In this document: piece by piece, positions 1 to 64,000 of the stretch
Layout: each line of letters begins with the position of its first letter
Position numbering within the stretch: position 1 is the stretch's first letter
Assembly: GCA_001664505.1 (NCBI GenBank)
Contig: CP011806.1
Location: 3,322,170-3,386,169, forward strand
DNA from: Acidobacteria bacterium Mor1
Lineage (GTDB): Bacteria; Acidobacteriota; Polarisedimenticolia; Polarisedimenticolales; Polarisedimenticolaceae
DNA length: 64,000 nt
Direction of reading: 5' to 3'
Position numbers and translations under genes: made by a program
The notes under the pieces: generated by a model
Told to the model about the DNA's origin: nothing
Databases searched by the model: none
Seen by the model: the letters and a program-made list of their open reading frames with translations, nothing else

Positions 1-979
1 AGGTCAGGGCGACGATGTCCTTGCCGTTGTCGGTGGGAAGCGTGCTGCCGCCGGTCGCGAGGGTGCGCCCGTCGACCTGGGTCCAGCCGAGACCGACGCG
101 GAAGTCGGGACGGCCGTCGAGTTCCCTGCGCTGCCGCACCTTGCGGGCACCGTCGATGCGGACGCCGTCGGCACAGCTCGCCGGGTGGGCTGCAAAGGTC
201 CACTCACCCGGATCGGCTAGCCGGGGCAACGCCGGGAGCTCGATCCCATCGAGCACCAGCGCCGGCGCCTCACCGGCGAGCCGGGCGACGCTCAAGGTTT
301 GGCTACGTAGTTCCTGACCGAGCTTGGTGCGCCGGTCATGCAGCCGGCTGATCGCCGTTTGCACCTTGAGCACGCTCTGCTGGATCCCCTGACCGGTGGC
401 ATAGCGGGTCAGGGCGATCTCCTCGAAGCGTTCGAGCAACGCGATCTCCTCGGCGTTGAGTCGCAACGCCGACTGCAGGAAGGCCGCCCGGTAGTAGGCA
501 CGCTTCAATAGCGCGACCAGTTCCAACCGCCGGGCCGCCGCGTCGTGCAGCAACGCGTCCCCCTTGCGGCTGATCGCCTCCCGCTCTAGATCCCGCTTGC
601 CCCGCCAGGGAATCCCCTGGCTCAACTCAACACTCATCCGCTGGGGACCCACCCGGGTCTCCGGGGTCTGGGCGAAGTAGCGGTAGGTCAGGCGCGGGTC
701 AGGAAGCGTGGCCACCCGCTCCGAGGCGTAGACCAGGGCGTCGGCCCGCTCGGTTGCTGCGGCCAGCCCCGAGTGATCGGCGTCCAGACCGGCGAGCAGC
801 CCCTCGAGTTGAGGATCCCCGGCAGACCACCCCACCGGATCGAAGGGAACGACTCCACAGGCACCCTCGTCGGTTCCACCGAGCAGGGAACTGGAGGCTG
901 TCAGGGCGATCGCTATCGCCGCCAGGACACGCAACAGACTCCCCGCCCCCCGGCGAGGAAAGAAAACAACAGATGGCAT
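1..979 (-). CDS. TolC/CusC-class outer-membrane efflux channel (partial, C-terminal part outside window)
   Basis: Cut by the left window edge; 326 codons are visible. The family forms the outer-membrane duct of tripartite pumps, docking with a periplasmic adaptor and an RND transporter. The reverse strand reads open from the ATG at 977-979 to the edge. It starts with a basic then hydrophobic signal-peptide-like stretch (about residues 8-33). PRLTYRYFAQTPETR near 95-109 and LSQGIPWRGKRDLER near 119-133 match the block that opens the first helical hairpin of this family, and long Ala/Leu/Arg-rich helices follow (about 140-240). A Cys-rich exported peptide gene lies just upstream on the same strand, which suggests a metal-efflux operon continuing leftwards with adaptor and pump. 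The substrate is inferred only from that context. Confidence 0.85.
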   Translation of the reverse strand, partial: MPSVVFFPRRGAGSLLRVLAAIAIALTASSSLLGGTDEGACGVVPFDPVGWSAGDPQLEGLLAGLDADHSGLAAATERADALVYASERVATLPDPRLTYRYFAQTPETRVGPQRMSVELSQGIPWRGKRDLEREAISRKGDALLHDAAARRLELVALLKRAYYRAAFLQSALRLNAEEIALLERFEEIALTRYATGQGIQQSVLKVQTAISRLHDRRTKLGQELRSQTLSVARLAGEAPALVLDGIELPALPRLADPGEWTFAAHPASCADGVRIDGARKVRQRRELDGRPDFRVGLGWTQVDGRTLATGGSTLPTDNGKDIVALT

Positions 980-1108
980 CGAACACTCCGCAACGCAGGA
1001 ACGCATTCGGGTCGCCGCGCTCCCCGAAGGAGATCGCAGGCGTCGAACGCAACGCAGGAAGCCCCGCGGCGAGTCGCCGCGCAGGCACACCGGTCCCTGG
1101 GTGCGGTG

Positions 1109-1483
1109 CTAGATCAGGTAGGCAGCGTTGAGGGAGAACAGCGGCGTCGGGCTCGCGCCGACGACCTGTCCCGACTCACGAGGAGCTGCGGGACGGACCG
1201 GGGCGAGGGACACCGGCCCGGCATCTTCCTCGAGACCGCTCGAAGTGGGAGCGTCCTGAAGGGAGATGTCCTGGCGGGGCGCCGCCGGGAGCGGCGCAGG
1301 AGCGGGGGCCCGTTCGGCGCAACAGCTCATGGCGCCGGCCCTGGCCATCTCGGCGGGACAGCCGGTGGGGCCGCAGCAGCAGGAAGCCGGCGGATCGTCG
1401 ACGCCACAGCGAGCCGCCATCACCGGCGACAGGGTCGCGGTGAGCAGAGCCAGCAGGGCGATAAGGGTGATCCAGCGCTTCAT
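1109..1483 (-). CDS. small exported Cys-rich protein upstream of the efflux channel
   Basis: A 124-residue protein. The first ~23 residues (MKRWITLIALLALL then a small-residue stretch ending VMAA) form a clear signal peptide. The following ~35 residues hold seven Cys (pattern C-x8-CCC-x4-C-x11-CC), a likely metal-binding or disulfide-rich region. The rest is Pro/Ala-rich and low in complexity, ending NAAYLI. The start is supported by GGAG seven bases upstream of the ATG. It lies 129 bases upstream of the TolC-class gene on the same strand, so co-transcription is likely. Short Cys-rich or His-rich periplasmic proteins are common at the head of Cus/Czc-type metal operons; a metal chaperone or sensor role here is inference. 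I recognise no named family. Confidence 0.7.
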   Translation of the reverse strand: MKRWITLIALLALLTATLSPVMAARCGVDDPPASCCCGPTGCPAEMARAGAMSCCAERAPAPAPLPAAPRQDISLQDAPTSSGLEEDAGPVSLAPVRPAAPRESGQVVGASPTPLFSLNAAYLI

Positions 1484-1718
1484 CGGGCTACTCCATTGAG
1501 CAGTATAGGTTTACGCCCGGGCACCTGCAATGGCCGATCTTCCCGCGGGTCGCGTCGCCGCTCCGGAGCCGCCGCGGCGCAATCCGGCTCTCTGTCACCG
1601 TATCGCCACCGCACTTTCGCCTACGAACAAGTCGATTCAGGCGACAATAAGAGCCTACCCGGCGGGAAGGCGAAAAGAATCCTTGACTTGCCTAACGCCC
1701 GCATAACACACTCTTAAC

Positions 1719-1883
1719 ATGATGTTAACTTCACGAATGGAGCACCGTCTCGATCTGCTGTCCGTGGCCCTGATGCTCGGCGGCATGGGCCTGCTGGTCG
1801 CCAGTCTGGTCACCGTCGACATGCGGTTGGCGGTCGTCGGCGCTGCCGTGCTGCTGCCCAGCCTGGTCTACGGCCTGCGCTAG
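1719..1883 (+). CDS. small hydrophobic membrane protein (54 aa)
   Basis: Reads MMLTSRMEHRLDLLSVAL, followed by two hydrophobic segments (about residues 13-31 and 36-52) separated by a short polar turn, and ends LPSLVYGLR. Either of two adjacent ATGs (1719, 1722) could be the start; no good ribosome-binding site is visible. A TTGACT hexamer at 1683-1688 with TAACAC at 1704-1709 (15-base spacing, short) is a possible promoter that would place transcription close to the ATG. It is transcribed divergently from the Cys-rich/TolC genes. No family recognised; coding status rests on composition and the paired hydrophobic segments. Confidence 0.45.
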   Translation: MMLTSRMEHRLDLLSVALMLGGMGLLVASLVTVDMRLAVVGAAVLLPSLVYGLR

Positions 1884-1941
1884 ATCGACAGCTCCGAACC
1901 CGGATTCCGGCCCGGCGATCCTGCGTCGCGGCTGAGCCGGT

Positions 1942-2871
1942 CTACCCGCGGACCGCGGAGGGGGTGACCCAGCAGGTCGCGCCCTGCCCTTCCAGGAACG
2001 CCGCGGCTCCCGCTCCCTCGAGCATCGCCAACGTCGCCAACATCCCCGCCTCGGTGCAGGTCGCGGCCGCTACGGTGACCGACCGGGGTGCGTCCATCAC
2101 CGGCCTGCCCCGGCGCGGATCGAGGATGTGCGGGTAGCGCACGCCGTCCTTCAGCAAGAACCGGCGAGCGTCGCCACTGGTGGCAAGCCCCCCGGCGGTG
2201 AGACGCACCGTCCGCCCCACGGCCTCCTGGGCTCCCGGAAGCGTATCGACCTGTTCGATACCGACCCGCCAGGGAGTCCCATCGAGCCGCGGCCGGCTGC
2301 ACATCAGGTCACCGCCGAAGTTGACCAGGCAGGGCACCTCGGTGAAGTCGGCGGCCAGCCGGGCGGCCCGGTCCACCGCGTACTCCTTGCCGATGCCCCC
2401 CAGATCGATCTGCATCTCCGGCTGGAGCGCGATGCTGCGCCCGTCCCACCGAACGCGATACCAGCCGATCTGTTCGAGAAGTGCCTCGACCTCGTCATCG
2501 CTCGGGATCCGGTCGCTCCCGTCGAACTTCCAGACCTTGCGCAGGACTCCCGAGGTGATGTCGAACCGCCCTTCGCTCAGTTCGTAGAGGGTCTGGGCGA
2601 AGTCGAGCATCCGGCCGGTCTCTTCGTCGACCTCGACGGCGGAACCGGAGGCGTGGTTGATCCGGTGGATGATGTTGTCGTCGCGGTAGCGACTGAGCTT
2701 CGCCTCGATGCGCCAGGCCTCGTCGGAGACCCGGCCCAGGATCTCCCGGGCCAGGCCTCGATCTCCGTCGAGCACCAGCACCTCGCAGGGGCTCGCCATG
2801 GCGCGGAACTCGCCGGCCCACCCGTCGGCGATCCGGCGCAAGGTCAGCTCCCGTGCCGTGGCGACTCCCAT
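1942..2871 (-). CDS. apbE: FAD:protein FMN transferase (ApbE family)
   Basis: ApbE proteins use FAD to attach FMN covalently to Thr/Ser of target proteins, normally on the outside of the inner membrane. The 309 residues show the family blocks in order: AMASPCEVLV (24-33), LSRYRDDNIIHRIN (59-72), GRFDITSGVLRKVW (101-114), IDLGGIGKEYAVDRAA (155-170), CLVNFGGDL (181-189), SGDARRF (232-238), HILDPRRGRPV (248-258) and a Thr/Ala-rich metal-binding C-terminal block (265-284). The ATG at 2871 shares one base with the DUF3570 stop (TGATG), so translation is probably coupled. From this start there is no signal peptide or lipobox, unlike typical ApbE lipoproteins. An in-frame extension to 3003 overlaps the DUF3570 gene and reads like its shadow. 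The substrate is likely encoded in the same operon, but this is inference. Confidence 0.93.
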   Translation of the reverse strand: MGVATARELTLRRIADGWAGEFRAMASPCEVLVLDGDRGLAREILGRVSDEAWRIEAKLSRYRDDNIIHRINHASGSAVEVDEETGRMLDFAQTLYELSEGRFDITSGVLRKVWKFDGSDRIPSDDEVEALLEQIGWYRVRWDGRSIALQPEMQIDLGGIGKEYAVDRAARLAADFTEVPCLVNFGGDLMCSRPRLDGTPWRVGIEQVDTLPGAQEAVGRTVRLTAGGLATSGDARRFLLKDGVRYPHILDPRRGRPVMDAPRSVTVAAATCTEAGMLATLAMLEGAGAAAFLEGQGATCWVTPSAVRG

Positions 2872-4187
2872 CAGAAGCGGTAGCCCCCCTGGAAGATCAA
2901 CGCGTCGACGTCGGGGAACAGATCCAGCCCCTGCAGGCTGCCCACCGAGTATTCCGGCGGCGAGGTACCCGACTGCTGGTAGTACTCGAAGCGCAGCGAC
3001 CACTCGCGCCCCTGACCGAAGGGATAGCCGTACTTGACCCCGATGGTCGCGCCGGTCAGATCGCCCATGCGGTAGTCGGCTGTGGCGTGCTGAGGCAGGG
3101 GGTCGCCGTCGAACAACACCGGCGCGTAGAAGTCCGCCGCGTTCTGCAGGTAGTAGCGCGCGTGCGGCTGCACGTAGAAGCCGCTGTAGCGCAGGCGGTA
3201 GCGCAGATCGATCGTATGGGAGCGCACGCCCCAGTCGTCGGTCATGTAGCGGTAGCTGATATCGAAGATATCCCGGTGCAACGCGTGGCGGACCTGGCTG
3301 TAGAACGCATGCTTGGTCCGGGTATCCGGCCGCTTCTCGTGGAGGTAGAGATTGATCGGGCCGAAGCCGGGGACGTTGTCGCCGGTGACCGGATCGACGA
3401 CGCTGATGATCTTGTAGGGATCGGTCTGGTAGCCGTCGGCGCGGCTCAGCGCGTAGTTGAACTGGCAGATCGTGCGCTTGCCCACTACCTGGGTCACACC
3501 GACCAGCAGGTCGCCGATGGTCTTGGAATCCTGCCCGAGCTTGTTGGCGTTGTTGCCCGGAACCCGCATGTCGCTGAGTCCGATCGGCGCACCACCGACC
3601 GGGTCGATGATGTCGTGGGCGTAGGCCGCCCCCAGGGTCAGCGTGGTGCTGCGCTGGTTGAAGTCCCAGTCGAGCCGGGCGTTGAGCCCACCGTGGAGAT
3701 AGTCGTACTCGGTGGAGAAGGTCACGCCGAAGGCGGCCCGCATCCGTTCGGTCAGCGGCTGGGAGTAGTTGACCGAGGCGGCGACCCGGGTATCGAGGAA
3801 GGTCGGGTCGAGGGGGGTCGACCGGGCCTGCACCGTGTAGGCGCTCCCCGACGGGCCGGTGAAGGTCTGGGGCGTTCGCGCCGGAGCCGCGCCGTTGGCC
3901 GACGCACCGGTCAACGTGTCGACGCCGATCTTGAAGGTGAACGAACGGCCGTCGAGCCAGGAGCGGGTGGCCAGCAGATTGGCGCTGATGTCGGTGACCC
4001 GGTCGGCCTCGCCGTAGTACTGGATCGCCGTGTCGTAGGTCCAGGCCTTCTCGCTCTCTTCAGCGACCGAGCCTTCCTCGGCGGCGATCGAGACTCCGGC
4101 CTGCGACGCACACAACAGCGAACAGGTCGCCGCCGCCAGCGACGATGCGATCTTGCCTCGCTTGCGGCCCTCGGGCTTCAGTTGCAC
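2871..4187 (-). CDS. DUF3570 family outer-membrane beta-barrel protein
   Basis: 438 residues from a GTG start that overlaps the end of the TlpA-DUF4266 gene by 10 bases. The N terminus is basic then hydrophobic (residues 7-35, ending near VSIAAEEG), a signal peptide. The remainder is a series of alternating amphipathic strands rich in Tyr, Arg and Asp with the terminal residues GGYRF, the aromatic C-terminal end expected of a barrel recognised by the BAM machinery. The family is of unknown function and is known to sit with DUF4266, ApbE and thioredoxin-like genes; that same neighbourhood is seen here. An initiator further upstream (to 4691) only adds an out-of-frame copy of the TlpA gene and is rejected. 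A role as an outer-membrane channel or surface partner for the DUF4266 product is inference. Confidence 0.85.
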   Translation of the reverse strand: MQLKPEGRKRGKIASSLAAATCSLLCASQAGVSIAAEEGSVAEESEKAWTYDTAIQYYGEADRVTDISANLLATRSWLDGRSFTFKIGVDTLTGASANGAAPARTPQTFTGPSGSAYTVQARSTPLDPTFLDTRVAASVNYSQPLTERMRAAFGVTFSTEYDYLHGGLNARLDWDFNQRSTTLTLGAAYAHDIIDPVGGAPIGLSDMRVPGNNANKLGQDSKTIGDLLVGVTQVVGKRTICQFNYALSRADGYQTDPYKIISVVDPVTGDNVPGFGPINLYLHEKRPDTRTKHAFYSQVRHALHRDIFDISYRYMTDDWGVRSHTIDLRYRLRYSGFYVQPHARYYLQNAADFYAPVLFDGDPLPQHATADYRMGDLTGATIGVKYGYPFGQGREWSLRFEYYQQSGTSPPEYSVGSLQGLDLFPDVDALIFQGGYRF

Positions 4188-4870
4188 CCGCAGCCTCCGC
4201 CGCCGAACCCGCGGCCGCCGCTGGATGCTTCCTTGCTGAAGTAGACGTGGTCGTCGAAGTCCAGGTCCATCCGCTCGCAATCGAGGGCCATGTCCGGCCG
4301 GGCCAGCACACCCCGCTCCCAGGGCTTGACCGCTGCATCGCCGCCGCGATCCCAGGAGACCAGGGGTGGCGCGGTCGCGCCCTCGAGCAGTGCGACGATC
4401 CGGCGCTCCAGGCGCTTGCGATCCCGGGAACGGAAGCCGGCGTGGAACAGCGCGGCGTTGCCCTCGCGGTCGAACAGGATCGAGCTGGGCATGGCCGGGA
4501 CCTGGAAGCGCTCCGCGAGCCTGGCTTCGGGGTCGAGCAGGATGCCGAAGTTGTGGGGGATCTGTTCGAGGAAGGCCTGGGCCGCGCCCGGTTCTTCGTC
4601 GAGGTTGACCGCGATGACCGTCAGCCCGCGCTCGCCGTAGGTGCGCTGCATCTCCGACATCCAGGGGAAGGACGCGCGACAGGGCGTGCACCAGCTGGCC
4701 CAGAAATCGAGGAGGATGACTTCGCCGCGGTGGGGCTCCAGTCGCGGCGGAAGATCGGTGGCGATGGCAACCGGGGCCGCATCGGGTGCAGCCGCCGGGT
4801 TGGCGTGGACGTCGTCAACCGACGTCGACGATGCCCACAGCAGCATCCAGGCGAGTAACAGATTCGTCAT
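4178..4870 (-). CDS. TlpA-like thioredoxin fused to a C-terminal DUF4266 domain
   Basis: 230 residues. Residues 1-24 resemble a short signal peptide or anchor. Residues 40-165 are a TlpA/ResA-type thioredoxin: LLDFWASWCTPCRASF with the CTPC redox pair at 61-64, TVIAVNLDEE (84-93) and a cis-proline segment VPAMPSS (P128). Residues about 178-230 are a DUF4266 domain: AAVKPWERGVLARPDMAL, HVYFSKEASSGG, then a Gly run ending GGGGCGCN at the extreme C terminus. DUF4266 is normally encoded separately as a tiny lipoprotein; here its lipobox Cys is absent because it is fused behind the thioredoxin. Operon order is this gene, DUF3570, ApbE, with overlaps. The upstream in-frame extension to 5371 lies over the TPR gene and is rejected. 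The fusion links thiol redox chemistry with the CGCN tail; the exact reaction is unknown. Confidence 0.88.
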   Translation of the reverse strand: MTNLLLAWMLLWASSTSVDDVHANPAAAPDAAPVAIATDLPPRLEPHRGEVILLDFWASWCTPCRASFPWMSEMQRTYGERGLTVIAVNLDEEPGAAQAFLEQIPHNFGILLDPEARLAERFQVPAMPSSILFDREGNAALFHAGFRSRDRKRLERRIVALLEGATAPPLVSWDRGGDAAVKPWERGVLARPDMALDCERMDLDFDDHVYFSKEASSGGRGFGGGGCGCN

Positions 4871-4989
4871 CGGCTCGCTCCTACCCGATCGGTCCGGCCT
4901 TCGGTTCAACCTAGGGTCGGAGCGTCGCCGGGGCCAACGCGCGCGATGTCCGGAGTGTTTTGGGCCGCCTCGGGTGGCGGCCACGCCGG

Positions 4990-5775
4990 CTAGCGGCGTA
5001 GCTGACGGTAGAGCGCGACGACCCGGGGCGGGCAAAGCGCCGGATCGGGCACCAGCTTCGGGTCGAGCCGGCCCGCGCGGGAGAGCGATTCCCGGGCGCG
5101 AGCGAGGAGGGCGGCATCCTGCTCGCCACCCAGGCTCCAGGCGTTGTGCAGCGCCATTCCCAGCAGTAGGTGAAGCCGCGCCGAACGAGGCTCCTGCTCG
5201 ATCATCCCCTCGAACTGGGCCACCGCCTGCTCGAGATCGCCGTTGAGGTAGGTGCGCAGTCCGCGCTCGAGCGCGGCGGGATCGACCTGAAGCGGTGGCT
5301 CGGAAGACTCCTGGACCGCCGGCACCGGCTCCGGCTCGACCGCGGCAGGTTCTTCGGAAACCCACTGACATGCGGAACGGAGTCGCTGAAGTTGGTCGGC
5401 AAGTTCCGGTTCCGGCTCGGTCTCACCCCGGGCGTCGGATTCGGCGTACCGCTCGAGCGCGGTGTCGCAATCGCCCATGGCCTGATAGGCCACACCAAGA
5501 TAAAAGTGCGGCACGTAGCGCACGTAGTTGTTGCCGTAGGTGCGCAGGTAGCCGGACTTCTTCTTGCGCTTGAGCGCCGTGTTCAATAGATCGATGGCGG
5601 TAGCCGGGTCGCCGTTCTCGATGGCGTCCAGGGCGTTCTCGTAGTGGTCGTACCACTCCCCCCGGGCGTGCAGGGCCGTCGACGCGGTCAGGCACAGCAC
5701 CAACGCCAGGGTGATCGCAAGGGCGAACCCGAGCAACGGCCGGCTGCGGACCATGTCGAGACCAAGGGAGCGCAT
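4990..5775 (-). CDS. exported or membrane-anchored TPR protein
   Basis: 261 residues. One N-terminal hydrophobic segment (about residues 14-36) is a signal peptide or anchor. TPR-like helical pairs follow: EWYDHYENALDAIENGDPA with its neighbours (about 40-75), VPHFYLGVAYQAMGDCDTA (about 88-106), then a Pro/Glu-rich linker (140-165) and a second TPR pair (LERGLRTYLNGDLEQAVAQF, SARLHLLLGMALHNA). The ATG at 5775 has AGAGG six bases upstream; a GTG three bases earlier would be too close. The gene lies 9 bases downstream of the FadL-like barrel gene, so they are co-transcribed. TPR proteins of this kind are usually assembly scaffolds; no specific partner can be named. Confidence 0.75.
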   Translation of the reverse strand: MRSLGLDMVRSRPLLGFALAITLALVLCLTASTALHARGEWYDHYENALDAIENGDPATAIDLLNTALKRKKKSGYLRTYGNNYVRYVPHFYLGVAYQAMGDCDTALERYAESDARGETEPEPELADQLQRLRSACQWVSEEPAAVEPEPVPAVQESSEPPLQVDPAALERGLRTYLNGDLEQAVAQFEGMIEQEPRSARLHLLLGMALHNAWSLGGEQDAALLARARESLSRAGRLDPKLVPDPALCPPRVVALYRQLRR

Positions 5776-5784
5776 CACTTGCCT

Positions 5785-7140
5785 CTAGAAGCGATAGATC
5801 GAGGAGAAGATGTAGCTGGTGTTGACGTCGGAGACATCGACGGCGACGTCGATCTGAATCCCCTGCTCGAGGGTCACGCCAAGCCCGGCAGTGACGTGTT
5901 CCCAGCGTTGTCCGGCGGGGAACGCTCCGACCAAGTCGGTGTTGTCCGCGGCGCGAATACGATGGTCGGGGTCGGACCAGTAGCCCAACCGGGCGGCGAT
6001 CGCCGTCTTGCCCGCGAGGAAGATTCGCTCGATACCGAAGTGGACCTCGTCGCCGTCGTCGACGACGAACTCACCGGGCTCGGGGAAGATCACGCGGTTG
6101 AGGCCGCTGACGTAGCCTTCCATCAGGTCCGAATACTCGATGTGCACCACGTCGATCAGAATCGTCCAGGGCTCGCTGGGACGGAACGAGATGCCCAGCC
6201 CGTAGGTGTCCGGGGTGTTAATCCGGTTCTCGAAGGTCCGGCCGAAGAGGCGCTGAGCCTGGTCGGCACGCACGCCCTGATCTTCGATCCGCTCGCGCAG
6301 CGAGTACTGCAAACCCTTGCGATAGACGCCTCCGATGCTGACCACACCACGACCGGGACGCCACAGCACCCCGACGTTGTAGGCCACGTCGCTGTCGGAA
6401 TCGTTGATGCGGGTGGCGTAGTCCAGAGTCGGGTTCTGGAACAGCGGACCCGCGGCGTCGACGAACAGGTTGTCGACCCGGCCGTTGATGTCGGCCCGGC
6501 CGTAGACCGCGGTCAGCCCCACCGAGAAGGTGCGGTGCAGGTTGAACGCCATCGCCACGTTGTATTGCTCGATCAACGCGTCGACGTCCGCCTCGGCGGT
6601 CAGGTTGAGATCCACCGGCTGGAAGCCGGTGATGATCGGCTCGCCGGTGTTGGGGTCGAAGTCGACGATCGCTTCCTGCCCGGTCAGGCGGAAACCGTTG
6701 CGGGTGCGGGTTTCGATGTTGAGGCTCTCGAGCCGGGAGAAACCGAAGGAGACCCGCTCGAAGGGCACCACGTAGGAGATGAAGGTCGGGCCGAAGCTCG
6801 TCTCCGGCGTCGACGACGCACCGACCTCGATCTGCCCCTGGAAGAAATCACCGTCGATCGGGCCGGCGACACCGACCTGAGAGCTGTCGTAACCACGGGA
6901 ACGCAGCTCGACGAACAGTTCCGGCCGGCGCAGGTTCATCAGCCCCGCCGGATTGGCCTGGGCCGCGGTGGAATCGTCGGCGAGCGAGATGAACGCACCA
7001 CCCAGGCCGGCCGCGCGGGCGCCGGGGCTTACCTGGTTGAACGGAAAGTCGCGGAAGATCTCCTCGTCGCTCAGCCCGAAGGCGGGAGCGGCCAGGATCG
7101 CCGCGATCAAGAGCACCAGGATGCGGTAGATCGATCTCAT
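5785..7140 (-). CDS. FadL/PorV-like outer-membrane beta-barrel protein
   Basis: 451 residues with signal peptide (residues 1-22, ending PAFG). GARAAGLGGAFISLADDSTA (about 40-59) followed by QANPAGLMNL is the N-terminal signature of the FadL/TodX and PorV-type barrels, where the luminal plug begins and the NPA(G) turn is conserved. Alternating strands fill the rest, ending SSIYRF with the aromatic C-terminal residue of outer-membrane barrels. FadL proteins import long-chain fatty acids and other hydrophobic compounds; PorV acts in type IX secretion. Sequence alone does not decide between them, and no type IX genes are visible here. Its start overlaps the kinase stop by 4 bases (ATGA), so expression is coupled to the Ser/Thr kinase gene. 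Confidence 0.8.
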   Translation of the reverse strand: MRSIYRILVLLIAAILAAPAFGLSDEEIFRDFPFNQVSPGARAAGLGGAFISLADDSTAAQANPAGLMNLRRPELFVELRSRGYDSSQVGVAGPIDGDFFQGQIEVGASSTPETSFGPTFISYVVPFERVSFGFSRLESLNIETRTRNGFRLTGQEAIVDFDPNTGEPIITGFQPVDLNLTAEADVDALIEQYNVAMAFNLHRTFSVGLTAVYGRADINGRVDNLFVDAAGPLFQNPTLDYATRINDSDSDVAYNVGVLWRPGRGVVSIGGVYRKGLQYSLRERIEDQGVRADQAQRLFGRTFENRINTPDTYGLGISFRPSEPWTILIDVVHIEYSDLMEGYVSGLNRVIFPEPGEFVVDDGDEVHFGIERIFLAGKTAIAARLGYWSDPDHRIRAADNTDLVGAFPAGQRWEHVTAGLGVTLEQGIQIDVAVDVSDVNTSYIFSSIYRF

Positions 7141-8783
7141 CGTGAGCGTTCCTCTTCCCGGTCGACGATCTCCCGGGCCAGGGCCTCGGGGTCGAACCCG
7201 GGCATCGTCTTGCGGACCTCGGTCAACTGATTGCCGCGAACCACCGCTTCCAGATCGACCTGATGCTCGGCATAGGGATTGACCAGCCGCAGGCGGTAGC
7301 GCCCGGCAGGGAGTTCCAGCCGGGCTGGGGTCGCGGCGCCGCTGGGCAGCATCTCGCCGGTTTCGAGGTTCTCGATCCAGTCGATGTTGGCCCAGGGCAT
7401 CACCAATACGCTGAGCTGGCCCTGAGGCGGCGGCGTGGCGGCCACCGGCTCCTTCCGCGGCTCCGGCTTCGGCGCCGGGCGATTCTCGGCGACCAACTCC
7501 GGCTCGACGCGAGGCTCGGTGACTTCGGGCCGGGTCTCCGGGGCGCCTTCGCCGGAAGGTTCATCCGCCGGCGAGGGTGTGGTGTCCTGACCAGCGTTCT
7601 CTTCGGCGGGGTCCGTCGTTGAGTCGGTGCCGAGGGGATCGTTGGTCAGCGTCGGCGTTCCGTCGTTCTGGCTGACCCGCACCGGCTCCGCCGGCGACTC
7701 GGGGGTATCCCGGGACAGCAGGAACACCCCGGCCACCGCGGCGAGCGCAACGGTCGCGCCGGCGACCCACAGCCCACGCTTCGAACCTGCGGGTGCGTGG
7801 CCGTCGGCCTGGGTGATCGCCTCGGCCGGGTTCTGCCCCGCCTGGGTGGTGGAGCTGACACCGGACATCGGAATCTCGACATCCTTGTGCTCGAGAGCAC
7901 CTGCCGAGATCATCTGATCGATACGGTCTTCCAGCTCGACGCCGGCCTTGCCCTTGAGGGTTTCGGCGGCGCGGTCGAGATCGGCGGCCATCTCGCTGGC
8001 TCGCTGGTAGCGGGCCTCGCGACGCTTGTCCAACGCCTTGCGCAACACGTGGGACAGCTCCGGCGGCAGCATCTTCTCGAAGCTCTGCCAACCGGGCGGC
8101 TGCGTATGAAGAATGCGATGCAGGGTCGCGCCCAGATCGTCGGCGGTAAACGGCCGGCGCCGGAACAGCAGCTCGTAGAGGATCACCCCGGCGGAGAAGA
8201 TGTCCGAACGGCCGTCGAGGTTCTTGAGGGCCCGCACCTGTTCCGGCGACATGTAGTCGACGGTGCCGATCAGGAGGCCGGTGCGGGTCTGGTCCGACTG
8301 GGCGATCTTGGCGATGCCGAAGTCGAGGATCTTGATCGTGCCGCTTTCCAGCCGGAACACGTTGGCCGGCTTGATGTCCCGATGGACGATGCCCGCCTTG
8401 TGGGCGTACTCGAGTCCGTCGCAAAAGCGCGCGACGTAGTCGAGCCGCTCCGCGATAGGCGGCAACGTGCCGGACTTGATGATCTGGGAGAGCGTCTTGC
8501 CGACCAGCATCTCCATGGCGATGAAGTGGGTGCCGGCGGCGTGTCCGAGTTCATGGATCGTGACGATGTTCGGGTGGTGCAGCGAGCCTGCCGTGCGCGC
8601 CTCCCGCAGGAAGCGGGTGGTCTCCGCCTTGTCGGCGTCGGGGGCGGCCATGGTCTTGAGGGCCACGTCCCGCTCGAGCTGGGTATCGAAGGCGCGATAG
8701 ACCACGCCCATCGCCCCACGGCCGAGTTCACCGCGCAGCTCGTACTTGCCCAGACGACTGGGTTTGGCACTCCCCTCGGACAT
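7137..8783 (-). CDS. membrane-anchored Ser/Thr protein kinase with C-terminal PEGA-like domain
   Basis: 548 residues. The cytoplasmic kinase domain (about 11-275) is complete: glycine loop GELGRGAMGVVY (18-29), Lys43 in VALKTM, HRDIKPANV (134-142) with the catalytic Asp, DFG at 154-156, and the activation segment ending GTVDYMSPEQ. One membrane helix follows at about 338-357. Beyond it lies a Pro/Glu/Thr-rich stalk (about 360-450) and a terminal domain with LPAGRYRLRLVNP, typical of PEGA domains that bind surface or envelope structures. It phosphorylates Ser/Thr of unknown targets and probably senses the envelope through the outer domain. It heads an operon with the FadL-like barrel and TPR protein, an uncommon pairing. 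A promoter immediately upstream suggests a leaderless transcript. Confidence 0.93.
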   Translation of the reverse strand: MSEGSAKPSRLGKYELRGELGRGAMGVVYRAFDTQLERDVALKTMAAPDADKAETTRFLREARTAGSLHHPNIVTIHELGHAAGTHFIAMEMLVGKTLSQIIKSGTLPPIAERLDYVARFCDGLEYAHKAGIVHRDIKPANVFRLESGTIKILDFGIAKIAQSDQTRTGLLIGTVDYMSPEQVRALKNLDGRSDIFSAGVILYELLFRRRPFTADDLGATLHRILHTQPPGWQSFEKMLPPELSHVLRKALDKRREARYQRASEMAADLDRAAETLKGKAGVELEDRIDQMISAGALEHKDVEIPMSGVSSTTQAGQNPAEAITQADGHAPAGSKRGLWVAGATVALAAVAGVFLLSRDTPESPAEPVRVSQNDGTPTLTNDPLGTDSTTDPAEENAGQDTTPSPADEPSGEGAPETRPEVTEPRVEPELVAENRPAPKPEPRKEPVAATPPPQGQLSVLVMPWANIDWIENLETGEMLPSGAATPARLELPAGRYRLRLVNPYAEHQVDLEAVVRGNQLTEVRKTMPGFDPEALAREIVDREEERSR

Positions 8784-8791
8784 CGGAGCAC

Positions 8792-8820
8792 AAAATTGTG
8801 ACCCCGCCCGGGAGAGTCAA
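8792..8820 (-). promoter_or_regulatory. putative sigma-70-type promoter of the kinase operon
   Basis: On the minus strand TTGACT (8820-8815) is followed after exactly 17 bases by AATTTT (8797-8792). The kinase ATG lies at 8783, only 8 bases beyond the -10 element, so transcription would begin at or next to the start codon, and there is no Shine-Dalgarno sequence. The -10 box overlaps CACAA-AA-TTGTG (8789-8800), a small inverted repeat that could be an operator. Confidence 0.4.
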
Positions 8821-8948
8821 GAAAACCAAGTGCTTGTTTTCCAGGAACTTCCGGGCACCCAGGAATTATCGAATCGGGACTGATCCTTCCGGGGTTCCCC
8901 GGGCGTCTAAGCTTTCGAGGGGCGCACGCCCGCGATTTGGAGGAAGCC

Positions 8949-9644
8949 TTGAAATACCTGATGGGAACGAGCTGCTTGCTGATCCTGGCCTGCCTCGCCG
9001 CCGTGGCGGTCGCCGTGGCCGACGAAGGCTCCCGGGCCGAGGCCCGGGCGTGGAACGTGGTCGAGCGGATGGGCCTCGAGGGCGAGGAAGCCGAGGACGT
9101 GGTCGCCGTGCTGCTGGTCGGCTACGAACGCCAGACCCAGATCGTCGGCAGCTACGTCGACAGCGAGGACCCGCGAGCCGACCGGGAGATGGGCCGCGAG
9201 ATCCGCGAGTCGAACCAGCGCACCCGGGAGTTGCTGGAACCGCTGCTGACCGAGGACCAGCTCGCCGCCTTCGATCAGGCGATGCGCGATCAACAGAATG
9301 AGGCCGCCGGAGTCCGCGCGGTGAAGCGGCTGGAAGAGCGGCTCTCGCTGACCCCCGATCAGGTCACCGAACTGATTCCGATCTTCACCGAGTCCAACGC
9401 CAAACGCCGGGAGTTGATGGACGGCATGCGCAGCTCCTCGGGCGGCGGCCGCCCCGGCATGGGCGCCATGCGCGGCATGCGGGACAAGATGCGGAAACTG
9501 GACGAAGCCCTCGACGAACAACTGAAGACGATCCTCGACGAGGATCAGATGAAGGAGTTCGACGCGTTCCGCGAAGAGCAGCGGGAGCAGATGCGCGGTC
9601 GGATGCGGGGTGGCCGCGGCGGTCGAGGCCCCGGCGGGCGCTAG
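8949..9644 (+). CDS. Spy/CpxP-like exported protein with Arg-Gly-rich tail
   Basis: About 231 residues from TTG at 8949, chosen because GGAGG lies five bases upstream; another TTG at 8937 overlaps that site. The N terminus KYLMGTSCLLILACLAAVAV is a signal peptide. The rest is almost wholly alpha-helical and rich in Glu, Arg and Met, with repeated LTXXQ-like signatures (LLTEDQLAAFDQAM and LSLTPDQVTELIPIF), as in the periplasmic chaperones Spy and CpxP that protect envelope proteins during stress. The last ~20 residues are RMRGGRGGRGPGGR-like, a basic Gly/Arg run unusual for this family. Monocistronic by position, divergent from the kinase operon. Chaperone function is inferred from the motif and composition. 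Confidence 0.7.
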   Translation: MKYLMGTSCLLILACLAAVAVAVADEGSRAEARAWNVVERMGLEGEEAEDVVAVLLVGYERQTQIVGSYVDSEDPRADREMGREIRESNQRTRELLEPLLTEDQLAAFDQAMRDQQNEAAGVRAVKRLEERLSLTPDQVTELIPIFTESNAKRRELMDGMRSSSGGGRPGMGAMRGMRDKMRKLDEALDEQLKTILDEDQMKEFDAFREEQREQMRGRMRGGRGGRGPGGR

Positions 9645-9651
9645 AATCCGG

Positions 9652-10578
9652 CTAGTAGACCTCGTCGTAGTAGAAACGCTTGCCGCTGTGGCCCATCAGC
9701 CACTCGCCGAATCGCCGAACAGGCTCCGTGAGCTCCGGCGACCAACGCTGGACGACGTGGCACCGTCCTCTTTCGAACACCTCGGCAGTCCATACCGCAC
9801 CGTCGAAACCGAGCGATCCGTTGTCGACCTTGTACGGCTCATCCCGGAGCTTGCTCGCACTCTCGGCGAACCAGCTGAGAAAGTTCCCGGCGCGCGCTCG
9901 GTCCCGTTCATCGAGCGCATCCACGAAGTCCATGCGGCTGTGCTCCGCCAGCGCTCCATGGTCGTACCCGGACGCTCCGTCACTCTCCTTGTAGATCACG
10001 ACTCCCTTCGATTCGCCTCCGATCAGTAGTTGGATCGAAACCGGACGATGAAACGTACGGGACCAGATGAAGCGGTAGGAGTGCTCGAAGCCTTGCTCGA
10101 GTTTCGGCTCGCAAAGGGGCGGTTCTTCGAGTGCCTCGAGGATTCGGGGGTGATCGAGGTACTCGGAATCTCGAGGCATGTCGTAGCTGACGAGTTCGAT
10201 GTCACCTCTGGAACCGAGTTCCACATCGAGCACTGCGGTCAAGACACCGGCGTGGAATCCCCTACTCGACCAGGATCCGAACGACGGATGAGAAACGACC
10301 AGGGTGAAGTACCCGGACTGGATGTCTTTGAAGCGAAAATCGCCGTTTCGGTCGGTCACGGCCAAATGCGTTTCCTGCGGCTGTTCCACGAAGGGCTTCA
10401 GGGTCGGATCTGAGTATCGAATCGCATTGACCGCCGCTCCTTCGATCACACTGCCGGAGCCGTTGGTGACAGTGCCGCGAATGATCTCTTCTTCGGAGCT
10501 CGCGGCGACCCCGCAGCCGGCCCAGAGAACCAGAGCGACGAGGCACTGAATCCGACAGCGCTGCGCTCTTGCCCCCAC
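9652..10578 (-). CDS. exported protein with carboxypeptidase-regulatory-like (Ig-fold) domain
   Basis: 308 residues from a GTG three codons after the upstream stop, with GGAG five bases before it; the longer frame to 10791 lies over the neighbouring gene. An N-terminal hydrophobic stretch (QCLVALVLWAGCGVAASS, about 11-28) is a signal peptide. Residues 33-105 show the pattern of a carboxypeptidase-regulatory/CNA-B-like domain: IIRGTVTNGSGSVIEGAAV, then VTDRNGDFRFKDIQSGYFTL. The remaining ~200 residues (many Trp, Glu and Arg, ending GKRFYYDEVY) are not recognised. Its base composition is less GC-biased at third positions than most neighbours. It is immediately downstream of the TonB-like lipoprotein gene, so probably co-expressed. 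Function unknown. Confidence 0.65.
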   Translation of the reverse strand: MGARAQRCRIQCLVALVLWAGCGVAASSEEEIIRGTVTNGSGSVIEGAAVNAIRYSDPTLKPFVEQPQETHLAVTDRNGDFRFKDIQSGYFTLVVSHPSFGSWSSRGFHAGVLTAVLDVELGSRGDIELVSYDMPRDSEYLDHPRILEALEEPPLCEPKLEQGFEHSYRFIWSRTFHRPVSIQLLIGGESKGVVIYKESDGASGYDHGALAEHSRMDFVDALDERDRARAGNFLSWFAESASKLRDEPYKVDNGSLGFDGAVWTAEVFERGRCHVVQRWSPELTEPVRRFGEWLMGHSGKRFYYDEVY

Positions 10579-10580
10579 CG

Positions 10581-11114
10581 TTACTCCACCACTGCCTTGC
10601 CGCCTTCGACGCGGAAGCGGATACGCACGGTGCGGCCCTTGGGGATGTCCTGCTTCTCGACGCGGACCTGGCCGTCGTCGTCGGTGCGGCGGATCCAGCG
10701 AAAGCCGGGTACAAACTCCCAGTCGGCCACAGCGGTGTGAATCGCCTGTTCGAAGGCTTCCTTGTGCTGCTCCGGCGGCGCCGGGTTCCATTCGAGGCGC
10801 ACGACCTTGGCCGTGCCGTCGGTCAGGATGTGGAACAGAAGTTCGGCGGTACAGTCCACCTGGTCGGCCAACGCCGCGGCGGGATACTCCGGCAGTTCCT
10901 GGCGCAGCTTGGTCGGCGCGGCCTGGCTGAGGTAGCGCCCGCCCAGCTTCGGCTTCTCCTGGGGTTCTTCGGTCTCGACGTATTCCATGTCGGTGGTGCC
11001 GACGCCGGGATCGCTCAACTCCTGATGGGTGGCGGCGTGACGATGCTGTGAACAGGCGGGCAGGGTCACGAGGACAAACAGCAGAGTCACGGGCCGGGCG
11101 GTCGCCAGGTACAT
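10581..11114 (-). CDS. lipoprotein with TonB C-terminal-like domain
   Basis: 177 residues. The leader ends with LVTLPACSQ, a lipobox with the lipidation Cys at about residue 21. After a polar linker, residues 60-177 follow the TonB C-terminal pattern: LRQELPEYPAAALADQ, then ELLFHILTDGTAKVVRLEW, FEQAIHTAVADWEFVPG and a final basic strand. In classical TonB this domain is tethered to the inner membrane by a helix and energises outer-membrane receptors; here it is lipid-anchored and ExbB/ExbD are not in the window, so a structural or transducing role is more likely than energy coupling. AGGAGG lies just before the ATG. Confidence 0.72.
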   Translation of the reverse strand: MYLATARPVTLLFVLVTLPACSQHRHAATHQELSDPGVGTTDMEYVETEEPQEKPKLGGRYLSQAAPTKLRQELPEYPAAALADQVDCTAELLFHILTDGTAKVVRLEWNPAPPEQHKEAFEQAIHTAVADWEFVPGFRWIRRTDDDGQVRVEKQDIPKGRTVRIRFRVEGGKAVVE

Positions 11115-11202
11115 GGGCCCCTCCTTCGAAAGACGGACGCTTCGTGATGTTCTGCCGGGTGATACGCAGCGATCGATCCGTGGGTCTAGCCCGCGCGCCT
11201 CG

Positions 11203-12357
11203 TCAGTCTTCGAAGTAGAGGAAACCTCGGTTCACCAGATCCAGCAAGACGCCCCGGGCTTCGCTGCGGTCGATCCACCGCGAGAGGGTCTCGCGCCCCA
11301 GCGGCTCCCGGCCGGTGACCAACTGCGCGAAGCCGGCGTGATCGGCATCGAGTTCGTACTCGGTGCCGCCGACGAACATCCGCGCTCCGCCACGGACTCG
11401 TGGGATGTAGACGAAGTGGGGCACCGCCGAGCGCAGCAAGGGGTCCCCTTCGCCCAGTCGGCCGAGAAGCTCTTCGCCGTCGAAGGGCGGGTCCAGCGGC
11501 GCCGGGGTCTCATGGGGCTTCGGCTCGCTGATGAACGCAGCGAACCAGCGATCGACGTCCCGATCTTCCCGGCCGAAGCGGCGCACTGAGCGGCGGACCC
11601 GCTCAAGCTCGTTGGCCTCGAGGCGGCCCGGGTCCTTCCGGGGTTCCAGGTCCGGATCCTTGTAGCGGGCGGTGGGGTCCAGGGAGCGCATCACGTTCTC
11701 GGCGTAGCCGGCCAGCAGGCCCAGATCGTCGGGAGCCCGGAAGCCGACTGAAAAAGTCATACAGCGATCCACTGCCGTGCCGTGGTGCGCCAGGCCCGGC
11801 GGCAGGTAGAGCATGTCGCCGGGCTCGAGGACCCACTCCTCGTCGGGGGCGAAACGGGCCAGGACCCGGAGCTCGGTGTCCGGCCGCAGCACCTCTTCCT
11901 CGACCGGCTCCCGTTCGACCTGCCAGCGGCGCTGCCCCAGGCCCTGAAGCAGGAACACGTCGTACTGGTCAACGTGAGGTCCGACACTACCGCCCGGAGC
12001 GGCGTAGCTGACCATCACGTCGTCGAGCCGCCAGTTGGGGAAAAAGCGAAACGGTGCGACGAGTTCGGCGACCTCGGGCATCAGCCGGTCGACTCCCTGC
12101 ACCAGGAGCGTCCAATCCCGTTCGGGGAGGCTCGTGAAATCCTCGGCCTCGAAGGGGCCCTCTCGATACTCCCAGGGTTTGTCGGTGCCGTTGCCGCGCA
12201 CCAGGCGCGCTTCGACCTCCTCGCAGGCCAGGCCGGCGAGCTCTTCGGGCGAGAGCGGCGACTGGAGTTCGGGGATCGCCGAACGGATCACCAGGGGGCG
12301 CTTCTGCCAATACTGGTCGAGAAACTCGCGGGGGCTGAGCCCGCCCAGAAGCTGCAT
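11203..12357 (-). CDS. roxA: JmjC-type ribosomal protein uL16 arginine hydroxylase (RoxA/YcfD family)
   Basis: 384 residues, the usual size. The family is an Fe(II)/2-oxoglutarate oxygenase that hydroxylates an arginine of ribosomal protein uL16. Visible: LLGGLSPREFLDQYWQKRPL (N-terminal hallmark), a cupin core with SYAAPGGSVGPHVDQYDVFL carrying the HxD metal pair H128/D130, the distal histidine region LAHHG (191-192) and LPPGLAHHGTAV. The C-terminal part (about 215-384) is the winged-helix/dimerisation region, with VPHFVYIPRVRGGARMFV and ending RGFLYFED. Single-gene unit; downstream gene spacing is 88 bases. Closely matches proteobacterial RoxA architecture. Confidence 0.9.
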   Translation of the reverse strand: MQLLGGLSPREFLDQYWQKRPLVIRSAIPELQSPLSPEELAGLACEEVEARLVRGNGTDKPWEYREGPFEAEDFTSLPERDWTLLVQGVDRLMPEVAELVAPFRFFPNWRLDDVMVSYAAPGGSVGPHVDQYDVFLLQGLGQRRWQVEREPVEEEVLRPDTELRVLARFAPDEEWVLEPGDMLYLPPGLAHHGTAVDRCMTFSVGFRAPDDLGLLAGYAENVMRSLDPTARYKDPDLEPRKDPGRLEANELERVRRSVRRFGREDRDVDRWFAAFISEPKPHETPAPLDPPFDGEELLGRLGEGDPLLRSAVPHFVYIPRVRGGARMFVGGTEYELDADHAGFAQLVTGREPLGRETLSRWIDRSEARGVLLDLVNRGFLYFED

Positions 12358-12539
12358 GGAATGCCTCGTTGTGAAATCCGTGGTGACCCTGCCGCCGACT
12401 CTTCAGCCGGCGGCCGGAAGGTCACTCTAACACCCGGCCGCTCGGGCTTCGAGGGGGGAAACGGGGCGCGGCGGCGGGGATGGGCGGCCGGGCAAAGCCC
12501 CCGTAGCCACAGGGGTTTCGCCGTCGTACACTGCGGCCC

Positions 12540-13280
12540 ATGGGCAGCGACACCATCACTCGAATCGCCATGTGGTCCGGACCACGCAACATCTCCACCG
12601 CGATGCTGCGTTCCTTCGAGAACCGGGCCGACGCCGTGGTCGTCGATGAGCCGCTCTACGCCCACTACCTGACTCAGGTCACCATCGACCACCCGGGGCA
12701 GGACGAGGTCATCGCCCACCACGAAACCGACTGGCACAAGGTGGTGGCGAAGCTGCTGGGGCCGCTGCCTCCGGGCAAACGGGTCTTCTACCAGAAGCAC
12801 ATGGCGCATCACCTGCTACCGGCGATCGACCGCGCCTGGCTCGACCGGGCGGTCAACGTGTTCCTGATTCGCGAACCCGAGGCGATGCTGACCTCGCTGA
12901 TCAAGAAGATCCCCGAACCCGGCGTCGAGGACACCGGCTTGCCCCAGCAGGTCGCGTTGTTCAAGCGGGTGCAGGAGCGGAGCGGCAAGACGCCACCGGT
13001 GCTGGATTCGAAAGACGTGCTGCTCGACCCGCGGAACATGCTGTCGGCGCTGTGCGCCGCCGCGGAGATCCCCTTCGACGAGGCGATGTTGTCCTGGCCG
13101 GCGGGCAAGCGGGACAGCGACGGCATCTGGGCCAAGTACTGGTACGCCGAAGTGGAGAAGTCCACCGGCTTCCAGCCCTATCGCGAGAAGGATGAACGCG
13201 TGCCCGACACGCTACGCGGCGTGCTCGAGGAGTGTCGCGAGCACTACGCCGTGTTGCACGACGCGCGGCTTCAGGTCTGA
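12540..13280 (+). CDS. sulfotransferase-like P-loop protein
   Basis: 246 residues. MWSGPRNISTAMLRSFENR near the N terminus (11-29) matches the 5'-phosphosulfate-binding loop of sulfotransferase-like proteins, and LIREPEAMLTSLIKKI (about 109-124) matches the 3'-phosphate region. DSKDVLLDPRNMLSALCAA follows. Proteins of this type occur on their own and, in plants and some bacteria, fused to a class IV aminotransferase; a class IV aminotransferase gene lies 2.9 kb downstream here (16156-17064). Whether it transfers sulfate or uses another nucleotide donor is not known for this subfamily. It is monocistronic, convergent with the esterase gene. Confidence 0.75.
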   Translation: MGSDTITRIAMWSGPRNISTAMLRSFENRADAVVVDEPLYAHYLTQVTIDHPGQDEVIAHHETDWHKVVAKLLGPLPPGKRVFYQKHMAHHLLPAIDRAWLDRAVNVFLIREPEAMLTSLIKKIPEPGVEDTGLPQQVALFKRVQERSGKTPPVLDSKDVLLDPRNMLSALCAAAEIPFDEAMLSWPAGKRDSDGIWAKYWYAEVEKSTGFQPYREKDERVPDTLRGVLEECREHYAVLHDARLQV

Positions 13281-13341
13281 GCGTCGCGGGCTATCCGGGC
13301 TCGCGCGTCCGGGGGCATTTCATCCAGCGTTCGGCTCCGTT

Positions 13342-14397
13342 TCATTTCGCACCTACCAGCAGCTGCGAGAAGTACGGGAACACCTCGGTGTAGAGCCTTC
13401 CTTTGCGGCCCCACAGCCGGTTGCGGTGATCCCCGTTGTACATCTCGAAGGTGTGTTCGATCCCGTGCTCTTCGAGCACACGGGAGAACTCCATCGAGGT
13501 GATCGGGATGTGGCTGTATTCGTCCTCGAAGGCGGAGTCGAAACGCAGGCCGCGGAGTCGCTTCAACACGTCGACATGGTCGGCGACCATGTAGGACGGA
13601 AACTGCGCCTGCCAGCGGCCGTGACCCGGCTGTGAGGGGACCACCTTTCCCTGCTCGGTCCTGAACGGGAGATCGGTCAGCAGCGCCGATTCGGCGTTGG
13701 GCGAGAGGCACTGTCCGATGGAGACGATCGCCTGCACGTAGAAGTGCGCGCCTCCCAGTTGATCGAGACTCTCGATCTCGCTCAACCCGGCGACGTGGGG
13801 GTTCTCGGCCGAAAGGTCGCCGCCCCAGGCAAGGAGCGACGGATTCAGACCGTAGACCGCCCCGAAGCGGCCCGGGTTGGTCATGGCAACCTTGATCGCC
13901 CCGTGGCCGCCCATCGAGTGCCCGGCGATGCCCCTGGACTCGGCGTTCGCGAGGGTACGGAAGCGGGCGTCGATGAAGTTCGGCAGATCCTCGGCGATGA
14001 AGCGGCTCCAGCCGCCCCGCACCGGCGAGTCGGTGTAGTGACAGACCTTGTCCGAGTCCGGCACCACCAGAATCATCTCCTCGATGTGCCCGGCGGCGAT
14101 CCCGGCGTCCATCAGCGCCTGGACCGTGTCGAAACCGGGGTGGTTCCCGTTCCACGGCTTGGTCCAGGTGGTGTGGGGATCGGTGATCCCGTGAAGCAGG
14201 TAGAGCGTCGGGTAGCGCCGGTCAGGCTGGCTCTCGTAGCTCGGGGGCAGGTAGACCGAGACCGCCCGCTCGGTGGCGATGCCGGCGAGGTTCCCCTCGA
14301 GCGAGGGGCCGGGAACCTCGAGGTCGACGAGGGTTCCGCCGGCTAGGGCCGGGGTGATGAGAGCCGCCACCAAGGCGGCGCACAGGATCGGTTTCAT
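13342..14397 (-). CDS. exported esterase (esterase D / antigen 85 fold)
   Basis: 351 residues from the ATG at 14397; the signal peptide is residues 1-19 (MKPILCAALVAALITPALA). The alpha/beta-hydrolase core shows RYPTLYLLHGITDPHTTW (oxyanion region), the nucleophile elbow GIAGHSMGGHGAIK with the catalytic Ser, and the likely catalytic His in YNGDHRNRLW near the C terminus. The family includes S-formylglutathione hydrolases, feruloyl esterases and siderophore esterases; the periplasmic location argues for hydrolysis of an extracellular ester. The in-frame extension to 14511 has no coding character and is omitted. No close functional neighbour. Confidence 0.85.
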   Translation of the reverse strand: MKPILCAALVAALITPALAGGTLVDLEVPGPSLEGNLAGIATERAVSVYLPPSYESQPDRRYPTLYLLHGITDPHTTWTKPWNGNHPGFDTVQALMDAGIAAGHIEEMILVVPDSDKVCHYTDSPVRGGWSRFIAEDLPNFIDARFRTLANAESRGIAGHSMGGHGAIKVAMTNPGRFGAVYGLNPSLLAWGGDLSAENPHVAGLSEIESLDQLGGAHFYVQAIVSIGQCLSPNAESALLTDLPFRTEQGKVVPSQPGHGRWQAQFPSYMVADHVDVLKRLRGLRFDSAFEDEYSHIPITSMEFSRVLEEHGIEHTFEMYNGDHRNRLWGRKGRLYTEVFPYFSQLLVGAK

Positions 14398-14531
14398 GAG
14401 CAACCTCCGTGAATGTGAGGCGCTAGATTGGGCCGAAATGCTGCCTCTGTCGTCCCAACGGGCGCAAGGAGACGCTTTTCCGCGCAGCAAACTCCACGAT
14501 CCCTGGGACAATAGCCCAGTACTCGAAACCG

Positions 14532-14870
14532 ATGGAGAGCGTCATGGCGTCCGACAGGCTTAGAGGTTGCTCCCTCGCCGTGATTGAAGGCTGCCTCAGG
14601 GCGGCTGCCGACGGACCCTTCTTTGAGGACCGGGAGTTCTCCTTGCTCCACGGAGTCGATCGACAAGAGGTCCGCAGCACGCTGGCCACTTTCAAGTGTG
14701 CCGAACTCGATGAGACCGCCGAACTCGCAATCCACAACTCCATGGGCAACCTGCTCGGATACCCCCACGGAATGGCTGACGAGATCCCAAACTTCGTCCC
14801 CGGCGGGATGAAGGCGATTCAAGAAACCTTCACGATCTGGCTGGACAACGCCCCTTCGCGCGGCAGGTAG
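14532..14870 (+). CDS. small hypothetical protein
   Basis: 112 residues (or 108 from the ATG at 14544). The chain is acidic, soluble and without a signal peptide: EDREFSLLHGVDRQEVRSTL, then NSMGNLLGYPHGMADEIPNF and KAIQETFTIWLD. Reading on this strand is more protein-like than the opposite strand and the base composition is less GC-skewed at third positions than in adjacent genes, which suggests later acquisition. It ends 16 bases before the convergent AraC regulator gene. No family recognised. Confidence 0.55.
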   Translation: MESVMASDRLRGCSLAVIEGCLRAAADGPFFEDREFSLLHGVDRQEVRSTLATFKCAELDETAELAIHNSMGNLLGYPHGMADEIPNFVPGGMKAIQETFTIWLDNAPSRGR

Positions 14871-14886
14871 GAGGGTAGTCCGTGCC

Positions 14887-15966
14887 TCAGATCGCTCGAC
14901 GAAAGGCACCGGGGGTGATGCCGTGGGCCTCTCGGAAGACACGGTAGAACGCCGCCTTGCTGTTGAAGCCCGCCTCGAACGCAAGCTCCAGGACGGAAGC
15001 ATCCCTACGTCCCGGCTCCCGGGCCAGGCGTTCGAACTCCTCCAGCCGTAGCCGGTTCAGCAGCCCGTAGAAGCTGGTACCCAGGCCCTGGCGAAGAAGT
15101 TCCGACAGGCGGTTCTCGCTGAGCTTCAGCGACCCGGCCAGATCGCCCAGGCTGAGCTCGGGATCGCGCCAGGGCTTCTCTTGCTTCAGGTACTGCTCGA
15201 GCCGGGCGACCTCGCTCTCAAGTCGTGAATCATCCACCGACGGGCGCACCCGCAAAGCCAGGATCCACGGGCGCTGCAGCACCATCAGCGACATCAGGTA
15301 CAGGATCACCCCGATGATCAGGCTGCCGAAGACCGCGTCGCCCGAGAGGTCCAGGCCGAGGCGCGAGCCGAAGTCGTTGAGGTAGATCGTCCCGACGAGC
15401 GCGGCGATGCCCAGCAACCCCTTGCGCAGCCAGGAGAGCTCCACCGGGCGGCGGCCGGCGGTGTGAAGGCGGGAGATACGGTCGTCGTTGCGCAGCACCC
15501 GGTAGGTGGCGGCGACGTAACCGAAGAACCAGCCGGCCTTGAACAGCATGTAGAGCGGCACGATCACCGGATGATCCAGGGCGGCGTCACGGCGCACGTC
15601 ATCGCCGAGAAGAAGCCACGCGGCGCCCCAGCCCAGTATGCCCAGCGCCAGGGGCGCGAAGTGCAGCAGCTCGACGGGGCGGAGTTTCCGGTCGGGGTCG
15701 AGCAACGCCTGGGCGAACAGCAGCATCAGCGGACCGAAGACCAACTCCAGGTTGATCATCATGAACACCAGGAGCATCGACGGGGTCGGAGGGAGCGCCT
15801 GCCGCACCGCCTCACCGCCGATCATCAGCGTGCCCGCAGCGACGATCGCCGCCAGCCGGCGGGTGGCCGCCCGGTTGCGGCTCTTGCGCCAGAACAGCGC
15901 ACCGCACAGAAAAAGCCCCTGGGTGATCCCGATGGCAAAGATCACGGTCCAGATTTGCTCGCTCAT
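14887..15966 (-). CDS. membrane AraC-family transcriptional regulator
   Basis: 359 residues. The first ~235 residues contain about seven hydrophobic helices (for example WTVIFAIGITQGLFLCGALF, MLLVFMMINLELVFGPLML and LIIGVILYLMSLMVL), and residues about 250-359 are an AraC/XylS double helix-turn-helix: LSLGDLAGSLKLSENRLSEL, then SVLELAFEAGFNSKAAFYRV, with the usual F-R-x-x-G-I-T-P-x-x-x-R ending (FREAHGITPGAFRRAI). This membrane-sensor plus AraC layout occurs in many bacteria; ligand and target are unknown. Divergent from the aminotransferase gene, with a 189-base gap that may hold shared control sites. Confidence 0.88.
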   Translation of the reverse strand: MSEQIWTVIFAIGITQGLFLCGALFWRKSRNRAATRRLAAIVAAGTLMIGGEAVRQALPPTPSMLLVFMMINLELVFGPLMLLFAQALLDPDRKLRPVELLHFAPLALGILGWGAAWLLLGDDVRRDAALDHPVIVPLYMLFKAGWFFGYVAATYRVLRNDDRISRLHTAGRRPVELSWLRKGLLGIAALVGTIYLNDFGSRLGLDLSGDAVFGSLIIGVILYLMSLMVLQRPWILALRVRPSVDDSRLESEVARLEQYLKQEKPWRDPELSLGDLAGSLKLSENRLSELLRQGLGTSFYGLLNRLRLEEFERLAREPGRRDASVLELAFEAGFNSKAAFYRVFREAHGITPGAFRRAI

Positions 15967-16155
15967 CGAACGGTCCTCCTGCGCTACATAACGAGTCGAG
16001 CGGCCGGATAGTTCAAGGAACCGCGGCTTTTACGGCTCGCGGTGGGTGTTCGCGGCCGGAAATGGGTCACCGAGGCACCTGCGGGATCTGTCCCAGGTCA
16101 AGAAAGGCGCGGAATGCCGTGACTACAATGCCGGCTTCTCCAAGCGAGGATCGCC

Positions 16156-17064
16156 ATGCTGCAGAAATTCGACGAACGGAACCGGGACCTCCAGGTCAAC
16201 ATCAACGGCAAGCTCGAGCACCGGGACCGGGCGCGAATCAGCCCCTTCGACTCATCGGTCCAGGGGGGCGACGCCGTCTGGGAGGGCCTGCGGGTCTATA
16301 GCGGCAAGGTCTTCCGACTGCGCCAGCACCTGGCCCGGATGCGCAGTTCCGCCAAGGCCATGGCCTTCAGCGAGATCCCCGACGACGAACTGGTCATCGC
16401 CGAGATCAAGCGCACCCTCGAAGCCAACAAGATGTACGACGGAGTGCATATCCGGCTGACCCTGACCCGAGGGGAGAAGCTGACTTCGGGGATGGACCCG
16501 CGGCTGAACACATCGGGTCCGACGCTGATCGTGCTCGCCGAACACAAACCGCCGGTCTACGAGACAAGCGGGCTGACCCTGATCACCAGCAGCGTGCGAC
16601 GCTTCCCCCCGGACTGCCTCGACCCCAACATCCATCACAACAACCTGGCCCAGTCGATCCTGGCCAAGCACGAGGCCAACGTGGCCGGCGCCGACGACGC
16701 GCTGATGCTCGACATTCGCGGCTTCGTCGCCGAGACCAACGCAACCCACGTGTTCCTGGTGCAGGACGGTGAAGTGCTGACGCCTCGGACGGTGGCCTGC
16801 CCCGAGGGGGTCACGCGGGATGTGGTGCTCGAGATCTGCGGCGACAACGACATCCCCTACGCCGAGCAGGATCTGTCGCTGACCGCGGTCTACCGGGCCG
16901 ATGAGATGTTCTGTACGGGAACCATGGGCGAGCTGGCGCCGATCGTCACCGTAGACGGGCGCACCATCGGCGATGGCAAGACCGGCGACATGACTCGCAG
17001 GCTGGCGGGGCTGTTCCGGGAAGTGACCGATCGCGAGGGTGACCGGCTGGTCGACGCGCCCTAG
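16156..17064 (+). CDS. class IV PLP-dependent aminotransferase (IlvE/D-amino-acid aminotransferase fold)
   Basis: 302 residues. Typical fold IV marks: GGDAVWEGLRVYSGKVFRL near the N terminus (35-53), PDCLDPNIHHNNLAQSILAK around 157-176 where the PLP-binding Lys is expected at the end, DALMLDIRGFVAETNATHVF around 183-202 with the conserved E-T/G-N pattern, and a final phosphate-binding segment (CTGTMGELAPIVTVDGRTIG). The family includes branched-chain and D-amino-acid aminotransferases and 4-amino-4-deoxychorismate lyase; the substrate cannot be assigned. A sulfotransferase-like protein, known to be fused to this kind of enzyme elsewhere, is encoded 2.9 kb upstream on the same strand. Convergent with, and overlapping by 4 bases, the acetyltransferase gene. 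Confidence 0.85.
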   Translation: MLQKFDERNRDLQVNINGKLEHRDRARISPFDSSVQGGDAVWEGLRVYSGKVFRLRQHLARMRSSAKAMAFSEIPDDELVIAEIKRTLEANKMYDGVHIRLTLTRGEKLTSGMDPRLNTSGPTLIVLAEHKPPVYETSGLTLITSSVRRFPPDCLDPNIHHNNLAQSILAKHEANVAGADDALMLDIRGFVAETNATHVFLVQDGEVLTPRTVACPEGVTRDVVLEICGDNDIPYAEQDLSLTAVYRADEMFCTGTMGELAPIVTVDGRTIGDGKTGDMTRRLAGLFREVTDREGDRLVDAP

Positions 17065-17555
17065 CTGCGCGACTCGAACCGCTCCCGGCTCAGCCGGTAG
17101 ACGTGGCAGTGGTCTTCGTCGAACCAGCGTTCTTCGACAAACTCGAAACCGATGCGCATGTAGAAGCGGTGTGCCCGGGTGTTCTTCGCCAGCGGATCGA
17201 TCAACACCGCGGTGACCGCCGGGTCGGCGAAGCAACGCTCTAACGCCATGTTCATCATGCGGGTGCCGTGGCCGCGGCCCAGATCCCCGGCTTCACCGAT
17301 CCAGATGTCGATGGCGCGCAGATTCGGTTCGCAGTCGCCCCAGTAGTGCGTTTCTTCCAGGTAGGGATCGATGATCTGCAGGAAGCCGATGGGCCGGCCG
17401 TCGAGCTCGGCGATCAGCTGTTCTCGCCACGGCGGGTCTAGGGGCAGCTCCTTCTCCCACTCCCAATCCTCGACGCCGGACGCCAAGACGTGGGGCTGGG
17501 TGTCCCAGTGACGCAAGAGCGCCAGGTCGTCAGGACCGGCCGGGCGGAACTGCAT
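17061..17555 (-). CDS. GNAT acetyltransferase, aminoglycoside 6'-N-acetyltransferase-like
   Basis: 164 residues. RAIDIWIGEAGDLGRGHGTR (about 94-113) is the acetyl-CoA-binding loop (R/Q-x-x-G-x-G/A) and NTRAHRFYMRIGFEFVEERW is the C-terminal GNAT motif. IDIWIGEAGDLGRG and AVLIDPLAKNTRAHRFY resemble the AAC(6')-I and siderophore acetyltransferase group rather than RimI. WDTQPHVLASGVEDWEWEKE and LQIIDPYLEETHYW complete that group's substrate side. A resistance function is only a possibility; the housekeeping substrate is unknown. Confidence 0.8.
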   Translation of the reverse strand: MQFRPAGPDDLALLRHWDTQPHVLASGVEDWEWEKELPLDPPWREQLIAELDGRPIGFLQIIDPYLEETHYWGDCEPNLRAIDIWIGEAGDLGRGHGTRMMNMALERCFADPAVTAVLIDPLAKNTRAHRFYMRIGFEFVEERWFDEDHCHVYRLSRERFESRS

Positions 17556-17557
17556 GC

Positions 17558-17956
17558 CTACGGGGCGCCCGCAGCGACGACACCGTCGAGGCGATCGAGC
17601 ACACCGTCCGCGCGGTCGGCGATGCCGGCATCACCGTTGTACTCGGAGGCGCGGCGCACACCTTCGCGTAGATTCGGGGTCGCGATGTCGAGACTCACGT
17701 CCTGATCGAGTAGCCGTTCCGCTTCGGAAAGCGAGCGGCTCATCCCTTCTTCGAGGAGCTTGCGGGCCTTGGCCGTATTCCCTTCGTCGAGAGCCTGCAG
17801 CACGTTGGCGCAAAGGCCGACCTTGTTGAGTTGGTGCGCCAGGGCCACCGACTCGAGATCCGCTTCGGCCACGTCGTCGTGGGTCAGCCCCCACACGGCG
17901 ACCACACCGCCTACGAGTACAGCGATCAAGAGCGCAATGGTCAGCATCAATCTCAT
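17558..17956 (-). CDS. small membrane-anchored hypothetical protein
   Basis: 132 residues from the ATG at 17956, with GGAGGG eight bases upstream; earlier codons run into a repeat and are excluded. One transmembrane or signal segment (about 3-24, MLTIALLIAVLVGGVVAVW), then a soluble helical region with SVALAHQLNKVGLCANVLQA and AKARKLLEEGMSRSLSEAER, the latter TPR-like. No family recognised. It sits 1 base beyond the acetyltransferase start on the same strand, so the two may be translated together. Confidence 0.55.
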   Translation of the reverse strand: MRLMLTIALLIAVLVGGVVAVWGLTHDDVAEADLESVALAHQLNKVGLCANVLQALDEGNTAKARKLLEEGMSRSLSEAERLLDQDVSLDIATPNLREGVRRASEYNGDAGIADRADGVLDRLDGVVAAGAP

Positions 17957-17963
17957 GGGAAAC

Positions 17964-18023
17964 CCTCCTCTCCTCTGCCTTTGCAAAGGAGGACCTGTCC
18001 TCCATGGCGTTGGCGAAGGAGGA
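17964..18023. repeat. two-unit 30-bp degenerate tandem repeat between genes
   Basis: Two units (17964-17993 and 17994-18023) end in the same octamer AAGGAGGA (17986-17993 and 18016-18023), exactly 30 bases apart. Each unit contains a short inverted repeat (CCTTTGCAAAGG at 17978-17989; GGAGGAC-CT-GTCCTCC across the junction). Read on the minus strand the units encode SSFANAMEDRSSFAKAEE-like peptides, a pattern I recall from spurious proteins predicted over an intergenic repeat family in many environmental genomes. It lies in the gap between two small membrane-protein genes. Confidence 0.6.
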
Positions 18024-18066
18024 TTGGAACGACACTACCCCCCTTGCGGTTCCCTGTCGAAGCGAT

Positions 18067-18342
18067 TCACGATTCCGTGCCGAAAACGTTGCGGAAACGC
18101 TGGCGGTCCTGCTCGTCGATGTCCCGGGAGAAGGACATGAAGCCGCCGGGGTAGAGCTTGACGGTGCCGCTGACCCGGCCGTGGTGGGCGACATCCTTGA
18201 ACGCATCCCGCACCGGCGTGGAGAATGCGCCGCGGGTTTCGATCACCCGTCCGTCGCGGAAAACCATCCGCGATGCACGCAGGGACCGAATCAGCGCAAT
18301 GAGCAGCAGCAGGATGGCAGCGGCGATGAGCAGTCGAATCAT
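18067..18342 (-). CDS. DUF3634 family membrane protein
   Basis: 91 residues. One N-terminal membrane helix (MIRLLIAAAILLLLIALI, 1-18) is followed by a small basic domain: VFRDGRVIETRGAFSTPV, then KLYPGGFMSFSRDIDEQDRQ and QRFRNVFG at the end, which matches the DUF3634 pattern (short anchor, hydrophobic core, terminal Q-R-x-R-N). Function of the family is unknown. It is alone on this strand, separated by 60 bases from the DUF1877 gene. Confidence 0.7.
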   Translation of the reverse strand: MIRLLIAAAILLLLIALIRSLRASRMVFRDGRVIETRGAFSTPVRDAFKDVAHHGRVSGTVKLYPGGFMSFSRDIDEQDRQRFRNVFGTES

Positions 18343-18401
18343 AGGGGCCTATTGAACCAGAGCTCCAGGTAACGACCAACCGTCTCGCGATGCGCGAGGA
18401 C

Positions 18402-18998
18402 TCAGGTCACGAAAACGACGAGGCCGAGCCCGTTCTGCACCGTCTCATCCAGGTGGCCGCGCAACGGCTGAATCGTCTCCAGCAGCCAGCCGAGGGTGTC
18501 GTCGTCGGTAGGGTCCCGGTCCCAGATCGTCGGGTAGATCTCGAGCGCCATCATCTCCGTGGGATTGAAGCGATCGCGAAGAGTTTGGTCGTCCACGGCA
18601 TGCAGGGCGTCCCGGATTCCTCGAACTTCAGCAGCTGTGAAAACTCGGGCGGGGCCGTAGCCGACATCAATGTCTCCGACCTGTTGCCCGCCGTTGATGA
18701 TGAAGGCTGCCGCGCCGGTTCCGCCCCAGTCGGTGCCGGTGAGCAGGTAGTGAATCCCGTGCCAGGCCTTGTCCAGATCCCACTCGAGCCCCTCGTTCTC
18801 GCTCAGCTGGAGATCCGCCGCCGGGGCGGATTTCCCACGACCGGTCAGACGGGCCCACAGGGAGCGGGAGGAGCCGCGGGCCTCCTCGTAGGCGTCGGGA
18901 TCATCCGGGGCGATGGCGCGCCAGATCAACGGCGGATCGTCGAGGACCTTCTGAATGTTGGAGTCGCTCAGGGTTACGGTGGCGAAGCACATGCCCAT
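18402..18998 (-). CDS. DUF1877 (YfbM-like) protein
   Basis: 198 residues from the ATG at 18998, chosen because GAGGTG lies six bases upstream; the preceding GTG is part of that site. GMCFATVTLSDSNIQKVLDD at the N terminus, LDKAWHGIHYLLTGT (about 78-92), GPARVFTAAEVRGIRDAL and LETIQPLRGHLDETVQNG near the end follow the YfbM/DUF1877 pattern of a single cytoplasmic alpha/beta domain of about 160-200 residues. Function unknown; members are frequent near toxin-immunity loci and elsewhere. Nothing in its surroundings indicates a partner. Confidence 0.8.
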   Translation of the reverse strand: MGMCFATVTLSDSNIQKVLDDPPLIWRAIAPDDPDAYEEARGSSRSLWARLTGRGKSAPAADLQLSENEGLEWDLDKAWHGIHYLLTGTDWGGTGAAAFIINGGQQVGDIDVGYGPARVFTAAEVRGIRDALHAVDDQTLRDRFNPTEMMALEIYPTIWDRDPTDDDTLGWLLETIQPLRGHLDETVQNGLGLVVFVT

Positions 18999-19047
18999 GG
19001 AGATCACCTCGTGGGTCAGGCATTGCAGCCTGTCGACTGGCCCGAGG

Positions 19048-20160
19048 TTACCCCAGAATGGCGAAGGCCGAGGCGGCCAACAGTGCCGAGACCGGGAGCG
19101 TCACCACCCAGGCCAGCAGGATCTGCCGCATCACGGCGAAGCGCCCCTGTCCGTTTGCCGTACCCAACCCGAACAGCGCGCCGCAGGACACGTGGGTCGT
19201 GGAGACCGGCACGCCGAAGCGGCTGGCCACGATGACCAGGAACGCGGTGACCGCGTTGGAGGTCAAGCCCTGGGTGTGGTCCATGCCGGTGATGCGGCGG
19301 CCGACGGTCTCGGCCACCTTGCGCGCCTGGAGCACTCCGCCCAGGGCCATGACCAGCGCCACCGCCAGCAGGCTGACCTCCACCCGTAGCGCCTGGAGCG
19401 CGACCAACAGGCCGACGATCTTCGGCGTGTCGTTGAGGCCGCGGGCGAAGCTGACGGCACCGGCACTCAGGAAGTGCGCGCCGTCCCGAAGCCGGGCGAG
19501 GTCGAAGCGGGCGGCTTTCGCCGGGAAGCGCTCCTCGCATTGCTCGTAGGTACCGGTCGCCACATCGAAGGCCGGCGCCTGCACCGCCGCCATCGAGACT
19601 CCCAGACGCGGTTGAAGCAACGGACGTGCGGTGTCGCCGACACAAAGGCACAGGCGTTCCCGGGGCGCGACGCCCAGGCGCCGCACCCGCAGCGCCAGGA
19701 AGCCGCCGGCCAACGCCGCGATCAGCGGCGACACCAGGAGCGGAATCAGGAACACCTGAAGCAGGCGCCCGCCGGCGAGCTCCGACGGAGCACCGGCCAG
19801 ACCCGCGCCGACCATGCCGCCGATCAGGGCGTGGGTGGTCGAGATCGGAAAGCCCCGCAGCGTGGCAAACCAGAGGGTACCCGCGGCACCGACGGCGACC
19901 GCCGCCAGGAACTCTGGAGACGCCGCCAGCCCGTCGGGCACCAGCCCCTTGCCGGAAAACGCCTTGACCAGTTTTCCCGCCAGGAACACCGAGGCCAGCG
20001 AGCCGGCCAGGGTGGTCACCGTGGCCCAGGCCAGGGCACCTCGATAACCGACGGTCCCGCTGCCGTAGAGGGTCGCCACCCCCTTGAAGTTGTCGTTGGC
20101 ACCGTTGGCGTAGGCGACGGCCAGGGCCGCCACCGCGAGGACCACCGAGAGGGTCAGCAC
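19048..20160 (-). CDS. inorganic phosphate/arsenate transporter (PHO4/Pit family)
   Basis: 370 residues from a GTG that overlaps the aquaporin stop by 7 bases. The two PHO4 signatures are present: YANGANDNFKGVATL (about 18-32) and ARGLNDTPKIVGLLVAL (about 235-251), each followed by a P-x-S-T-T-H motif (FPISTTHALIGG; VPVSTTHVSCGALFG). About ten hydrophobic segments fit a Pit-type low-affinity phosphate carrier driven by cations. Pit carriers also admit arsenate. It is the last gene of the arsenic-associated operon (glycosyltransferase, flavoprotein, methyltransferase, aquaporin), so a role in arsenate entry or in balancing phosphate is inferred. The start further upstream to 20280 is shadow sequence. 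Confidence 0.88.
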   Translation of the reverse strand: MLTLSVVLAVAALAVAYANGANDNFKGVATLYGSGTVGYRGALAWATVTTLAGSLASVFLAGKLVKAFSGKGLVPDGLAASPEFLAAVAVGAAGTLWFATLRGFPISTTHALIGGMVGAGLAGAPSELAGGRLLQVFLIPLLVSPLIAALAGGFLALRVRRLGVAPRERLCLCVGDTARPLLQPRLGVSMAAVQAPAFDVATGTYEQCEERFPAKAARFDLARLRDGAHFLSAGAVSFARGLNDTPKIVGLLVALQALRVEVSLLAVALVMALGGVLQARKVAETVGRRITGMDHTQGLTSNAVTAFLVIVASRFGVPVSTTHVSCGALFGLGTANGQGRFAVMRQILLAWVVTLPVSALLAASAFAILG

Positions 20161-20861
20161 GATGATCCGTCTTCGGCCAGGGGCAGCGGCCCCACACCAC
20201 AGCAGCGCGGGCCTCTGATGTAGCGGCAGGCCACCACCGCCAAGCCGGCTCCCAATACCGGGCCGACGATGTAGGCCCAAACCGCGTGGAGGTTGCCCGA
20301 AACCAACGCCGGTGCGAGGGAACGCGCCGGGTTCATCGAGGCGCCGCTGATCGGCCCGGCAAACAACGCCTCCAACGCGATGACGCCGCCGATGGCGATC
20401 CCGGCGGTGATGCCCCGTTCCTTCGCGCCGTGGGTCACGCTCAGGATCACGAACATCAGAAACGCCGTGAGCAGGACCTCGAGCACCAGCGATTGAGACA
20501 CCGCTCCGGCGGGAAGCGTGCCGCCGAGCCCTTCGTGGGTCGGGAACAGCAGTCGCAGCGAGCCGCTGGCCGCCAGCGCGCCGCCGAGTTGGCTCAACGA
20601 GTAGGGCAACACATCCCGCCCGGGCAATCGCCGGGCGACATAGAAGCCCAGGGTGACCGCCGGGTTCAAATGCGCGCCGGAGACATCACCCACCGCCGCG
20701 ATCATCGCGAATACGACCAGGCCGAAGGTCAGCGCGACACCGACGTGGGTGACCGCACCCCCGCTCAGATCGTTGACCACGATGGCGCCGGTACCGGCGA
20801 ACACCAGGCAGAAGGTGCCGAAGAACTCTCCCGCCAGGCGGCGGTGCAGCGGCGACTCCAT
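20154..20861 (-). CDS. aquaporin / aquaglyceroporin of the arsenic-associated type (AqpS-like)
   Basis: 235 residues with six hydrophobic segments and both pore loops: SGAHLNPAVTLGF (about 61-73) and SGASMNPARSLAPAL (about 175-189), the two NPA boxes. The chain ends with a short Cys-containing tail (GPRCCGVGPLPLAE). MIP channels encoded in ars operons let arsenite or methylarsenite flow out; the adjacent methyltransferase gene (1-base gap) and the Pit gene (7-base overlap) make that the most likely role here. Residues at the selectivity filter were not compared, so a water or glycerol role is not excluded. Confidence 0.85.
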   Translation of the reverse strand: MESPLHRRLAGEFFGTFCLVFAGTGAIVVNDLSGGAVTHVGVALTFGLVVFAMIAAVGDVSGAHLNPAVTLGFYVARRLPGRDVLPYSLSQLGGALAASGSLRLLFPTHEGLGGTLPAGAVSQSLVLEVLLTAFLMFVILSVTHGAKERGITAGIAIGGVIALEALFAGPISGASMNPARSLAPALVSGNLHAVWAYIVGPVLGAGLAVVACRYIRGPRCCGVGPLPLAEDGSSC

Positions 20862-20862
20862 G

Positions 20863-22050
20863 TCAGCAGCAACCTCCGGAGCTCGGCGCAGCCGACTCGC
20901 TAGGGCTGCAGCAGTCTTCGCCTGCGGCGCGGCTCTCGCTGTAGTCGGCGCCCTTGGTCACCCGGGGGTCCCGGCGCACGTCCTGACTGCAATCAAAGAG
21001 CGCCGCACCTTCGAGGGGAATCTCCACTCGCGGCTCAATCGCCTCGACGTGAGACGCGTAGGGTTCCCGGGTATAGATCTGGAAGGTCTTGTCGCAGACC
21101 GCCATGGGCTGCCCCCGATACAGCGTGTGACCGTCATCGTCGGTCACGCTGCTCCACGGCCCCTTGTACAGCACCGCCTGGTTGCGCTCGTAGCAGGCGC
21201 CCTCCTTGCCCTTGTAGGCCTCGACGGTGACCGAGCGGAACTCGATCCCCTGAACCACCTGCCAGGGATTGGCGTCCCGCTTCACGATCTGAATGCCGTA
21301 GAAACCGGCCCGCTCGAAAGCCTCGAGGAACTTGTCTTCTCGGTAAGCTCCGGAGATGCAGCCGGACCAGAGCTCCGGATCGTCCTGCATGTGTCGGGGC
21401 ACCTCCTCGTCGCAGACGATGTCGGAGATCACCACCCGGCCGCCCCGCTTGAGCACCCGGTGCATCTCGCCGAAGAGCTTCTCCTTGGCCTCGGGCTTGA
21501 CCAGGTTGAGCACGCAGTTGCTGACGATCACGTCGACGGAATCGTCGGCGATCATCGGCTCGCTGCGGCGCAATTCCTCCTGCCAGGTTTCCAGCGCTTC
21601 CCAGTCGCCGAGGCTCCCGATCGGTTTCTCGGCCAGCCGCGCCTCGACCTTGCCCAGATCGAGCCCCAGGTCCTGGATGCGCCCCTTGTGGAACTCGACG
21701 TTGTGGTAGCCGAGAGTCTCGCCGATAGCCTGGCGATGCTTGCGGGCGAGTCCGAGCATCTCGTCGTTCATGTCGACGCCGATGACCTTGCCGCTGGCAC
21801 CGACCACCTGGGAGGCGATGTAGCAGGCCTTGCCGCCGCCGCTGCCCAGATCGAGCACGGTCTCCCCTGCCTTGATCCAGCGGGTCGGATCGCCGCAGCC
21901 GTAATCCCGCTCGATGATCTCCTGCGGGATGATCTCCAGGTAGCGGGTGTCGTACTCCACCGGACAGCAGAGCGCCGCCTCGCGTGCCTGGGCGGCCTCG
22001 GAGTAGCGGTCGCGGACCGCGCGTTCGACGTCGAGGGATTCGGTAGACAT
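20863..22050 (-). CDS. ArsM-like arsenite S-adenosylmethionine methyltransferase, long form
   Basis: 395 residues. The SAM-binding motif I is VLDLGSGGGKACYIAS (65-80). The Cys residues used by ArsM to bind As(III) have clear counterparts: C28/C29 in ALCCPVEYD, C52 in DYGCGDP, C179 in VSNCVLNL and C231 in WSGCISGAY, in the typical order. HRVLKRGGRVVISD (197-210) completes the methyltransferase fold. Beyond about residue 260 there is an extra C-terminal domain (YERNQAVLYKGPW, GQPMAVCDKTFQIY) and a terminal CC pair, not found in short ArsM. ArsM methylates arsenite to mono-, di- and trimethyl products, the first step to arsenosugars. The gene is third in a five-gene operon. Confidence 0.85.
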   Translation of the reverse strand: MSTESLDVERAVRDRYSEAAQAREAALCCPVEYDTRYLEIIPQEIIERDYGCGDPTRWIKAGETVLDLGSGGGKACYIASQVVGASGKVIGVDMNDEMLGLARKHRQAIGETLGYHNVEFHKGRIQDLGLDLGKVEARLAEKPIGSLGDWEALETWQEELRRSEPMIADDSVDVIVSNCVLNLVKPEAKEKLFGEMHRVLKRGGRVVISDIVCDEEVPRHMQDDPELWSGCISGAYREDKFLEAFERAGFYGIQIVKRDANPWQVVQGIEFRSVTVEAYKGKEGACYERNQAVLYKGPWSSVTDDDGHTLYRGQPMAVCDKTFQIYTREPYASHVEAIEPRVEIPLEGAALFDCSQDVRRDPRVTKGADYSESRAAGEDCCSPSESAAPSSGGCC

Positions 22051-22081
22051 AGGGGCTCCTGGTCGGCTGCGTCGGCCGCAG

Positions 22082-23293
22082 CTAGGCCGCGTAGAGATCG
22101 AGCTCGGGGCTTGCCTCGATCAGCGTGAAGACTTCGCGAATCTGATCCAGCCCGAGGCGAATCAGGAAGTGGGAGTTCCGCCCGTAGCTCTTGGCTCCGA
22201 GAATATAGAAATCCGGTTCGGGGTTGCGCAGCACGTCGGGGCCGGCCGAGGTCTGGGCCAGGCAATCCGCCGACGAACCGGCGAGCAGCGTCGCGGCGAG
22301 CTTCATCGGCCCGCCGGTGGCATAGCATTCGTGAACCTGAAGCTCCCGGTAGATCGAGCTGTCGGGGACGTAGCCGACGTGGGCCAACACCTCGTCGACC
22401 TCGACATCGACCGGGCCTGTGGGAGTACGCAGGGTCGCGTGAAGTCCGTCGGCGGCGGGCTCGAAGCGATCTACGGTGCTGCCGGCGTGGAAGGTCACCC
22501 GAGAGTCTTCGCCCTTGGCGAGGCCGTTGGCGAAGGCAGACAGCCGCGCCCGCTCGGGCAGCGGGTCGTCGTCAATCAACGTGTAGGGCTCGTGACTCTC
22601 TTCGCGGGTGACCCAGACCACCTCGGTATCGCGCAGGCTCAGCAAACCGTCGATGGCGGTGGCGGCGGAGAAGCCGCTCCCGACCAGCAGCACCCGCTTG
22701 CCCTCGTAGCGCCGGCGATCGCTCCCGGTCAGGTCGCGCAACACGTAGGCGATTCGGTCCGACGCCGCCCGCTCACCCAGCGCCGGCACGTTGCCGTTAC
22801 CCAACCAGGGCGCGTTACCGTAGGTGCCGGAACAGTCGAGCACCACGTCGGCGGTTTCGATCCGTTCCCCGTCGGGACCTTCGAGCAATAGCCGGAACGC
22901 ATGGCGCTCACGCCCACCACCCAGGGCGTCGGACTTGCCGATGCCGTCGCGGCCGATCTGCACCACCCGGGTGTGAGGGTGGACCCGCCCGCGAAGTTGC
23001 GGTGAGTCAGCCAGCGGCTCCAGGTACTGCTCGACGTACTCCTGCCCGCGAGGGAAGTGGTCGTCGGCCGCCAGGGAAACGCCCGCCAGGCGCAGCACCT
23101 CTTCACCGAGCTTCGAACGGTTCAAGTGCCATGGGGAGAACAGGGTGACGTGCCCCCAGAGGCGGACGCTGCCGCCGACGTCCCCGCGCTCGTAGACCTG
23201 GACGTCGTGTCCCAGTCGCGCCGCATAAAGCGCCGCCTCGAGACCGACCGGGCCGGCGCCGATCACCGCCACCGTTTTTCGAGAAGCCGTCAT
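22082..23293 (-). CDS. FAD-dependent NAD(P)-binding oxidoreductase
   Basis: 403 residues from the ATG at 23293. The N terminus TVAVIGAGPVGLEAALYA (7-24) is the FAD dinucleotide fold with ARLGHDVQVYERGDVGG after it, and KRVLLVGSGFSAATAIDGL (about 205-223) is a second Rossmann motif for NAD(P)H. YFILGAKSYGRNSHFLIRLG-type sequence near the C terminus closes the FAD site. The layout resembles flavin monooxygenase/thioredoxin-reductase-like enzymes, without the CxxC pair of thioredoxin reductase. It sits between the glycosyltransferase and the methyltransferase genes (31-base gap to ArsM). A redox step on an organoarsenical, such as oxidation or reduction of methylarsenic, is plausible but unproven. 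Confidence 0.8.
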   Translation of the reverse strand: MTASRKTVAVIGAGPVGLEAALYAARLGHDVQVYERGDVGGSVRLWGHVTLFSPWHLNRSKLGEEVLRLAGVSLAADDHFPRGQEYVEQYLEPLADSPQLRGRVHPHTRVVQIGRDGIGKSDALGGGRERHAFRLLLEGPDGERIETADVVLDCSGTYGNAPWLGNGNVPALGERAASDRIAYVLRDLTGSDRRRYEGKRVLLVGSGFSAATAIDGLLSLRDTEVVWVTREESHEPYTLIDDDPLPERARLSAFANGLAKGEDSRVTFHAGSTVDRFEPAADGLHATLRTPTGPVDVEVDEVLAHVGYVPDSSIYRELQVHECYATGGPMKLAATLLAGSSADCLAQTSAGPDVLRNPEPDFYILGAKSYGRNSHFLIRLGLDQIREVFTLIEASPELDLYAA

Positions 23294-23359
23294 CACTCGA
23301 ACCTCCGCCGCCCCGAATGGGGGACGACATGCCTGGACCAAACCGCTGTTGGAAAGGGG

Positions 23360-24094
23360 TCAGGCGGCGGCGGGAGGTGCCCGGAGGCTCGCGAGGGATC
23401 GGGAGCCGGCGGCTCCGAAGGTGAGGCTCGGTTCGTCGTGGTGGATAGGCTTGATCAGGCGGCGCAGCCGAGCGAGCAACTCGGCGAGTTCGGCGCTCTC
23501 TGTGCGGCGCGCCAGCAGGCGGGCCAGGTCCCGGGCGTCGTCGAGGTCACCGACCACCGGCATGGTGGCGGTGGCGAATCCGGCTCGCTCCAGGCGCTCG
23601 GCGGTCAGGCGGCCCACCGCCGAGGAGCCCCAGGGCATGCGGCGGAAGAGTTCCTCGCAGTCCCTGGTCAGCCCGAGCAGGGCGTAGCCGCCGTCACGGG
23701 CCGGGCCGAGCACGGCCCCCTTCCCCGCGGCGCCCGCCCGATCGAGTCGCGCCAGTGCCTCGACCAGGTAGCTCCGGGTGACCTCCGGGGCGTCGTTCCC
23801 CAGCAGCAGCACCCGGCGGTACCCCCGGGCGAAAGCATCACGAACAGAGAACTCGAGGCTCTGGCCGAAAGTCGCTCCACGCTGTGGAAAGTGGGTTCCG
23901 CGGGCCGGCACCTGGCCGGCCGGGGACGCGACGAGCAGGTCGACTCCGGGGAGGCTCTCGCAGACCTCCTGGGCCCGCTCGATCAGCCGGGAAAAGACAG
24001 CGGTTGTCTGGGCGCCGGTGCCCAGCACCTTGCGCCGCCCCTCGGCCTCGGCCGAAAGGGTGAACAGCACCACTGCCGTGTCGTTTCGCCGCAT
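23360..24094 (-). CDS. DUF2064 glycosyltransferase-like protein (TIGR04282 type)
   Basis: 244 residues from the ATG at 24094. GPARDGGYALLGL (about 132-144) is the diagnostic DUF2064 segment (GPxxDGGYxLIGL), preceded by RRVLLLGNDAPEVTRSYLVE where the metal-binding D lies, and followed by FRRMPWGSSAVGRLTAERL. The fold is a nucleotide-sugar (GT-A-like) transferase. Members of this group are annotated in arsenosugar biosynthesis loci. It is the first gene of the operon that includes the ArsM-like methyltransferase. Sugar donor and acceptor are unknown. The longer frame to 24427 covers the divergent promoter region and is rejected. Confidence 0.8.
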   Translation of the reverse strand: MRRNDTAVVLFTLSAEAEGRRKVLGTGAQTTAVFSRLIERAQEVCESLPGVDLLVASPAGQVPARGTHFPQRGATFGQSLEFSVRDAFARGYRRVLLLGNDAPEVTRSYLVEALARLDRAGAAGKGAVLGPARDGGYALLGLTRDCEELFRRMPWGSSAVGRLTAERLERAGFATATMPVVGDLDDARDLARLLARRTESAELAELLARLRRLIKPIHHDEPSLTFGAAGSRSLASLRAPPAAA

Positions 24095-24132
24095 CTGCGT
24101 CCTGGATCTCCGTCCGGAACCCGCTCCGGGCA

Positions 24133-24168
24133 CCGGGGCTAACCCCGGCACCCGCGGGAACATTCCCG
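24133..24168. promoter_or_regulatory. pair of inverted repeats between the divergent arsenic-locus transcripts
   Basis: CCGGGG-CTAA-CCCCGG occupies 24133-24148 and CGGGAA-CA-TTCCCG occupies 24155-24168. Both have perfect six-base arms. They lie 39-74 bases upstream of the glycosyltransferase ATG and 113-148 upstream of the radical SAM ATG, the expected place for an operator or for a hairpin in the 5' leader. No ArsR gene is seen in this window. Confidence 0.4.
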
Positions 24169-24280
24169 AAAAGCGGATCGGGCCACGATTGTACCTGCCG
24201 GGACGGCCGCCTTCCGGCCGGCATGCCGATCCGCCCGGGGCGGAATAGCAGGCCCCGGTGCGCTCGTTACAATCGAACCG

Positions 24281-25159
24281 ATGAGCAACCTTCAACAGGC
24301 CGAGATCCCCGCGGTTGAGCTGCGCTCCCTGGACACCCTGTGGTTCCAGGTCTCGGGCACCCTCTGCAACCTGGCCTGCAGCCACTGCCTGGTTTCGGCC
24401 TCGCCGACCAACCGCACCCACGAGCATCTCTCGCTATCGAAGGTCGAGGGCTACCTCGACGAAGCGGTGCGCCTCGGGGTGCGGGAGTTCTACTTCACCG
24501 GCGGAGAGCCGTTCCTCAACCCTGAGATGGAAGCGATCCTCGAACGGACGCTGGAGCTCGGCCCGGCCACGGTGCTGACCAACGGCCTGCTGCTCAACAC
24601 CGAGCGCTGCGCCCGGCTCAAACAGATGAGCGACCGCAGCGACTACTCGCTGGATCTGCGGGTCTCGATCGACGGCTACGACAGCGCCAGCAACGATCCG
24701 ATTCGCGGCGAAGGCAGCTTCGTACGGATCCTCAAGGGCATCGGCAACCTGGCCGCCGCCGGACTCAACCCGGTGATCACCGTCACCGAGGTTTGTAGCG
24801 AAGTGGCGTCGGCCAAGGGGCGCGAACGGTTCTTCGAAGTGCTGCGGGAGCACGGCCTCGAGAAGCCTCGGCTGAAGATCCTGCCGGTCTTCAAGATCGG
24901 CGCCGAGAGTGAGCGGGGCGGCGACTACGCCGACTGGCAGCGGCTCAAACCGGAAGACGCTCTCGACGGTCGCTGGGATCACCTGCAGTGCAGCTCCAGC
25001 CGTATGGTCACCGCCTCCGGCGTCTGGGTTTGCCCGATCCTGATCAACGTGCCCGGCGGAAGAATGGGCGAACGGATCGCCGACACCCTGGGGGACTATC
25101 CCCTGGCGCATCAGGCCTGCTGGACCTGTCACGTCGAGGGAGCGACCTGCCGCACATGA
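24281..25159 (+). CDS. radical SAM enzyme with Cys-rich SPASM-like C terminus
   Basis: 292 residues. The radical SAM cluster motif is C29-x3-C33-x2-C36 (TLCNLACSHC), followed by FTGGEPFLNPEM, the SAM-binding GGEP segment. Further on the barrel shows DLRVSIDGYDSASNDPIRGE and KPRLKILPVFKIGAES. The C terminus has five Cys (C237, C251, C280, C283, C290) placed as in SPASM/twitch auxiliary iron-sulfur sites, ending ACWTCHVEGATC. It is not the ArsS arsenosugar enzyme, which carries a different C-terminal domain. Overlaps the next gene by 4 bases (ATGA). Divergent from the ArsM operon; the reaction is unknown, possibly modification of an arsenical or a peptide. Confidence 0.87.
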   Translation: MSNLQQAEIPAVELRSLDTLWFQVSGTLCNLACSHCLVSASPTNRTHEHLSLSKVEGYLDEAVRLGVREFYFTGGEPFLNPEMEAILERTLELGPATVLTNGLLLNTERCARLKQMSDRSDYSLDLRVSIDGYDSASNDPIRGEGSFVRILKGIGNLAAAGLNPVITVTEVCSEVASAKGRERFFEVLREHGLEKPRLKILPVFKIGAESERGGDYADWQRLKPEDALDGRWDHLQCSSSRMVTASGVWVCPILINVPGGRMGERIADTLGDYPLAHQACWTCHVEGATCRT

Positions 25160-26118
25160 GCAAGTTCCCCGACCACAAGGGCAAGGCGACCCTCGACGGC
25201 AAACTCGTGCCCCTCGAGGAGTTCCGCGCCGAGTGCAAACGCCATGGCCGCAGCCTTGAAGACGGCGAACGCGCCGCGGAGGCACAGCGGTTGGTTTCCG
25301 TCGGTGGCGACGGCGTCGAGGTCGAGGGCCCCTTTGAGCGGGTGCTGGTCTTCGGCGGGGTCTACAGCAATCACTACGGCCTGAGCGCGGTGCTCGAGGC
25401 GGCGGAACGCCACCGTGCCGATGCGATCTATTGCCTGGGCGACCTCGGCGGCTTCGGCCCCAAACCCGAGAAGGTCTGGCCGCTGCTCACCGCGGCCGGC
25501 GTGCGCTGCATCCAGGGCAACTACGAGCAGTCTCTGGCCACCGGTCACGAAGACTGCAACTGCGGGTACACCGATCCCCGGGACAACCACTTCGCCGAGC
25601 TCTCCTACAACTACACCGCACGCAACTGCTCCGACGAGTTCAAGGCCTGGATGGGCGGACTGCCCGAGCGGCGGCGAGTGCGGGTCGGTGACCGGGAGTT
25701 GCTGCTGGTCCACGGCTCGCCGCGGCAGGTCAACGAATTCCTGTTCCACACCACCACCCCGGTGCCCTTCCTCGAGGTGTTGCTGGAGCAGGAGCGTTGC
25801 GATGCAATGCTCTGCACCCACACCGGCCTGCACTGGCACCGGCGGCTACCCTCGGGACGAGACGCGATCAACGTCGGCGTGATCGGCCGCCCGGCCAACG
25901 ACGGCACCACCGACGTGCGCTACGCCCTGCTCGAGGCCGGCGGTAACGGCGGACTACGGGTAGAGCTGCCCGCCCTGCGCTACGACCACGAGGCACTGGC
26001 CGCCGAGATGCGGGCCGAGTCGTTGCCCGAAGAGTTCGTCGAGACCATCCTCACCGGCTGGTGGACCACCTGCCTCGAGATCCTGCCGGCGAAGGAACGC
26101 GCCACTTCGAAGTTCTGA
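25156..26118 (+). CDS. metallophosphoesterase-like protein with altered metal motifs
   Basis: 320 residues from the ATG that overlaps the radical SAM stop (ATGA). The fold is that of the MPE family: the first strand VLVFGGVYSNHYGLSAVLEA, then IYCLGDLGGFGPKPEKV, CIQGNYEQSLATG, LLVHGSPRQ, and INVGVIGRPANDG near the end. Compared with active phosphoesterases (SDIHGN, GNHD, GHTH), the first D-x-H reads G-x-Y and the GNH histidine reads Y; GD and the HGSP histidine are kept. A Cys pair lies in EDCNCGYTDPRDNHF. A subfamily with a similar altered first motif may exist; I cannot check. Coupled translation ties it to the radical SAM enzyme. Catalysis is doubtful; a binding or non-canonical role is possible. 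Confidence 0.75.
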   Translation: MSKFPDHKGKATLDGKLVPLEEFRAECKRHGRSLEDGERAAEAQRLVSVGGDGVEVEGPFERVLVFGGVYSNHYGLSAVLEAAERHRADAIYCLGDLGGFGPKPEKVWPLLTAAGVRCIQGNYEQSLATGHEDCNCGYTDPRDNHFAELSYNYTARNCSDEFKAWMGGLPERRRVRVGDRELLLVHGSPRQVNEFLFHTTTPVPFLEVLLEQERCDAMLCTHTGLHWHRRLPSGRDAINVGVIGRPANDGTTDVRYALLEAGGNGGLRVELPALRYDHEALAAEMRAESLPEEFVETILTGWWTTCLEILPAKERATSKF

Positions 26119-26124
26119 GGCTGC

Positions 26125-26850
26125 CTAGGCCCCGTCGGGCTCGCGCATCAGCCACGGGCCCATGGACATCGCGATCAGGTTGACCACGAAGTGGATCGCG
26201 ATCGGAATCCACAGTGAACCGGTGACCACCAGGATCACCCCGACGATGATCGCCAGTACCACGCACATCGCCACCGCCCGCGGCTCCTGGTTGAGGTGCA
26301 ACACACCGAAGGAGATGGCCGGCAGCACGACCGCGGCAGCAACGCCCAGGGTCGAACTGCCGGTGAAGTGGCCGACGTAGGCGATCAGGAACCCGCGGAA
26401 CAGCACCTCTTCCCACACGGCGGCGGCGGCGATCGCCGGAAGCGTATGGAGCACCTCGATCCGGTTCACCGGCATGTGAGGCGCTTCCCGGCGACAACGC
26501 GCCCTGGACTCTTCCAGCTTCGACGGCCGCAACTTCTCGTAGGTATCGGCGCCGTAGACCGCGAAGTAGAGCAGCGTCAGCGCCAGGGCACTTCCCAGGT
26601 TCGTGGGCGCCTCCGTCAAGCCCAGCTCCGAGAACGACCGGCCACCCAGGTACCACACCCCCAGGGTCATCCCTCCGAAGACGGTGTGGGCGAAGGCGGT
26701 ACTCCAGTAGGCGCCTCGCTTCTCCGCGGTGGTCTGCGGCTGCGGCTCCGTGGCGGCCGAGTCCTCGGCCTCGCCCGACGAGCCCCAGGCCTGGAGCACC
26801 GGCAGAACGAGCCCGAAGGCAAGCGCCAGTAGATGGTCCAGAAGCTTCAT
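26125..26850 (-). CDS. CPBP family intramembrane glutamic protease (Abi/CAAX-type)
   Basis: 241 residues from the ATG at 26850. Several membrane helices carry the family motifs: WEEVLFRGFL (E-E-x3-R), FGVLHLNQEP (conserved His) and IAIHFVVNLIAM near the end (H-x3-N). The N-terminal part has one helix, a Glu/Thr-rich loop and further helices. CPBP proteases process or bind membrane proteins; in bacteria many are linked to bacteriocin immunity or processing. It ends 7 bases from the convergent metallophosphoesterase gene. No partner substrate is evident. Confidence 0.85.
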   Translation of the reverse strand: MKLLDHLLALAFGLVLPVLQAWGSSGEAEDSAATEPQPQTTAEKRGAYWSTAFAHTVFGGMTLGVWYLGGRSFSELGLTEAPTNLGSALALTLLYFAVYGADTYEKLRPSKLEESRARCRREAPHMPVNRIEVLHTLPAIAAAAVWEEVLFRGFLIAYVGHFTGSSTLGVAAAVVLPAISFGVLHLNQEPRAVAMCVVLAIIVGVILVVTGSLWIPIAIHFVVNLIAMSMGPWLMREPDGA

Positions 26851-26926
26851 CCAACCGCATCCCTCATAGGCACCGCACAACCGTAGCCTCGAAGGATACG
26901 CTGGCCCAACCGAAACGAAGCGGTGG

Positions 26927-28213
26927 TTACCTCTTCATCTCGAGATCCAGAGGACGCCGCCCCCCCGAATCGCCGACCTCTCCTCCCTGTGCCCCTCCGG
27001 CGCCGCCGCAGGACTCACGTGAGTCCGACGAGAGTATGCCAAAGGCGAGCATCGCACTCTCTCGATAGCGTTCGATAGCGGCGTTCCGATCGCTGGACCG
27101 TAGGGTCCGAGCCTGCTCCAATGCAGCCACCGCCTGAGCGTGCGCCGAAGGGAACGCCACGATCGACTCCACCAGCCCCAGTGTAAAACTATCGACCACC
27201 ATCCAGATGTGATCTCGGGTGTCGGACCGGAGCCGTTGGAGCTCTTGCGATGTGAACTGTCGAGCTTCTCCAGATCTGTTGTCGATGGAATCGGCGGCAA
27301 CGAGCTGAATTAGCCAACTCGAATATGCGGAATAGACAGTATCCGAGTAACAACGAGTCGCAGACTCGGTATCCGGAACAACATGATGGTTGGGGCAGTC
27401 GGAGCTAGGCCCTAGTGCCTTGACGGTGAAAGCAAGCTGATAGAGCATACTCGCACCATCATCTCCACCGGTGGTCGTGAGAGTTACCAACCGATCGGTC
27501 GGCGGCGGATTCAACGCATCGAACGCGAGTTCCCCCTCACCGAGACCCTCGTCGCCATCGAACCCGAGCAGCGAAGTGGCAACACCTATTCCTGATAGCC
27601 TCTCTGCAAGTTTCAGAGGAACCTTCCGGAAGAGACCGACGACCGTGGTCGTAATCGCAGTCGTGTCTCTGATCTTGGGCCAGGCATCGCCGTCGTCTTC
27701 GATCGACTTGACCGTGATCGTGATCGCCTCCAACGGCTCACATTCAATGTGAAGCTTGTTCTTCTGCTCGTTGTCGTAGACGTTTCGGAGAGGAACGAAC
27801 TCGAATGCGTGTGGAGCGACCCCCAGGATCGGAACCAAGCCGGCCCAGACCTGGGTCGGGTGACCCGGGCGCACAATCTTGATCACGGATACCACTTCCC
27901 CTTTGCCGGGGCTGGACCAGTCGTCGAGGTTCAACTCCTCCCTGGCGGCTTGATTTGCAGCCTGGATCGAGGCTAGCCGCACACCCACGGCGAGCTTGCC
28001 CGGGCCCTGGCCGGGGTGGTCCTCGCAATGAGCATGGCTCGATAGAGATGCCCCCCACAGAAATGCGAGCACCAACAGACCTTTGACGAGAAGCGGGGGG
28101 CCGCCCCCATCCGGCGTTGTGGCCGGAGTGTGATCCAAAGTCTCGAGACGCTTTCTGTACGGTGTAAGGCTGAGGCACGGAAACACGGGGACGAAGCCGA
28201 TTCGCAACCGCAT
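26927..28213 (-). CDS. exported or anchored hypothetical protein of atypical composition
   Basis: 428 residues from the ATG at 28213, chosen for the AAGGAG nine bases upstream. A hydrophobic segment (LLVKGLLVLAFLWGASLSSH, around residues 45-65) acts as a late signal or anchor. After it come mixed regions, including KLAVGVRLASIQAANQAARE, AWPKIRDTTAITTTVVGLF and a helical C-terminal part (HAQAVAALEQARTLRSSDRN). The tail has Gly/Cys-rich GGAGGAQGG. Codon use is clearly less GC-biased than in the neighbours, and more codons end in A or T, so recent transfer is likely. No family recognised; I cannot assign a function. Confidence 0.55.
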   Translation of the reverse strand: MRLRIGFVPVFPCLSLTPYRKRLETLDHTPATTPDGGGPPLLVKGLLVLAFLWGASLSSHAHCEDHPGQGPGKLAVGVRLASIQAANQAAREELNLDDWSSPGKGEVVSVIKIVRPGHPTQVWAGLVPILGVAPHAFEFVPLRNVYDNEQKNKLHIECEPLEAITITVKSIEDDGDAWPKIRDTTAITTTVVGLFRKVPLKLAERLSGIGVATSLLGFDGDEGLGEGELAFDALNPPPTDRLVTLTTTGGDDGASMLYQLAFTVKALGPSSDCPNHHVVPDTESATRCYSDTVYSAYSSWLIQLVAADSIDNRSGEARQFTSQELQRLRSDTRDHIWMVVDSFTLGLVESIVAFPSAHAQAVAALEQARTLRSSDRNAAIERYRESAMLAFGILSSDSRESCGGAGGAQGGEVGDSGGRRPLDLEMKR

Positions 28214-28458
28214 GGAAACTCCTTTGGTTCGAGCCGCTGCTTCAACGACGACCTGCCGTTCAAGACGGTAGGAGCTTACGCAGAACCGGACTCGGACGAG
28301 TGTCGGAGCTTTGCTTCCTGCGGACCGATGATCCGTTGCAGCGTCGCAACCACCACTTGTGTTGCGGCTACCGGTCTCCGCCTTTGGGATAGGTGGAACC
28401 CATGGCATACGGCCCCCCTCTGTTCCTGTGCACCCGCCTCACACGACTCCAGGGCGGC

Positions 28459-29148
28459 CTAGCCGACCCAGCGATACCCTGCCTTGCGCGCCGTGAGAAT
28501 GTGCCTGGGCTTCGAAGGGTCTTTCTCGAGCTTGCGCCGCAGTTCACCGATGTGGGTGTCCACGGTGCGGGAGACGACGTCGGCGGCGTAGCCCCAGACC
28601 TCGTCCAGCAGTTGCTGGCGCGTACGGACCCGGCCGGCGTTGTGCACCAGCGCCAGCAGCAGGTCGAACTCCTTGGGCGCCAGCTCCACCGGCATACCGC
28701 CTCGCAGCACGGTACGGGCCTCGGGTTCGATCTCGATCGCCCCGAAGCGGAAGACCTTGGCGGGTGCAGCATCTTCGCCGTCACCGCTGCGCCGCAGGAG
28801 CGCCTCGACCCGCGCGATCAGCTCCAACAACCCGAAGGGCTTGGTCACGTAGTCGTCGGCGCCGGTACGCAGGCCGAGTACCTTGTCGCTCTCCTCGCCG
28901 CGAGCGGTCAGCACCAACACCGGCACCTTGTCGTCCCCCTTGCGGATCGCGTCGAGTACCGAGAGACCGTCCATGCCGGGAAGCATCAGATCGAGAATCA
29001 CCAGATCGGGGGCCGAACGGCGCACCGCCTCCAAACCTTCACGGCCGTCGGTGCAGACCTCGACCCTGTAGCCCTCGAGTTCCAGGTTGTTGCGCAGCCC
29101 GAAGGCGAGGCCGGGGTTGTCCTCGACGATCAGGATCCGCGCCTTCAT
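28459..29148 (-). CDS. OmpR/PhoB-type response regulator
   Basis: 229 residues from the ATG at 29148. The receiver domain (1-120) has E9/D10 in ILIVEDNPGL, the phosphorylated D53 in LVILDLMLPGMDGLS, the switch Thr in VLTARGEESDK, and K105 in DDYVTKPFGLLEL. The C-terminal winged helix (about 128-229) shows VELAPKEFDLLLALVHNAGR and VVSRTVDTHIGELRRKLEKD, then GYRWVG. It binds DNA when phosphorylated by the adjacent kinase. Start overlaps the kinase stop by 4 bases, so the pair is one operon. Targets unknown. Confidence 0.92.
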   Translation of the reverse strand: MKARILIVEDNPGLAFGLRNNLELEGYRVEVCTDGREGLEAVRRSAPDLVILDLMLPGMDGLSVLDAIRKGDDKVPVLVLTARGEESDKVLGLRTGADDYVTKPFGLLELIARVEALLRRSGDGEDAAPAKVFRFGAIEIEPEARTVLRGGMPVELAPKEFDLLLALVHNAGRVRTRQQLLDEVWGYAADVVSRTVDTHIGELRRKLEKDPSKPRHILTARKAGYRWVG

Positions 29149-30746
29149 GCTTCCCTCGGTAGTTCCACGACGAAGCGTGCGCCACCCCGGGCGCCGTCTT
29201 CCACCGAGACCCGGCCGCCGTGAAGCGCGATCAGGTCCCGCACCAACGTCAGTCCGATTCCGGACCCGGCGACCGCCGATCGTTCGTCGCGAGGAAGCCG
29301 CTGCCAGCGGCGCCAGATGCGCTCCCGCTCCGCCGCCGGGATACCGGGCCCCTGATCTTCGACCCAGATGCGGGCATGGGATCCGTCGATCTCGGCGCCC
29401 AGCCGCACCTCCTGATCGGCCGGACCGTACTTGACGGCGTTGTCCAGCAGATTGAGCACCACCTGGGTCATGGCGTCGACGTCGGCGTTGCAGACGACCG
29501 AGTCCTCGAGGTCGGCGGCGACGGTCACCCGCCTTGCCCGGGCGATGGGCATGAAACGCTCGATGACCTCTCGCAGCATCGGCGCCAGGTCGACCCGCTC
29601 CGGCGCCAGACGAATCGCTCCACGATCGCCTCGGGAAAACTGCAGCACGTTCTCGACCAGGAGACTGAGCCGCCGGGATTCCTGGTCGATGATCTCGAGG
29701 GAGCGCTGCCGCTCCTCGTCGTTGCGGTCCCGGCCGAGCAGCAGCGTCTCGGCGAACAGGCGAATCTGGGTCAGCGGCGTGCGCAGCTCGTGGGAGACCC
29801 GTGAGACGAACTCGGCGCGCATCTGGGCCAACGCCCGCTCCCGCCTGAGCTGTGCGATCGCCGCCAGCAACAATCCGACGGTCAGCACCAGCAGGGTGCC
29901 GAGCACCGGCAGCCGGGATCGAGGCAAACCGCCGATGACCAACCGGGAAGCAGCCGACGGATCGATCGAGGTCAACAGCGTCATCCCCTCGAACATGCCG
30001 CTGTAGGTGTCGCCGAAGGGGGTGTAGGTGGCCAGCATCGGATCGCTGGACCGGCCGTGAACGAAGACCGGGGCACCGGCCACGTCGTTCAGCCGGATCG
30101 AGAGCAGCTCGTTGGACAGCTCTCCGTCGCCGAGAGATGCGGGAAGCAGCGGAGAGTCGGCGACCATCGCCTCGAAACGGGGCTGCAGCGATTCGAGATT
30201 GACCTCGAAGCCGATGGTCCACGTCTTGTCGCCGGCGGAGCGCCCCAACGGAGCGACCACGAAGGAACGCTGCCGCTCCCCTTCGCCGTCGTGGAGCACT
30301 CGCACCGCAGGCCGGGAACCATCTTCTGCCGCCGGCTCGTCACGGATCGAAGCCAACAGCCAGCTAGCGATCCGCTCTTCCAACGGCTCGCCGGTCACCG
30401 CGAGTTCTCCTGCGCCATCGACCAGAATCAGAGTGCGCAGCAGGGGCGCCGCCTGAAGCTCCCCGGGCTGCGGCAACACCGGCAGGTCAGGGTCGAGCCG
30501 TTGCTCCAACTCGGTCAGCGCCGCGAAGTAGCCGCGATAGCCGATCTCTACCGAGGTGCGACGAATGAACTCGTCGGCGATCACCTGGGCGTAGTCCCGC
30601 AACACACTCTCGGCGACCTGGCGATGGAACCGGTAGGCGTAGGCTGCCTGCAGCGCCAGGATCCCGACCAGCAGGATCGCCGCAGACAGGAGCCCGACGA
30701 TCAGGCGGGATCGCCAGACACCCTGACCGCTGCGGAGCTTCGCCAT
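29145..30746 (-). CDS. two-component sensor histidine kinase
   Basis: 533 residues. Membrane helices at 13-35 and 279-299 enclose a periplasmic sensor of about 240 residues. The HisKA domain has the phosphoacceptor H319 in VSRVSHELRTPL, followed by a HATPase_c with NLLDNAVKYG (N box), DQGPGIP (G1) and GSGIGLTLVRDL (G2). It phosphorylates the overlapping response regulator. The periplasmic domain has no sequence features that name a ligand. The order here, kinase then regulator, is opposite to the usual OmpR-type arrangement. Confidence 0.92.
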   Translation of the reverse strand: MAKLRSGQGVWRSRLIVGLLSAAILLVGILALQAAYAYRFHRQVAESVLRDYAQVIADEFIRRTSVEIGYRGYFAALTELEQRLDPDLPVLPQPGELQAAPLLRTLILVDGAGELAVTGEPLEERIASWLLASIRDEPAAEDGSRPAVRVLHDGEGERQRSFVVAPLGRSAGDKTWTIGFEVNLESLQPRFEAMVADSPLLPASLGDGELSNELLSIRLNDVAGAPVFVHGRSSDPMLATYTPFGDTYSGMFEGMTLLTSIDPSAASRLVIGGLPRSRLPVLGTLLVLTVGLLLAAIAQLRRERALAQMRAEFVSRVSHELRTPLTQIRLFAETLLLGRDRNDEERQRSLEIIDQESRRLSLLVENVLQFSRGDRGAIRLAPERVDLAPMLREVIERFMPIARARRVTVAADLEDSVVCNADVDAMTQVVLNLLDNAVKYGPADQEVRLGAEIDGSHARIWVEDQGPGIPAAERERIWRRWQRLPRDERSAVAGSGIGLTLVRDLIALHGGRVSVEDGARGGARFVVELPREA

Positions 30747-30901
30747 CGTTCCATGCTAACAAGCTGCGGCCCGCACCGAGACTCCCGCAGGGCATCCTGA
30801 CCGTTTCCTGACAAAACCCTTGCCCGCCGTTGACCCCTCGGAAAGCGGCGCTCGCTACGCTCGTTCGGTCACTCGCTCGCCACGTCTCAGGGAGGTGCTC
30901 C

Positions 30902-31657
30902 ATGATCCGATTCCGACTCATCGCCGCTTTTTCGATTGCTCCGCTGCTGATGTGCCTGGCCGCATCACAGGCCCAGGCGCAGATCCCGGACACGTTCGAG
31001 AACCTGCAGGTATTGCCCGAGAACATCTCCAAGCAGGAGCTGATGCAGATCATGCGCAAGTTCGCCGGGGATCTGGGTGTGCGCTGCAGCCACTGTCACG
31101 AAGGGCCGGACAACCTCCAGGGCATGGACTTCGCCACCGACGAGAAACCGGCCAAGAAGGTCGCCCGCTCGATGATGAAGATGGTCGACGCGATCAACGA
31201 CAAACATCTGGCCGGCGTCGAGACCGGGCGGGAGCTACGGGTCGAGGTCACCTGCCAGACCTGCCACAGCGGACTCAACGTACCCCGCACCATCGATGGG
31301 CTGATTGCCGACAGGCTGAAGAGCGACGGCATCGAATCCGCGAGGGCGCTCTACCGCGATTTGCGGGAGCAGCACTTCGGCAGTGCGGCCTACGACTTCT
31401 CGAGCAAGCCGCTCAACACCCTGGCCGAGAGAGTCGCGCGCGGCGGCCAGGTCGATGAGGGCCTGGCGCTGATCGACCTGAACATCGAGTTCCACCCCGA
31501 GGACGGCTACACCCGGATCCTCCAGGGAGGGATCCTGATGTCCGCAGGTAAACGGGACCAGGCGATCGCCGCCTTCGAGAAAGCGCTCGAGATCGATCCG
31601 GAGAACGGCTGGGCTCGGCAGCAGCTCGAAAGGATCCGCGGCGCAGGCGAGAAGTAG
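30902..31657 (+). CDS. di-heme c-type cytochrome of the reaction-centre cytochrome family fused to TPR
   Basis: 251 residues from the ATG at 30902 with GGGAGGTG upstream. Signal peptide at 1-26. Heme motifs are CSHCH (62-66) and CQTCH (118-122), both CxxCH. Around them lies the pattern of the photosynthetic-reaction-centre cytochrome c family: LPENISKQELMQIMRKFAG, then DEKPAKKVARSMMKMVDAIN. These small relatives, with two hemes rather than four, are numerous in Acidobacteriota and Planctomycetota, which lack reaction centres. The C-terminal ~80 residues form a TPR (GGQVDEGLALIDLNIEFHPE, AIAAFEKALEIDPENGWARQ). A periplasmic electron carrier held in a larger assembly is inferred. A long helical terminator follows. 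Confidence 0.87.
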   Translation: MIRFRLIAAFSIAPLLMCLAASQAQAQIPDTFENLQVLPENISKQELMQIMRKFAGDLGVRCSHCHEGPDNLQGMDFATDEKPAKKVARSMMKMVDAINDKHLAGVETGRELRVEVTCQTCHSGLNVPRTIDGLIADRLKSDGIESARALYRDLREQHFGSAAYDFSSKPLNTLAERVARGGQVDEGLALIDLNIEFHPEDGYTRILQGGILMSAGKRDQAIAAFEKALEIDPENGWARQQLERIRGAGEK

Positions 31658-31670
31658 GCGTAGATGAACC

Positions 31671-31695
31671 GGGGCGGCCGCCGACCGGCCGCCCC
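31671..31695. terminator. bidirectional hairpin terminator between convergent genes
   Basis: Perfect 10-base arms GGGGCGGCCG and CGGCCGCCCC with a 5-base loop (CCGAC). It lies between the stops of two converging genes (31657 and 31726), where a shared terminator is expected. There is no T run, so the intrinsic activity is uncertain. Confidence 0.55.
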
Positions 31696-31725
31696 GTGCC
31701 ATCCAAGCTCCACTCGGTTACGGTG

Positions 31726-32328
31726 CTAGAAGCCGATAGTCAGGGCGACGCCGAAGGTGTCCAGGTCGCCCTCACCGGTCTCACCCACCTCACCCACGTC
31801 GAAATAGCGCCGGCCCTCGAAACGCAGGCCGAAGCGACCGGCTAAATCGACGGTCGCGCCAACCCCGATCAGCGGCGAGGTGCCGCTCGCTTCGCTGAAC
31901 TCGGGGACACCGCCGAAGATCTCGTTCTCCTCGACATCGAAACGCGCGGCGCCAATCCGCGCCAGGAAGGCGACCTTCCCCTCGGAGTCGTGCTCGTAGA
32001 GGGCGCTGGCCTCCCACGCGGTCGCCTCGATGTTGCCCACGTCCGATACCGGCGAACCGTTGAACAGGAAGGTCCCGTCGAAGTCGGTCTCCCCCAGATC
32101 GGCGTAGCCCCCCTCCACGCCCCAGCTCTCGCTGAACTTGTAGACAAAGCCGACCTGGAATCCATTGCCGTCGTCGGAGGAGTTGCCGCTGAACTGCCCC
32201 CCCTTGAAGTCCTGGGCGGTGGCGGTCACACCTACGACAACTTGACACATCTCCTCCCCGGCGGTTGCCCCGGAAAACACAAAAATCATCAGCGCCAGCC
32301 ATCCGGCAGCGCGCGTGAGTCCGTTCAT
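31726..32328 (-). CDS. OmpA-like/porin-family outer-membrane beta-barrel protein
   Basis: 200 residues from the ATG at 32328 (start chosen to give a proper signal peptide, LTRAAGWLALMIFVFSGATA). Eight or so alternating strands follow: GFQVGFVYKFSESWGVEGGY, the usual glycine/aromatic pattern of small barrels, and it ends FGVALTIGF with a terminal Phe. There is no periplasmic OmpA peptidoglycan-binding domain. It resembles the small stress-induced barrels (OmpW/OmpX-like) seen in many Gram-negatives. A structural or transport role cannot be assigned. It stands alone on this strand. Confidence 0.75.
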   Translation of the reverse strand: MNGLTRAAGWLALMIFVFSGATAGEEMCQVVVGVTATAQDFKGGQFSGNSSDDGNGFQVGFVYKFSESWGVEGGYADLGETDFDGTFLFNGSPVSDVGNIEATAWEASALYEHDSEGKVAFLARIGAARFDVEENEIFGGVPEFSEASGTSPLIGVGATVDLAGRFGLRFEGRRYFDVGEVGETGEGDLDTFGVALTIGF

Positions 32329-32487
32329 TGCATCTCTCCCACAGCGGGCGTGCTTGGTTTCGGTCCGCCGGCCCACGCCCTCCTGCTGAAGCGGACTCAC
32401 CTTGTGAGAGAGGGGATGCCGGTGGTTTTTCCCAGGCCGCCGAAGAAATCCGTAGAAAGTGCATAATTCGCCCGCGGAAGGGGAAAT

Positions 32488-33015
32488 ATGGACGGGGCAT
32501 CGCCCATCGAAACCAGCGTGTCCGAGGCGGATCTCGAGGCCTTGATCGAGCGGTATTCGCGCCTGATGGCTGCGGCGGTCCGGCGCGTGGTCTCCCAGCC
32601 GGAGCTACTCCCCGACATCCGGCAGGAGATCCATCTGGCTCTGCTGAAGCGATTGCGAACAGGCCGAGACATCCGCCATCCCTCGTCGTACGTGTATAAG
32701 GTCGCGCTGACGACGGCGCGGACGGTGGTCCAGCGCTACGCTTCGCAGGAGCAGAACGTCGACACCGACGTGCTGGACACAACGCCGCTCCCCGGTGGGG
32801 AGGACCGGATGAAACCGGTGGAGCGGAGGATACTGGTGAAAGAGGTGCTGAACATGCTGCCCAAGGAGCAAGCGGTCGCGCTGCGCTGTTACCTCGGCGG
32901 GCTCAACCACGCGGAGGTCGCCCGGTTCTGCGGCTGGACCGAATCGGTGGCACGGCACCGGATCTACCGCGCGCTCGAGACCCTGCGTGAACGAGCAGAA
33001 GGAGCAAAGCGATGA
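32488..33015 (+). CDS. ECF-like RNA polymerase sigma factor
   Basis: 175 residues. Region 2 is LIERYSRLMAAAVRRVVSQP with LPDIRQEIHLALLKRL, and region 4 is LPKEQAVALRCYLGGLNHAE with VARFCGWTESVARHRIYRAL, a typical sigma-4 helix-turn-helix. The protein lacks region 1 and 3, as do ECF factors. Its stop overlaps the next start (ATGA), which joins it to the anti-sigma-like gene; this coupling is the usual arrangement of ECF/anti-sigma pairs. It probably directs transcription of its own operon and of envelope genes; no -35/-10 consensus could be assigned. Confidence 0.83.
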   Translation: MDGASPIETSVSEADLEALIERYSRLMAAAVRRVVSQPELLPDIRQEIHLALLKRLRTGRDIRHPSSYVYKVALTTARTVVQRYASQEQNVDTDVLDTTPLPGGEDRMKPVERRILVKEVLNMLPKEQAVALRCYLGGLNHAEVARFCGWTESVARHRIYRALETLRERAEGAKR

Positions 33016-33659
33016 ACGAAGCGGAACTGCGCTCCTTCCGGCAGGGCTATCGCGAGCTCCTCGCAGACGGTCCCGCCACCGAAGTGAGTGACGAAGAGAT
33101 CGCCTCGCTGATCACCGACGACCTTCCGGAAGACGCGCGAGAGGCCTTGATGGCGAAGGTGCTTGCGGCACCCGACGGACTCGAGCGCTACCGGGAACTC
33201 CAGGAGCTCCACGACGCCGCCCATGCGGAATCGTCCGCCGCGGCGACAGCGCGGCGTCGCGGACCTCTGCTGGCGCTGGCGGCCATGCTGATCTTCGGCT
33301 TGCTCGCGGCCGGATGGTTCATGAACCGGGAAACGACCGGAACCGCGCCGGTTCTCCGCTCGGTCGAAGATGCATCGATCTCGACTCCCCTTGCCGCTGA
33401 CGCCGGGCTCCCCCGCTCCGCCTTCGTCTTGCGCTGGATTCTCAACGGTGCAGCGGGCGAGGACGTTCGATTCGAACTGCGTATCTCTGACGACGATGCG
33501 CCGCTTTCGACCATCGAAGATCTTTCCGAGCCGCGCTACGACGCTTCGAGCATCGTGGCCGATTTGCCCGACGGCACGCCGATCTACTTCAAGGTGACCG
33601 CCCGTCTGGCCGACGGACGAACCGTCGACTCCGAGACCTTCATCGTCCGGATCAAGTAG
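33012..33659 (+). CDS. single-pass membrane anti-sigma-like protein
   Basis: 215 residues. A cytoplasmic N-terminal part of about 83 residues (SDEEIASLITDDLPEDAREA, helical, no zinc-binding HxxxCxxC) precedes one membrane helix (about 86-106, PLLALAAMLIFGLLAAGWF). About 110 residues lie outside; they read as a compact beta-sandwich, with FVLRWILNGAAGEDVRFELR and IYFKVTARLADGRTVDSETF. Its position directly after a sigma factor gene with overlapping stop and start argues for a membrane-held inhibitor, but no canonical anti-sigma domain is certain. It precedes the CHAT genes by 3 bases. Confidence 0.65.
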   Translation: MNEAELRSFRQGYRELLADGPATEVSDEEIASLITDDLPEDAREALMAKVLAAPDGLERYRELQELHDAAHAESSAAATARRRGPLLALAAMLIFGLLAAGWFMNRETTGTAPVLRSVEDASISTPLAADAGLPRSAFVLRWILNGAAGEDVRFELRISDDDAPLSTIEDLSEPRYDASSIVADLPDGTPIYFKVTARLADGRTVDSETFIVRIK

Positions 33660-33662
33660 GCC

Positions 33663-36600
33663 TTGGGGCGCCGCGCCATCCTGGTGGTCCTGATCGCAAC
33701 GCTAGTCCTGGCGGGTGCGGTCTCGGCCACATGGTCCGCGACCTTCACCGTCGATTCGGTCACCGACGGTGCAGCCGCAGCGCGAGCGGGCATCCAGCCG
33801 GGCGACCGGATCGTCAGCCTCGACGGCCGCAACCGCTGGACCAGCGCCGACTGGCTGTACGTCGAGGACGAGGCCGCCTTCGTCCGCCCCGTCGACTACA
33901 TCCTCGAACGAGACGGCGAGACGTTCCAGGTGTCGCTGCCGATCGGACCCCATGGCTGGGAGGTGTCCACCGACGGGGAGGACGAATCGTGCTTCGCGTG
34001 GCATCGGAACATGAAGGAGATCCTGGCGTCGGGAGGCACCGAGGGTTTGCTGGCAGGAGCGACCGAGGAAGTCGACGGGGTCGATCGCTATCCGTGGAAT
34101 GCCCTGGCGGCACGATTCGAGGCGGAGGCCCACGCGGCCTCGGCCCGGCCGGCCGACGCCCGAGCGGCTTTCCAGCGTGCGCTGGAAATCGCCGAGCCGG
34201 TCGAGCCTCTGCGAGCCGCCTCGATTCTGGCCCGGTGGGCGAGCTTCGAGGTCGTCCAGGCAAACGTCATGCAGGCGCGGAACCTGGCCCTGCGCGCCTC
34301 GGATCTGCGCCGGGCGGCTGCGCCGGACTCCCTACTGGCCGTCCGCAGCGAGGGAGAACTCGCCGAGATCGCCTGGTGGAGCGGTGACGTTGCCGGACAT
34401 CGCGAACGAGCGAGCAAGGCGGTCGCCTGGGCCGAACAGGTAGGGCCGGAGACACTCGAGCATGCACGGGCCCTGGTGCGCCTCGGGATCAGCGATTGGG
34501 CCTACGGCGACATCGTCTCGTCAGTGACCCACCTCGAACGTGCCGTCGCCATCGCCGAACAACAGGCTCCCGGATCGACAGTCCACGCCCACGCCCTGAA
34601 CAACCTGGCGCGCCCTGTGGTGATCATGGGTGATCTGCTGCGGGCGAGGGAACTCACGCGCCAGGCGCTGGCCATTCGCGAAAAGGTCGTACGAGGCTCC
34701 CTGGACCACGCATGGAGCCACAACAACCTGGGGAACTTCGAACTCTGGATGGGGAACTACCGCGCATCCAGAGAGCACTATCTGGAAGCCTGGAAGATTC
34801 GCCGACGCCGCGCCCCCGGAACCCCTTCGGAAGCCTATTCGATGATGAACCTGGCGGACCTGACCGTGCAGCTCGGCGATTTGCAGGGCGGCCGCGAATA
34901 CATCGAACGGGGGCTTGACATCATCACCGGCGTGCTTCCGGGAACTCCGGACGAGGCGCTCTGCCTTCGCACCCTGGGTGAGATCGATCTCTACCAGGGC
35001 AAGCACACCCCGGCGATCGAACGGCTGGAGCGGGCACTCTCGATTCAGTCTTCGCTTGTCGACGCCAACGGCGAACTCATCTTCATTCACCTCTCGCTGG
35101 GCCGCGCGTTCCTGGAGTCGGGGGAACTGGACGAGGCGCTGCAGCACCTCCGCCGTGCCGAGGCGATGCACGACCCCGCCCGCGGCCTCGGAATCACCGA
35201 GACCCTCGGGATCAGCCGGATGCAACAGGCGGAGATCGCCCGGCGACGGGGGAACCTGGAACGCGCCCGAGAACTGAACCTCGCCGCCCTCGAGATCTAT
35301 GAGAACTGGGAGGGCGCCCTGGTCCGCGCGGAAGTCCTGCACCAGCTGGGGCACCTGGCCACGGCAGAGAACGAATCGGCGGAGGCGCTGGAGTACTTCC
35401 GTGCTGCCGTCGACGAGATCACCGCCGCCGACCGGCGAATCGGAGGGCAGTGGGCTCGGATGTACGCCTCGCGCAAGAGCGCGGAGATCCATCACAGCCT
35501 GATCGGCGCGCTGATCGAACGGGAGCGGGCCGCCGAGGCCCTGGTTGCCCTCGAAGGCTCCCGGGCGCGGGGCATGATGGCCTACCTCGCCGACCGCAGC
35601 ATCGATTGGCGCACGATCGTCGGAGACTCGATGGACGCGCTGGATACCCTCCGCGCCCGCCGACGGGTCATCTCCGAACAGATGATGCGCTCTCATGAGG
35701 GCACCGACCGGAACACGATCCAGGCGTGGCGCGCCGAGCTGGCGACCCTTCATGCCGAAGAGGACGCCATCGCCGATCGCATCAAGGGTGCCCGGCCGGA
35801 GATCGCCGCGGTCCGCTACCCGACACCACTCGGGAGTGAGGAGATCGCCGCGGCAATCCCGGAGGGAACCCTGCTCCTGGCGTTCTCGGTAGGCCGTCAA
35901 TCGACACACGTTCTGGGTGCCGCGCCCGGCCCGGAGGGTGGACTCGCCGTCGAGGCGCATACCCTCCCGGGCGGCCACGATGACCTGATTCACCGTGTGG
36001 AAATCCTGCGCGGATTGATCACACCGACCTACGCTCAGCAGAACTCCGACGCCTGGTTCCAGGGCAGCCGCAAGCTCTCCCAACAGCTCCTCGGCCCGTT
36101 GGCCGGACCGATCCGGGAGGCTCGAAGGCTGGTCTTCATGCTCGACGGCCCGCTCAACCTGCTGCCCCTGTCTCTGTTCCTCGACGATGCCGGCGAACCG
36201 CTGGTCGCCGCCCGGCCGGTCCACAGCGTGCCGTCGATCGAAACCTACCGGCGGATGAAATCGGAACGGGGGGAATCCCCCGATTTGCGCTGGGTCGGCG
36301 TCGGAGCGCCGGAGCTCGATCCGGCCGGCCGGGTCGACGAAGAAGCGTTGGCTCCGAACTCCCGCTTCCGCACTCGAGGCCGGCGGCTGCTTCCCCTTCC
36401 CGGAGCGAAGACCGAACTCGAGGCGATTCGCAACCTCGTCGGTCGCGGCGGCACGAAGCTCTACGTCGGCAAGAGCGCGTCGGAATCCCAGGTGCGCTCC
36501 TGGGACGAGCATGCCTCCATCGTTCACTTCGCCAGTCATGGACTGGTCGACGACCGCCTCCCCCTGCAGTCCGCCCTCGTGCTCGCGGCCCGCGACGGGG

Positions 36601-37079
36601 CACCCCATGACGGATTCCTGCAGGCCTGGGAGATCCTTGACGACGTTCGGCTTCCGGCGGATCTGGTGGTGCTCTCCGCCTGCGATACCGGTGGCGGAGA
36701 GATCGTGACCGGCGAGGGCCTGCTGGGGCTCAGCCAATCGTTCCTGCTCGGAGGTGCCCGGAGCGTATTGGTCAGCCTGTGGCCGATCTCCGATGAGTCC
36801 GCTCCGGAGCTGATGAAGCAGTTCTACCGCCGGCTGATCGAGGGGTTGCCCAAGGATGAGGCTCTGCGCCAGGCCCAGCTCGAACTGCGGAGATCCGGCC
36901 GCTATGCCCACCCCTACCACTGGGCTGGGTACCGGCTGATCGGTGACGAGCGTGGCGTGCCAGCGGTGGAGGGCAGGGGTAGCGGTTTCCTCGATCGGGG
37001 ATGGATCTCGGCGGGGCTCGGCCTCGGGGCTCTGCTGCTCGTGATCGCGATCTTCCACCTGTTGCGCCGAAATCGATGA
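33663..37079 (+). CDS. PDZ-TPR-CHAT protein with N- and C-terminal membrane segments
   Basis: 1138 residues from a TTG three bases after the previous stop; no strong ribosome-binding site. Residues 5-27 are a hydrophobic signal or anchor. A PDZ-like domain follows (about 28-100, GAAAARAGIQPGDRIVSLDG). About 130-640 is a run of TPRs (for example AHALNNLARPVVIMGDLLRA, HNNLGNFELWMGNYRASREH). About 720-1105 is a caspase-like CHAT domain with the catalytic dyad H959 in VHFASHG and C1007 in VLSACDTGGGE. A final membrane helix (about 1112-1132) ends LRRNR. CHAT proteases cleave partners when their TPR part is triggered; here the domain appears to be outside the cytoplasm. It is third in the sigma/anti-sigma operon. 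Confidence 0.88.
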   Translation: MGRRAILVVLIATLVLAGAVSATWSATFTVDSVTDGAAAARAGIQPGDRIVSLDGRNRWTSADWLYVEDEAAFVRPVDYILERDGETFQVSLPIGPHGWEVSTDGEDESCFAWHRNMKEILASGGTEGLLAGATEEVDGVDRYPWNALAARFEAEAHAASARPADARAAFQRALEIAEPVEPLRAASILARWASFEVVQANVMQARNLALRASDLRRAAAPDSLLAVRSEGELAEIAWWSGDVAGHRERASKAVAWAEQVGPETLEHARALVRLGISDWAYGDIVSSVTHLERAVAIAEQQAPGSTVHAHALNNLARPVVIMGDLLRARELTRQALAIREKVVRGSLDHAWSHNNLGNFELWMGNYRASREHYLEAWKIRRRRAPGTPSEAYSMMNLADLTVQLGDLQGGREYIERGLDIITGVLPGTPDEALCLRTLGEIDLYQGKHTPAIERLERALSIQSSLVDANGELIFIHLSLGRAFLESGELDEALQHLRRAEAMHDPARGLGITETLGISRMQQAEIARRRGNLERARELNLAALEIYENWEGALVRAEVLHQLGHLATAENESAEALEYFRAAVDEITAADRRIGGQWARMYASRKSAEIHHSLIGALIERERAAEALVALEGSRARGMMAYLADRSIDWRTIVGDSMDALDTLRARRRVISEQMMRSHEGTDRNTIQAWRAELATLHAEEDAIADRIKGARPEIAAVRYPTPLGSEEIAAAIPEGTLLLAFSVGRQSTHVLGAAPGPEGGLAVEAHTLPGGHDDLIHRVEILRGLITPTYAQQNSDAWFQGSRKLSQQLLGPLAGPIREARRLVFMLDGPLNLLPLSLFLDDAGEPLVAARPVHSVPSIETYRRMKSERGESPDLRWVGVGAPELDPAGRVDEEALAPNSRFRTRGRRLLPLPGAKTELEAIRNLVGRGGTKLYVGKSASESQVRSWDEHASIVHFASHGLVDDRLPLQSALVLAARDGAPHDGFLQAWEILDDVRLPADLVVLSACDTGGGEIVTGEGLLGLSQSFLLGGARSVLVSLWPISDESAPELMKQFYRRLIEGLPKDEALRQAQLELRRSGRYAHPYHWAGYRLIGDERGVPAVEGRGSGFLDRGWISAGLGLGALLLVIAIFHLLRRNR

Positions 37080-37197
37080 CCTCGGGGAAAAAATCCCGCG
37101 ACAGGGTGAGGAAGCGACCGGGGATTCGGCGTCTCGACCCCAGGGGGGGATCCGTGAGAGCCATGAGCCATCATCTTCGCGAGCGCCGAAAGTGCCG

Positions 37198-39984
37198 ATG
37201 CGCCGCCTGATCGCAGCCCTGCTGCTTGCCGCGGCTGCCGGGGCGCCGGCCCGGGCCGACGTCTCGCTGGCCGACATCTCCCTGGCCGAGGTACGGGGCT
37301 ACGACGACTGCGACACCCTGGCCACCCGCCATCCGGACTCCTACGAGGCCCATCGTTGCTACTGGATGCTCTCCCGGAGGGGCGCCGGCTTCGAAGAGGC
37401 GGAGCGGCGGCTTCGCAACCGGCTGGCGGTGGACCCCGGCAACACCCTGGCTCGCTTCATGCTGGGCAAGGTGGTGCAGGACTCGGGTGAGCGGGAGCGG
37501 GCCGAGCCGATTCTCCGCGAGGCGGTCACACGGTTTCGTGACGAGAGTTACTCCCGGGGCGAGGTGCACGCCCGGCTCTCCCTCAGTTCGATGTTGGCCA
37601 TGCTCGGCCGTCCCGAGGAGTCCGTCACCGAACTGGACGCTGCAGGAGAGGTCGCAGATCGCTCCGGTGACAGGGAACTGGTCCAGGCGGTGGTCAGCGA
37701 ACGGGCCTGGAACGCTTACCGCAAACATGACTACGGCCACGCCTACGCCTTCTTCCACGACCTGCATTCGATGCTCGACGAGAACAGCCCCAGCTACCTG
37801 CGGGGAGAGGCGCTCTCGGGACTCGGGGCATCGAGCTGGGGGATGCAACGCTTCGCCGACTCGCTGCGCTACTACCGCGAAGAAGCAGCCCTTCGCCGCC
37901 GGGTCGGCGATCGCCATGCCGAGGCACTGGCCCGGGGCAACGTGCTGTTGCTGCTGGCCAACGTGCAGGACATCGAACTCGAGGAGCGGCTGCAGTATCT
38001 GAAGGAGTCCCTCGACGCCGCGCGGCGCTCCGAAAACCGCCGCGCCGAGTCGACGGTCCTGCGGCTGTGGGCCCTGGCCGATCCGGCGGATCCCCGGGGA
38101 GTCGAGCGATTGGAGCGGGCTGCGTCGATCTCCCGGGACCTGGCCGACGTCACCAGCCTGTGCAACGTCCTTCCCGAGCTGGCGAAACGGGTGATCGACG
38201 ACGATCCCGAACGCGCCTTCACCCTGGTCGACGAGGCTATCGAGGTCGCCCGGGCCGCGGCCAACGATTTCGGCCTGGCCCATGCCTCGGTGACCAAGGG
38301 ACACCTGCGCTGGCGAACCGGTCCCCGGGATGCGGCCATTCACGATTCCCTCGCTTCCCTCGACGCCATCGAACGCATGCGGGACCGGCAGTCGGACAGC
38401 TCCGCCCGGGCGATTCACTTCCAGCGCTGGTACGGCGCGTACTACGAGATCGCAGCCCGGCTGCTGCGCCCCGAGGGACGCCAGGCGACCGCGGAAGAAC
38501 AGGAGCTGGCGTTTCAGATCGTCGAACGGATGCGCACGCGGCAGCTCATCGAACGTCTGGACCGCGCCGAGGGACACCGCGTGCCTGACGCCCCCGAGGC
38601 GGTACTCTCCGAGCGGGAGGACATCCTCGAGCAGATCTCCGAGGTGCAGAACCGCCTGATGCGCGGGCTGCGCGGCGCCGAGAGAAGCGAAGCGCTATCG
38701 GCTCTCGAGGAGCTGGAACATCGCGAGAACGTGCTGCGGGCCGAGATCGCCCGGGCGGATCCGCAGTTCGGCGCCTTGCGCCGGCCATCCCTCCCGACCC
38801 TCGATCAGCTGAGATCCTCCATCGGCGAGGACCAGGCGCTGCTCTCTTTCCAGCTGGCCAACGGCGTTCCGGTGTCCCTTCTGGTCGTCCACACCTCACG
38901 GGAGACCCGCAGCTACCCGGTGCCCACCATCGCCGCGCTGAACTCCGCCGTGCGCCTCTACCGGGGATTGCTCGAACGACGGGACGGGAGCGCCGGCGAA
39001 TCCGGTGCGAGCCTTTTCTCAACGCTGCTGGAGCAACCCCTGGCCGACCTGCCGGATTCGGTGCACCGCCTGGTCATCGTCCCGGACGGTCCGCTGCAAC
39101 AGCTCCCCTTCGACACGCTGACCCTCGACGGATTCGAGGACAAACTGGTCAGCCGCTACGACCTGTCGCTGACGCCCTCGATCTCCGCATGGCTGCGCTT
39201 CCGCGAGAAGAGCCCCGCCGACTCCGCCCGCTCGATCCTGGCACTCGCCGACCCGGTGCACCCCGCGCATCAGGGGAACGAGGCCGGAGGCACGCGAGAG
39301 TCCACCTTCGGCGTGCAGCTCGGCCCGCTCCCCTTCGCTCGCAAGGAGGCAACCGGTGTGGTCGAACGCCTGGGACGAGGCGGTCTGGCCGAAACCGGTG
39401 AAGACGCAACCGAGGCGTTGATCAAGAGCGCCGACCTGCGTGAGTTCCGGGTGCTCCATTTCGCGGCTCACGCCCTGCTCGATGAGGACAAGCCGGAGCG
39501 CACCTCGATCCTGCTCGCCCCCGGAGACGGGAGCGATGACGGCTTGCTGCAGTTCAGGGAGATCGTCAACCTGGACCTGGACGGCCAGGTCGTGGTGCTG
39601 TCGGCCTGCCGCAGCGCGACTGGGAAGGAGATCCGCGGGGAAGGGGTGATGGGGCTGGCCCACGCCTTCTTCCAGGCAGGCGCCCGGGCGGTCATCGGCG
39701 GCCTGTGGCCCCTGCGAGATGACGAGGCCGAACGGCTGATGGGGCAGGTCTACCGGGAGCTCGACCGGGGGGCCAGCCTGAGCGAGGCCATGGCGCGAAC
39801 CCGCCGGGCCGAGGCACGGCGGGGCATCCCTGCCGCGGCCTGGGCCGGCCTGGTGGTGATGGGAGACGGCGACTACGCCCCCTTCAGGGACAGTCCCTCC
39901 ACCAACAAGGTCTGGATTCCGATCGTAGCGGCCGGCGCGTTCGGACTGCTGATGGTCTGGGTCGCCCGCCGGCGTCAGGCCTGA
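37198..39984 (+). CDS. TPR-CHAT protein with signal peptide and C-terminal membrane anchor
   Basis: 928 residues from the ATG at 37198 (a GTG at 37192 is an alternative). The first 20 residues (MRRLIAALLLAAAAGAPARA) are a signal peptide. TPR-like repeats fill about 30-430 (for example LREAVTRFRDESYSRGEVHA, SLRYYREEAALRRRVGDRHA). A coiled linker (about 450-520) leads to a CHAT domain (about 560-900) with catalytic H758 in HFAAHALLDE and C804 in VVLSACRSATGKE. The last helix (about 905-923, PIVAAGAFGLLMVWVA) and the basic end RRRQA fit a tail anchor with the protease in the periplasm. It lies 118 bases after the first CHAT gene, same strand, and shares its general layout but lacks the PDZ domain. 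Substrates unknown. Confidence 0.87.
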   Translation: MRRLIAALLLAAAAGAPARADVSLADISLAEVRGYDDCDTLATRHPDSYEAHRCYWMLSRRGAGFEEAERRLRNRLAVDPGNTLARFMLGKVVQDSGERERAEPILREAVTRFRDESYSRGEVHARLSLSSMLAMLGRPEESVTELDAAGEVADRSGDRELVQAVVSERAWNAYRKHDYGHAYAFFHDLHSMLDENSPSYLRGEALSGLGASSWGMQRFADSLRYYREEAALRRRVGDRHAEALARGNVLLLLANVQDIELEERLQYLKESLDAARRSENRRAESTVLRLWALADPADPRGVERLERAASISRDLADVTSLCNVLPELAKRVIDDDPERAFTLVDEAIEVARAAANDFGLAHASVTKGHLRWRTGPRDAAIHDSLASLDAIERMRDRQSDSSARAIHFQRWYGAYYEIAARLLRPEGRQATAEEQELAFQIVERMRTRQLIERLDRAEGHRVPDAPEAVLSEREDILEQISEVQNRLMRGLRGAERSEALSALEELEHRENVLRAEIARADPQFGALRRPSLPTLDQLRSSIGEDQALLSFQLANGVPVSLLVVHTSRETRSYPVPTIAALNSAVRLYRGLLERRDGSAGESGASLFSTLLEQPLADLPDSVHRLVIVPDGPLQQLPFDTLTLDGFEDKLVSRYDLSLTPSISAWLRFREKSPADSARSILALADPVHPAHQGNEAGGTRESTFGVQLGPLPFARKEATGVVERLGRGGLAETGEDATEALIKSADLREFRVLHFAAHALLDEDKPERTSILLAPGDGSDDGLLQFREIVNLDLDGQVVVLSACRSATGKEIRGEGVMGLAHAFFQAGARAVIGGLWPLRDDEAERLMGQVYRELDRGASLSEAMARTRRAEARRGIPAAAWAGLVVMGDGDYAPFRDSPSTNKVWIPIVAAGAFGLLMVWVARRRQA

Positions 39985-40000
39985 CGCGCCCCCCGGCGCG
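39985..40000 (+). terminator. hairpin immediately after the second CHAT gene
   Basis: CGCGCC-CCCC-GGCGCG begins right after the TGA stop (39982-39984). Six-base GC arms make a stable stem, though no T run follows. It probably marks the end of the sigma/anti-sigma/CHAT transcript. Confidence 0.4.
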
Positions 40001-40136
40001 CAGCCTGGCGCACCCCTGCCGATGCACCCGGATCGTCGCGCACTGGCGCCTCGCTAGAAAGCTTCCGCGTTCGCGGTTTCTTTCGACTTCGAGCAACGCG
40101 CCTCCACGGCCTGCTACTGTCTGAACCGGTGGGACA

Positions 40137-42005
40137 GTGGAGATGGCCGTGAAACACCTGGAAGGCTCGCCCAAGGCCTGGGTTTCCCTGATCGATCGAT
40201 TGCCGGCGATGGTCGCCTACGTAGACCGCAACCGCCGCTTCCGCTTCGTCAACGACGCCTACGCCCGGGCACACGCGAGTTCGCCATCGCTCCTGACCGG
40301 CGTGCCCGTAGCCGAGGTAAGCGCCTCGCTCTATCGCGGCATCGCCCATCACATCGACGCGGTGCTGCAGGGCCAGCCGCAGAACTTCGAGTTCCCCTAC
40401 CTGGCGCCCAACGGCAAGCGAAGATGGCTACAGGCCGGCTACTACCCGGACCGGGACCAGGAGGGCAATATCCTCGGATTCTTCGCGTTCCTCCAGGACA
40501 TGCACTCCCGGCGGGACTCGAGCACCCTTCACGAACAGCTGCGCTTCGCCTGCGACCAGGGGAACGAGGGTTTCGCGCTCCACGACGAGAACGGCCTGTT
40601 CAGCTACGTGAACCCGGCCCAGGCCAACATGTACGGCTACAAGACCACCGAACTTCTCGGCGAATCCTGGACCCGGCTCTACGAACCGGACGAGGTTCAA
40701 CGCATCGAGCAGGAGCACTTCCCCGCCCTGATGCGAGACGGCCACTGGCGCGGCGAACTGCGCGGCCGCCGCAAGAGCGGAGAGCCCTTCGATGTCGAGG
40801 TCTCGCTGACGTTGCTCGTCGATGACGACGATCAGCCTTCAGGCCTGGTCTGCAACTGCACCGACATCACCGACCGCAAGCTGGCCGAAGCGTCGATGCA
40901 CCAGCTGCAGAAGATGGACGCCCTGGGGAAACTCACCGGAGGCATCGCCCACGACTTCAACAACATGCTGGCGGTGATCGTCGGGAACCTGAACCTGATC
41001 AAGCTGTCGATCGGCGAGGAGAGCCCGGTGGCCAAGCATCTGGACCGGGCGCTCGGAGCGGCCGAGGGCGGCGCCAAGCTGACCCGGCGGCTGCTGGCCT
41101 TCGCCCGCAAGCAACCGCTGGCGCCGGACGTCGTCAACGTTCGCGAACTGGTGCTGGGAATGCGGGAGTTGATCGAGCGCTCACTGGGTGAACGCATTCG
41201 CGTCGAGGTGGATTGCGCCGATGACCTTTGGCCCTGCCACGTCGACGGCTCCCAGCTCGAGAACGCGATCCTCAACCTGGCGATCAACGCCCGGGACGCC
41301 CTTCCCGACGGAGGATGCGTCTGCATCGAGCTGAGGAACGTGTTCGAGCACGAGCGGGTCCCGGCAGGGCTGCCGCCACAGAACGTCTCGATCGTGGTGC
41401 GCGACAACGGCACCGGGATGCCCGAGGATGTGCTGCAGCGGGTCTTCGATCCCTTTTTCACCACCAAGACTGCCGACCAGGGCACCGGCCTCGGCCTCAG
41501 CATGGTCCATGGCTTCGTCACCCAGTCCGAAGGACGGATCGAGGTCGATTCCGAACTGGGCCGGGGAACGACCGTCCGCATCTTGCTGCCGAGGTACCTC
41601 GGCGCGGGCGCCGAGACGAGCGCATCTCCCGAGAAGGCCGACTCGGTTCCGGGCAACAGCGAAACGGTGCTGCTGGTCGAGGACCGGCAGGATGTGCTCG
41701 AAGCGACGGCGGCGATGCTCGAATCGCTGAACTACCGGGTGTACACCGCGACCGATGTCGAAACCGCGAAGGAACAGCTCAACGCCGCGCCGATAGACCT
41801 GCTGCTGTCCGACGTGATCCTGCCGGGGGAGAGCAGCGGTCCCGAGTTGGTGCGCTTCGTCGGCGAGGAGTATCCGGACCTTCCGGTCCTGCTGATGTCC
41901 GGGTATGCCGATGTCGACATCCGCACCCTCGGGTTGGAAGTGATCTCGAAGCCGTTCTCCCTGGAGCAACTGGCACGGGCCATTCGCACCAACCTCGAAC
42001 GCTAG
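40137..42005 (+). CDS. cytoplasmic PAS-PAS hybrid histidine kinase with receiver
   Basis: 622 residues from GTG at 40137 (an ATG at 40143 is possible). No membrane segment is visible. PAS domain 1 lies at about 12-125 and PAS domain 2 at about 130-255 (FALHDENGLFSYVNPAQANM, followed by the PAC-like RGRRKSGEPFDVEVSLTLL). HisKA has H272 in GGIAHDFNNML; HATPase_c has NLAINARDALPDGG (N box), DNGTGMPE and GTGLGLSMVHGF. The receiver domain (about 505-622) has the acceptor D559 in LLLSDVILPGE and the conserved K in VISKPFSLEQL. It is a complete self-phosphorelay with no output domain. The second kinase gene follows by 111 bases. Confidence 0.9.
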   Translation: MEMAVKHLEGSPKAWVSLIDRLPAMVAYVDRNRRFRFVNDAYARAHASSPSLLTGVPVAEVSASLYRGIAHHIDAVLQGQPQNFEFPYLAPNGKRRWLQAGYYPDRDQEGNILGFFAFLQDMHSRRDSSTLHEQLRFACDQGNEGFALHDENGLFSYVNPAQANMYGYKTTELLGESWTRLYEPDEVQRIEQEHFPALMRDGHWRGELRGRRKSGEPFDVEVSLTLLVDDDDQPSGLVCNCTDITDRKLAEASMHQLQKMDALGKLTGGIAHDFNNMLAVIVGNLNLIKLSIGEESPVAKHLDRALGAAEGGAKLTRRLLAFARKQPLAPDVVNVRELVLGMRELIERSLGERIRVEVDCADDLWPCHVDGSQLENAILNLAINARDALPDGGCVCIELRNVFEHERVPAGLPPQNVSIVVRDNGTGMPEDVLQRVFDPFFTTKTADQGTGLGLSMVHGFVTQSEGRIEVDSELGRGTTVRILLPRYLGAGAETSASPEKADSVPGNSETVLLVEDRQDVLEATAAMLESLNYRVYTATDVETAKEQLNAAPIDLLLSDVILPGESSGPELVRFVGEEYPDLPVLLMSGYADVDIRTLGLEVISKPFSLEQLARAIRTNLER

Positions 42006-42116
42006 TTCGCGTTCCCTGCCTCCTCGGCCTCGGCTCGGTTGTAACGAGAGTGTTTCGGTCGGAACCGGCGGCGCTTTCTCTGACGCCGAACCCTGAGGCT
42101 GCCTTACAATTGCGGC

Positions 42117-43844
42117 ATGACCCAGCTGGCCCAGCGGCTGCCTACCGGCGTGCGGATTCCCTGGTGGATCTGGCTCGGCGGCGCACTACTCGCCATCTGG
42201 CCTCTGGCCGGCCAGCTTCCGACCCTCGATTCCCATGCAGCCTGGATGCTTGCCTTCACCCTGCGCCTGCTCATCGAGGGAGCTGCGCACCTGTGGGCCG
42301 CAGCGCGGGCCGAGCTCCCGGCGCGCCTGCGGCTCGCCCTCAAGATCACCGGCGCCACTTCGTTGATCTCGGCGGGGACCGGCGTCCTCGACGTGATCCA
42401 GGCCGTGGGCGGTCCGGCACTCCTCAGCGAAACCCTGAGTTGGAGTTGGCTGCTCGGCTCCTATCTGATGGGAACCGTGGCGCTGCTCGTCTTCCCCTGG
42501 CGCCCCTCCCACGCAACCCAACATCGGCTGACGCTGCCCCTCGACGTGCTGATCACCAGCGGCGGGTTCATCGCGCTTCAGTGGATACTCGTCACCGCAC
42601 CTGCCGCCGCCCAGGACGCCACCGAGGGAGCGGCCAACGTGCCGTTGATCTACGGCCTGGCCCAGGCGATCTACCTGGTCGGTCTGAACGTGCTTGTCCT
42701 GCGCGGACGGGCGGTCCCCAGCCGGCGAGCGTTCTGGTGGTTCGTGATCGGACAGGCGCTCTACATTCCGGTCACCCTGTTCATCCAGCTGGAGCTCCCT
42801 CTGGGGGCGGACGAGTGGCTGGGAGATCTCGCTTACTTCGCCGGAGTCATCCCCACCTTGATGGCCATGGTCTGGATGCGCCACGACGCAATCACCGACG
42901 ACGCCGAACCCGGCCCCTCCTGGCTGCGGGACTTCAGCCCGCTGCCGGCGCTGGTCGGCCTCTTCCTCGGGATCGCGTTGATCACGGCGCTGCTTCGGGA
43001 CCAGCACGGCATGGCCCTGCAACTGGCCATCGCCCTTGCGGTCATCGCCGTACTCGCGGCCGTCCGCTCACTGCTCTCGAGCCGGCAGAACGCGCTGCTG
43101 CTGAGGGTCGAGGCGGAGCGGGAGCGCCTCTACCAGCGGGAACGCAAGCAGCTGGTCGAGCGGCTGGCCGGCGGCGTGGCCCACGAACTCAACAACGCCC
43201 TGGTGCCGATCATCGGCAACGCCGAGTTGGCGCTGAGCTCCCACGGAACGGCCAACCCGCGCAAGAGCCTGGAAGAGATCCGCTTCGCCGGAGAGCGGGC
43301 CGCCCGCCTCACGCAGCAGCTGTTGCGTTTCAGCGGACGCCAGCTCGATCACAAGGAGTCGATGGACCTCGGTGAGGCGGTGCTGGCGCTTCGCTGTTCC
43401 CTCGAAGGATCGCTTCATCGGGACGTATCGCTGGAACTCGACGCGGAGACGCCGCTACCCGTACGCGCGGACCGCAACCAGGTCGCACGAATGGTCGAAG
43501 AACTCGTGGAGAATGCGGTTCGCGCCATGCCCGCAGGGGGACGGATCCGGATTCGCGCGGCACTCGATCGACTGGAGCGGCCTTCCGACGGACCGGGACT
43601 TCCGGTTCCCCCGGGGGACTACGCGACGATCACCGTGGAAGATGATGGGCGCGGCATCGAAGCCGGCGAGCTGGAGCGCATCTTCCAGCCGTTCTACTCC
43701 GGGGGTTCCACGGGCCGCGCGGGCATGGGCCTCGCCGCCATTCAAGGGACCATGGGCGCCCACGGAGGGGGTGTCGCCCTGAAGTCCCGCCGGGGCGCCG
43801 GCACCACCGCGGCGCTCTACTTTCCCCTGCGCCAGCGGGACTGA
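42117..43844 (+). CDS. polytopic membrane sensor histidine kinase
   Basis: 575 residues. The first ~320 residues contain eight to nine hydrophobic helices (for example WIWLGGALLAIWPLAGQL, LLGSYLMGTVALLVFPW, ALVGLFLGIALITALLRD). The cytoplasmic part has a coiled linker, HisKA-like H356 in GGVAHELNNALVPIIGNAEL, and HATPase_c with VEELVENAVRAMPAGG (N box), DDGRGIEAGELERIFQPFYS and GMGLAAIQGTMGAHGG. There is no receiver domain. No response-regulator gene is adjacent; its partner may be the preceding hybrid kinase or a distant regulator. The ligand of the membrane part is unknown. Confidence 0.85.
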   Translation: MTQLAQRLPTGVRIPWWIWLGGALLAIWPLAGQLPTLDSHAAWMLAFTLRLLIEGAAHLWAAARAELPARLRLALKITGATSLISAGTGVLDVIQAVGGPALLSETLSWSWLLGSYLMGTVALLVFPWRPSHATQHRLTLPLDVLITSGGFIALQWILVTAPAAAQDATEGAANVPLIYGLAQAIYLVGLNVLVLRGRAVPSRRAFWWFVIGQALYIPVTLFIQLELPLGADEWLGDLAYFAGVIPTLMAMVWMRHDAITDDAEPGPSWLRDFSPLPALVGLFLGIALITALLRDQHGMALQLAIALAVIAVLAAVRSLLSSRQNALLLRVEAERERLYQRERKQLVERLAGGVAHELNNALVPIIGNAELALSSHGTANPRKSLEEIRFAGERAARLTQQLLRFSGRQLDHKESMDLGEAVLALRCSLEGSLHRDVSLELDAETPLPVRADRNQVARMVEELVENAVRAMPAGGRIRIRAALDRLERPSDGPGLPVPPGDYATITVEDDGRGIEAGELERIFQPFYSGGSTGRAGMGLAAIQGTMGAHGGGVALKSRRGAGTTAALYFPLRQRD

Positions 43845-43851
43845 CTCCGTT

Positions 43852-44439
43852 TCATACCCTTCGGCGCAGCTTCTGCGTCACGCCACCGTGGTAGGTCAGC
43901 AACAGGGTACCTGGCGCGGCGTAGTGCGCGAACAGAGCCTCGACCCAGCGTTCCTCGGCAGGCCAGGGATAGGCGTAGACCAGATCGCAATCGGTCGGCG
44001 CGAAACCCAGGGGCGCCGGCTCCCGGTCCGGAAGCCGTTCTTCGTAGAGTCCGTCGGGCTTGAAGCTACCGAGATGAAGGCCGGCCTCGATGCCGTGTGC
44101 GGCGGCGAGCCCTCGAGCCTCTCGATGCAGCTCTTCTTCGATCTCGATACCGTGCGCCTGCATCCCGAGCAGCGCCGCGCAGCAGGTGGCGACACCGAAG
44201 CCGCTGCCCCACTCGCAGAAACGAGGCCCCTGCGCCAGCCCCGCCTGTCGGATCGCGTCGAGAGTGCCGTAGATCAGCGCGCCGTCGCAGGATTGAAACT
44301 CGGCGATCCGGCGGCGTGGGCGGAAGTCGCCGATGCGCCGCTGGGCATCGGCGAGAAACTCCGCGACTTCGGCGGGTAACGCGCCCCCGGACAGCTCCGG
44401 AAGAGGGACGTTCTCGAGTGCGGAAGGCCCATGGTTCAT
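43852..44439 (-). CDS. SAM-dependent class I methyltransferase-like protein
   Basis: 195 residues. PRFCEWGSGFGVATCCAALL (about 72-91) is motif I of the Rossmann methyltransferase fold (E/D-x-G-x-G), with HGIEIEEELHREARGLAAAH for the acidic motif II, and CDLVYAYPWPAEERWVEAL further on for the post-I strand. GTLLLTYHGGVTQ is the motif III region. The acidic residue of motif I is replaced by EWGSG, still consistent with SAM binding. Substrate unknown. Small size and the lack of neighbours of clear pathway leave its function open. It lies 12 bases from the beta-lactamase-like gene on the same strand. Confidence 0.65.
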   Translation of the reverse strand: MNHGPSALENVPLPELSGGALPAEVAEFLADAQRRIGDFRPRRRIAEFQSCDGALIYGTLDAIRQAGLAQGPRFCEWGSGFGVATCCAALLGMQAHGIEIEEELHREARGLAAAHGIEAGLHLGSFKPDGLYEERLPDREPAPLGFAPTDCDLVYAYPWPAEERWVEALFAHYAAPGTLLLTYHGGVTQKLRRRV

Positions 44440-44451
44440 GAGGAGCGCTCG

Positions 44452-45702
44452 CTACTCCCGGAAGGGCACGGAAGCATCGGTCAACGACTGGAGTGCAATA
44501 CCCAGAAGCTCGCCGACCCCATCCCAGCTCGAGTTGACCAGCACCACGCCTCCGAGGCCGTGGCGGCGATCGTAGAAGATGAAGGTGATCACACCGTAGT
44601 CGCCTCCCGAGTGGCCCATCACCCGGTCGTCGAAACGAAGGTGCCAGTAGAGCGCTTGCGCCGTATCGCTCCCTTCCCCGCGATCGGGGTGGATCTTGGC
44701 CTCGATCGTTTCGATGGACTCGGGTGAGAGCAGCCGCTTCCCGTCGAAGGTCCCGTCGCCGATCATCATCGCCAGGTAGCGGGACAGGTCGTTGACCGAC
44801 GAACGCAGCTGACCGTCGGCGTAGGTCGGATAGCCGTAGTGTTCCCGGGCCACGAACAGCTCCCCTTCACGGTCGTGGGGTACCGCCACCGTGTTCGGAG
44901 GGAACTCCGACATGTTGAACGCGGTGTTGGCCATCCCCAGCGGTTCGAAGAAGCGTTGCCGCAGCAGTTCGCGGTAGGACATGCCGGAGGTTTGCTCGAC
45001 GATCAGCGCGCCGACCGCCGCGCCGATATTGCTGTAGACATAGACCTCACCTGGCATGCGCTTCTTGAAGTTTCCCCGCCTGCGGTAGCGGCTTCCACCT
45101 TTCGCCAGGTAGGACCCGACCCACTCGTCCATCTCGATCTGCGGATCGCCTGGAGCGTAGGAGCCCTCGAGGGTCGCCTCGTGATCGACGATGCCCGAGG
45201 TATGGGATGCCACGTGGCGGACCTCGATGCGCTCCCCCTTGACCCGCGGGTTGTCGACGGTGAACGGTAGGAGTTCGTTGATGTCCTGATCGAGCCGCAA
45301 ACGCCCCTGTTCCCGCTCGCTCATCAGGGCGGCGGCAATGAAGGTCTTGCTCACCGAGGCCAGCATGAACGGGGTGTCCGGCGTAACCTCGCGGCCGGCT
45401 GCGAGATCGGCGTAGCCGTAGCCCTTGGTCCAGATCGCCCCGTCACGCCCGACCAGGGCGACCGCGAAGCCGGGGGCCAGGCGCCGTTCGAGGGCGGCGG
45501 TGAACGCCTGGTCCATGCCGGCGATGGCGTCTTGCTGCTTCTGTTCCCGGGTGCGTGTGTCCTCCTCCCGGCTCTCGGCGGCGTTCGCTTCGTCCGCGAT
45601 CGCGGACCCGGGCACGAAGAAGATGAGTAGCGAGATGGCAAGGAGCTGAGCCGGAAGGGCTCGACGGCGGCTCGCCTTCTGGTGCATGGGCCGGATGTTC
45701 AC
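44452..45702 (-). CDS. exported serine beta-lactamase-like hydrolase (class C / esterase type)
   Basis: 416 residues from GTG at 45702 with AAGGAGG seven bases upstream. Signal peptide around 14-37 (ALPAQLLAISLLIFFVPGSA). The serine nucleophile motif is SVSK (116-119), the Y-x-N motif is YSN (223-225) and the third motif is HSGG in VMGHSGGDYG, all in the usual order and spacing of class C beta-lactamase, penicillin-binding and esterase relatives. HSGG replaces KTG, which favours an esterase or D-peptidase over a true beta-lactamase. It directly follows the TetR gene, from which it is probably controlled. Substrate unknown. Confidence 0.83.
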   Translation of the reverse strand: MNIRPMHQKASRRRALPAQLLAISLLIFFVPGSAIADEANAAESREEDTRTREQKQQDAIAGMDQAFTAALERRLAPGFAVALVGRDGAIWTKGYGYADLAAGREVTPDTPFMLASVSKTFIAAALMSEREQGRLRLDQDINELLPFTVDNPRVKGERIEVRHVASHTSGIVDHEATLEGSYAPGDPQIEMDEWVGSYLAKGGSRYRRRGNFKKRMPGEVYVYSNIGAAVGALIVEQTSGMSYRELLRQRFFEPLGMANTAFNMSEFPPNTVAVPHDREGELFVAREHYGYPTYADGQLRSSVNDLSRYLAMMIGDGTFDGKRLLSPESIETIEAKIHPDRGEGSDTAQALYWHLRFDDRVMGHSGGDYGVITFIFYDRRHGLGGVVLVNSSWDGVGELLGIALQSLTDASVPFRE

Positions 45703-45704
45703 GA

Positions 45705-46358
45705 TCAGGCCTCCTTTTTCGAACCGGACTGAGGCGCGAGAGAGCGGCGGTGAATGTCGACGATGCGCCGGGCCAACCGTTTGACGTCCCGGTTCTTTTC
45801 CGGGATCCACCCCGGGAAAGCATCGCAAAGCACGAAGTACTGGAACTGGCGGCCGAGAGCGTTGATCTGGAAGCGAATCGAGGCCTCGGGCAGATCGGGA
45901 TCGATGTCGCCGCTCTCGATTCCCCACGGGATCACCCGGCTGTAGAACTCGTCGCTGTGCTCGAGGTACTTGGGGTAGAGGCGCTTCATGGCATGGGCAT
46001 CCTGGGAGAAGACCACCCTGGCGTAGAGCGCGGCGTGATGGGGCATCTGCTCCTTGAGGGCGACCATGTGCAGGAGGGAGGCCTCGATCAGGGCGAAACA
46101 GTCCCGTGGCCGTTTGCGGCCGATCCAGGCGAGGAAGAAGTCCCACGCCTCGTCCAGGGCGGTACGGACCGTGTGGACGTAGAAGTCCTCCTTGCCGTCG
46201 AAGTACTGGTAGAGCGAGCCCTTGGGCACGCCCGCGGCAGCGGCGATGCGGTCGAGCTTGGCATCGGCGTAGTCGTGGGCGCAGAACTCCGCCCGGGCCG
46301 CCTGCATCAGGCGGCCGCGCTTGGCTTCGTCGAGATTGAGGAAGGTCTGTTTGGGCAT
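45705..46358 (-). CDS. TetR/AcrR family transcriptional regulator
   Basis: 217 residues. The N-terminal helix-turn-helix reads LDRIAAAAGVPKGSLYQYFD (about 35-54), preceded by RLMQAARAEFCAHDYADAKL. The rest is the variable ligand-binding domain (FVLCDAFPGWIPEKNRDVKR). Two identical-format palindromes (TGACT-N4-AGTCA) lie 23-52 bases upstream of the ATG, which fits autorepression of this gene and of the beta-lactamase-like gene three bases downstream of its stop. The inducer is unknown. Confidence 0.92.
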   Translation of the reverse strand: MPKQTFLNLDEAKRGRLMQAARAEFCAHDYADAKLDRIAAAAGVPKGSLYQYFDGKEDFYVHTVRTALDEAWDFFLAWIGRKRPRDCFALIEASLLHMVALKEQMPHHAALYARVVFSQDAHAMKRLYPKYLEHSDEFYSRVIPWGIESGDIDPDLPEASIRFQINALGRQFQYFVLCDAFPGWIPEKNRDVKRLARRIVDIHRRSLAPQSGSKKEA

Positions 46359-46380
46359 GGCCTCACCGCTCGGTCGAATG

Positions 46381-46410
46381 TGACTGGTAAGTCATATGAC
46401 TCATCAGTCA
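46381..46410. promoter_or_regulatory. tandem operator for the TetR regulator
   Basis: TGACTGGTAAGTCA (46381-46394) and TGACTCATCAGTCA (46397-46410): two copies of TGACT-N4-AGTCA whose starts are 16 bases apart. Each is a perfect inverted repeat with five-base arms. The 14-base palindrome is of the size used by TetR dimers and the pair suits two dimers bound side by side. The site lies upstream of both the TetR gene (46358) and the divergent acetyltransferase gene (46530). Confidence 0.75.
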
Positions 46411-46529
46411 CAATACGCTCACCTGAACAGACTGTCAAGGCCGGAACCTGCGGGCCCTACCCGCAGACTGGCTCTAGACTGGATACGGAACCGCGCCTAC
46501 ACCGGGCGAACCGTCGACCCGAGGAACCG

Positions 46530-47054
46530 ATGCGCATCGAGACGCTCAGCCCGAAGTACTTCGGCGCCTACCGGGCGTTGCGCCTGCGGGCGCTGCGCGA
46601 GGAGCCCCACGCATTCCAGTCATCCTTCGAGCAGGAGGCGGCCAAGAGCGACGCCGAGTGGAAGCGTGAACGGCTCCAGAGCCCCCACATCACGATGTTC
46701 TGCGCCCTCGAACAGGACGAGGTCCTCGGTACCTGCGGCTGCCGCTTCGAGGAACGGGTCAAGGTGCGGCACAAGGCGATGCTGATCGCCGTGTACGTCG
46801 CCCCCGAGGCCAGGGGGCGCGGCCTGGCCCGGTCGCTTTCCGAGGTGGCGCTGGGTCACGCTTTCGGGCGGGATGAGATCGAGGCGGTTCACCTGACGGT
46901 GACCGGCGGCAACGATCCCGCGCTGCGGCTATACGAATCGCTGGGGTTTGAATCGTGGGGCGAAGAACCGGCCGCCATGCGTCTGGACGACCGGTACGTC
47001 TCCAAGATTCACATGGAGCTGCCCCGCTCTCGCTGGAAGCCGGCTCCCGTCTGA
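46530..47054 (+). CDS. GNAT family N-acetyltransferase
   Basis: 174 residues from the ATG at 46530 (GAGGAA just upstream). IAVYVAPEARGRGLARSLSE (about 91-110) is the acetyl-CoA-binding motif with R-G-x-G-L/A, and HLTVTGGNDPALRLYESLGF (about 123-142) is the C-terminal GNAT block. GTCGCRFEERVKVRHKAML is the central strand. It is divergent from the TetR gene and close to its operator, so it may be in the same regulon. The in-frame extension back to 45750 lies antisense to the TetR gene and is rejected. Substrate unknown. Confidence 0.85.
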   Translation: MRIETLSPKYFGAYRALRLRALREEPHAFQSSFEQEAAKSDAEWKRERLQSPHITMFCALEQDEVLGTCGCRFEERVKVRHKAMLIAVYVAPEARGRGLARSLSEVALGHAFGRDEIEAVHLTVTGGNDPALRLYESLGFESWGEEPAAMRLDDRYVSKIHMELPRSRWKPAPV

Positions 47055-47059
47055 CACGA

Positions 47060-47866
47060 CTACCCGAGGATCCGGGCCAGCACCCCGTCGATCGTCTTGA
47101 CCACCTCGGCGACACGCCCGTCGTCCAGCGCGTCGGGATGGGGATCGGCGAACCGGCCGGCATCGTTGTCGAAGTAAAGGCCGCCGGCCTCGGCGAAGGA
47201 TGCGTCGAGGGCGGCGCGGCAGAGAATCCCCGCACCGATCCCCAGATCGCCGCCGGCCACTCCGTAGGCCTCCTTGACCATCTTGCTGCCGAGTAACGAT
47301 CCGGGATTGACCGCGATCATCACCGGCCCATCGGGCCAGGCGGCGGCGAGCGCGCGGTTCCACATGGTCAGCGCCAGCTTGCTCTGGGCGTAGGCCGGGT
47401 TGTCGCTCAACTGCCCCTCCCCCGCCAGTGCGGCGAGATCCACCGGAGCCTGAGCCGCCGACGACAGGTTCACCACCCGCCCGGCGGCGCCGAGCCGCGG
47501 CCTCAACCGCAGGGTCAACAGGTAGGGAGCGAATGTGTTGACGGCGAAGCGGACATCGAGACCGTCGGCGGTGCGAGTGTGGGGTGTCGCGAACACGCCG
47601 GCGTTGTTGATCAACACGTCGAGGCCGGAGTCACGAGCGGTGACGGCGTCGGCGAAGGCTGCCACGTCGGACATCCGCGACAGATCGGCCAGGAAGGTCT
47701 CGACGGTACCTCCTCCGGCAAGTGCGGAGATCTCGATGCGCGCCGCTTCCAGCTTGGCGGGATTGCGGCCGTGCAGCAGCAGGCGGTGTCCGTCCACCGC
47801 CAGTTTCCGGGCGGTCTCCAACCCGATGCCGTCGGTCGCCCCGGTGAGCAGAATCGTCTTGGCCAT
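47060..47866 (-). CDS. short-chain dehydrogenase/reductase
   Basis: 268 residues. TILLTGATDGIGLETARKLA (4-23) is the NADP-binding T-G-x3-G-x-G motif, followed by LDVLINNAGVFATP (N-N-A-G), VVNLSSAAQAP with the catalytic Ser, and AYAQSKLALT with Y-x3-K. VNPGSLLGSKM follows. The best-kept relatives are retinol dehydrogenase/protochlorophyllide-reductase-like SDRs, which act on small carbonyls. It is 17 bases downstream of the alcohol dehydrogenase gene on the same strand and so probably shares its HxlR-controlled transcript. Confidence 0.9.
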   Translation of the reverse strand: MAKTILLTGATDGIGLETARKLAVDGHRLLLHGRNPAKLEAARIEISALAGGGTVETFLADLSRMSDVAAFADAVTARDSGLDVLINNAGVFATPHTRTADGLDVRFAVNTFAPYLLTLRLRPRLGAAGRVVNLSSAAQAPVDLAALAGEGQLSDNPAYAQSKLALTMWNRALAAAWPDGPVMIAVNPGSLLGSKMVKEAYGVAGGDLGIGAGILCRAALDASFAEAGGLYFDNDAGRFADPHPDALDDGRVAEVVKTIDGVLARILG

Positions 47867-47883
47867 GGTCTTGCCGCCTCCCG

Positions 47884-48897
47884 CTAGCTCTGAAATCCGT
47901 CGAGCACGGTCTTTCCGATTGCGCTGCCGCTTTCCTGGAACTCGTGAGCGGCCCGCAAGCTGTCGACGCTCATCTCTCCGAGGTGTTTGTTCTTCGTCGA
48001 GATCAACGTTCCCTCGTCGAGCATAGCGGCAACCCGGTTCAACAGACGATGCTGGACCTCGATATCGCCGGTCTGGAACATCGACCGGGTGAACATGAAC
48101 TCCCAGCTGAACGACAGCGCCTTGAGCTTGATCGAGGCGATATCCAGTTCACCGGGATCGTCGATCAGCGCGATATGCCCGCGGGGCTTGATCAGCTCGA
48201 CGATGGCGCCGAAGTGCCGGTCGGTGTGAGTCAGGGACGCGACGTAGCGCGGCGTGATACCCAGGGCCTTCATCTCCCGGTCCAGCGGGTTGCGGTGGTT
48301 GACTACCTGGTCGGCTCCCATCTTTTCCACCCAGGCGCGGGTGTCGGGGCGCGACGCCGTGGCGATCACCTGCAGCCCGGTGAGTTTCTTTGCCAGCTGG
48401 ATCAGGATCGACCCGACCCCGCCGGCACCACCGACGACCAGCAACGACTCTCCTTCTCCCTCTCCTTCGCGCAGTCCGAGACTGTCGAACAGGATCTCCC
48501 AGGCCGTGATGCTGGTCAGCGGCATCGCCGCGGCATCGGCGAACCCGAGAGAGTCCGGCTTGCGACCGGCGATCCGCTCGTCGACGAGCTGAAACGCCGC
48601 GTTGGTTCCCGGCCGGGTGATGTCGCCGGCGTGGAACACCGTGTCCCCCGGCTTGAAGTGACGCACTTCGGCGCCGACCTTGCGCACGGTCCCGGCCGCG
48701 TCGAAGCCGAGAATACGCGGTGCACCCTCAGGCTCCACTCCGGCCCGTAGCTTGACGTCGACAGGATTGACCGACACCCCCTGGATCTCGACCAGCAGGT
48801 CCCGAGGACCCGGCTCGGGCACCTCGGTCTCGAACCGGGTCAGAGCATCTTCGGCGGAGATCGGGCCGGCCTTGGCGTAGCCGATCGCTTGCATCAT
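47884..48897 (-). CDS. zinc-type alcohol dehydrogenase family oxidoreductase (MDR superfamily)
   Basis: 337 residues from the ATG at 48897 (GAGGA six bases before it; a second ATG follows directly). The N-terminal GroES-like domain has [20 protein letters not shown] and [20 protein letters not shown], and the Rossmann domain has [20 protein letters not shown]. The structural-zinc Cys cluster is absent, as in quinone reductases and zinc-type ADH-like proteins of this size. It reduces unsaturated or quinone substrates with NADPH. The gene is divergent from HxlR and forms an operon with the SDR. Confidence 0.88.
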
Positions 48898-48946
48898 GAC
48901 GGTTCCTCGTAGGCAGGCGCGATTTCCTGCGCCGTTTGGTTGAACG

Positions 48947-48970
48947 GCTGGTACAGTGCCCCTTACCAGC
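48947..48970. promoter_or_regulatory. inverted repeat between alcohol dehydrogenase and HxlR genes
   Basis: GCTGGTA (48947-48953) and TACCAGC (48964-48970) are perfect 7-base arms separated by 10 bases. The site lies between divergent genes, one of which encodes an HxlR regulator, so it could be its operator. Six bases or more of spacing between arms fits a dimer. No promoter hexamers could be identified with confidence. Confidence 0.4.
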
Positions 48971-49034
48971 GATACTGACAAGTACCCACATTTTTGTAAG
49001 TAATGGACATCGCTGTACGTGAGGATCCGGCGCA

Positions 49035-49400
49035 ATGGCCCGAAAGTACTGCTGGAAAACAGGTTGTGACGTGGAGGCGACCCTTAGCGTGATCGGGGGC
49101 CGCTGGAAGCCCGTGCTGGTTTGCCACCTCCTGGCAGGCCGCAAACGCTTCGGCGAGCTGCGGCGTCTGACTCCCAACGCCACCGAGCGGATGATCACCC
49201 TGCAACTTCGCGAGCTGGAAGCGGACGGCGTGATCGCCCGCCACGTCTACGCCGAGGTGCCGCCCCGGGTCGAATACGAGGCCACCGAGTTCGGCCGTTC
49301 CCTCGAGCCGATCCTGGCGTTGATGCAGCAGTGGGGAAGCGGATTCAAGGCCCGCCGCCTGGCGGAAGAAGGGGACCGCGCGGCGGACGGAAGCGCATGA
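49035..49400 (+). CDS. HxlR family transcriptional regulator
   Basis: 121 residues. The winged helix-turn-helix reads [20 protein letters not shown] (N-terminal, with the characteristic GG-W/K-W), [20 protein letters not shown] and [20 protein letters not shown], followed by the [19 protein letters not shown] wing. Two Cys near the N terminus (KYCWKTGCD) may be redox sensors as in other HxlR proteins responding to quinones or aldehydes. It faces the alcohol dehydrogenase/SDR operon, the usual layout for a regulator of such genes. Confidence 0.9.
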
Positions 49401-49422
49401 TCCCCGTGCTAGCCTGACGGCC

Positions 49423-50508
49423 ATGCGCATTCTCTACGGTGTGTCCGGCGAAGGCTCCGGCCACTCCTCACGAGCACAGGTCGTCCTGCGCCACCTGGTT
49501 CGCCAGGGACATACCGTACGGGTCGCGACCTACGACCGCGGCGTGCGCAATCTCTCCGGCGAATTCGATGTCCTCGAGATCGAGGGGCTGCACATCTCGA
49601 CGAGCGACAACCGCGTCGACGTCGTCCGCACCTTCAGCGAGAACCTGAGCCGGCTCTCCGACGGGGTTCGCAAACTTCGCGAGCTGCGCCAGTTGTTCGA
49701 TGACTTCGAACCCGAGGTCTGCATCACCGACTTCGAGCCGATGACCGCCTACGTCGCCCGCCACCGGGAGCTCCCGCTGGTGTCCATCGACAACCAGCAC
49801 CGCATGCGCTACATGTCCTACCCCTGTCCCGCGGAGTTGGAGCGGGATGCCAAGGTCACCGAGACCATCATCCGGTTGATGGTTCCCAGTCCCGACGCGG
49901 CATTGGTCACCACCTTCTACCAGGGGCCGACCAAGAACTCCCGGACCTTTCTCTGTCCGCCGTTGATTCGCCAGGAGGTTCAACGCCTCGGTGATGCTGC
50001 CGCTGCACCGGACCCCGAAGCTCCGATCCTGGTGTACTTCACCCAGGGGTTCGAGACATTCCTCGAGCTGCTCGGCGAGTTTCCCCGCGAACGGTTCCTG
50101 GTCTACGGCGCCGACGCGGAGCAGACCGCCGCAGAGAACATCACCTACTTCGAGCCGAGCCGCGATGGATTCCTCCGGCACCTCAGCGAAGCCCGAGGGG
50201 TGATCGCCACCGCCGGCTTCACCCTGCTGACCGAGTCGCTGTTCCTGAGGAAGCCGTACCTGGCATTGCCCATGCGCGGCCAGTTCGAGCAGGAGCTGAA
50301 CGCCCATCTGCTGGCCGAAGCGGGTTACGGGGCGCGCTACAGCGGCGACGGGAGCGAGGAGATCGCCGCGTTCCTCTACCGCATCCCGGAGTACCGTGAG
50401 CGGCTGGAGGCCTACGACCCGGGGTCCAACGAGGTCTTGTTCGAGCAGCTCGACCGGTTGCTCGCCGAGGATGCCGCAGAGTTGCGAAGACTCAAGGCCG
50501 GCCGCTGA
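49423..50508 (+). CDS. UDP-glucuronosyltransferase-like/MJ1255-type glycosyltransferase
   Basis: 361 residues. MRILYGVSGEGSGHSSRAQV (1-20) is the N-terminal segment of the MJ1255/VC2487 group (G-x-G-H-x-x-R), followed by ITDFEPMTAYVARH and PLVSIDNQHRMRYM. The C-terminal donor-binding half has TAGFTLLTESLFLRKPYLAL and FEQELNAHLLAEAGYGARYS. This is a GT-B fold of uncharacterised substrate; relatives resemble MurG/UGT and decorate lipids or proteins. It follows HxlR by 22 bases on the same strand, which may be chance. Confidence 0.85.
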   Translation: MRILYGVSGEGSGHSSRAQVVLRHLVRQGHTVRVATYDRGVRNLSGEFDVLEIEGLHISTSDNRVDVVRTFSENLSRLSDGVRKLRELRQLFDDFEPEVCITDFEPMTAYVARHRELPLVSIDNQHRMRYMSYPCPAELERDAKVTETIIRLMVPSPDAALVTTFYQGPTKNSRTFLCPPLIRQEVQRLGDAAAAPDPEAPILVYFTQGFETFLELLGEFPRERFLVYGADAEQTAAENITYFEPSRDGFLRHLSEARGVIATAGFTLLTESLFLRKPYLALPMRGQFEQELNAHLLAEAGYGARYSGDGSEEIAAFLYRIPEYRERLEAYDPGSNEVLFEQLDRLLAEDAAELRRLKAGR

Positions 50509-50536
50509 CCGGACCGCCTACGGGGTCCCTGAGGCC

Positions 50537-51883
50537 TCACTCTTTCAGATAGCGGCCGAAGAACTCCAGCATGCCGGCGAAGGCCTGCGCCTGGAGCTTC
50601 GCGTCGGCCTCGGGGTCCGGATCGATCCCCTCGCCGGACAGGAAGTGCCCGGTCTTGGTATCGACGAAGAGCACGGTCTCGAGCCCCGCGGCTTCGCGGC
50701 GTTCGGCGATGTTGCGCGCCATACCCCCTGAGTCCCAGGTGTTGTCCTCGTCACCGCCGACCACCAGCACCGGCGCCGCGATCTGCTCCACGGCGATCCG
50801 CCCGGCCTCCGCACGCTCGGGGTTCGCCAGCCGGCCGGCGTCGTGAGGTAGACGGAGGCGTACCGCCTGCCCCCGCCGACCCTTGTCGAACTCCTGGCCC
50901 ATTCCCAGGTAGGGGACGAAGGGCAGCGCCTCTCCCCGCCAGCTGAAACTGCTCGAGGCCTGTTGAACGCCCCAACCCTGCCAGTTGACGTCGCTGGGGA
51001 CGATGGCGGCGATGGCCGCGAAGCCCTCGATGCGGCTCGCTCCGGCGAGGGCGAACTCGGCCCCCTTGGAGACTCCCCAGATCCCGATATGCTCGTGGTC
51101 GATGTCGTCCCGCTGCAGCAGCCAGTCCCGCGCTTGCTCGAGTTTCTCCAGCGGAAGCTCGTTGAAGGCCTGGGGAAGATCGGGGAATTGCGGCTCCGAT
51201 CCGCGCCCACCCGGTGAGTAGTAGGGCAACCCGAGCACCGCGTAGCCGTGGGCCGCGAGACGGGGCGCGATGAACCGCGCGGAGCGGTCTCCCCCTTCGG
51301 ATCCTCCCAGCGCGATCACGACGGGAAGGGGATCACTCCCTTCGGGCCGCATCAGGAACGCCCCGGGGTGGGCGTCGCCCATCGGGATCTTGACGAAGCG
51401 TTCGGCGGCGATGGACGCACGGAGATCGATCTCCGCCTCGAGATCCGGCACGCCGTCGGCATCCACGTCGGCAGCAATCCGCGCGACCGACCAGGGGGTC
51501 TCGGATTCGACCTCCGCCTCGACCGACTTCATCGACCAGAACAACCCGCGAGGGTCGACGCCGGCCCAGGGCCCGGCTACCGGAGCGTCGCGAGAGAGGT
51601 CGACGGTCCCGGCCGGGTCGGCGATGAAGGTTGCGGCGGAGCGATACTCCCGCTGCCTGCGCGCATTGAATCGCGACGCGGAAATAGTGACCGTTCGCCC
51701 CGGATCCAGGCCTTCGATACGGATCTCGACGGGATCGCCGGGAAGCCGCAGCTCCGGGCCGACGGCAAGGCTCGGCGCTTTCTCGGTTGCCGCGGCAGGC
51801 CGTGGCAACAAGGCGCACAGCAGCAGCAGCCCCAGCAGGGAGAACCGCGACAGGGACCGTCCTTGGTGTTGCAACTCGCTCAT
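50537..51883 (-). CDS. exported acyl-CoA thioester hydrolase/BAAT-like hydrolase
   Basis: 448 residues from the ATG at 51883; AGAGG lies nine bases upstream, whereas the ATG at 51892 would be directly adjacent to it. Signal peptide at 12-32 (LSRFSLLGLLLLCALLPRPA). An N-terminal beta-sandwich (about 38-150) of the bile-acid-CoA:amino-acid acyltransferase type precedes an alpha/beta hydrolase: VVIALGGSEGGDRSARFIAP, the nucleophile elbow GIWGVSKGAEFA with S272, and DTKTGHFLSGEG with the likely catalytic His. A Ser nucleophile makes it a hydrolase-type member rather than a Cys acyltransferase. Periplasmic location is unusual for a CoA enzyme, so another ester or peptide substrate is likely. Confidence 0.85.
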   Translation of the reverse strand: MSELQHQGRSLSRFSLLGLLLLCALLPRPAAATEKAPSLAVGPELRLPGDPVEIRIEGLDPGRTVTISASRFNARRQREYRSAATFIADPAGTVDLSRDAPVAGPWAGVDPRGLFWSMKSVEAEVESETPWSVARIAADVDADGVPDLEAEIDLRASIAAERFVKIPMGDAHPGAFLMRPEGSDPLPVVIALGGSEGGDRSARFIAPRLAAHGYAVLGLPYYSPGGRGSEPQFPDLPQAFNELPLEKLEQARDWLLQRDDIDHEHIGIWGVSKGAEFALAGASRIEGFAAIAAIVPSDVNWQGWGVQQASSSFSWRGEALPFVPYLGMGQEFDKGRRGQAVRLRLPHDAGRLANPERAEAGRIAVEQIAAPVLVVGGDEDNTWDSGGMARNIAERREAAGLETVLFVDTKTGHFLSGEGIDPDPEADAKLQAQAFAGMLEFFGRYLKE

Positions 51884-51989
51884 GTGCCGCATCCTCTCGC
51901 TCCTATCTGCGCCCAGGCGCAAGCCGTGCCGGAGATAACCGCTGCAGCCGTCCGGCGGTTGCAGCGAAGCGGAGGCTGTTGCGACCCGG

Positions 51990-54230
51990 CTACTTCGCGG
52001 CCCCTTCCTCGGGTGCACCGATGCCGTAGACGTGCCGCAGCGAACGGACGACGATCAGGCCGTCGGAGATCGCCGGCGTCGACATGATCACCTCGTCGAC
52101 GCTGTTCTTGGCCAGCTCCTCGTAGCTGTCGCCGGCGCCGATCACGACCACCTCGCCATCCTCGTTGCTGAAGTAGAGCTTGCCGTCGGCGGCGATCGGT
52201 GACGCGGTGAAGCTGCCGCCCCCGCCGACGCGGGCACGATAGACCTGCTCGCCGGTCTTGGCGTTGTAGCAGGTCATGCGGCCGTTGTTGGCGCAGGTGT
52301 AGAAGCGGTCGCCGTAGACGATCGGTGTGGGCATGTAGGTGCCGCCGCGCCCCTTGCTCCAGGCGATGCTCTCGCTCTCGGTCTCCCCTTCGGCCAGGGA
52401 CAGGTCTCCCTTGCCGCCGGGGCGAATCACGTAGATCGGACGGACCGGCGGGTAACCGGCGGTGACGTAGGCCAGGTCGTTGGCGATCACCGGCGTGGCC
52501 ACGGTGACCTCGGAGTTGGGTGCGAGGGTCCAGAGCTCCTTGCCGTTGCGTGGGTCGTAGCCGCGGATCGTCGTGCCGTTGGTGATCAGTTCATCCCGTT
52601 TGCCGCCGCGGAGCACGTTGGGGGTGCCCCAGGTGGGCACCTCGTCCCGGGCGGTCTTCCAGGCCAGCTTGCCGTCTTTCAACTTGTAGGCGGCGATGAA
52701 GGAGTCGGCGTAGATGTCCGCCTGCACCACGACCAGGTCTTCGTAGATGATCGGTGAACTGGCGTGGCCCCACTGGTAGCTGCGGTCGTAGAACCAGCCG
52801 GCATCGAGCACGCCGGTGTCGGCGGTCCAGAGCGGCTTGCCCTCCATGTCGAAAGCGGCGAGCACCCCGATGGTGCCGAACAGCGCCACCACCCGCTTGC
52901 CGTCGGTCACCGGCGTGGAGTTGGCCTGGGTCGACTTCAGGTGACGCTTGGCGCCGGGGACCTTGCGGGCGACCTCTTGCTCCCAGAGGATCCGGCCGTT
53001 GCTCTTGGAGAGGGCGTAGACCTTGAACACGTGGACCGAGGTGTCGTCCACCGAGTCGACATCGCCGTAGAGGCCGGTGCGGAAGGTGTCGTCGCCGGCG
53101 GTGCTGACCGCCGTGGTGACGAAGATCTTGTCCCCCCAGATGATCGGGCTCGAGTTGGCCAGGCCCGGGATCGGCGTCTTCCAGCGCACGTTCTTCCCCG
53201 AGGCGCCGTCCCACTCGGTTACCGCGCCCTGGCCGTCGGCGACACCCGAGGCCAGCGGACCACGAAACTGGGGCCAGTTCTGAGGTGCGGTGCGCGCGGC
53301 GGGGACGCGGGCGGACTTTGCCTCGGCGACCGCTTCGGCCTCGGCAGCCTCTCCGGCGTCGCCTTCTGCCGCGTTACCTTCTGCGGCCTCGCCGCCTGCC
53401 TCGGCCAACGCCTCGGCGGACACCGGGGTCAGGGTGAAGGAAGCAGAGCCTTGCTCCACGACCAGTCTTTCGACGATGCCACCCCGGCCGGCGAACTCCG
53501 CCTTGACCTGGGGAACCTCCACCGCCTCGAAGCGGGATTCGCTTAGCGGGCGCATGCGCAGCGGCTGCTGCCCGACGACCTGGCCGACCAGGACGCCCTC
53601 CTCGACCCGGAACTCGATCTGCAGCCCCTCGTCGTTGCGATAAGTACCCGCGTACTTCTGAAGCATCTCCAGCGGCACCTCGATCGCCGGCTGCTCGGGC
53701 CTCTCGACCTCGACCTTTTCCAACCGCTCGACGATCGCCTCGCCGTCCTCGAGCTCGCGAGCGGCAGCCAGGGCGGCGTCCAGCATCGCGGCGTCGACCT
53801 TGCCGGTGGCGAGCGCCGCCTCGAGCAGGCGCTCGTTCTTTCCGCGAACCGCAGCCTGCAGAACGTCGCCGGCGCCGTCCGCTCCGGCCTCCAGCAGCAG
53901 CACCACGATGTCGTCGTGGTTGTTGAAGGTCGCCCAACCGATCGGGGTGAAGTTGTAGAAGGTGTCCTTGTTGTTGACGTCGGCCCCCTTCTCGACGAGC
54001 CAACGCACCACATCCAGGTGCCCCTTGTCACAGGCAAAGGCCAGGGCCGTGGCGCCGTAACGGGTTCGGGCGTCGACCTCGACCCCCTGCTCGTGGAGCT
54101 GCTTCATCCGGGCCAGGTCACCCTGGCGTGCGGCCTCCCAGAATGTGTCCTTCGGGGTCTCGGCCACCGCGATTGCAGCCAGGAACAGGACCAGCAGGCC
54201 GAAAGTAATCAGACGGGCAGGCGAAAACAT
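51990..54230 (-). CDS. exported ankyrin-DUF3471-PQQ propeller protein
   Basis: 746 residues from the ATG at 54230 with AAGGAG eight bases upstream. Signal peptide at 1-23. Residues about 27-150 are ankyrin repeats (RYGATALAFACDKGHLDVVR, NFTPIGWATFNNHDDIVVLL). About 190-270 has the DUF3471 pattern (QKYAGTYRNDEGLQIEFRV). An Ala/Glu-rich linker (about 290-330) leads to a PQQ-like beta-propeller (about 335-746), with repeated ends such as NGRILWEQEVA, GKLAWKTA and NGKELWTLAPN. The propeller resembles BamB and bacterial quinoprotein-like exported proteins but has no visible catalytic calcium site. The two adaptors in front suggest a multi-partner scaffold. Upstream extension to 54497 has no coding character. 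Confidence 0.87.
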   Translation of the reverse strand: MFSPARLITFGLLVLFLAAIAVAETPKDTFWEAARQGDLARMKQLHEQGVEVDARTRYGATALAFACDKGHLDVVRWLVEKGADVNNKDTFYNFTPIGWATFNNHDDIVVLLLEAGADGAGDVLQAAVRGKNERLLEAALATGKVDAAMLDAALAAARELEDGEAIVERLEKVEVERPEQPAIEVPLEMLQKYAGTYRNDEGLQIEFRVEEGVLVGQVVGQQPLRMRPLSESRFEAVEVPQVKAEFAGRGGIVERLVVEQGSASFTLTPVSAEALAEAGGEAAEGNAAEGDAGEAAEAEAVAEAKSARVPAARTAPQNWPQFRGPLASGVADGQGAVTEWDGASGKNVRWKTPIPGLANSSPIIWGDKIFVTTAVSTAGDDTFRTGLYGDVDSVDDTSVHVFKVYALSKSNGRILWEQEVARKVPGAKRHLKSTQANSTPVTDGKRVVALFGTIGVLAAFDMEGKPLWTADTGVLDAGWFYDRSYQWGHASSPIIYEDLVVVQADIYADSFIAAYKLKDGKLAWKTARDEVPTWGTPNVLRGGKRDELITNGTTIRGYDPRNGKELWTLAPNSEVTVATPVIANDLAYVTAGYPPVRPIYVIRPGGKGDLSLAEGETESESIAWSKGRGGTYMPTPIVYGDRFYTCANNGRMTCYNAKTGEQVYRARVGGGGSFTASPIAADGKLYFSNEDGEVVVIGAGDSYEELAKNSVDEVIMSTPAISDGLIVVRSLRHVYGIGAPEEGAAK

Positions 54231-54254
54231 GCGGAACTCCTTCGGTCGACGGCG

Positions 54255-54276
54255 ACGTAGAACACCCATTCTACGT
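54255..54276. promoter_or_regulatory. inverted repeat upstream of the ankyrin-PQQ gene
   Basis: ACGTAGAA (54255-54262) and TTCTACGT (54269-54276) are perfect eight-base arms with a six-base spacer (CACCCA). The element lies 25-46 bases upstream of the ankyrin-PQQ ATG, between divergent genes, so it could be an operator or a leader hairpin. Confidence 0.4.
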
Positions 54277-54388
54277 ACAACGGAGGTGGTGCGTTCCACC
54301 GCGGCTCGAATGCCGCAGCCCGTCGGCCGGGCATTGCGCCGGGCCGGCGCCGGGGATAGGCTCGAAACAGACAAGAGAGGGGTTCTCA

Positions 54389-55504
54389 ATGCGGCTATTC
54401 CTTGGAGCGACCGCTCTGCTGATTTCCGCCGTCTCGTCGGCGATCTACCCGTCCTGCGACACCTTCTACGTCGAGACCTGGCCGTCGGGCAACACACTGG
54501 CCAGCGACGGCGCGATCCGGCTGTCCACCCCGATCTGGCGACTCGAGAACGGGGAGCTGCTCAAGGTCTACCCCTACGCCGATTGCGATCTGGCCCTCCG
54601 TTCCGGCGATGCCGACACCTGCTTGAATCTGACCGCGACCTACCTGGGCCGCACGCAGCTGGTCCTCGAGCTGCGACCGGACCGACCGCTGCAGATCGAT
54701 GAGACCTACCGTCTCAAGACGCAGAATGAGGATTCTCCATGGGACAGCACCCGATTCGGAGACCACGGCGAGTTTGAGAACGTGCGTTGGACCGCGAAGG
54801 CCCCGGAAGCAGCCGAGATTCAATGGGCGCAAGAGCCTCGGATCGTGGCCAACAACTACAGCCGTCCCAATTTTTCCCACTCGTTCGGCCCTCGCATCCT
54901 GCTCGAGGTGAATTCGAGCCACGAGTGGCTGCTACGGGCCGAGATCTCCCCTGTCGACGAGGCCTCGCCTCCGTTGACGGAACGGCTGCTTCCTTCCTTT
55001 GTGCTGGCGAACAGAAACCCGACCTCCTGGGATCAAGCCAGGAGCGGTAAACCGGAGCGAACCAACGAGGCCAGATTCCATCTGGGGCCTCACATGTGTG
55101 GAGGTATCGACCTGAAGCCGGGGCGAGCCTACCGGGCGCAGTTGACCGCCGTCGATATCTTCGGCAACGAGTCCGAGCCGCGGGAGCTTGTTTTCTTCAC
55201 ACCACCGGAAGATCCCGAAGTGCCGGTAGAGCAACAACCGGGCATCTCCTGGGTCGAGGAGCAACGCTGGCGGTACCACGTCGCGGCTCAAACGCTACTG
55301 ACTCACGATTCAGTCGCCCGGGTCGAGATCGAGCCACGGGAATTCGAGCGCTTCGGGCTCCGGGTCCGCTTCAAGAGCCCCGAGGCAGAGCGCGTGTTCC
55401 TGGCCGAACGCAAAGCTGCCGGTCTCGATCCTGAATGGATCTCCGTAGGTGAGCGTCACTCGATTGAGATGGTTCCGCTACGAATTGATCGCGGCGCCCA
55501 CTAG
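54389..55504 (+). CDS. exported hypothetical protein
   Basis: 371 residues. The ATG at 54389 is preceded by AGAGGGG. Signal peptide at 1-18 (MRLFLGATALLISAVSSA). The chain has two beta-rich parts: DGAIRLSTPIWRLENGELLK with CLNLTATYLGRTQLVLEL and FGPRILLEVNSSHEWLLRAE; and a later Cys-containing segment (HLGPHMCGGIDLKPGRAYRA). The region GRAYRAQLTAVDIFGNESEP resembles a fibronectin type III-like strand. The last ~60 residues (YHVAAQTLLTHDSVARVEIE onward) are not recognised. Composition is less GC-biased than in its neighbours. Ends 4 bases from the convergent VOC gene. Function unknown. Confidence 0.6.
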   Translation: MRLFLGATALLISAVSSAIYPSCDTFYVETWPSGNTLASDGAIRLSTPIWRLENGELLKVYPYADCDLALRSGDADTCLNLTATYLGRTQLVLELRPDRPLQIDETYRLKTQNEDSPWDSTRFGDHGEFENVRWTAKAPEAAEIQWAQEPRIVANNYSRPNFSHSFGPRILLEVNSSHEWLLRAEISPVDEASPPLTERLLPSFVLANRNPTSWDQARSGKPERTNEARFHLGPHMCGGIDLKPGRAYRAQLTAVDIFGNESEPRELVFFTPPEDPEVPVEQQPGISWVEEQRWRYHVAAQTLLTHDSVARVEIEPREFERFGLRVRFKSPEAERVFLAERKAAGLDPEWISVGERHSIEMVPLRIDRGAH

Positions 55505-55507
55505 GCG

Positions 55508-55885
55508 TCACGAATTCTCTCGCGGGAGGGACCAGACTCCCAACTCGTTGCCGCCGGGGTCGCGGAACTGAAAGCGCCGCCCGCCGGGAAAGTCGAAGGG
55601 CTCCACGACGATCGTTCCCCCCGCTTCCAGCACCGCTCGAAGCGACGCCTCCAGATCTTCGGAGTACAGAACCGCCAGCGGGCTACCGGCGATGACCCGG
55701 TCGACGAGCCGGAAGCCACCGACCTCACCGTCTCCATCGAGCTTGCGGATCCCGGCGTACTCCGGCCCGTAGTCGGTGAACTCCCAGCCGAAGGCCGCGC
55801 CGTAGAAGCGCTGGGCTTCGGCCATGTCGGTGACACTGAACTCGATGTAGTCCAGGCCGTGATGAACGTGATCCGACTTCGACAT
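55508..55885 (-). CDS. glyoxalase/VOC-fold protein
   Basis: 125 residues from the ATG at 55885 (AAAGGGG five bases upstream; a GTG six bases earlier is possible). HGLDYIEFSVTDMAEAQRFY at the N terminus and RFQFRDPGGNELGVWS at the C terminus are the two halves of the VOC beta-alpha-beta-beta-beta fold. The metal-binding residues of glyoxalase I (H/E/H/E) are only partly kept: H in HGLDYIEF and E in GNELGVW. Members of this group include PhnB-like and bleomycin-resistance-type proteins. No clear substrate. Confidence 0.82.
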   Translation of the reverse strand: MSKSDHVHHGLDYIEFSVTDMAEAQRFYGAAFGWEFTDYGPEYAGIRKLDGDGEVGGFRLVDRVIAGSPLAVLYSEDLEASLRAVLEAGGTIVVEPFDFPGGRRFQFRDPGGNELGVWSLPRENS

Positions 55886-56100
55886 CCTCACCCCTTTCGC
55901 AGCGCGCTTGGGCGCGCGCCCAACCTAGCGTGGCCGACCGTCTCCGAATCGCCAAGCCGTTTCGGCCGGTCTGCTGTCAGGGAGTGTCAGGAGGACTGGA
56001 CGAACTGCTCCGACGCCGTGGCGAATGAGCCCCAAAAGGGTTCGGTTCCAACCCGGCAACCAGCGAGCGCGGTGACCTTGCAGCCTGATATCCTGGCTTC

Positions 56101-56826
56101 ATGAGCACGCGGGACGGCGACGCTAATCGCGTCTTCCACGTCGTCGAGCTGACCAAGACGTACCACATGGGCGAGGTCGAGGTTCACGCCTTGCGGGGCG
56201 TCAGTCTGGACGTGGGCCCCGGCGAGTTGGTGGTGCTGCTCGGGCCCTCGGGCAGCGGCAAGTCCACGCTACTGAACATTCTCGGCGGCCTGGATGTGCC
56301 GTCGTCGGGCAAGGTGTTCTACGGCCCCGAGGAACTGACCGCCGCCGATGAGAGCGCCCTGACCCGCTACCGCCGTAAGCACGTGGGCTTCGTCTTCCAG
56401 TTCTACAACCTGATCCCGAGCCTGACCGCGCGGGAAAACGTCGCTCTCGTGACCGAAATCTCCGACGCACCGATGGAGCCGGACGAGGCGTTGGCGGTGG
56501 TCGGATTGGGCGACCGGTTGGATCACTTCCCGGCGCAGCTGTCCGGGGGACAACAGCAGCGGGTCGCCATCGCCCGGGCCATCGCCAAGCGCCCCTCGGT
56601 CCTGCTCTGCGACGAACCGACGGGGGCGTTGGACTCCACCACCGGCATCGTGGTGCTCGAGGCGCTGGAACGGGTCAACCGGGAGCTGGGCACGACCACC
56701 ATGGTCATCACCCACAACGCGGACATCGCGGGCATGGCCGATCGCACGATCTGGCTCAGCGACGGACACATCTCCCGGGACGAGGTCAACCCTGCCAAAC
56801 GGGCCCCCTCCGAGCTCAGGTGGTAA
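56101..56826 (+). CDS. ABC transporter ATPase (MacB/LolD type)
   Basis: 241 residues. Walker A is [16 protein letters not shown] (about 49-64), Q-loop [20 protein letters not shown], signature [20 protein letters not shown], Walker [13 protein letters not shown] and the switch His in [15 protein letters not shown]. The sequence [16 protein letters not shown] is typical of the MacB/LolD exporter group. It energises the FtsX-type permease encoded next. The permease start overlaps or follows its stop by a few bases. Confidence 0.95.
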
Positions 56827-56828
56827 CG

Positions 56829-59207
56829 GTGAAGCGCCCGCGCATCGCTGCCCTGGACCTGAAGATGCTCCGCGAGCTCTGGCTGATGCGCGGCCAGGCC
56901 GTGGCCATCGCCCTGGTGATCGCCAGCGGCGTCGCGATGTTCGTGATCGCCTCCAGCACCCTTGACTCGCTGACGAAGACCCAGCGGGAGTTCTACGAGG
57001 AGAACCGCTTCGGAGAGGTCTTCGCGTCGCTCGTGCGCGCTCCGGATTCCCTGGAGGAACAGATCGGCGCCATCGATGGCGTCGCGACGGTGCAAACCCG
57101 TGTCTCGTCGATGGCCACCGTCGAGATCGAGGGCTTCGACGATCCGGTGATGGGGCGTCTGGTCTCCTTGCCGGAACCGGGGCAACCCGCCCTCAACCGG
57201 CTACATCTGCGCTCGGGCCGCACCGTCGATCCGCTACGCGAAAACGAAGTCGTGGTCAGCGAGGCGTTTGCCGAGGCCCACGGTTTCGTGCTCGGCGACG
57301 AGATCTCCGCGACGATCAACGGGCGGCGCAAGGCGCTGGTCATCGTCGGCGTCGGCCTCTCACCGGAATTCATCTACCAGATCCGCCCCGGCGACATGTT
57401 CCCCGACTACGAGCGCTATGGGATCTTGTGGATGGCGCACCGCCCGCTGGCCACCGCCTACGACATGGAGGGCGCGTTCAACGACGTGGTACTGACCTTG
57501 ACCGCCCGGGCAACGCCGGCCAAGGTCATCGACGAGCTCGACCTGCTGCTGACCCGCTACGGCGGCCAGGGCGCCTACGTGCGGGCCGATCAGCTCTCGC
57601 ACCAGTACCTGACCCAGGAGTTCGAAGGGCTCGAAAGCATGGCCACGGTGTTGCCCACGATCTTTCTCGCGGTCGCGGCGTTTCTGCTCAACGTGGTGGT
57701 CAACCGCATGGTGGCGACCCAGCGGGATCAGATCGCGACCCTGAAGGCCTTCGGCTACGCCACCCCCACCGTTGCGCTGCACTACACCAAGTTGATCATG
57801 CTCGTGGTCGCCCTCGGTTCAGCCTTCGGCCTCGGCTTCGGCACGTGGCTCGGGCACGGCCTGGCGACCTTCTACCAGAACTTCTTTCGCTTCCCCTTCC
57901 TGCGCTTCGAACTGACGCCGCGAACGCTGTCTACAGCGGTGGTGATCAGCGCTATCGCGGCGGTGGTGGGCACGTTGCACTCGGTTTATCGGGCGGCGGC
58001 CCTGCCGCCGGCCGAGGGCATGCGCCCCGATCCACCGTCGAACTTCCGCCGGACCCTGGTGGAGCGCCTGGGACTCGGCCGGATGATCCACGAACCGACC
58101 CGGATGATCCTGCGGCAGCTCGAGCGGCGTCCGAGGAAGTCCCTGCTGACGGTGGTGGGAATCGCGTTCTCCCTGGCAATCATGATGGTGGGCAGCTTCA
58201 ACCAGGACGCGATCACCTACATGATCGATATCCAGTTCTCGCTGGTGCAGCGGGACGACGTCGCGGTGACCTTCACCGAGCCCAGTTCCTACCGGGCGAT
58301 GCACGAGTTGCGCGGCATCCCGGGCGTGCTCCACAGCGAACCCTACCGCGCCGTACCGGTACGGCTGCGCAACGGGCATCGTGAGGAACGCACGGCGATC
58401 CAGGGGGTGCCCCGGAACTCGGAGCTGCGCCAGCTGATCGATACCCGGCAACGTGCCGTGGAGGTCCCCCCGGACGGTCTGTTGCTGACCGACTATCTCG
58501 CCGACCTGCTCGCCCTCTCACCCGGCGACCGGGTGACCGTCGAGGTCCTCGAGGGCAGGCGGCCGGTGCTGGAGGTCCCCCTGGCCGGGGTGGTCAGCGA
58601 GTTCATCGGCATCTCGGCGTACATGGATCTGGATGCCCTCAACGCCCGGATGAAGGAGGGGGGTGCGCTTTCCGGCGTGCTGCTCACCGTCGACGAGACA
58701 CGGGAGCGGCGGATCTTCCGGGAGCTCAAGGACATCCCTCGAATCTCCGGGGTAGCGCTCAAGGAAGCTTCCATCGAGAGCCTGTGGGAAACCATGGGGC
58801 AGACACTCCTGGTCTTCGCTTTCATCAACACCATCCTCGCCGGCAGCATCGCCTTCGGCGTGGTGTACAACTCCGCGCGCATCTCGCTGTCCGAGCGGGA
58901 GCGTGAACTGGCGAGCCTTCGCGTCCTCGGCTTCACCCGCGGCGAGATCTCCTACATCCTGCTGGGCGAACTGGCGATCCTGACCGTGGCGGCGATTCCC
59001 GTCGGAATCGTCATCGGCCAGGCGCTTTGCGGATTCTTTGCCAGCACCTTGGCGTCGGAGCTCTACCGTGTGCCGGTGCACATCGCTCCAAGGACCTACG
59101 CCCTGGCCTGCACCGTGATCCTCGTTTCGGCCGTCATCTCCGCCCTGATCGTGCGCTACAGGCTCCACCGACTGGACCTGATCGGCGTACTGAAGACAAG
59201 GGAGTAA
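56829..59207 (+). CDS. ABC transporter permease, FtsX/MacB type
   Basis: 792 residues from the GTG at 56829, chosen because AGGTGG lies five bases upstream; a GTG at 56820 overlaps the ATPase stop. The first membrane segment (about 21-41, AVAIALVIASGVAMFVIASS) is followed by a MacB-type periplasmic domain (about 55-230), then an FtsX domain of four helices (about 270-380, TVLPTIFLAVAAFLLNVVVN onwards), a second membrane helix and periplasmic domain (about 440-640), and a final FtsX domain (about 660-790). Double FtsX permeases work with a MacA-like adaptor, present here as the next gene. The exported substrate is unknown. Confidence 0.9.
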   Translation: MKRPRIAALDLKMLRELWLMRGQAVAIALVIASGVAMFVIASSTLDSLTKTQREFYEENRFGEVFASLVRAPDSLEEQIGAIDGVATVQTRVSSMATVEIEGFDDPVMGRLVSLPEPGQPALNRLHLRSGRTVDPLRENEVVVSEAFAEAHGFVLGDEISATINGRRKALVIVGVGLSPEFIYQIRPGDMFPDYERYGILWMAHRPLATAYDMEGAFNDVVLTLTARATPAKVIDELDLLLTRYGGQGAYVRADQLSHQYLTQEFEGLESMATVLPTIFLAVAAFLLNVVVNRMVATQRDQIATLKAFGYATPTVALHYTKLIMLVVALGSAFGLGFGTWLGHGLATFYQNFFRFPFLRFELTPRTLSTAVVISAIAAVVGTLHSVYRAAALPPAEGMRPDPPSNFRRTLVERLGLGRMIHEPTRMILRQLERRPRKSLLTVVGIAFSLAIMMVGSFNQDAITYMIDIQFSLVQRDDVAVTFTEPSSYRAMHELRGIPGVLHSEPYRAVPVRLRNGHREERTAIQGVPRNSELRQLIDTRQRAVEVPPDGLLLTDYLADLLALSPGDRVTVEVLEGRRPVLEVPLAGVVSEFIGISAYMDLDALNARMKEGGALSGVLLTVDETRERRIFRELKDIPRISGVALKEASIESLWETMGQTLLVFAFINTILAGSIAFGVVYNSARISLSERERELASLRVLGFTRGEISYILLGELAILTVAAIPVGIVIGQALCGFFASTLASELYRVPVHIAPRTYALACTVILVSAVISALIVRYRLHRLDLIGVLKTRE

Positions 59208-59213
59208 CCGACC

Positions 59214-60404
59214 ATGCTGCGCCCCAGAACCTTGCTGTGGATCCTGCTGGCCGTGATTGCCGTCGGCGCCTTGGCCTACGGCTTCATGTTCAAACAGGTC
59301 GATGCGGCGGTATCCCACGCCGAGCGTGGTGATTTCCGCGTAACGATCCGTGAAGAGGGCCGCACCCGGCTCAAGGACCGATTCGTCATCGATGCCCCGG
59401 TCCAGGCCGAGACCCGGCGGATCGAGCTCGAGGTCGGCGACCGGGTCGAAGAGGGGCAGGCTCTCGTCACGCTGGTACCGACCGCTTCGACGCCGTTGGA
59501 CCCCCGCAGCCGGGCCGAGGCCCGGGAAAGGGTCTCCGCCGCCGAAGCCTCGCTGACCGCTGCGCGAGAACGTATCGAGGCGGCGCGTGCGGAATCGGAC
59601 TATGCCGAGGCGCGGGACCGCCGGATGGAGCGGCTGTTCGGAAGCGGCGAGGTGTCCCGGGAGCAACGAGATCAGGCCGAAGCCGAGCAGCGTCGCACCG
59701 CCGCGTCCCTGCGCTCGGCCGAGTTCTCGGCCAAGGTCGCCGAGCACGAGCTGGCCCAGGCGCGAGCCGCCCTGCGCAGCGTGACCCAGGGAAGCCGCGG
59801 CGGCGAGACCATGACCCTGAAATCACCGGTAGCCGGCGCCGTCCTGCGGGTGCATCACGAGAGCGCCGGCGTCGTGCGGGCGTCGGAGCCGTTGATCGAG
59901 ATCGGCGACCCGCTGGCCCTCGAGGTGGAGGTGGACGTGCTGTCCCACCACGCCGTGCAGATCGGCCAGGGAATGCGGGTCGAGTTCGAGCGCTGGGGCG
60001 GAGACCGTCCCCTGGAAGGTCAGGTGCGGGTGGTCGAACCGGTGGGCTTTACCAAGATCTCCGCGTTGGGGGTCGAGGAACAGCGTGTCTGGGTCATCTC
60101 CGACTTCACCGATGACGCCGAGGATTGGCGCCGACTGGGGGACGGCTACCGGGTCGAGGCGGTCTTCATCGTCTGGGAAGGGGAGGACATCCTCCAGGTG
60201 CCGACCTCGGCGCTCTTCCGTCAGGGAGACGACTGGGCGGTGTTCGCTGTCGAAGGTGGACGGGCGGAGATCCGCGTCGTCGAGATCGGCCGTCGCAGCG
60301 GGCTCGCTACGGAGATCGTCTCGGGGCTGGAGCCGGGCGAGACGGTGCTATCGCACCCGACCGATCAGATCGAAGAGGGCGTGCGGATCCGGGAGCGCGA
60401 CTAA
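59214..60404 (+). CDS. HlyD/MacA-type periplasmic adaptor
   Basis: 396 residues. A single N-terminal membrane helix (LLWILLAVIAVGALAYGFMF, about 8-27) is followed by a barrel-sandwich part (GDFRVTIREEGRTRLKDRF, then EVGDRVEEGQALVTLVPT), a long coiled coil (about 100-190, with AAEASLTAARERIEAARAES), the second half of the sandwich (SPVAGAVLRVHHESAGVVRA) and a membrane-proximal region (VPTSALFRQGDDWAVFAVEG). It starts 6 bases after the permease stop. It links the inner-membrane ABC exporter to an outer-membrane channel; the TolC-class channel at 1-979 is far away, so the partner is unknown. Confidence 0.9.
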   Translation: MLRPRTLLWILLAVIAVGALAYGFMFKQVDAAVSHAERGDFRVTIREEGRTRLKDRFVIDAPVQAETRRIELEVGDRVEEGQALVTLVPTASTPLDPRSRAEARERVSAAEASLTAARERIEAARAESDYAEARDRRMERLFGSGEVSREQRDQAEAEQRRTAASLRSAEFSAKVAEHELAQARAALRSVTQGSRGGETMTLKSPVAGAVLRVHHESAGVVRASEPLIEIGDPLALEVEVDVLSHHAVQIGQGMRVEFERWGGDRPLEGQVRVVEPVGFTKISALGVEEQRVWVISDFTDDAEDWRRLGDGYRVEAVFIVWEGEDILQVPTSALFRQGDDWAVFAVEGGRAEIRVVEIGRRSGLATEIVSGLEPGETVLSHPTDQIEEGVRIRERD

Positions 60405-60913
60405 CCGGCACCGCTCCATTGTTGGGGTGGCCAACGCAGGAACCCGAACGCTCGCTGATCGGGGTTCAGCGCGGTCCCCACCAGCGGCATGTCAATCCGG
60501 CCATCGTAGTCGCCGGCAGGGATTGCCCGCTGGATTCGGGATTGCCAATCCTCGATGGGCTCGTCTGTTTCGCGCCAACAAGCCAGGTACTCCACCATTC
60601 GCTCCAAGGACACACAGGCCGAGCTCGCGAAGACGCCGTACTCCCAGCATCGCGGCTCGAGGCCTCGCAACTCCCAGAGCAACGCACCCAGCGTCATCGC
60701 CTCGTCGCGCGGCCGCGGTTTCTCGGCCTCCTGGTCGGTATGCAGGTTGATCTCACTGTCGTCGTGATCAACGCTAACTTCGAAAACCGGGTATTCCAGA
60801 ACCGGGCCGTCTGTTTCTGGGCCCTGCTTTTCATGGGTCAACACAACCACGACCCAGCTCTCGTGATGCGGCATCTCAGCAGCCAGGAGTTCAATCACCC
60901 TCGGTAGTTTCAC
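60401..60913 (-). CDS. hypothetical soluble protein
   Basis: 170 residues. Starts MKLPRVIELLAAEMPHHESW and ends RWPPQQWSGAG, with an acidic middle region (EVSVDHDDSEINLHTDQEAE) and a Trp/Cys-containing helical part (LGALLWELRGLEPRCWEYGV, then CVSLERMVEYLACWRETDEP). There is no signal peptide or membrane segment. It is convergent with, and overlaps by 4 bases, the adaptor gene. Third-base GC is lower than in the adaptor gene, which hints at later arrival. No family recognised; an immunity-type protein is one option but unsupported. Confidence 0.55.
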   Translation of the reverse strand: MKLPRVIELLAAEMPHHESWVVVVLTHEKQGPETDGPVLEYPVFEVSVDHDDSEINLHTDQEAEKPRPRDEAMTLGALLWELRGLEPRCWEYGVFASSACVSLERMVEYLACWRETDEPIEDWQSRIQRAIPAGDYDGRIDMPLVGTALNPDQRAFGFLRWPPQQWSGAG

Positions 60914-61026
60914 GGCATCGCCTCAAGCCCTCCAGCCTCGCAAGCGCGGCCTATCCTGACGAGACTCGCGTCGTCTCCTGTGCAACACTGTAGCGCGTCG
61001 TTCGCGGTCGCCACCGGAGAGTCACG

Positions 61027-62367
61027 TTGTTCCGAATGCGTTGCCTCGTACTACTTGGACTCGCCCTGCTCGCCTCCTGCGCCGAGCCGCCGGAGACCAA
61101 CCCGCGGCAGTTGATCTTCATCAGCATCGACACCCTGCGGGCCGACCATCTCGGCAGCTACGGCTACCCGCGCGCCACGAGCCCCAACATCGACGCCCTC
61201 GCCTCCCGCGGCGCACTGTTCGAGAACTTCTTCACCGTGGTTCCCAAGACCGGCCCGTCGATGTCGACCCACTTCACCGGGAAATACATCCAGCATCACG
61301 GCGTAACCGAGAATCCCAGGGAACTGGCGAGCGCCCAGGAGACCCTGGCCGAACTGCTGCCCGGCCGCTTCCGCACCGGGGCCTTCGTGGCCAACCCGGT
61401 GCTACAGGCCTCACGGGGTTACGACGCGGGGTTCGACGACTTTGAACTGGTGGAGAGCACGCCCGACGTCACCGACTCAGCCCTGGCCTGGCTCGAGAAG
61501 CGGCAGGATCGCTCGTTCTTTCTGTGGCTCCACTACCTGGATCCCCACGGCCGCTACGAGCCTCCGGCGGAGCTGGCCGAGACCTTCGTCGGCGATGACT
61601 GGTACGACCCGTCGAAGCGTGTCGCCCTGAACTACGAACCGGAGTTCGAGAACGAGAACTACGTGCTCGGCGCCGTGCCCCGCTACCAGCGGCTGGGCGA
61701 TCGCGACGAGGTCGACTACTACATCGCCCAGTACGACGCCGAGATCCTCTGGATCGATCGCCAGATCGGCCGACTGATGAACTACCTGAAAGAGAGCGGT
61801 CTCGATCGACGGGTCACCCTCGTGCTGACCTCGGACCACGGTGAGAGCCTCGGCGAACACGACTACTACTTCGAGCACGGCATGCTGGTCAACGAGGGCT
61901 CGGTGCACATCCCGATGATCGTGGCCGGGCCGGGTATCGAGCCCCGGCGCATCGCCGGGTTGGCGCAGAGCACCGACACCCTGCCGACGATCCTGACCCT
62001 CTTGCAGGAACTACCGCCGGAGGAGATCGACGGTATCGACCTGACGCCGCTGATCGACGGCAAGACCGAAACCGGCCGGGAGTTCGTCTACTCCTGCACT
62101 CCCTACCCCGAGTACGAGAGCTTCTACGAGATGTACCGCACGGCCGAGGGCAAGCTGGTCCGGGCCGGCGACGACACCATGCGCTACTTCGACCTTGGCA
62201 CCGACCCCGGGGAACTGGACGACCGGCTCGCCGACCTCGACGGCGAGCAGCTGGTCGCCTGGGCCACGGCGCTCTCGGCGTTCGGCATGCGCGACGGCGG
62301 CGCCGACATTCCCGAGATGTCCGACGAGGTTACCGAGCGGCTGCGCTCTCTCGGCTACCTGGACTGA
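61027..62367 (+). CDS. sulfatase-like lipoprotein lacking the formylglycine Cys/Ser
   Basis: 446 residues from the TTG at 61027, preceded by GGAGAG at a spacing of five bases; the ATG at 61036 would be too far. Lipobox LALLASCAE puts the lipidated Cys at 18. The alkaline-phosphatase/sulfatase fold is clear: IFISIDTLRADHLGSYG (metal Asp D35), SPNIDALASRGALFENFF, LVLTSDHGESLGEHDYY (second metal D/H pair) and the C-terminal DLGTDPGELDD. At the nucleophile position, normally C/S-x-P-x-R, this protein has T75-G-P-S-M79. FGly formation needs Cys or Ser and the Arg, so sulfatase action is doubtful. A Thr nucleophile would fit the phospho- and phosphoethanolamine-transferases of the same superfamily. 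Confidence 0.85.
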   Translation: MFRMRCLVLLGLALLASCAEPPETNPRQLIFISIDTLRADHLGSYGYPRATSPNIDALASRGALFENFFTVVPKTGPSMSTHFTGKYIQHHGVTENPRELASAQETLAELLPGRFRTGAFVANPVLQASRGYDAGFDDFELVESTPDVTDSALAWLEKRQDRSFFLWLHYLDPHGRYEPPAELAETFVGDDWYDPSKRVALNYEPEFENENYVLGAVPRYQRLGDRDEVDYYIAQYDAEILWIDRQIGRLMNYLKESGLDRRVTLVLTSDHGESLGEHDYYFEHGMLVNEGSVHIPMIVAGPGIEPRRIAGLAQSTDTLPTILTLLQELPPEEIDGIDLTPLIDGKTETGREFVYSCTPYPEYESFYEMYRTAEGKLVRAGDDTMRYFDLGTDPGELDDRLADLDGEQLVAWATALSAFGMRDGGADIPEMSDEVTERLRSLGYLD

Positions 62368-62385
62368 GCGCCGCCGCTCGGCGAT

Positions 62386-63381
62386 TCATGCGCGCTCCTG
62401 GCAGAGCGCCGGCACCTGGGAGCATTGCTCTCCAGGCTCGGGTTCATCGGCAGTTTCGCGGGTCGACGGCTTCGCCTCAACGGCCTTCGGCTTGCGCTTC
62501 ATCTGCAGCAGCACCACCGCGCCGAGAATGAACGCCGCGGCGATCCACTCGTTGACGCCCAGCCGTTCACCGGCAAAGGCCCAGCCGAGAAACACCGCCA
62601 CCACCGGGTTGACGAAGGCGTAGGTCGAAACCGCCGACGCGGTGGAGACCCGCATCAGCCAGACGTAGCAGCCGAGGGCCAGGATCGAGCCGAAGGTCAC
62701 GAGGTACACGAAGGCGATCCAGGAGCGGGTCGAGATCGCCGCCACGTCGAAGCCTCGCCACTCGTGGACCAGCGTGCCCCACAGCAGGAGAATCACGCCG
62801 CCGGAGATCATCTGCATGCCCGCCATGGCGAGGGACGACGGATGGTCAACCCGCCGGGACAGGAGCGATCCCACCGACCAGCTGAGCGAGGCGAGCACCA
62901 GCATCACGATGCCGCGCATGGCCGCGCTGTCGCCGCCGGGCGAGGCAAGCAGCACCACCCCCAACATGCCCAGCACCAGTCCGGCGACGGCTGTGGCGGT
63001 CAACTTGCGTCCGCCGAAGACCGTGGCGTCGAGGCCGACCATCCAGATCGGAACCGTGGCCACGATCACCGAGGCGAGGCCTGAAGGGACCCACTGTTCG
63101 GCCCAGGTCACCACGCCGTTGCCGCCGGCCATCATCAGGCCGCCGACCACGACCGCCCAGGCCCAGGGACGCCAGCCCGAACCGGCGACGCCGCGCAGGC
63201 GCATCCAGCCGTACAGCGCCAGACCGGCAAACAGGAAGCGGAAGCCGGCCATCAGAAACGGCGGCACCGTCTCGATGGCGATCAGGATCGCCAGGTAGGT
63301 GGAGCCCCAGACGACGTAGATCGCGGCGAAGGCGACGATCAGGGCCAGGCGGGACGGGCTGGAGGTCGTGGCAGGTGTCAT
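62386..63381 (-). CDS. EamA/DMT-family metabolite transporter (YedA/RhaT-like)
   Basis: 331 residues with ten hydrophobic segments in two EamA repeats: IVAFAAIYVVWGSTYLAILI at the start (W-G-S-x-Y/F), PSGLASVIVATVPIWM at the end of repeat one, and SLSWSVGSLLSRRV and PVVAVFLGWAFAGERLG in repeat two, the latter the family hallmark. A charged tail of about 35 residues follows. DMT carriers export amino acids, purines or other metabolites. It is divergent from a MocR regulator gene with a palindrome between them, so amino-acid or vitamin-B6-related cargo under MocR control is plausible. Confidence 0.9.
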   Translation of the reverse strand: MTPATTSSPSRLALIVAFAAIYVVWGSTYLAILIAIETVPPFLMAGFRFLFAGLALYGWMRLRGVAGSGWRPWAWAVVVGGLMMAGGNGVVTWAEQWVPSGLASVIVATVPIWMVGLDATVFGGRKLTATAVAGLVLGMLGVVLLASPGGDSAAMRGIVMLVLASLSWSVGSLLSRRVDHPSSLAMAGMQMISGGVILLLWGTLVHEWRGFDVAAISTRSWIAFVYLVTFGSILALGCYVWLMRVSTASAVSTYAFVNPVVAVFLGWAFAGERLGVNEWIAAAFILGAVVLLQMKRKPKAVEAKPSTRETADEPEPGEQCSQVPALCQERA

Positions 63382-63463
63382 GGCGGGTCTCCTCTGGGGT
63401 TCCCCTTAAATAGACGACCTGGACGGCCTCCCGAACAGATGCAGGGATCGCCAATTGATACCA

Positions 63464-63491
63464 GTACAGTTACCACGCCTCAGAACTGTAC
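63464..63491. promoter_or_regulatory. putative MocR operator between EamA transporter and MocR genes
   Basis: GTACAGTT (63464-63471) and AACTGTAC (63484-63491) are perfect eight-base inverted arms with a 12-base spacer, centre-to-centre distance 20 bases (two helical turns). The site lies 83 bases upstream of the transporter ATG and 73 upstream of the MocR ATG. An adjacent GTAC motif (63494-63497) may extend it. MocR/PdxR regulators commonly bind such repeats. Confidence 0.65.
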
Positions 63492-63563
63492 CGTACATTC
63501 ACCCCAGACAGTCGAGGACCGCCCGGATCGGCCGGGTGGCCGGTCTGATGGAGGTGCCCCCAG

Positions 63564-64000
63564 ATGCCAGCCGTCCCCATCGCAGGAACCCCCGAACAGC
63601 CGCTTTATCGCCGGGTTGCCGACCGGGTCGCCGGCCTGATCGACGCCGGAACCCTGCGCGCGGGTGACCGGGTGCCCTCGGTCCGCCGGCTCAGCCGCCA
63701 GCTCGAGGTCAGCGTCAGCACGGTGGTCGAGGCCTACCGCCTGCTGGAAGACCGGGGCATGGTCGAGGCCCGGCCCCAGTCCGGCTTCTATGTGCGCCCC
63801 GCCGCCTTGCGGGACGCCCTGGAGCCCCGGCGATCGAGCACCCAGGCCACCGCCACCGTCCCCGAGATCGACGACTTCGCCACACGGGTAATGAAGGAGG
63901 TCACCGAACACTGGGAGGGAGTGTCCTTCGGCTCGGCGACTCCCAACGCGACCTTCCTACCGGTGACCAAACTCAACCGCTTGATGTCCCGGGTGGTGCG
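63564..64000 (+). CDS. MocR/PdxR-type GntR-aminotransferase regulator (partial, C-terminal part outside window)
   Basis: Cut by the right edge; about 145 residues are visible from the ATG at 63564, which follows GGAGGTG at seven bases. The N terminus is a GntR winged helix: PLYRRVADRVAGLIDAGTLR, AGDRVPSVRRLSRQLEVSVS, and TVVEAYRLLEDRGMVEARPQ with SGFYVR. After a linker, FGSATPNATFLPVTKLNRLM is the start of the aminotransferase-like (fold I) domain that in this family binds PLP. Such regulators respond to pyridoxal phosphate or amino acids. The facing EamA gene and the palindrome between them suggest it is a target. Confidence 0.88.
   Translation, partial: MPAVPIAGTPEQPLYRRVADRVAGLIDAGTLRAGDRVPSVRRLSRQLEVSVSTVVEAYRLLEDRGMVEARPQSGFYVRPAALRDALEPRRSSTQATATVPEIDDFATRVMKEVTEHWEGVSFGSATPNATFLPVTKLNRLMSRVV

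Follow-up and report, generated by a model that had tools for sequence, protein, structure and literature searches.

An ECF sigma factor, a membrane anti-sigma factor and membrane-tethered CHAT peptidases as a candidate signalling module in Acidobacteria bacterium Mor1

The enzymes known to make the first cut in a membrane anti-sigma factor are mostly serine proteases, with a few of other types, and the locus described here raises the question of whether exported CHAT peptidases could also make such a cut. The locus lies in a window of 64,000 nt, i.e., the whole stretch of DNA that was analysed, from Acidobacteria bacterium Mor1 (GCA_001664505.1, CP011806.1, positions 3,322,170 to 3,386,169, forward strand). 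The four genes described in the earlier note were present, encoding an ECF sigma factor, a single-span anti-sigma factor, and two TPR-CHAT proteins predicted to be exported (hereinafter referred to as CHAT1 and CHAT2). The overlap that it had reported between the sigma and anti-sigma genes was found to be 4 bp. The features of the locus, in window coordinates, were as follows:

32488..33015, + strand: ECF-type sigma factor, 175 aa, regions 2 and 4 (Pfam and NCBIfam matches)
33012..33659, + strand: membrane anti-sigma-like protein, 215 aa (AF2 model; homology to ZAS-type anti-sigma factors in sister loci)
33357..33359, + strand: codon of Arg116 of the anti-sigma-like protein, predicted P1 of a cleavage site in the context V-L-R-S (35/35 identity, low pLDDT)
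33663..37079, + strand: CHAT1, 1138 aa, TTG start; signal-like sequence, partial PDZ, TPR, CHAT, C-terminal TM helix
33738..33953, + strand: partial PDZ of CHAT1, lacking the carboxylate-binding loop (PDZ profile alignment)
36537..36539, + strand: codon of predicted catalytic His959 of CHAT1 (HFASHG motif)
36681..36683, + strand: codon of predicted catalytic Cys1007 of CHAT1 (SACDT motif)
37192..39984, + strand: CHAT2, 930 aa (GTG) or 928 aa (ATG at 37198), the copy that belongs to the conserved three-gene core; signal-like sequence, TPR superhelix and CHAT, then a C-terminal TM helix
39469..39471, + strand: codon of predicted catalytic His760 of CHAT2 (His in 46/48 triad CHATs)
39607..39609, + strand: codon of predicted catalytic Cys806 of CHAT2 (Cys in 48/48 triad CHATs)

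A divergent beta-barrel gene adjoined the locus at 31726-32400.

The sigma factor matched Sigma70_r2 (PF04542, 29.2 bits), r4_2 (PF08281, 34.6 bits), and TIGR02937 (48.8 bits), all above the cut-offs, and was a short protein with only regions 2 and 4, as is the case for ECF members. For the anti-sigma-like protein, no Pfam family scored above the cut-off, and the sole NCBIfam match, "antisigma", was far below it (E 1e-3). The AF2 model of this protein (mean pLDDT 86) comprised a cytoplasmic helical domain (residues 1-82, with helices at 3-82), one TM helix (88-103), and an FnIII-like periplasmic domain (122-214). The ectodomain matched FnIII folds with Z-scores of about 9-10 (one at 10.4), and the Foldseek/VIA match list was taken up by this part, not by the helical domain. 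A gene adjoining that of its sigma factor, a helical cytoplasmic domain, and a single TM helix were all found, as in class I/ZAS anti-sigma factors. The HxxxCxxC zinc motif was absent from the protein of this locus and from the L042 copy, and was kept in three of the four paralogs encoded in sigma-anti-CHAT loci of the genome (L043, L047, and L049). By homology, the anti-sigma of this locus would bind and inhibit its sigma factor; the loss of the zinc motif weighs against this role.

CHAT1 and CHAT2 are both predicted CHAT peptidases. The CHAT peptidase profile (PF12770, clan CD; cut-off 24) scored 230 bits in CHAT1, which also matched PF17820 and PF13424, and 202 bits in CHAT2, and the catalytic His and Cys were identified in each. 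Both residues were kept in 46 of the 48 triad CHAT relatives. Of the catalytic cysteines named earlier, C1007 was right, and C804 is Cys806 numbered from the ATG at 37198. The closest solved fold to the AF2 model of CHAT2 (pLDDT 83.9, pTM 0.79) was Csx29 (Z 30.8), and matches were also obtained to the catalytic part of separase (Z 25.5, 3.3 A over 320 residues) and to DdvA (Z 21.6). Against the Csx29/Craspase family NF041237, the two CHATs scored 17.1 and 14.7 bits (cut-off 300). A signal-like sequence and a C-terminal membrane helix were found in both proteins, as had been claimed, and the outward orientation proposed with them is highly probable on sequence evidence. Lipobox-like signals were detected in most other sigma-linked CHATs of the Mor1 genome, suggesting that those CHATs are exported too.

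Among the outcomes that the earlier note would take as a refutation was a gene order confined to this genome, and by that measure the four-gene version fails. This order, including PDZ-TPR-CHAT, was not found beyond the window locus and was rejected as a conserved unit, the sister loci carrying a single CHAT without PDZ; what was conserved is the three-gene core, in the order sigma factor, anti-sigma factor, and CHAT with a C-terminal membrane helix. Four further copies of this core were identified in the same genome (L042, L043, L047, and L049), and CHAT2 shared 27-42% identity with their CHATs. In the Mor1 genome, 14 of 21 CHAT genes were located no more than 5 kb from a sigma gene, compared with 3.1 expected. 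A first contig scan using the anti-sigma alone gave no match, and all 14 untruncated loci that were retrieved by the anti-sigma profile alone contained the core in this order, the CHAT having a C-terminal TM helix. The same module was present in Myxococcota, including Myxococcus, Corallococcus, Pyxidicoccus, and others, and relatives were found in Bacteroidota and other phyla. The 4-bp overlap recurred in most sigma-anti-CHAT loci. Genes of the compared loci were called with a simple caller of our own and with profiles iterated on those loci, and some of the starts are wrong. Inspection by eye upstream of the module operons gave no convincing shared ECF promoter, and no sigma-70-like promoter was found.

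Distances between anti-sigma proteins correlated with those between CHATs (r 0.52, 0/5000 permutations), a correlation to which shared species history contributes. The sigma and anti-sigma factors of the window locus were unusually divergent from those of the sister loci, whereas CHAT2 was not, raising the possibility of an exchange that affected part of the locus. Two complete anti-sigma-TM-TPR-CHAT chains were encoded directly 3' of a sigma gene in M. xanthus (L210 and L211), a genome in which the CHATs other than that of the split module were of the DdvA type, three in number. A supposed natural anti-sigma/CHAT fusion at L129 was discarded because the gene caller seems to have read its N-terminal part in the wrong frame. 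It is very probable that the sigma, anti-sigma, and CHAT genes form a functional unit, and likely that CHAT controls the anti-sigma factor.

Arg116 of the anti-sigma was the only column identical in all 35 anti-sigma proteins, the runner-up among linker columns before residue 133 being 69% conserved. It lies about 12 residues outside the membrane within a disordered linker, and pLDDT fell below 50 in only two segments of the model, 105-112 and 114-116, the latter including Arg116. The residue is placed as a scissile arginine would be and represents a plausible cut site; the chances of a cut at or near it are about even, and it may bind a partner rather than be cut. Separase, a eukaryotic protease that cuts cohesin, cuts after Arg. 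The separase Asp that we take to bind the P1-Arg aligns with E847 of CHAT2, which was not conserved, and the nearby D843 was conserved in 48/48 triad CHATs. A conserved P1 is not required of CHAT proteases, as Craspase orthologs cut between A and S, L and D, or M and K. Anti-sigma factors of other classes also showed an Arg beside a small residue in their linkers, a suggestive pattern noticed post hoc in a few sequences.

Sequence and model evidence slightly favours a signalling module of sigma factor, membrane anti-sigma factor, and membrane-tethered CHAT in which CHAT acts as a site-1-type protease. At rest, the sigma factor would be held at the membrane by the anti-sigma factor, with CHAT anchored beside the latter on the outer face and its TPR superhelix sensing the signal. 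Activated CHAT, with CHAT2 as the core protease, would cut the linker, most likely after Arg116. An M50/RseP-type protease would then cut the remaining stub within the membrane, and degradation of the stub would release the sigma factor. M50 proteases were present. CHAT1 would have joined the locus later, coming from a different CHAT subfamily, and would probably act as a second input or an activator.

The anti-sigma factor could also be controlled without proteolysis, with CHAT/TPR as a co-sensor that, on binding the FnIII ectodomain, either stabilises the anti-sigma factor or renders it inactive, in the way that fused DdvA may, and with Arg116 as a docking residue. The FnIII fold serves in binding, extensive contacts between CHAT and substrate can occur, and DdvA-type fusions place anti-sigma and TPR-CHAT in one chain. 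However, a pure scaffold needs no His/Cys pair, and this pair was kept in the 46 of 48 triad CHATs and in the M. xanthus anti-sigma-CHAT fusions, leaving this explanation unlikely. A little less likely still is that CHAT is an output, i.e., that the operon is transcribed under its own sigma factor and that CHAT, as a regulated protease of the envelope or a death effector, cuts other proteins. ECF loci are often autoregulated, caspase-like proteases are often effectors, and co-transcription is expected from the gene overlaps; yet such a role leaves unexplained the anti-sigma-CHAT fusions, the invariant linker Arg, and the recurrence of CHATs with either anchor (C-terminal helix or lipoprotein) beside membrane anti-sigma genes.

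A caspase-like site-1 protease for an anti-sigma factor had been put forward as new, which holds only in part. The CHAT protease Csx29 is already known to cut Csx30, the anti-sigma that inhibits CASP-sigma (PMC10028731), and the DdvA fusion is known; the membrane-tethered split form stands as a new variant of these CHAT-anti-sigma systems. Craspase (Csx29/Csx30/CASP-sigma) resembles the proposed module in that a TPR-CHAT protein controls an ECF-like sigma factor by cutting its inhibitor (PMC10028731), but it is soluble, RNA-guided, and bound to Cas7-11, its cut sites are not conserved (PMC11106740), and no relation is shown between Csx30 and the anti-sigma of this locus. DdvA/DdvS of M. xanthus (PDB 8rot, 8rw5) shares the ECF sigma factor, the single-span anti-sigma, and an outward TPR-CHAT with His/Cys. 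In DdvA, anti-sigma and CHAT form one chain, whereas in the window locus they are encoded by separate genes, CHAT is anchored independently, and an FnIII ectodomain is present on the anti-sigma. Protease, anti-sigma, and ECF sigma factor also act together in CalpL/CalpT/CalpS, in which the protease is of Lon type and is switched by cyclic oligoadenylate (PMC11417357). In M. xanthus, Haliangium, and others, sigma-70 genes share operons with genes for peptidase C14 (metacaspase), which has the caspase fold (PMC3501461); C14 is not CHAT, and the portion of that article considered here contained neither an anti-sigma factor nor a cleavage model. No paper describing the split sigma/anti-sigma/CHAT module was found in the open-access literature.

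More broadly, it may be, with the balance close to even, that a widespread family of caspase/separase-like envelope CHATs, held at the outer face of the inner membrane, acts as site-1 proteases on their own membrane anti-sigma factors, cutting after the invariant juxtamembrane Arg, duplicated into many parallel sigma pathways of one genome, and source or product of the fused DdvA-type anti-sigma factors. If so, a protease clan of eukaryotic death and mitosis, whose separase catalytic part superposes on CHAT2, would be linked to bacterial envelope signalling, many exported CHAT proteins would gain a role, each with a likely partner, and the signal of DdvA-type anti-sigma factors would become approachable. 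The idea is directly testable, since the genetically tractable Myxococcus xanthus carries the module and only one residue is proposed as the site of the cut.

The analogy to DegS that had been drawn through the PDZ of CHAT1 proved weak, as this domain is without the half that binds peptides. PDZ profiles aligned with CHAT1 only from position 25/81 (PF00595) or 15/80 (PF13180), the alignment of its relatives likewise began after the carboxylate-binding loop, and mature CHAT1 begins where the Pfam PDZ alignment begins, past this loop. In the DegS-RseP-RseA-sigmaE system, a single-span anti-sigma factor similarly receives a periplasmic first cut, followed by M50 and ClpXP (discussed in PMC10028731). 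DegS is a PDZ serine protease, in contrast to the predicted clan CD cysteine type of this locus, with PDZ incomplete (CHAT1, without its N-terminal part) or absent (CHAT2), and no serine protease domain was found. That the PDZ of CHAT1 senses C-termini of misfolded outer-membrane proteins and switches on cleavage is very improbable and was set aside: a PDZ_6 match lies between signal sequence and TPR and the beta-barrel gene (31726-32400) is adjoining, but the carboxylate-binding loop is missing, none of the sister loci has a PDZ-CHAT, and no trypsin-like domain was found in the locus proteins. Two tandem CHATs after a sigma factor and a TM protein were also found in a Cyclobacteriaceae locus (L160).

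Four genes on one strand of the window encoded an ECF sigma factor, a small membrane protein, and two CHAT-domain proteins:

32488-33015, same strand as the other three genes, ECF sigma factor
33012-33659, same strand, small membrane protein (anti-sigma-like)
33663-37079, same strand, PDZ-TPR-CHAT protein (CHAT1)
37192-39984, same strand, TPR-CHAT protein (CHAT2)

As the earlier note had described, the first two genes overlapped, and CHAT1 and CHAT2 each had a signal-like N-terminus and a hydrophobic helix near the C-terminus. The overlap was 4 bp, and a basic tail came after the helix in both CHAT proteins. By the positive-inside rule, most of both proteins would lie outside the cytoplasm. 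The CHAT1 gene began 3 bp 3' of the small membrane protein gene, and the CHAT2 gene another 112 bp downstream. Both CHAT domains scored about 200 bits or more against the profile (cut-off, 24), with the His and Cys of the catalytic dyad in place. Neighboring genes included a divergent PF13505 outer-membrane beta-barrel gene (31726-32400, minus strand), which the sigma factor may control, a cytochrome (reaction-centre C family, PF02276; 30830-31657) with a TPR at its C-terminus, and, 3' of CHAT2 in the same orientation, two histidine kinase genes (40137-43844; PAS-HisKA-receiver, and HisKA with a hydrophobic N-terminal part).

The genome (6.0 Mb, one contig) contained 21 CHAT genes, 14 of which lay within 5 kb of a Pfam-found sigma gene, as against 3.1 expected; none of 20,000 random draws was as high. 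Additional sigma-linked CHAT loci (e.g., L054 and L056) were recovered with our own sigma profile. Four sister loci (L042, L043, L047, and L049) likewise had sigma and anti-sigma genes followed by a CHAT with C-terminal helix (the triad). When a profile built from the five anti-sigma proteins was searched against 41 genomes from the class, strong hits pointed to 17 loci outside this genome, all of which were retrieved; a CHAT with C-terminal helix was the next gene in 14, and the contig ended in the remaining three. The genome collection also showed this order in further phyla and in Myxococcus, Corallococcus, and Pyxidicoccus, where a single small ORF separated the anti-sigma gene from the CHAT gene; Bacteroidota loci (L151, L160) harbored a related version whose anti-sigma had another type of ectodomain. 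A sigma gene lay within 3 kb of the CHAT in 34 of the 57 collection loci having enough flank. The three-gene core of the four-gene order highlighted in the earlier note was conserved; the full order, PDZ protein included, was encountered at the window locus alone. PDZ-TPR-CHATs elsewhere (L059, L060; other genomes) also adjoined sigma/anti-sigma-like genes, but in orientations unlike that of the window locus.

With 21 CHAT genes, most of them adjoining a sigma/anti-sigma pair and in at least four arrangements, this 6-Mb genome has greatly expanded its set of parallel sigma-CHAT modules. L053, L054, L055, and L056 shared a distinct order (sigma, lipoprotein-like CHAT, anti-sigma), with an anti-sigma ectodomain type of its own (motif near AYPDT). 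In the Myxococcus xanthus split-module locus L119, the intervening ORF (7328-7867), like its counterparts in other Myxococcaceae, encoded a small exported-looking protein, a candidate CHAT ligand or inhibitor.

Most sigma-linked CHATs of the genome outside the window order had a lipobox-like N-terminal signal (L039, L045, L046, L048, L055, and L056; probable at L044, L050, L053, and L054) and lacked the C-terminal helix; no clear signal was found at L051, L052, and L057 in our own gene calls. Two different anchors thus appear to place CHATs encoded next to a membrane anti-sigma gene on the outer face of a membrane. In triad CHATs, two cysteines of the exported N-terminal region were nearly invariant (CHAT2 residues 40 and 56; 37309-37311 and 37357-37359), perhaps forming a disulphide, in line with a periplasmic location.

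For the small membrane protein, no Pfam family scored above cut-off, and an NCBIfam anti-sigma model matched at E 1e-3, far below the model's cut-off. The HxxxCxxC motif of ZAS anti-sigma factors was kept in its homologs at L043, L047, and L049 and lost in the window copy and L042. An AF2 model (mean pLDDT 86) placed helices at 3-82 and a membrane helix at 88-103; a disordered linker then led to a beta domain (122-214) that was FnIII-like in structure comparison (Z 10.4, with 2.4 A across 87 residues).

Arg116 was the sole fully identical column among 35 distinct anti-sigma proteins with FnIII-type ectodomains encoded in sigma/anti-sigma/CHAT operons, several of which were closely related Myxococcus sequences, so that independent cases number fewer than 35. 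R116, W142, G188, V195, and G202 were invariant across the 21 sequences aligned for the model; the last four lay inside the FnIII-like domain, whereas Arg116 lay in the linker, where the second-best column (between membrane helix and residue 133) reached 69%. The residue before it was usually hydrophobic and that after it usually small. Only 105-112 and 114-116, including Arg116, had pLDDT <50. Being invariant, in a disordered linker and about 12 residues outside the membrane, Arg116 is what a scissile P1 residue would look like. A tendency toward Arg before a small residue also showed in the linkers of other anti-sigma classes linked to CHATs, although these sets were small.

The CHAT2 model (pLDDT 83.9) superposed on Csx29 (Z 30.8), the separase catalytic part (Z 25.5, 3.3 A over 320 residues), and DdvA (Z 21.6). 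Cys806 and Asp843 were invariant in 48 triad CHATs, and His760 was present in 46. Separase cuts after Arg. Its P1-binding Asp had no invariant counterpart in the aligned triad CHATs, so Arg specificity of the CHAT remains putative. The domain anatomy, the gene order and its conservation, the catalytic dyad, and the linker Arg are observations. In the mechanism proposed beyond these, the anti-sigma would inhibit the sigma factor, the TPR part of the CHAT would sense a signal, and the CHAT would cleave the anti-sigma. A second cut would be made by M50 proteases, a family with several matches in the genome. CHAT1 belongs to another CHAT subfamily than CHAT2 (26% identity, vs 42% and 38% between CHAT2 and its two nearest sister CHATs). 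Its PDZ domain lacked the loop that binds C-termini, so DegS-like sensing is not expected.

Protease-controlled anti-sigma factors are already known, and in Craspase a CHAT protease acts on one (PMC10028731). A 2012 article also reports metacaspase operons with sigma genes (PMC3501461). DdvA, a TPR-CHAT protein (PDB 8rot/8rw5, 'transmembrane anti-sigma factor DdvA'), serves in M. xanthus as anti-sigma to the ECF factor DdvS, with no known signal (PMC4374960); it joins anti-sigma to CHAT, whereas these are separate genes in the window module. The suggestion that a caspase-like site-1 protease for an anti-sigma factor would be new holds only in part; in the open-access literature searched, neither the split, membrane-tethered module nor its multiplicity within a genome nor the invariant arginine was found described. 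Besides the split module, the M. xanthus genome behind L119 encoded three CHATs, all DdvA-like in appearance:

L210, 539-4032, DdvA-type TPR-CHAT of strain AM003
L211, 5072-8469, DdvA-type TPR-CHAT of strain AM003
L209, 1217-3961, DdvA-type TPR-CHAT of strain AM003

Two were complete fusions, running from an N-terminal HxxxCxxC domain through a TM and TPRs to a CHAT that had His/Cys, and each lay immediately 3' of a sigma gene; the third had a shortened gene call. The occurrence of the same two functions both split and fused is good evidence that anti-sigma and CHAT work together.
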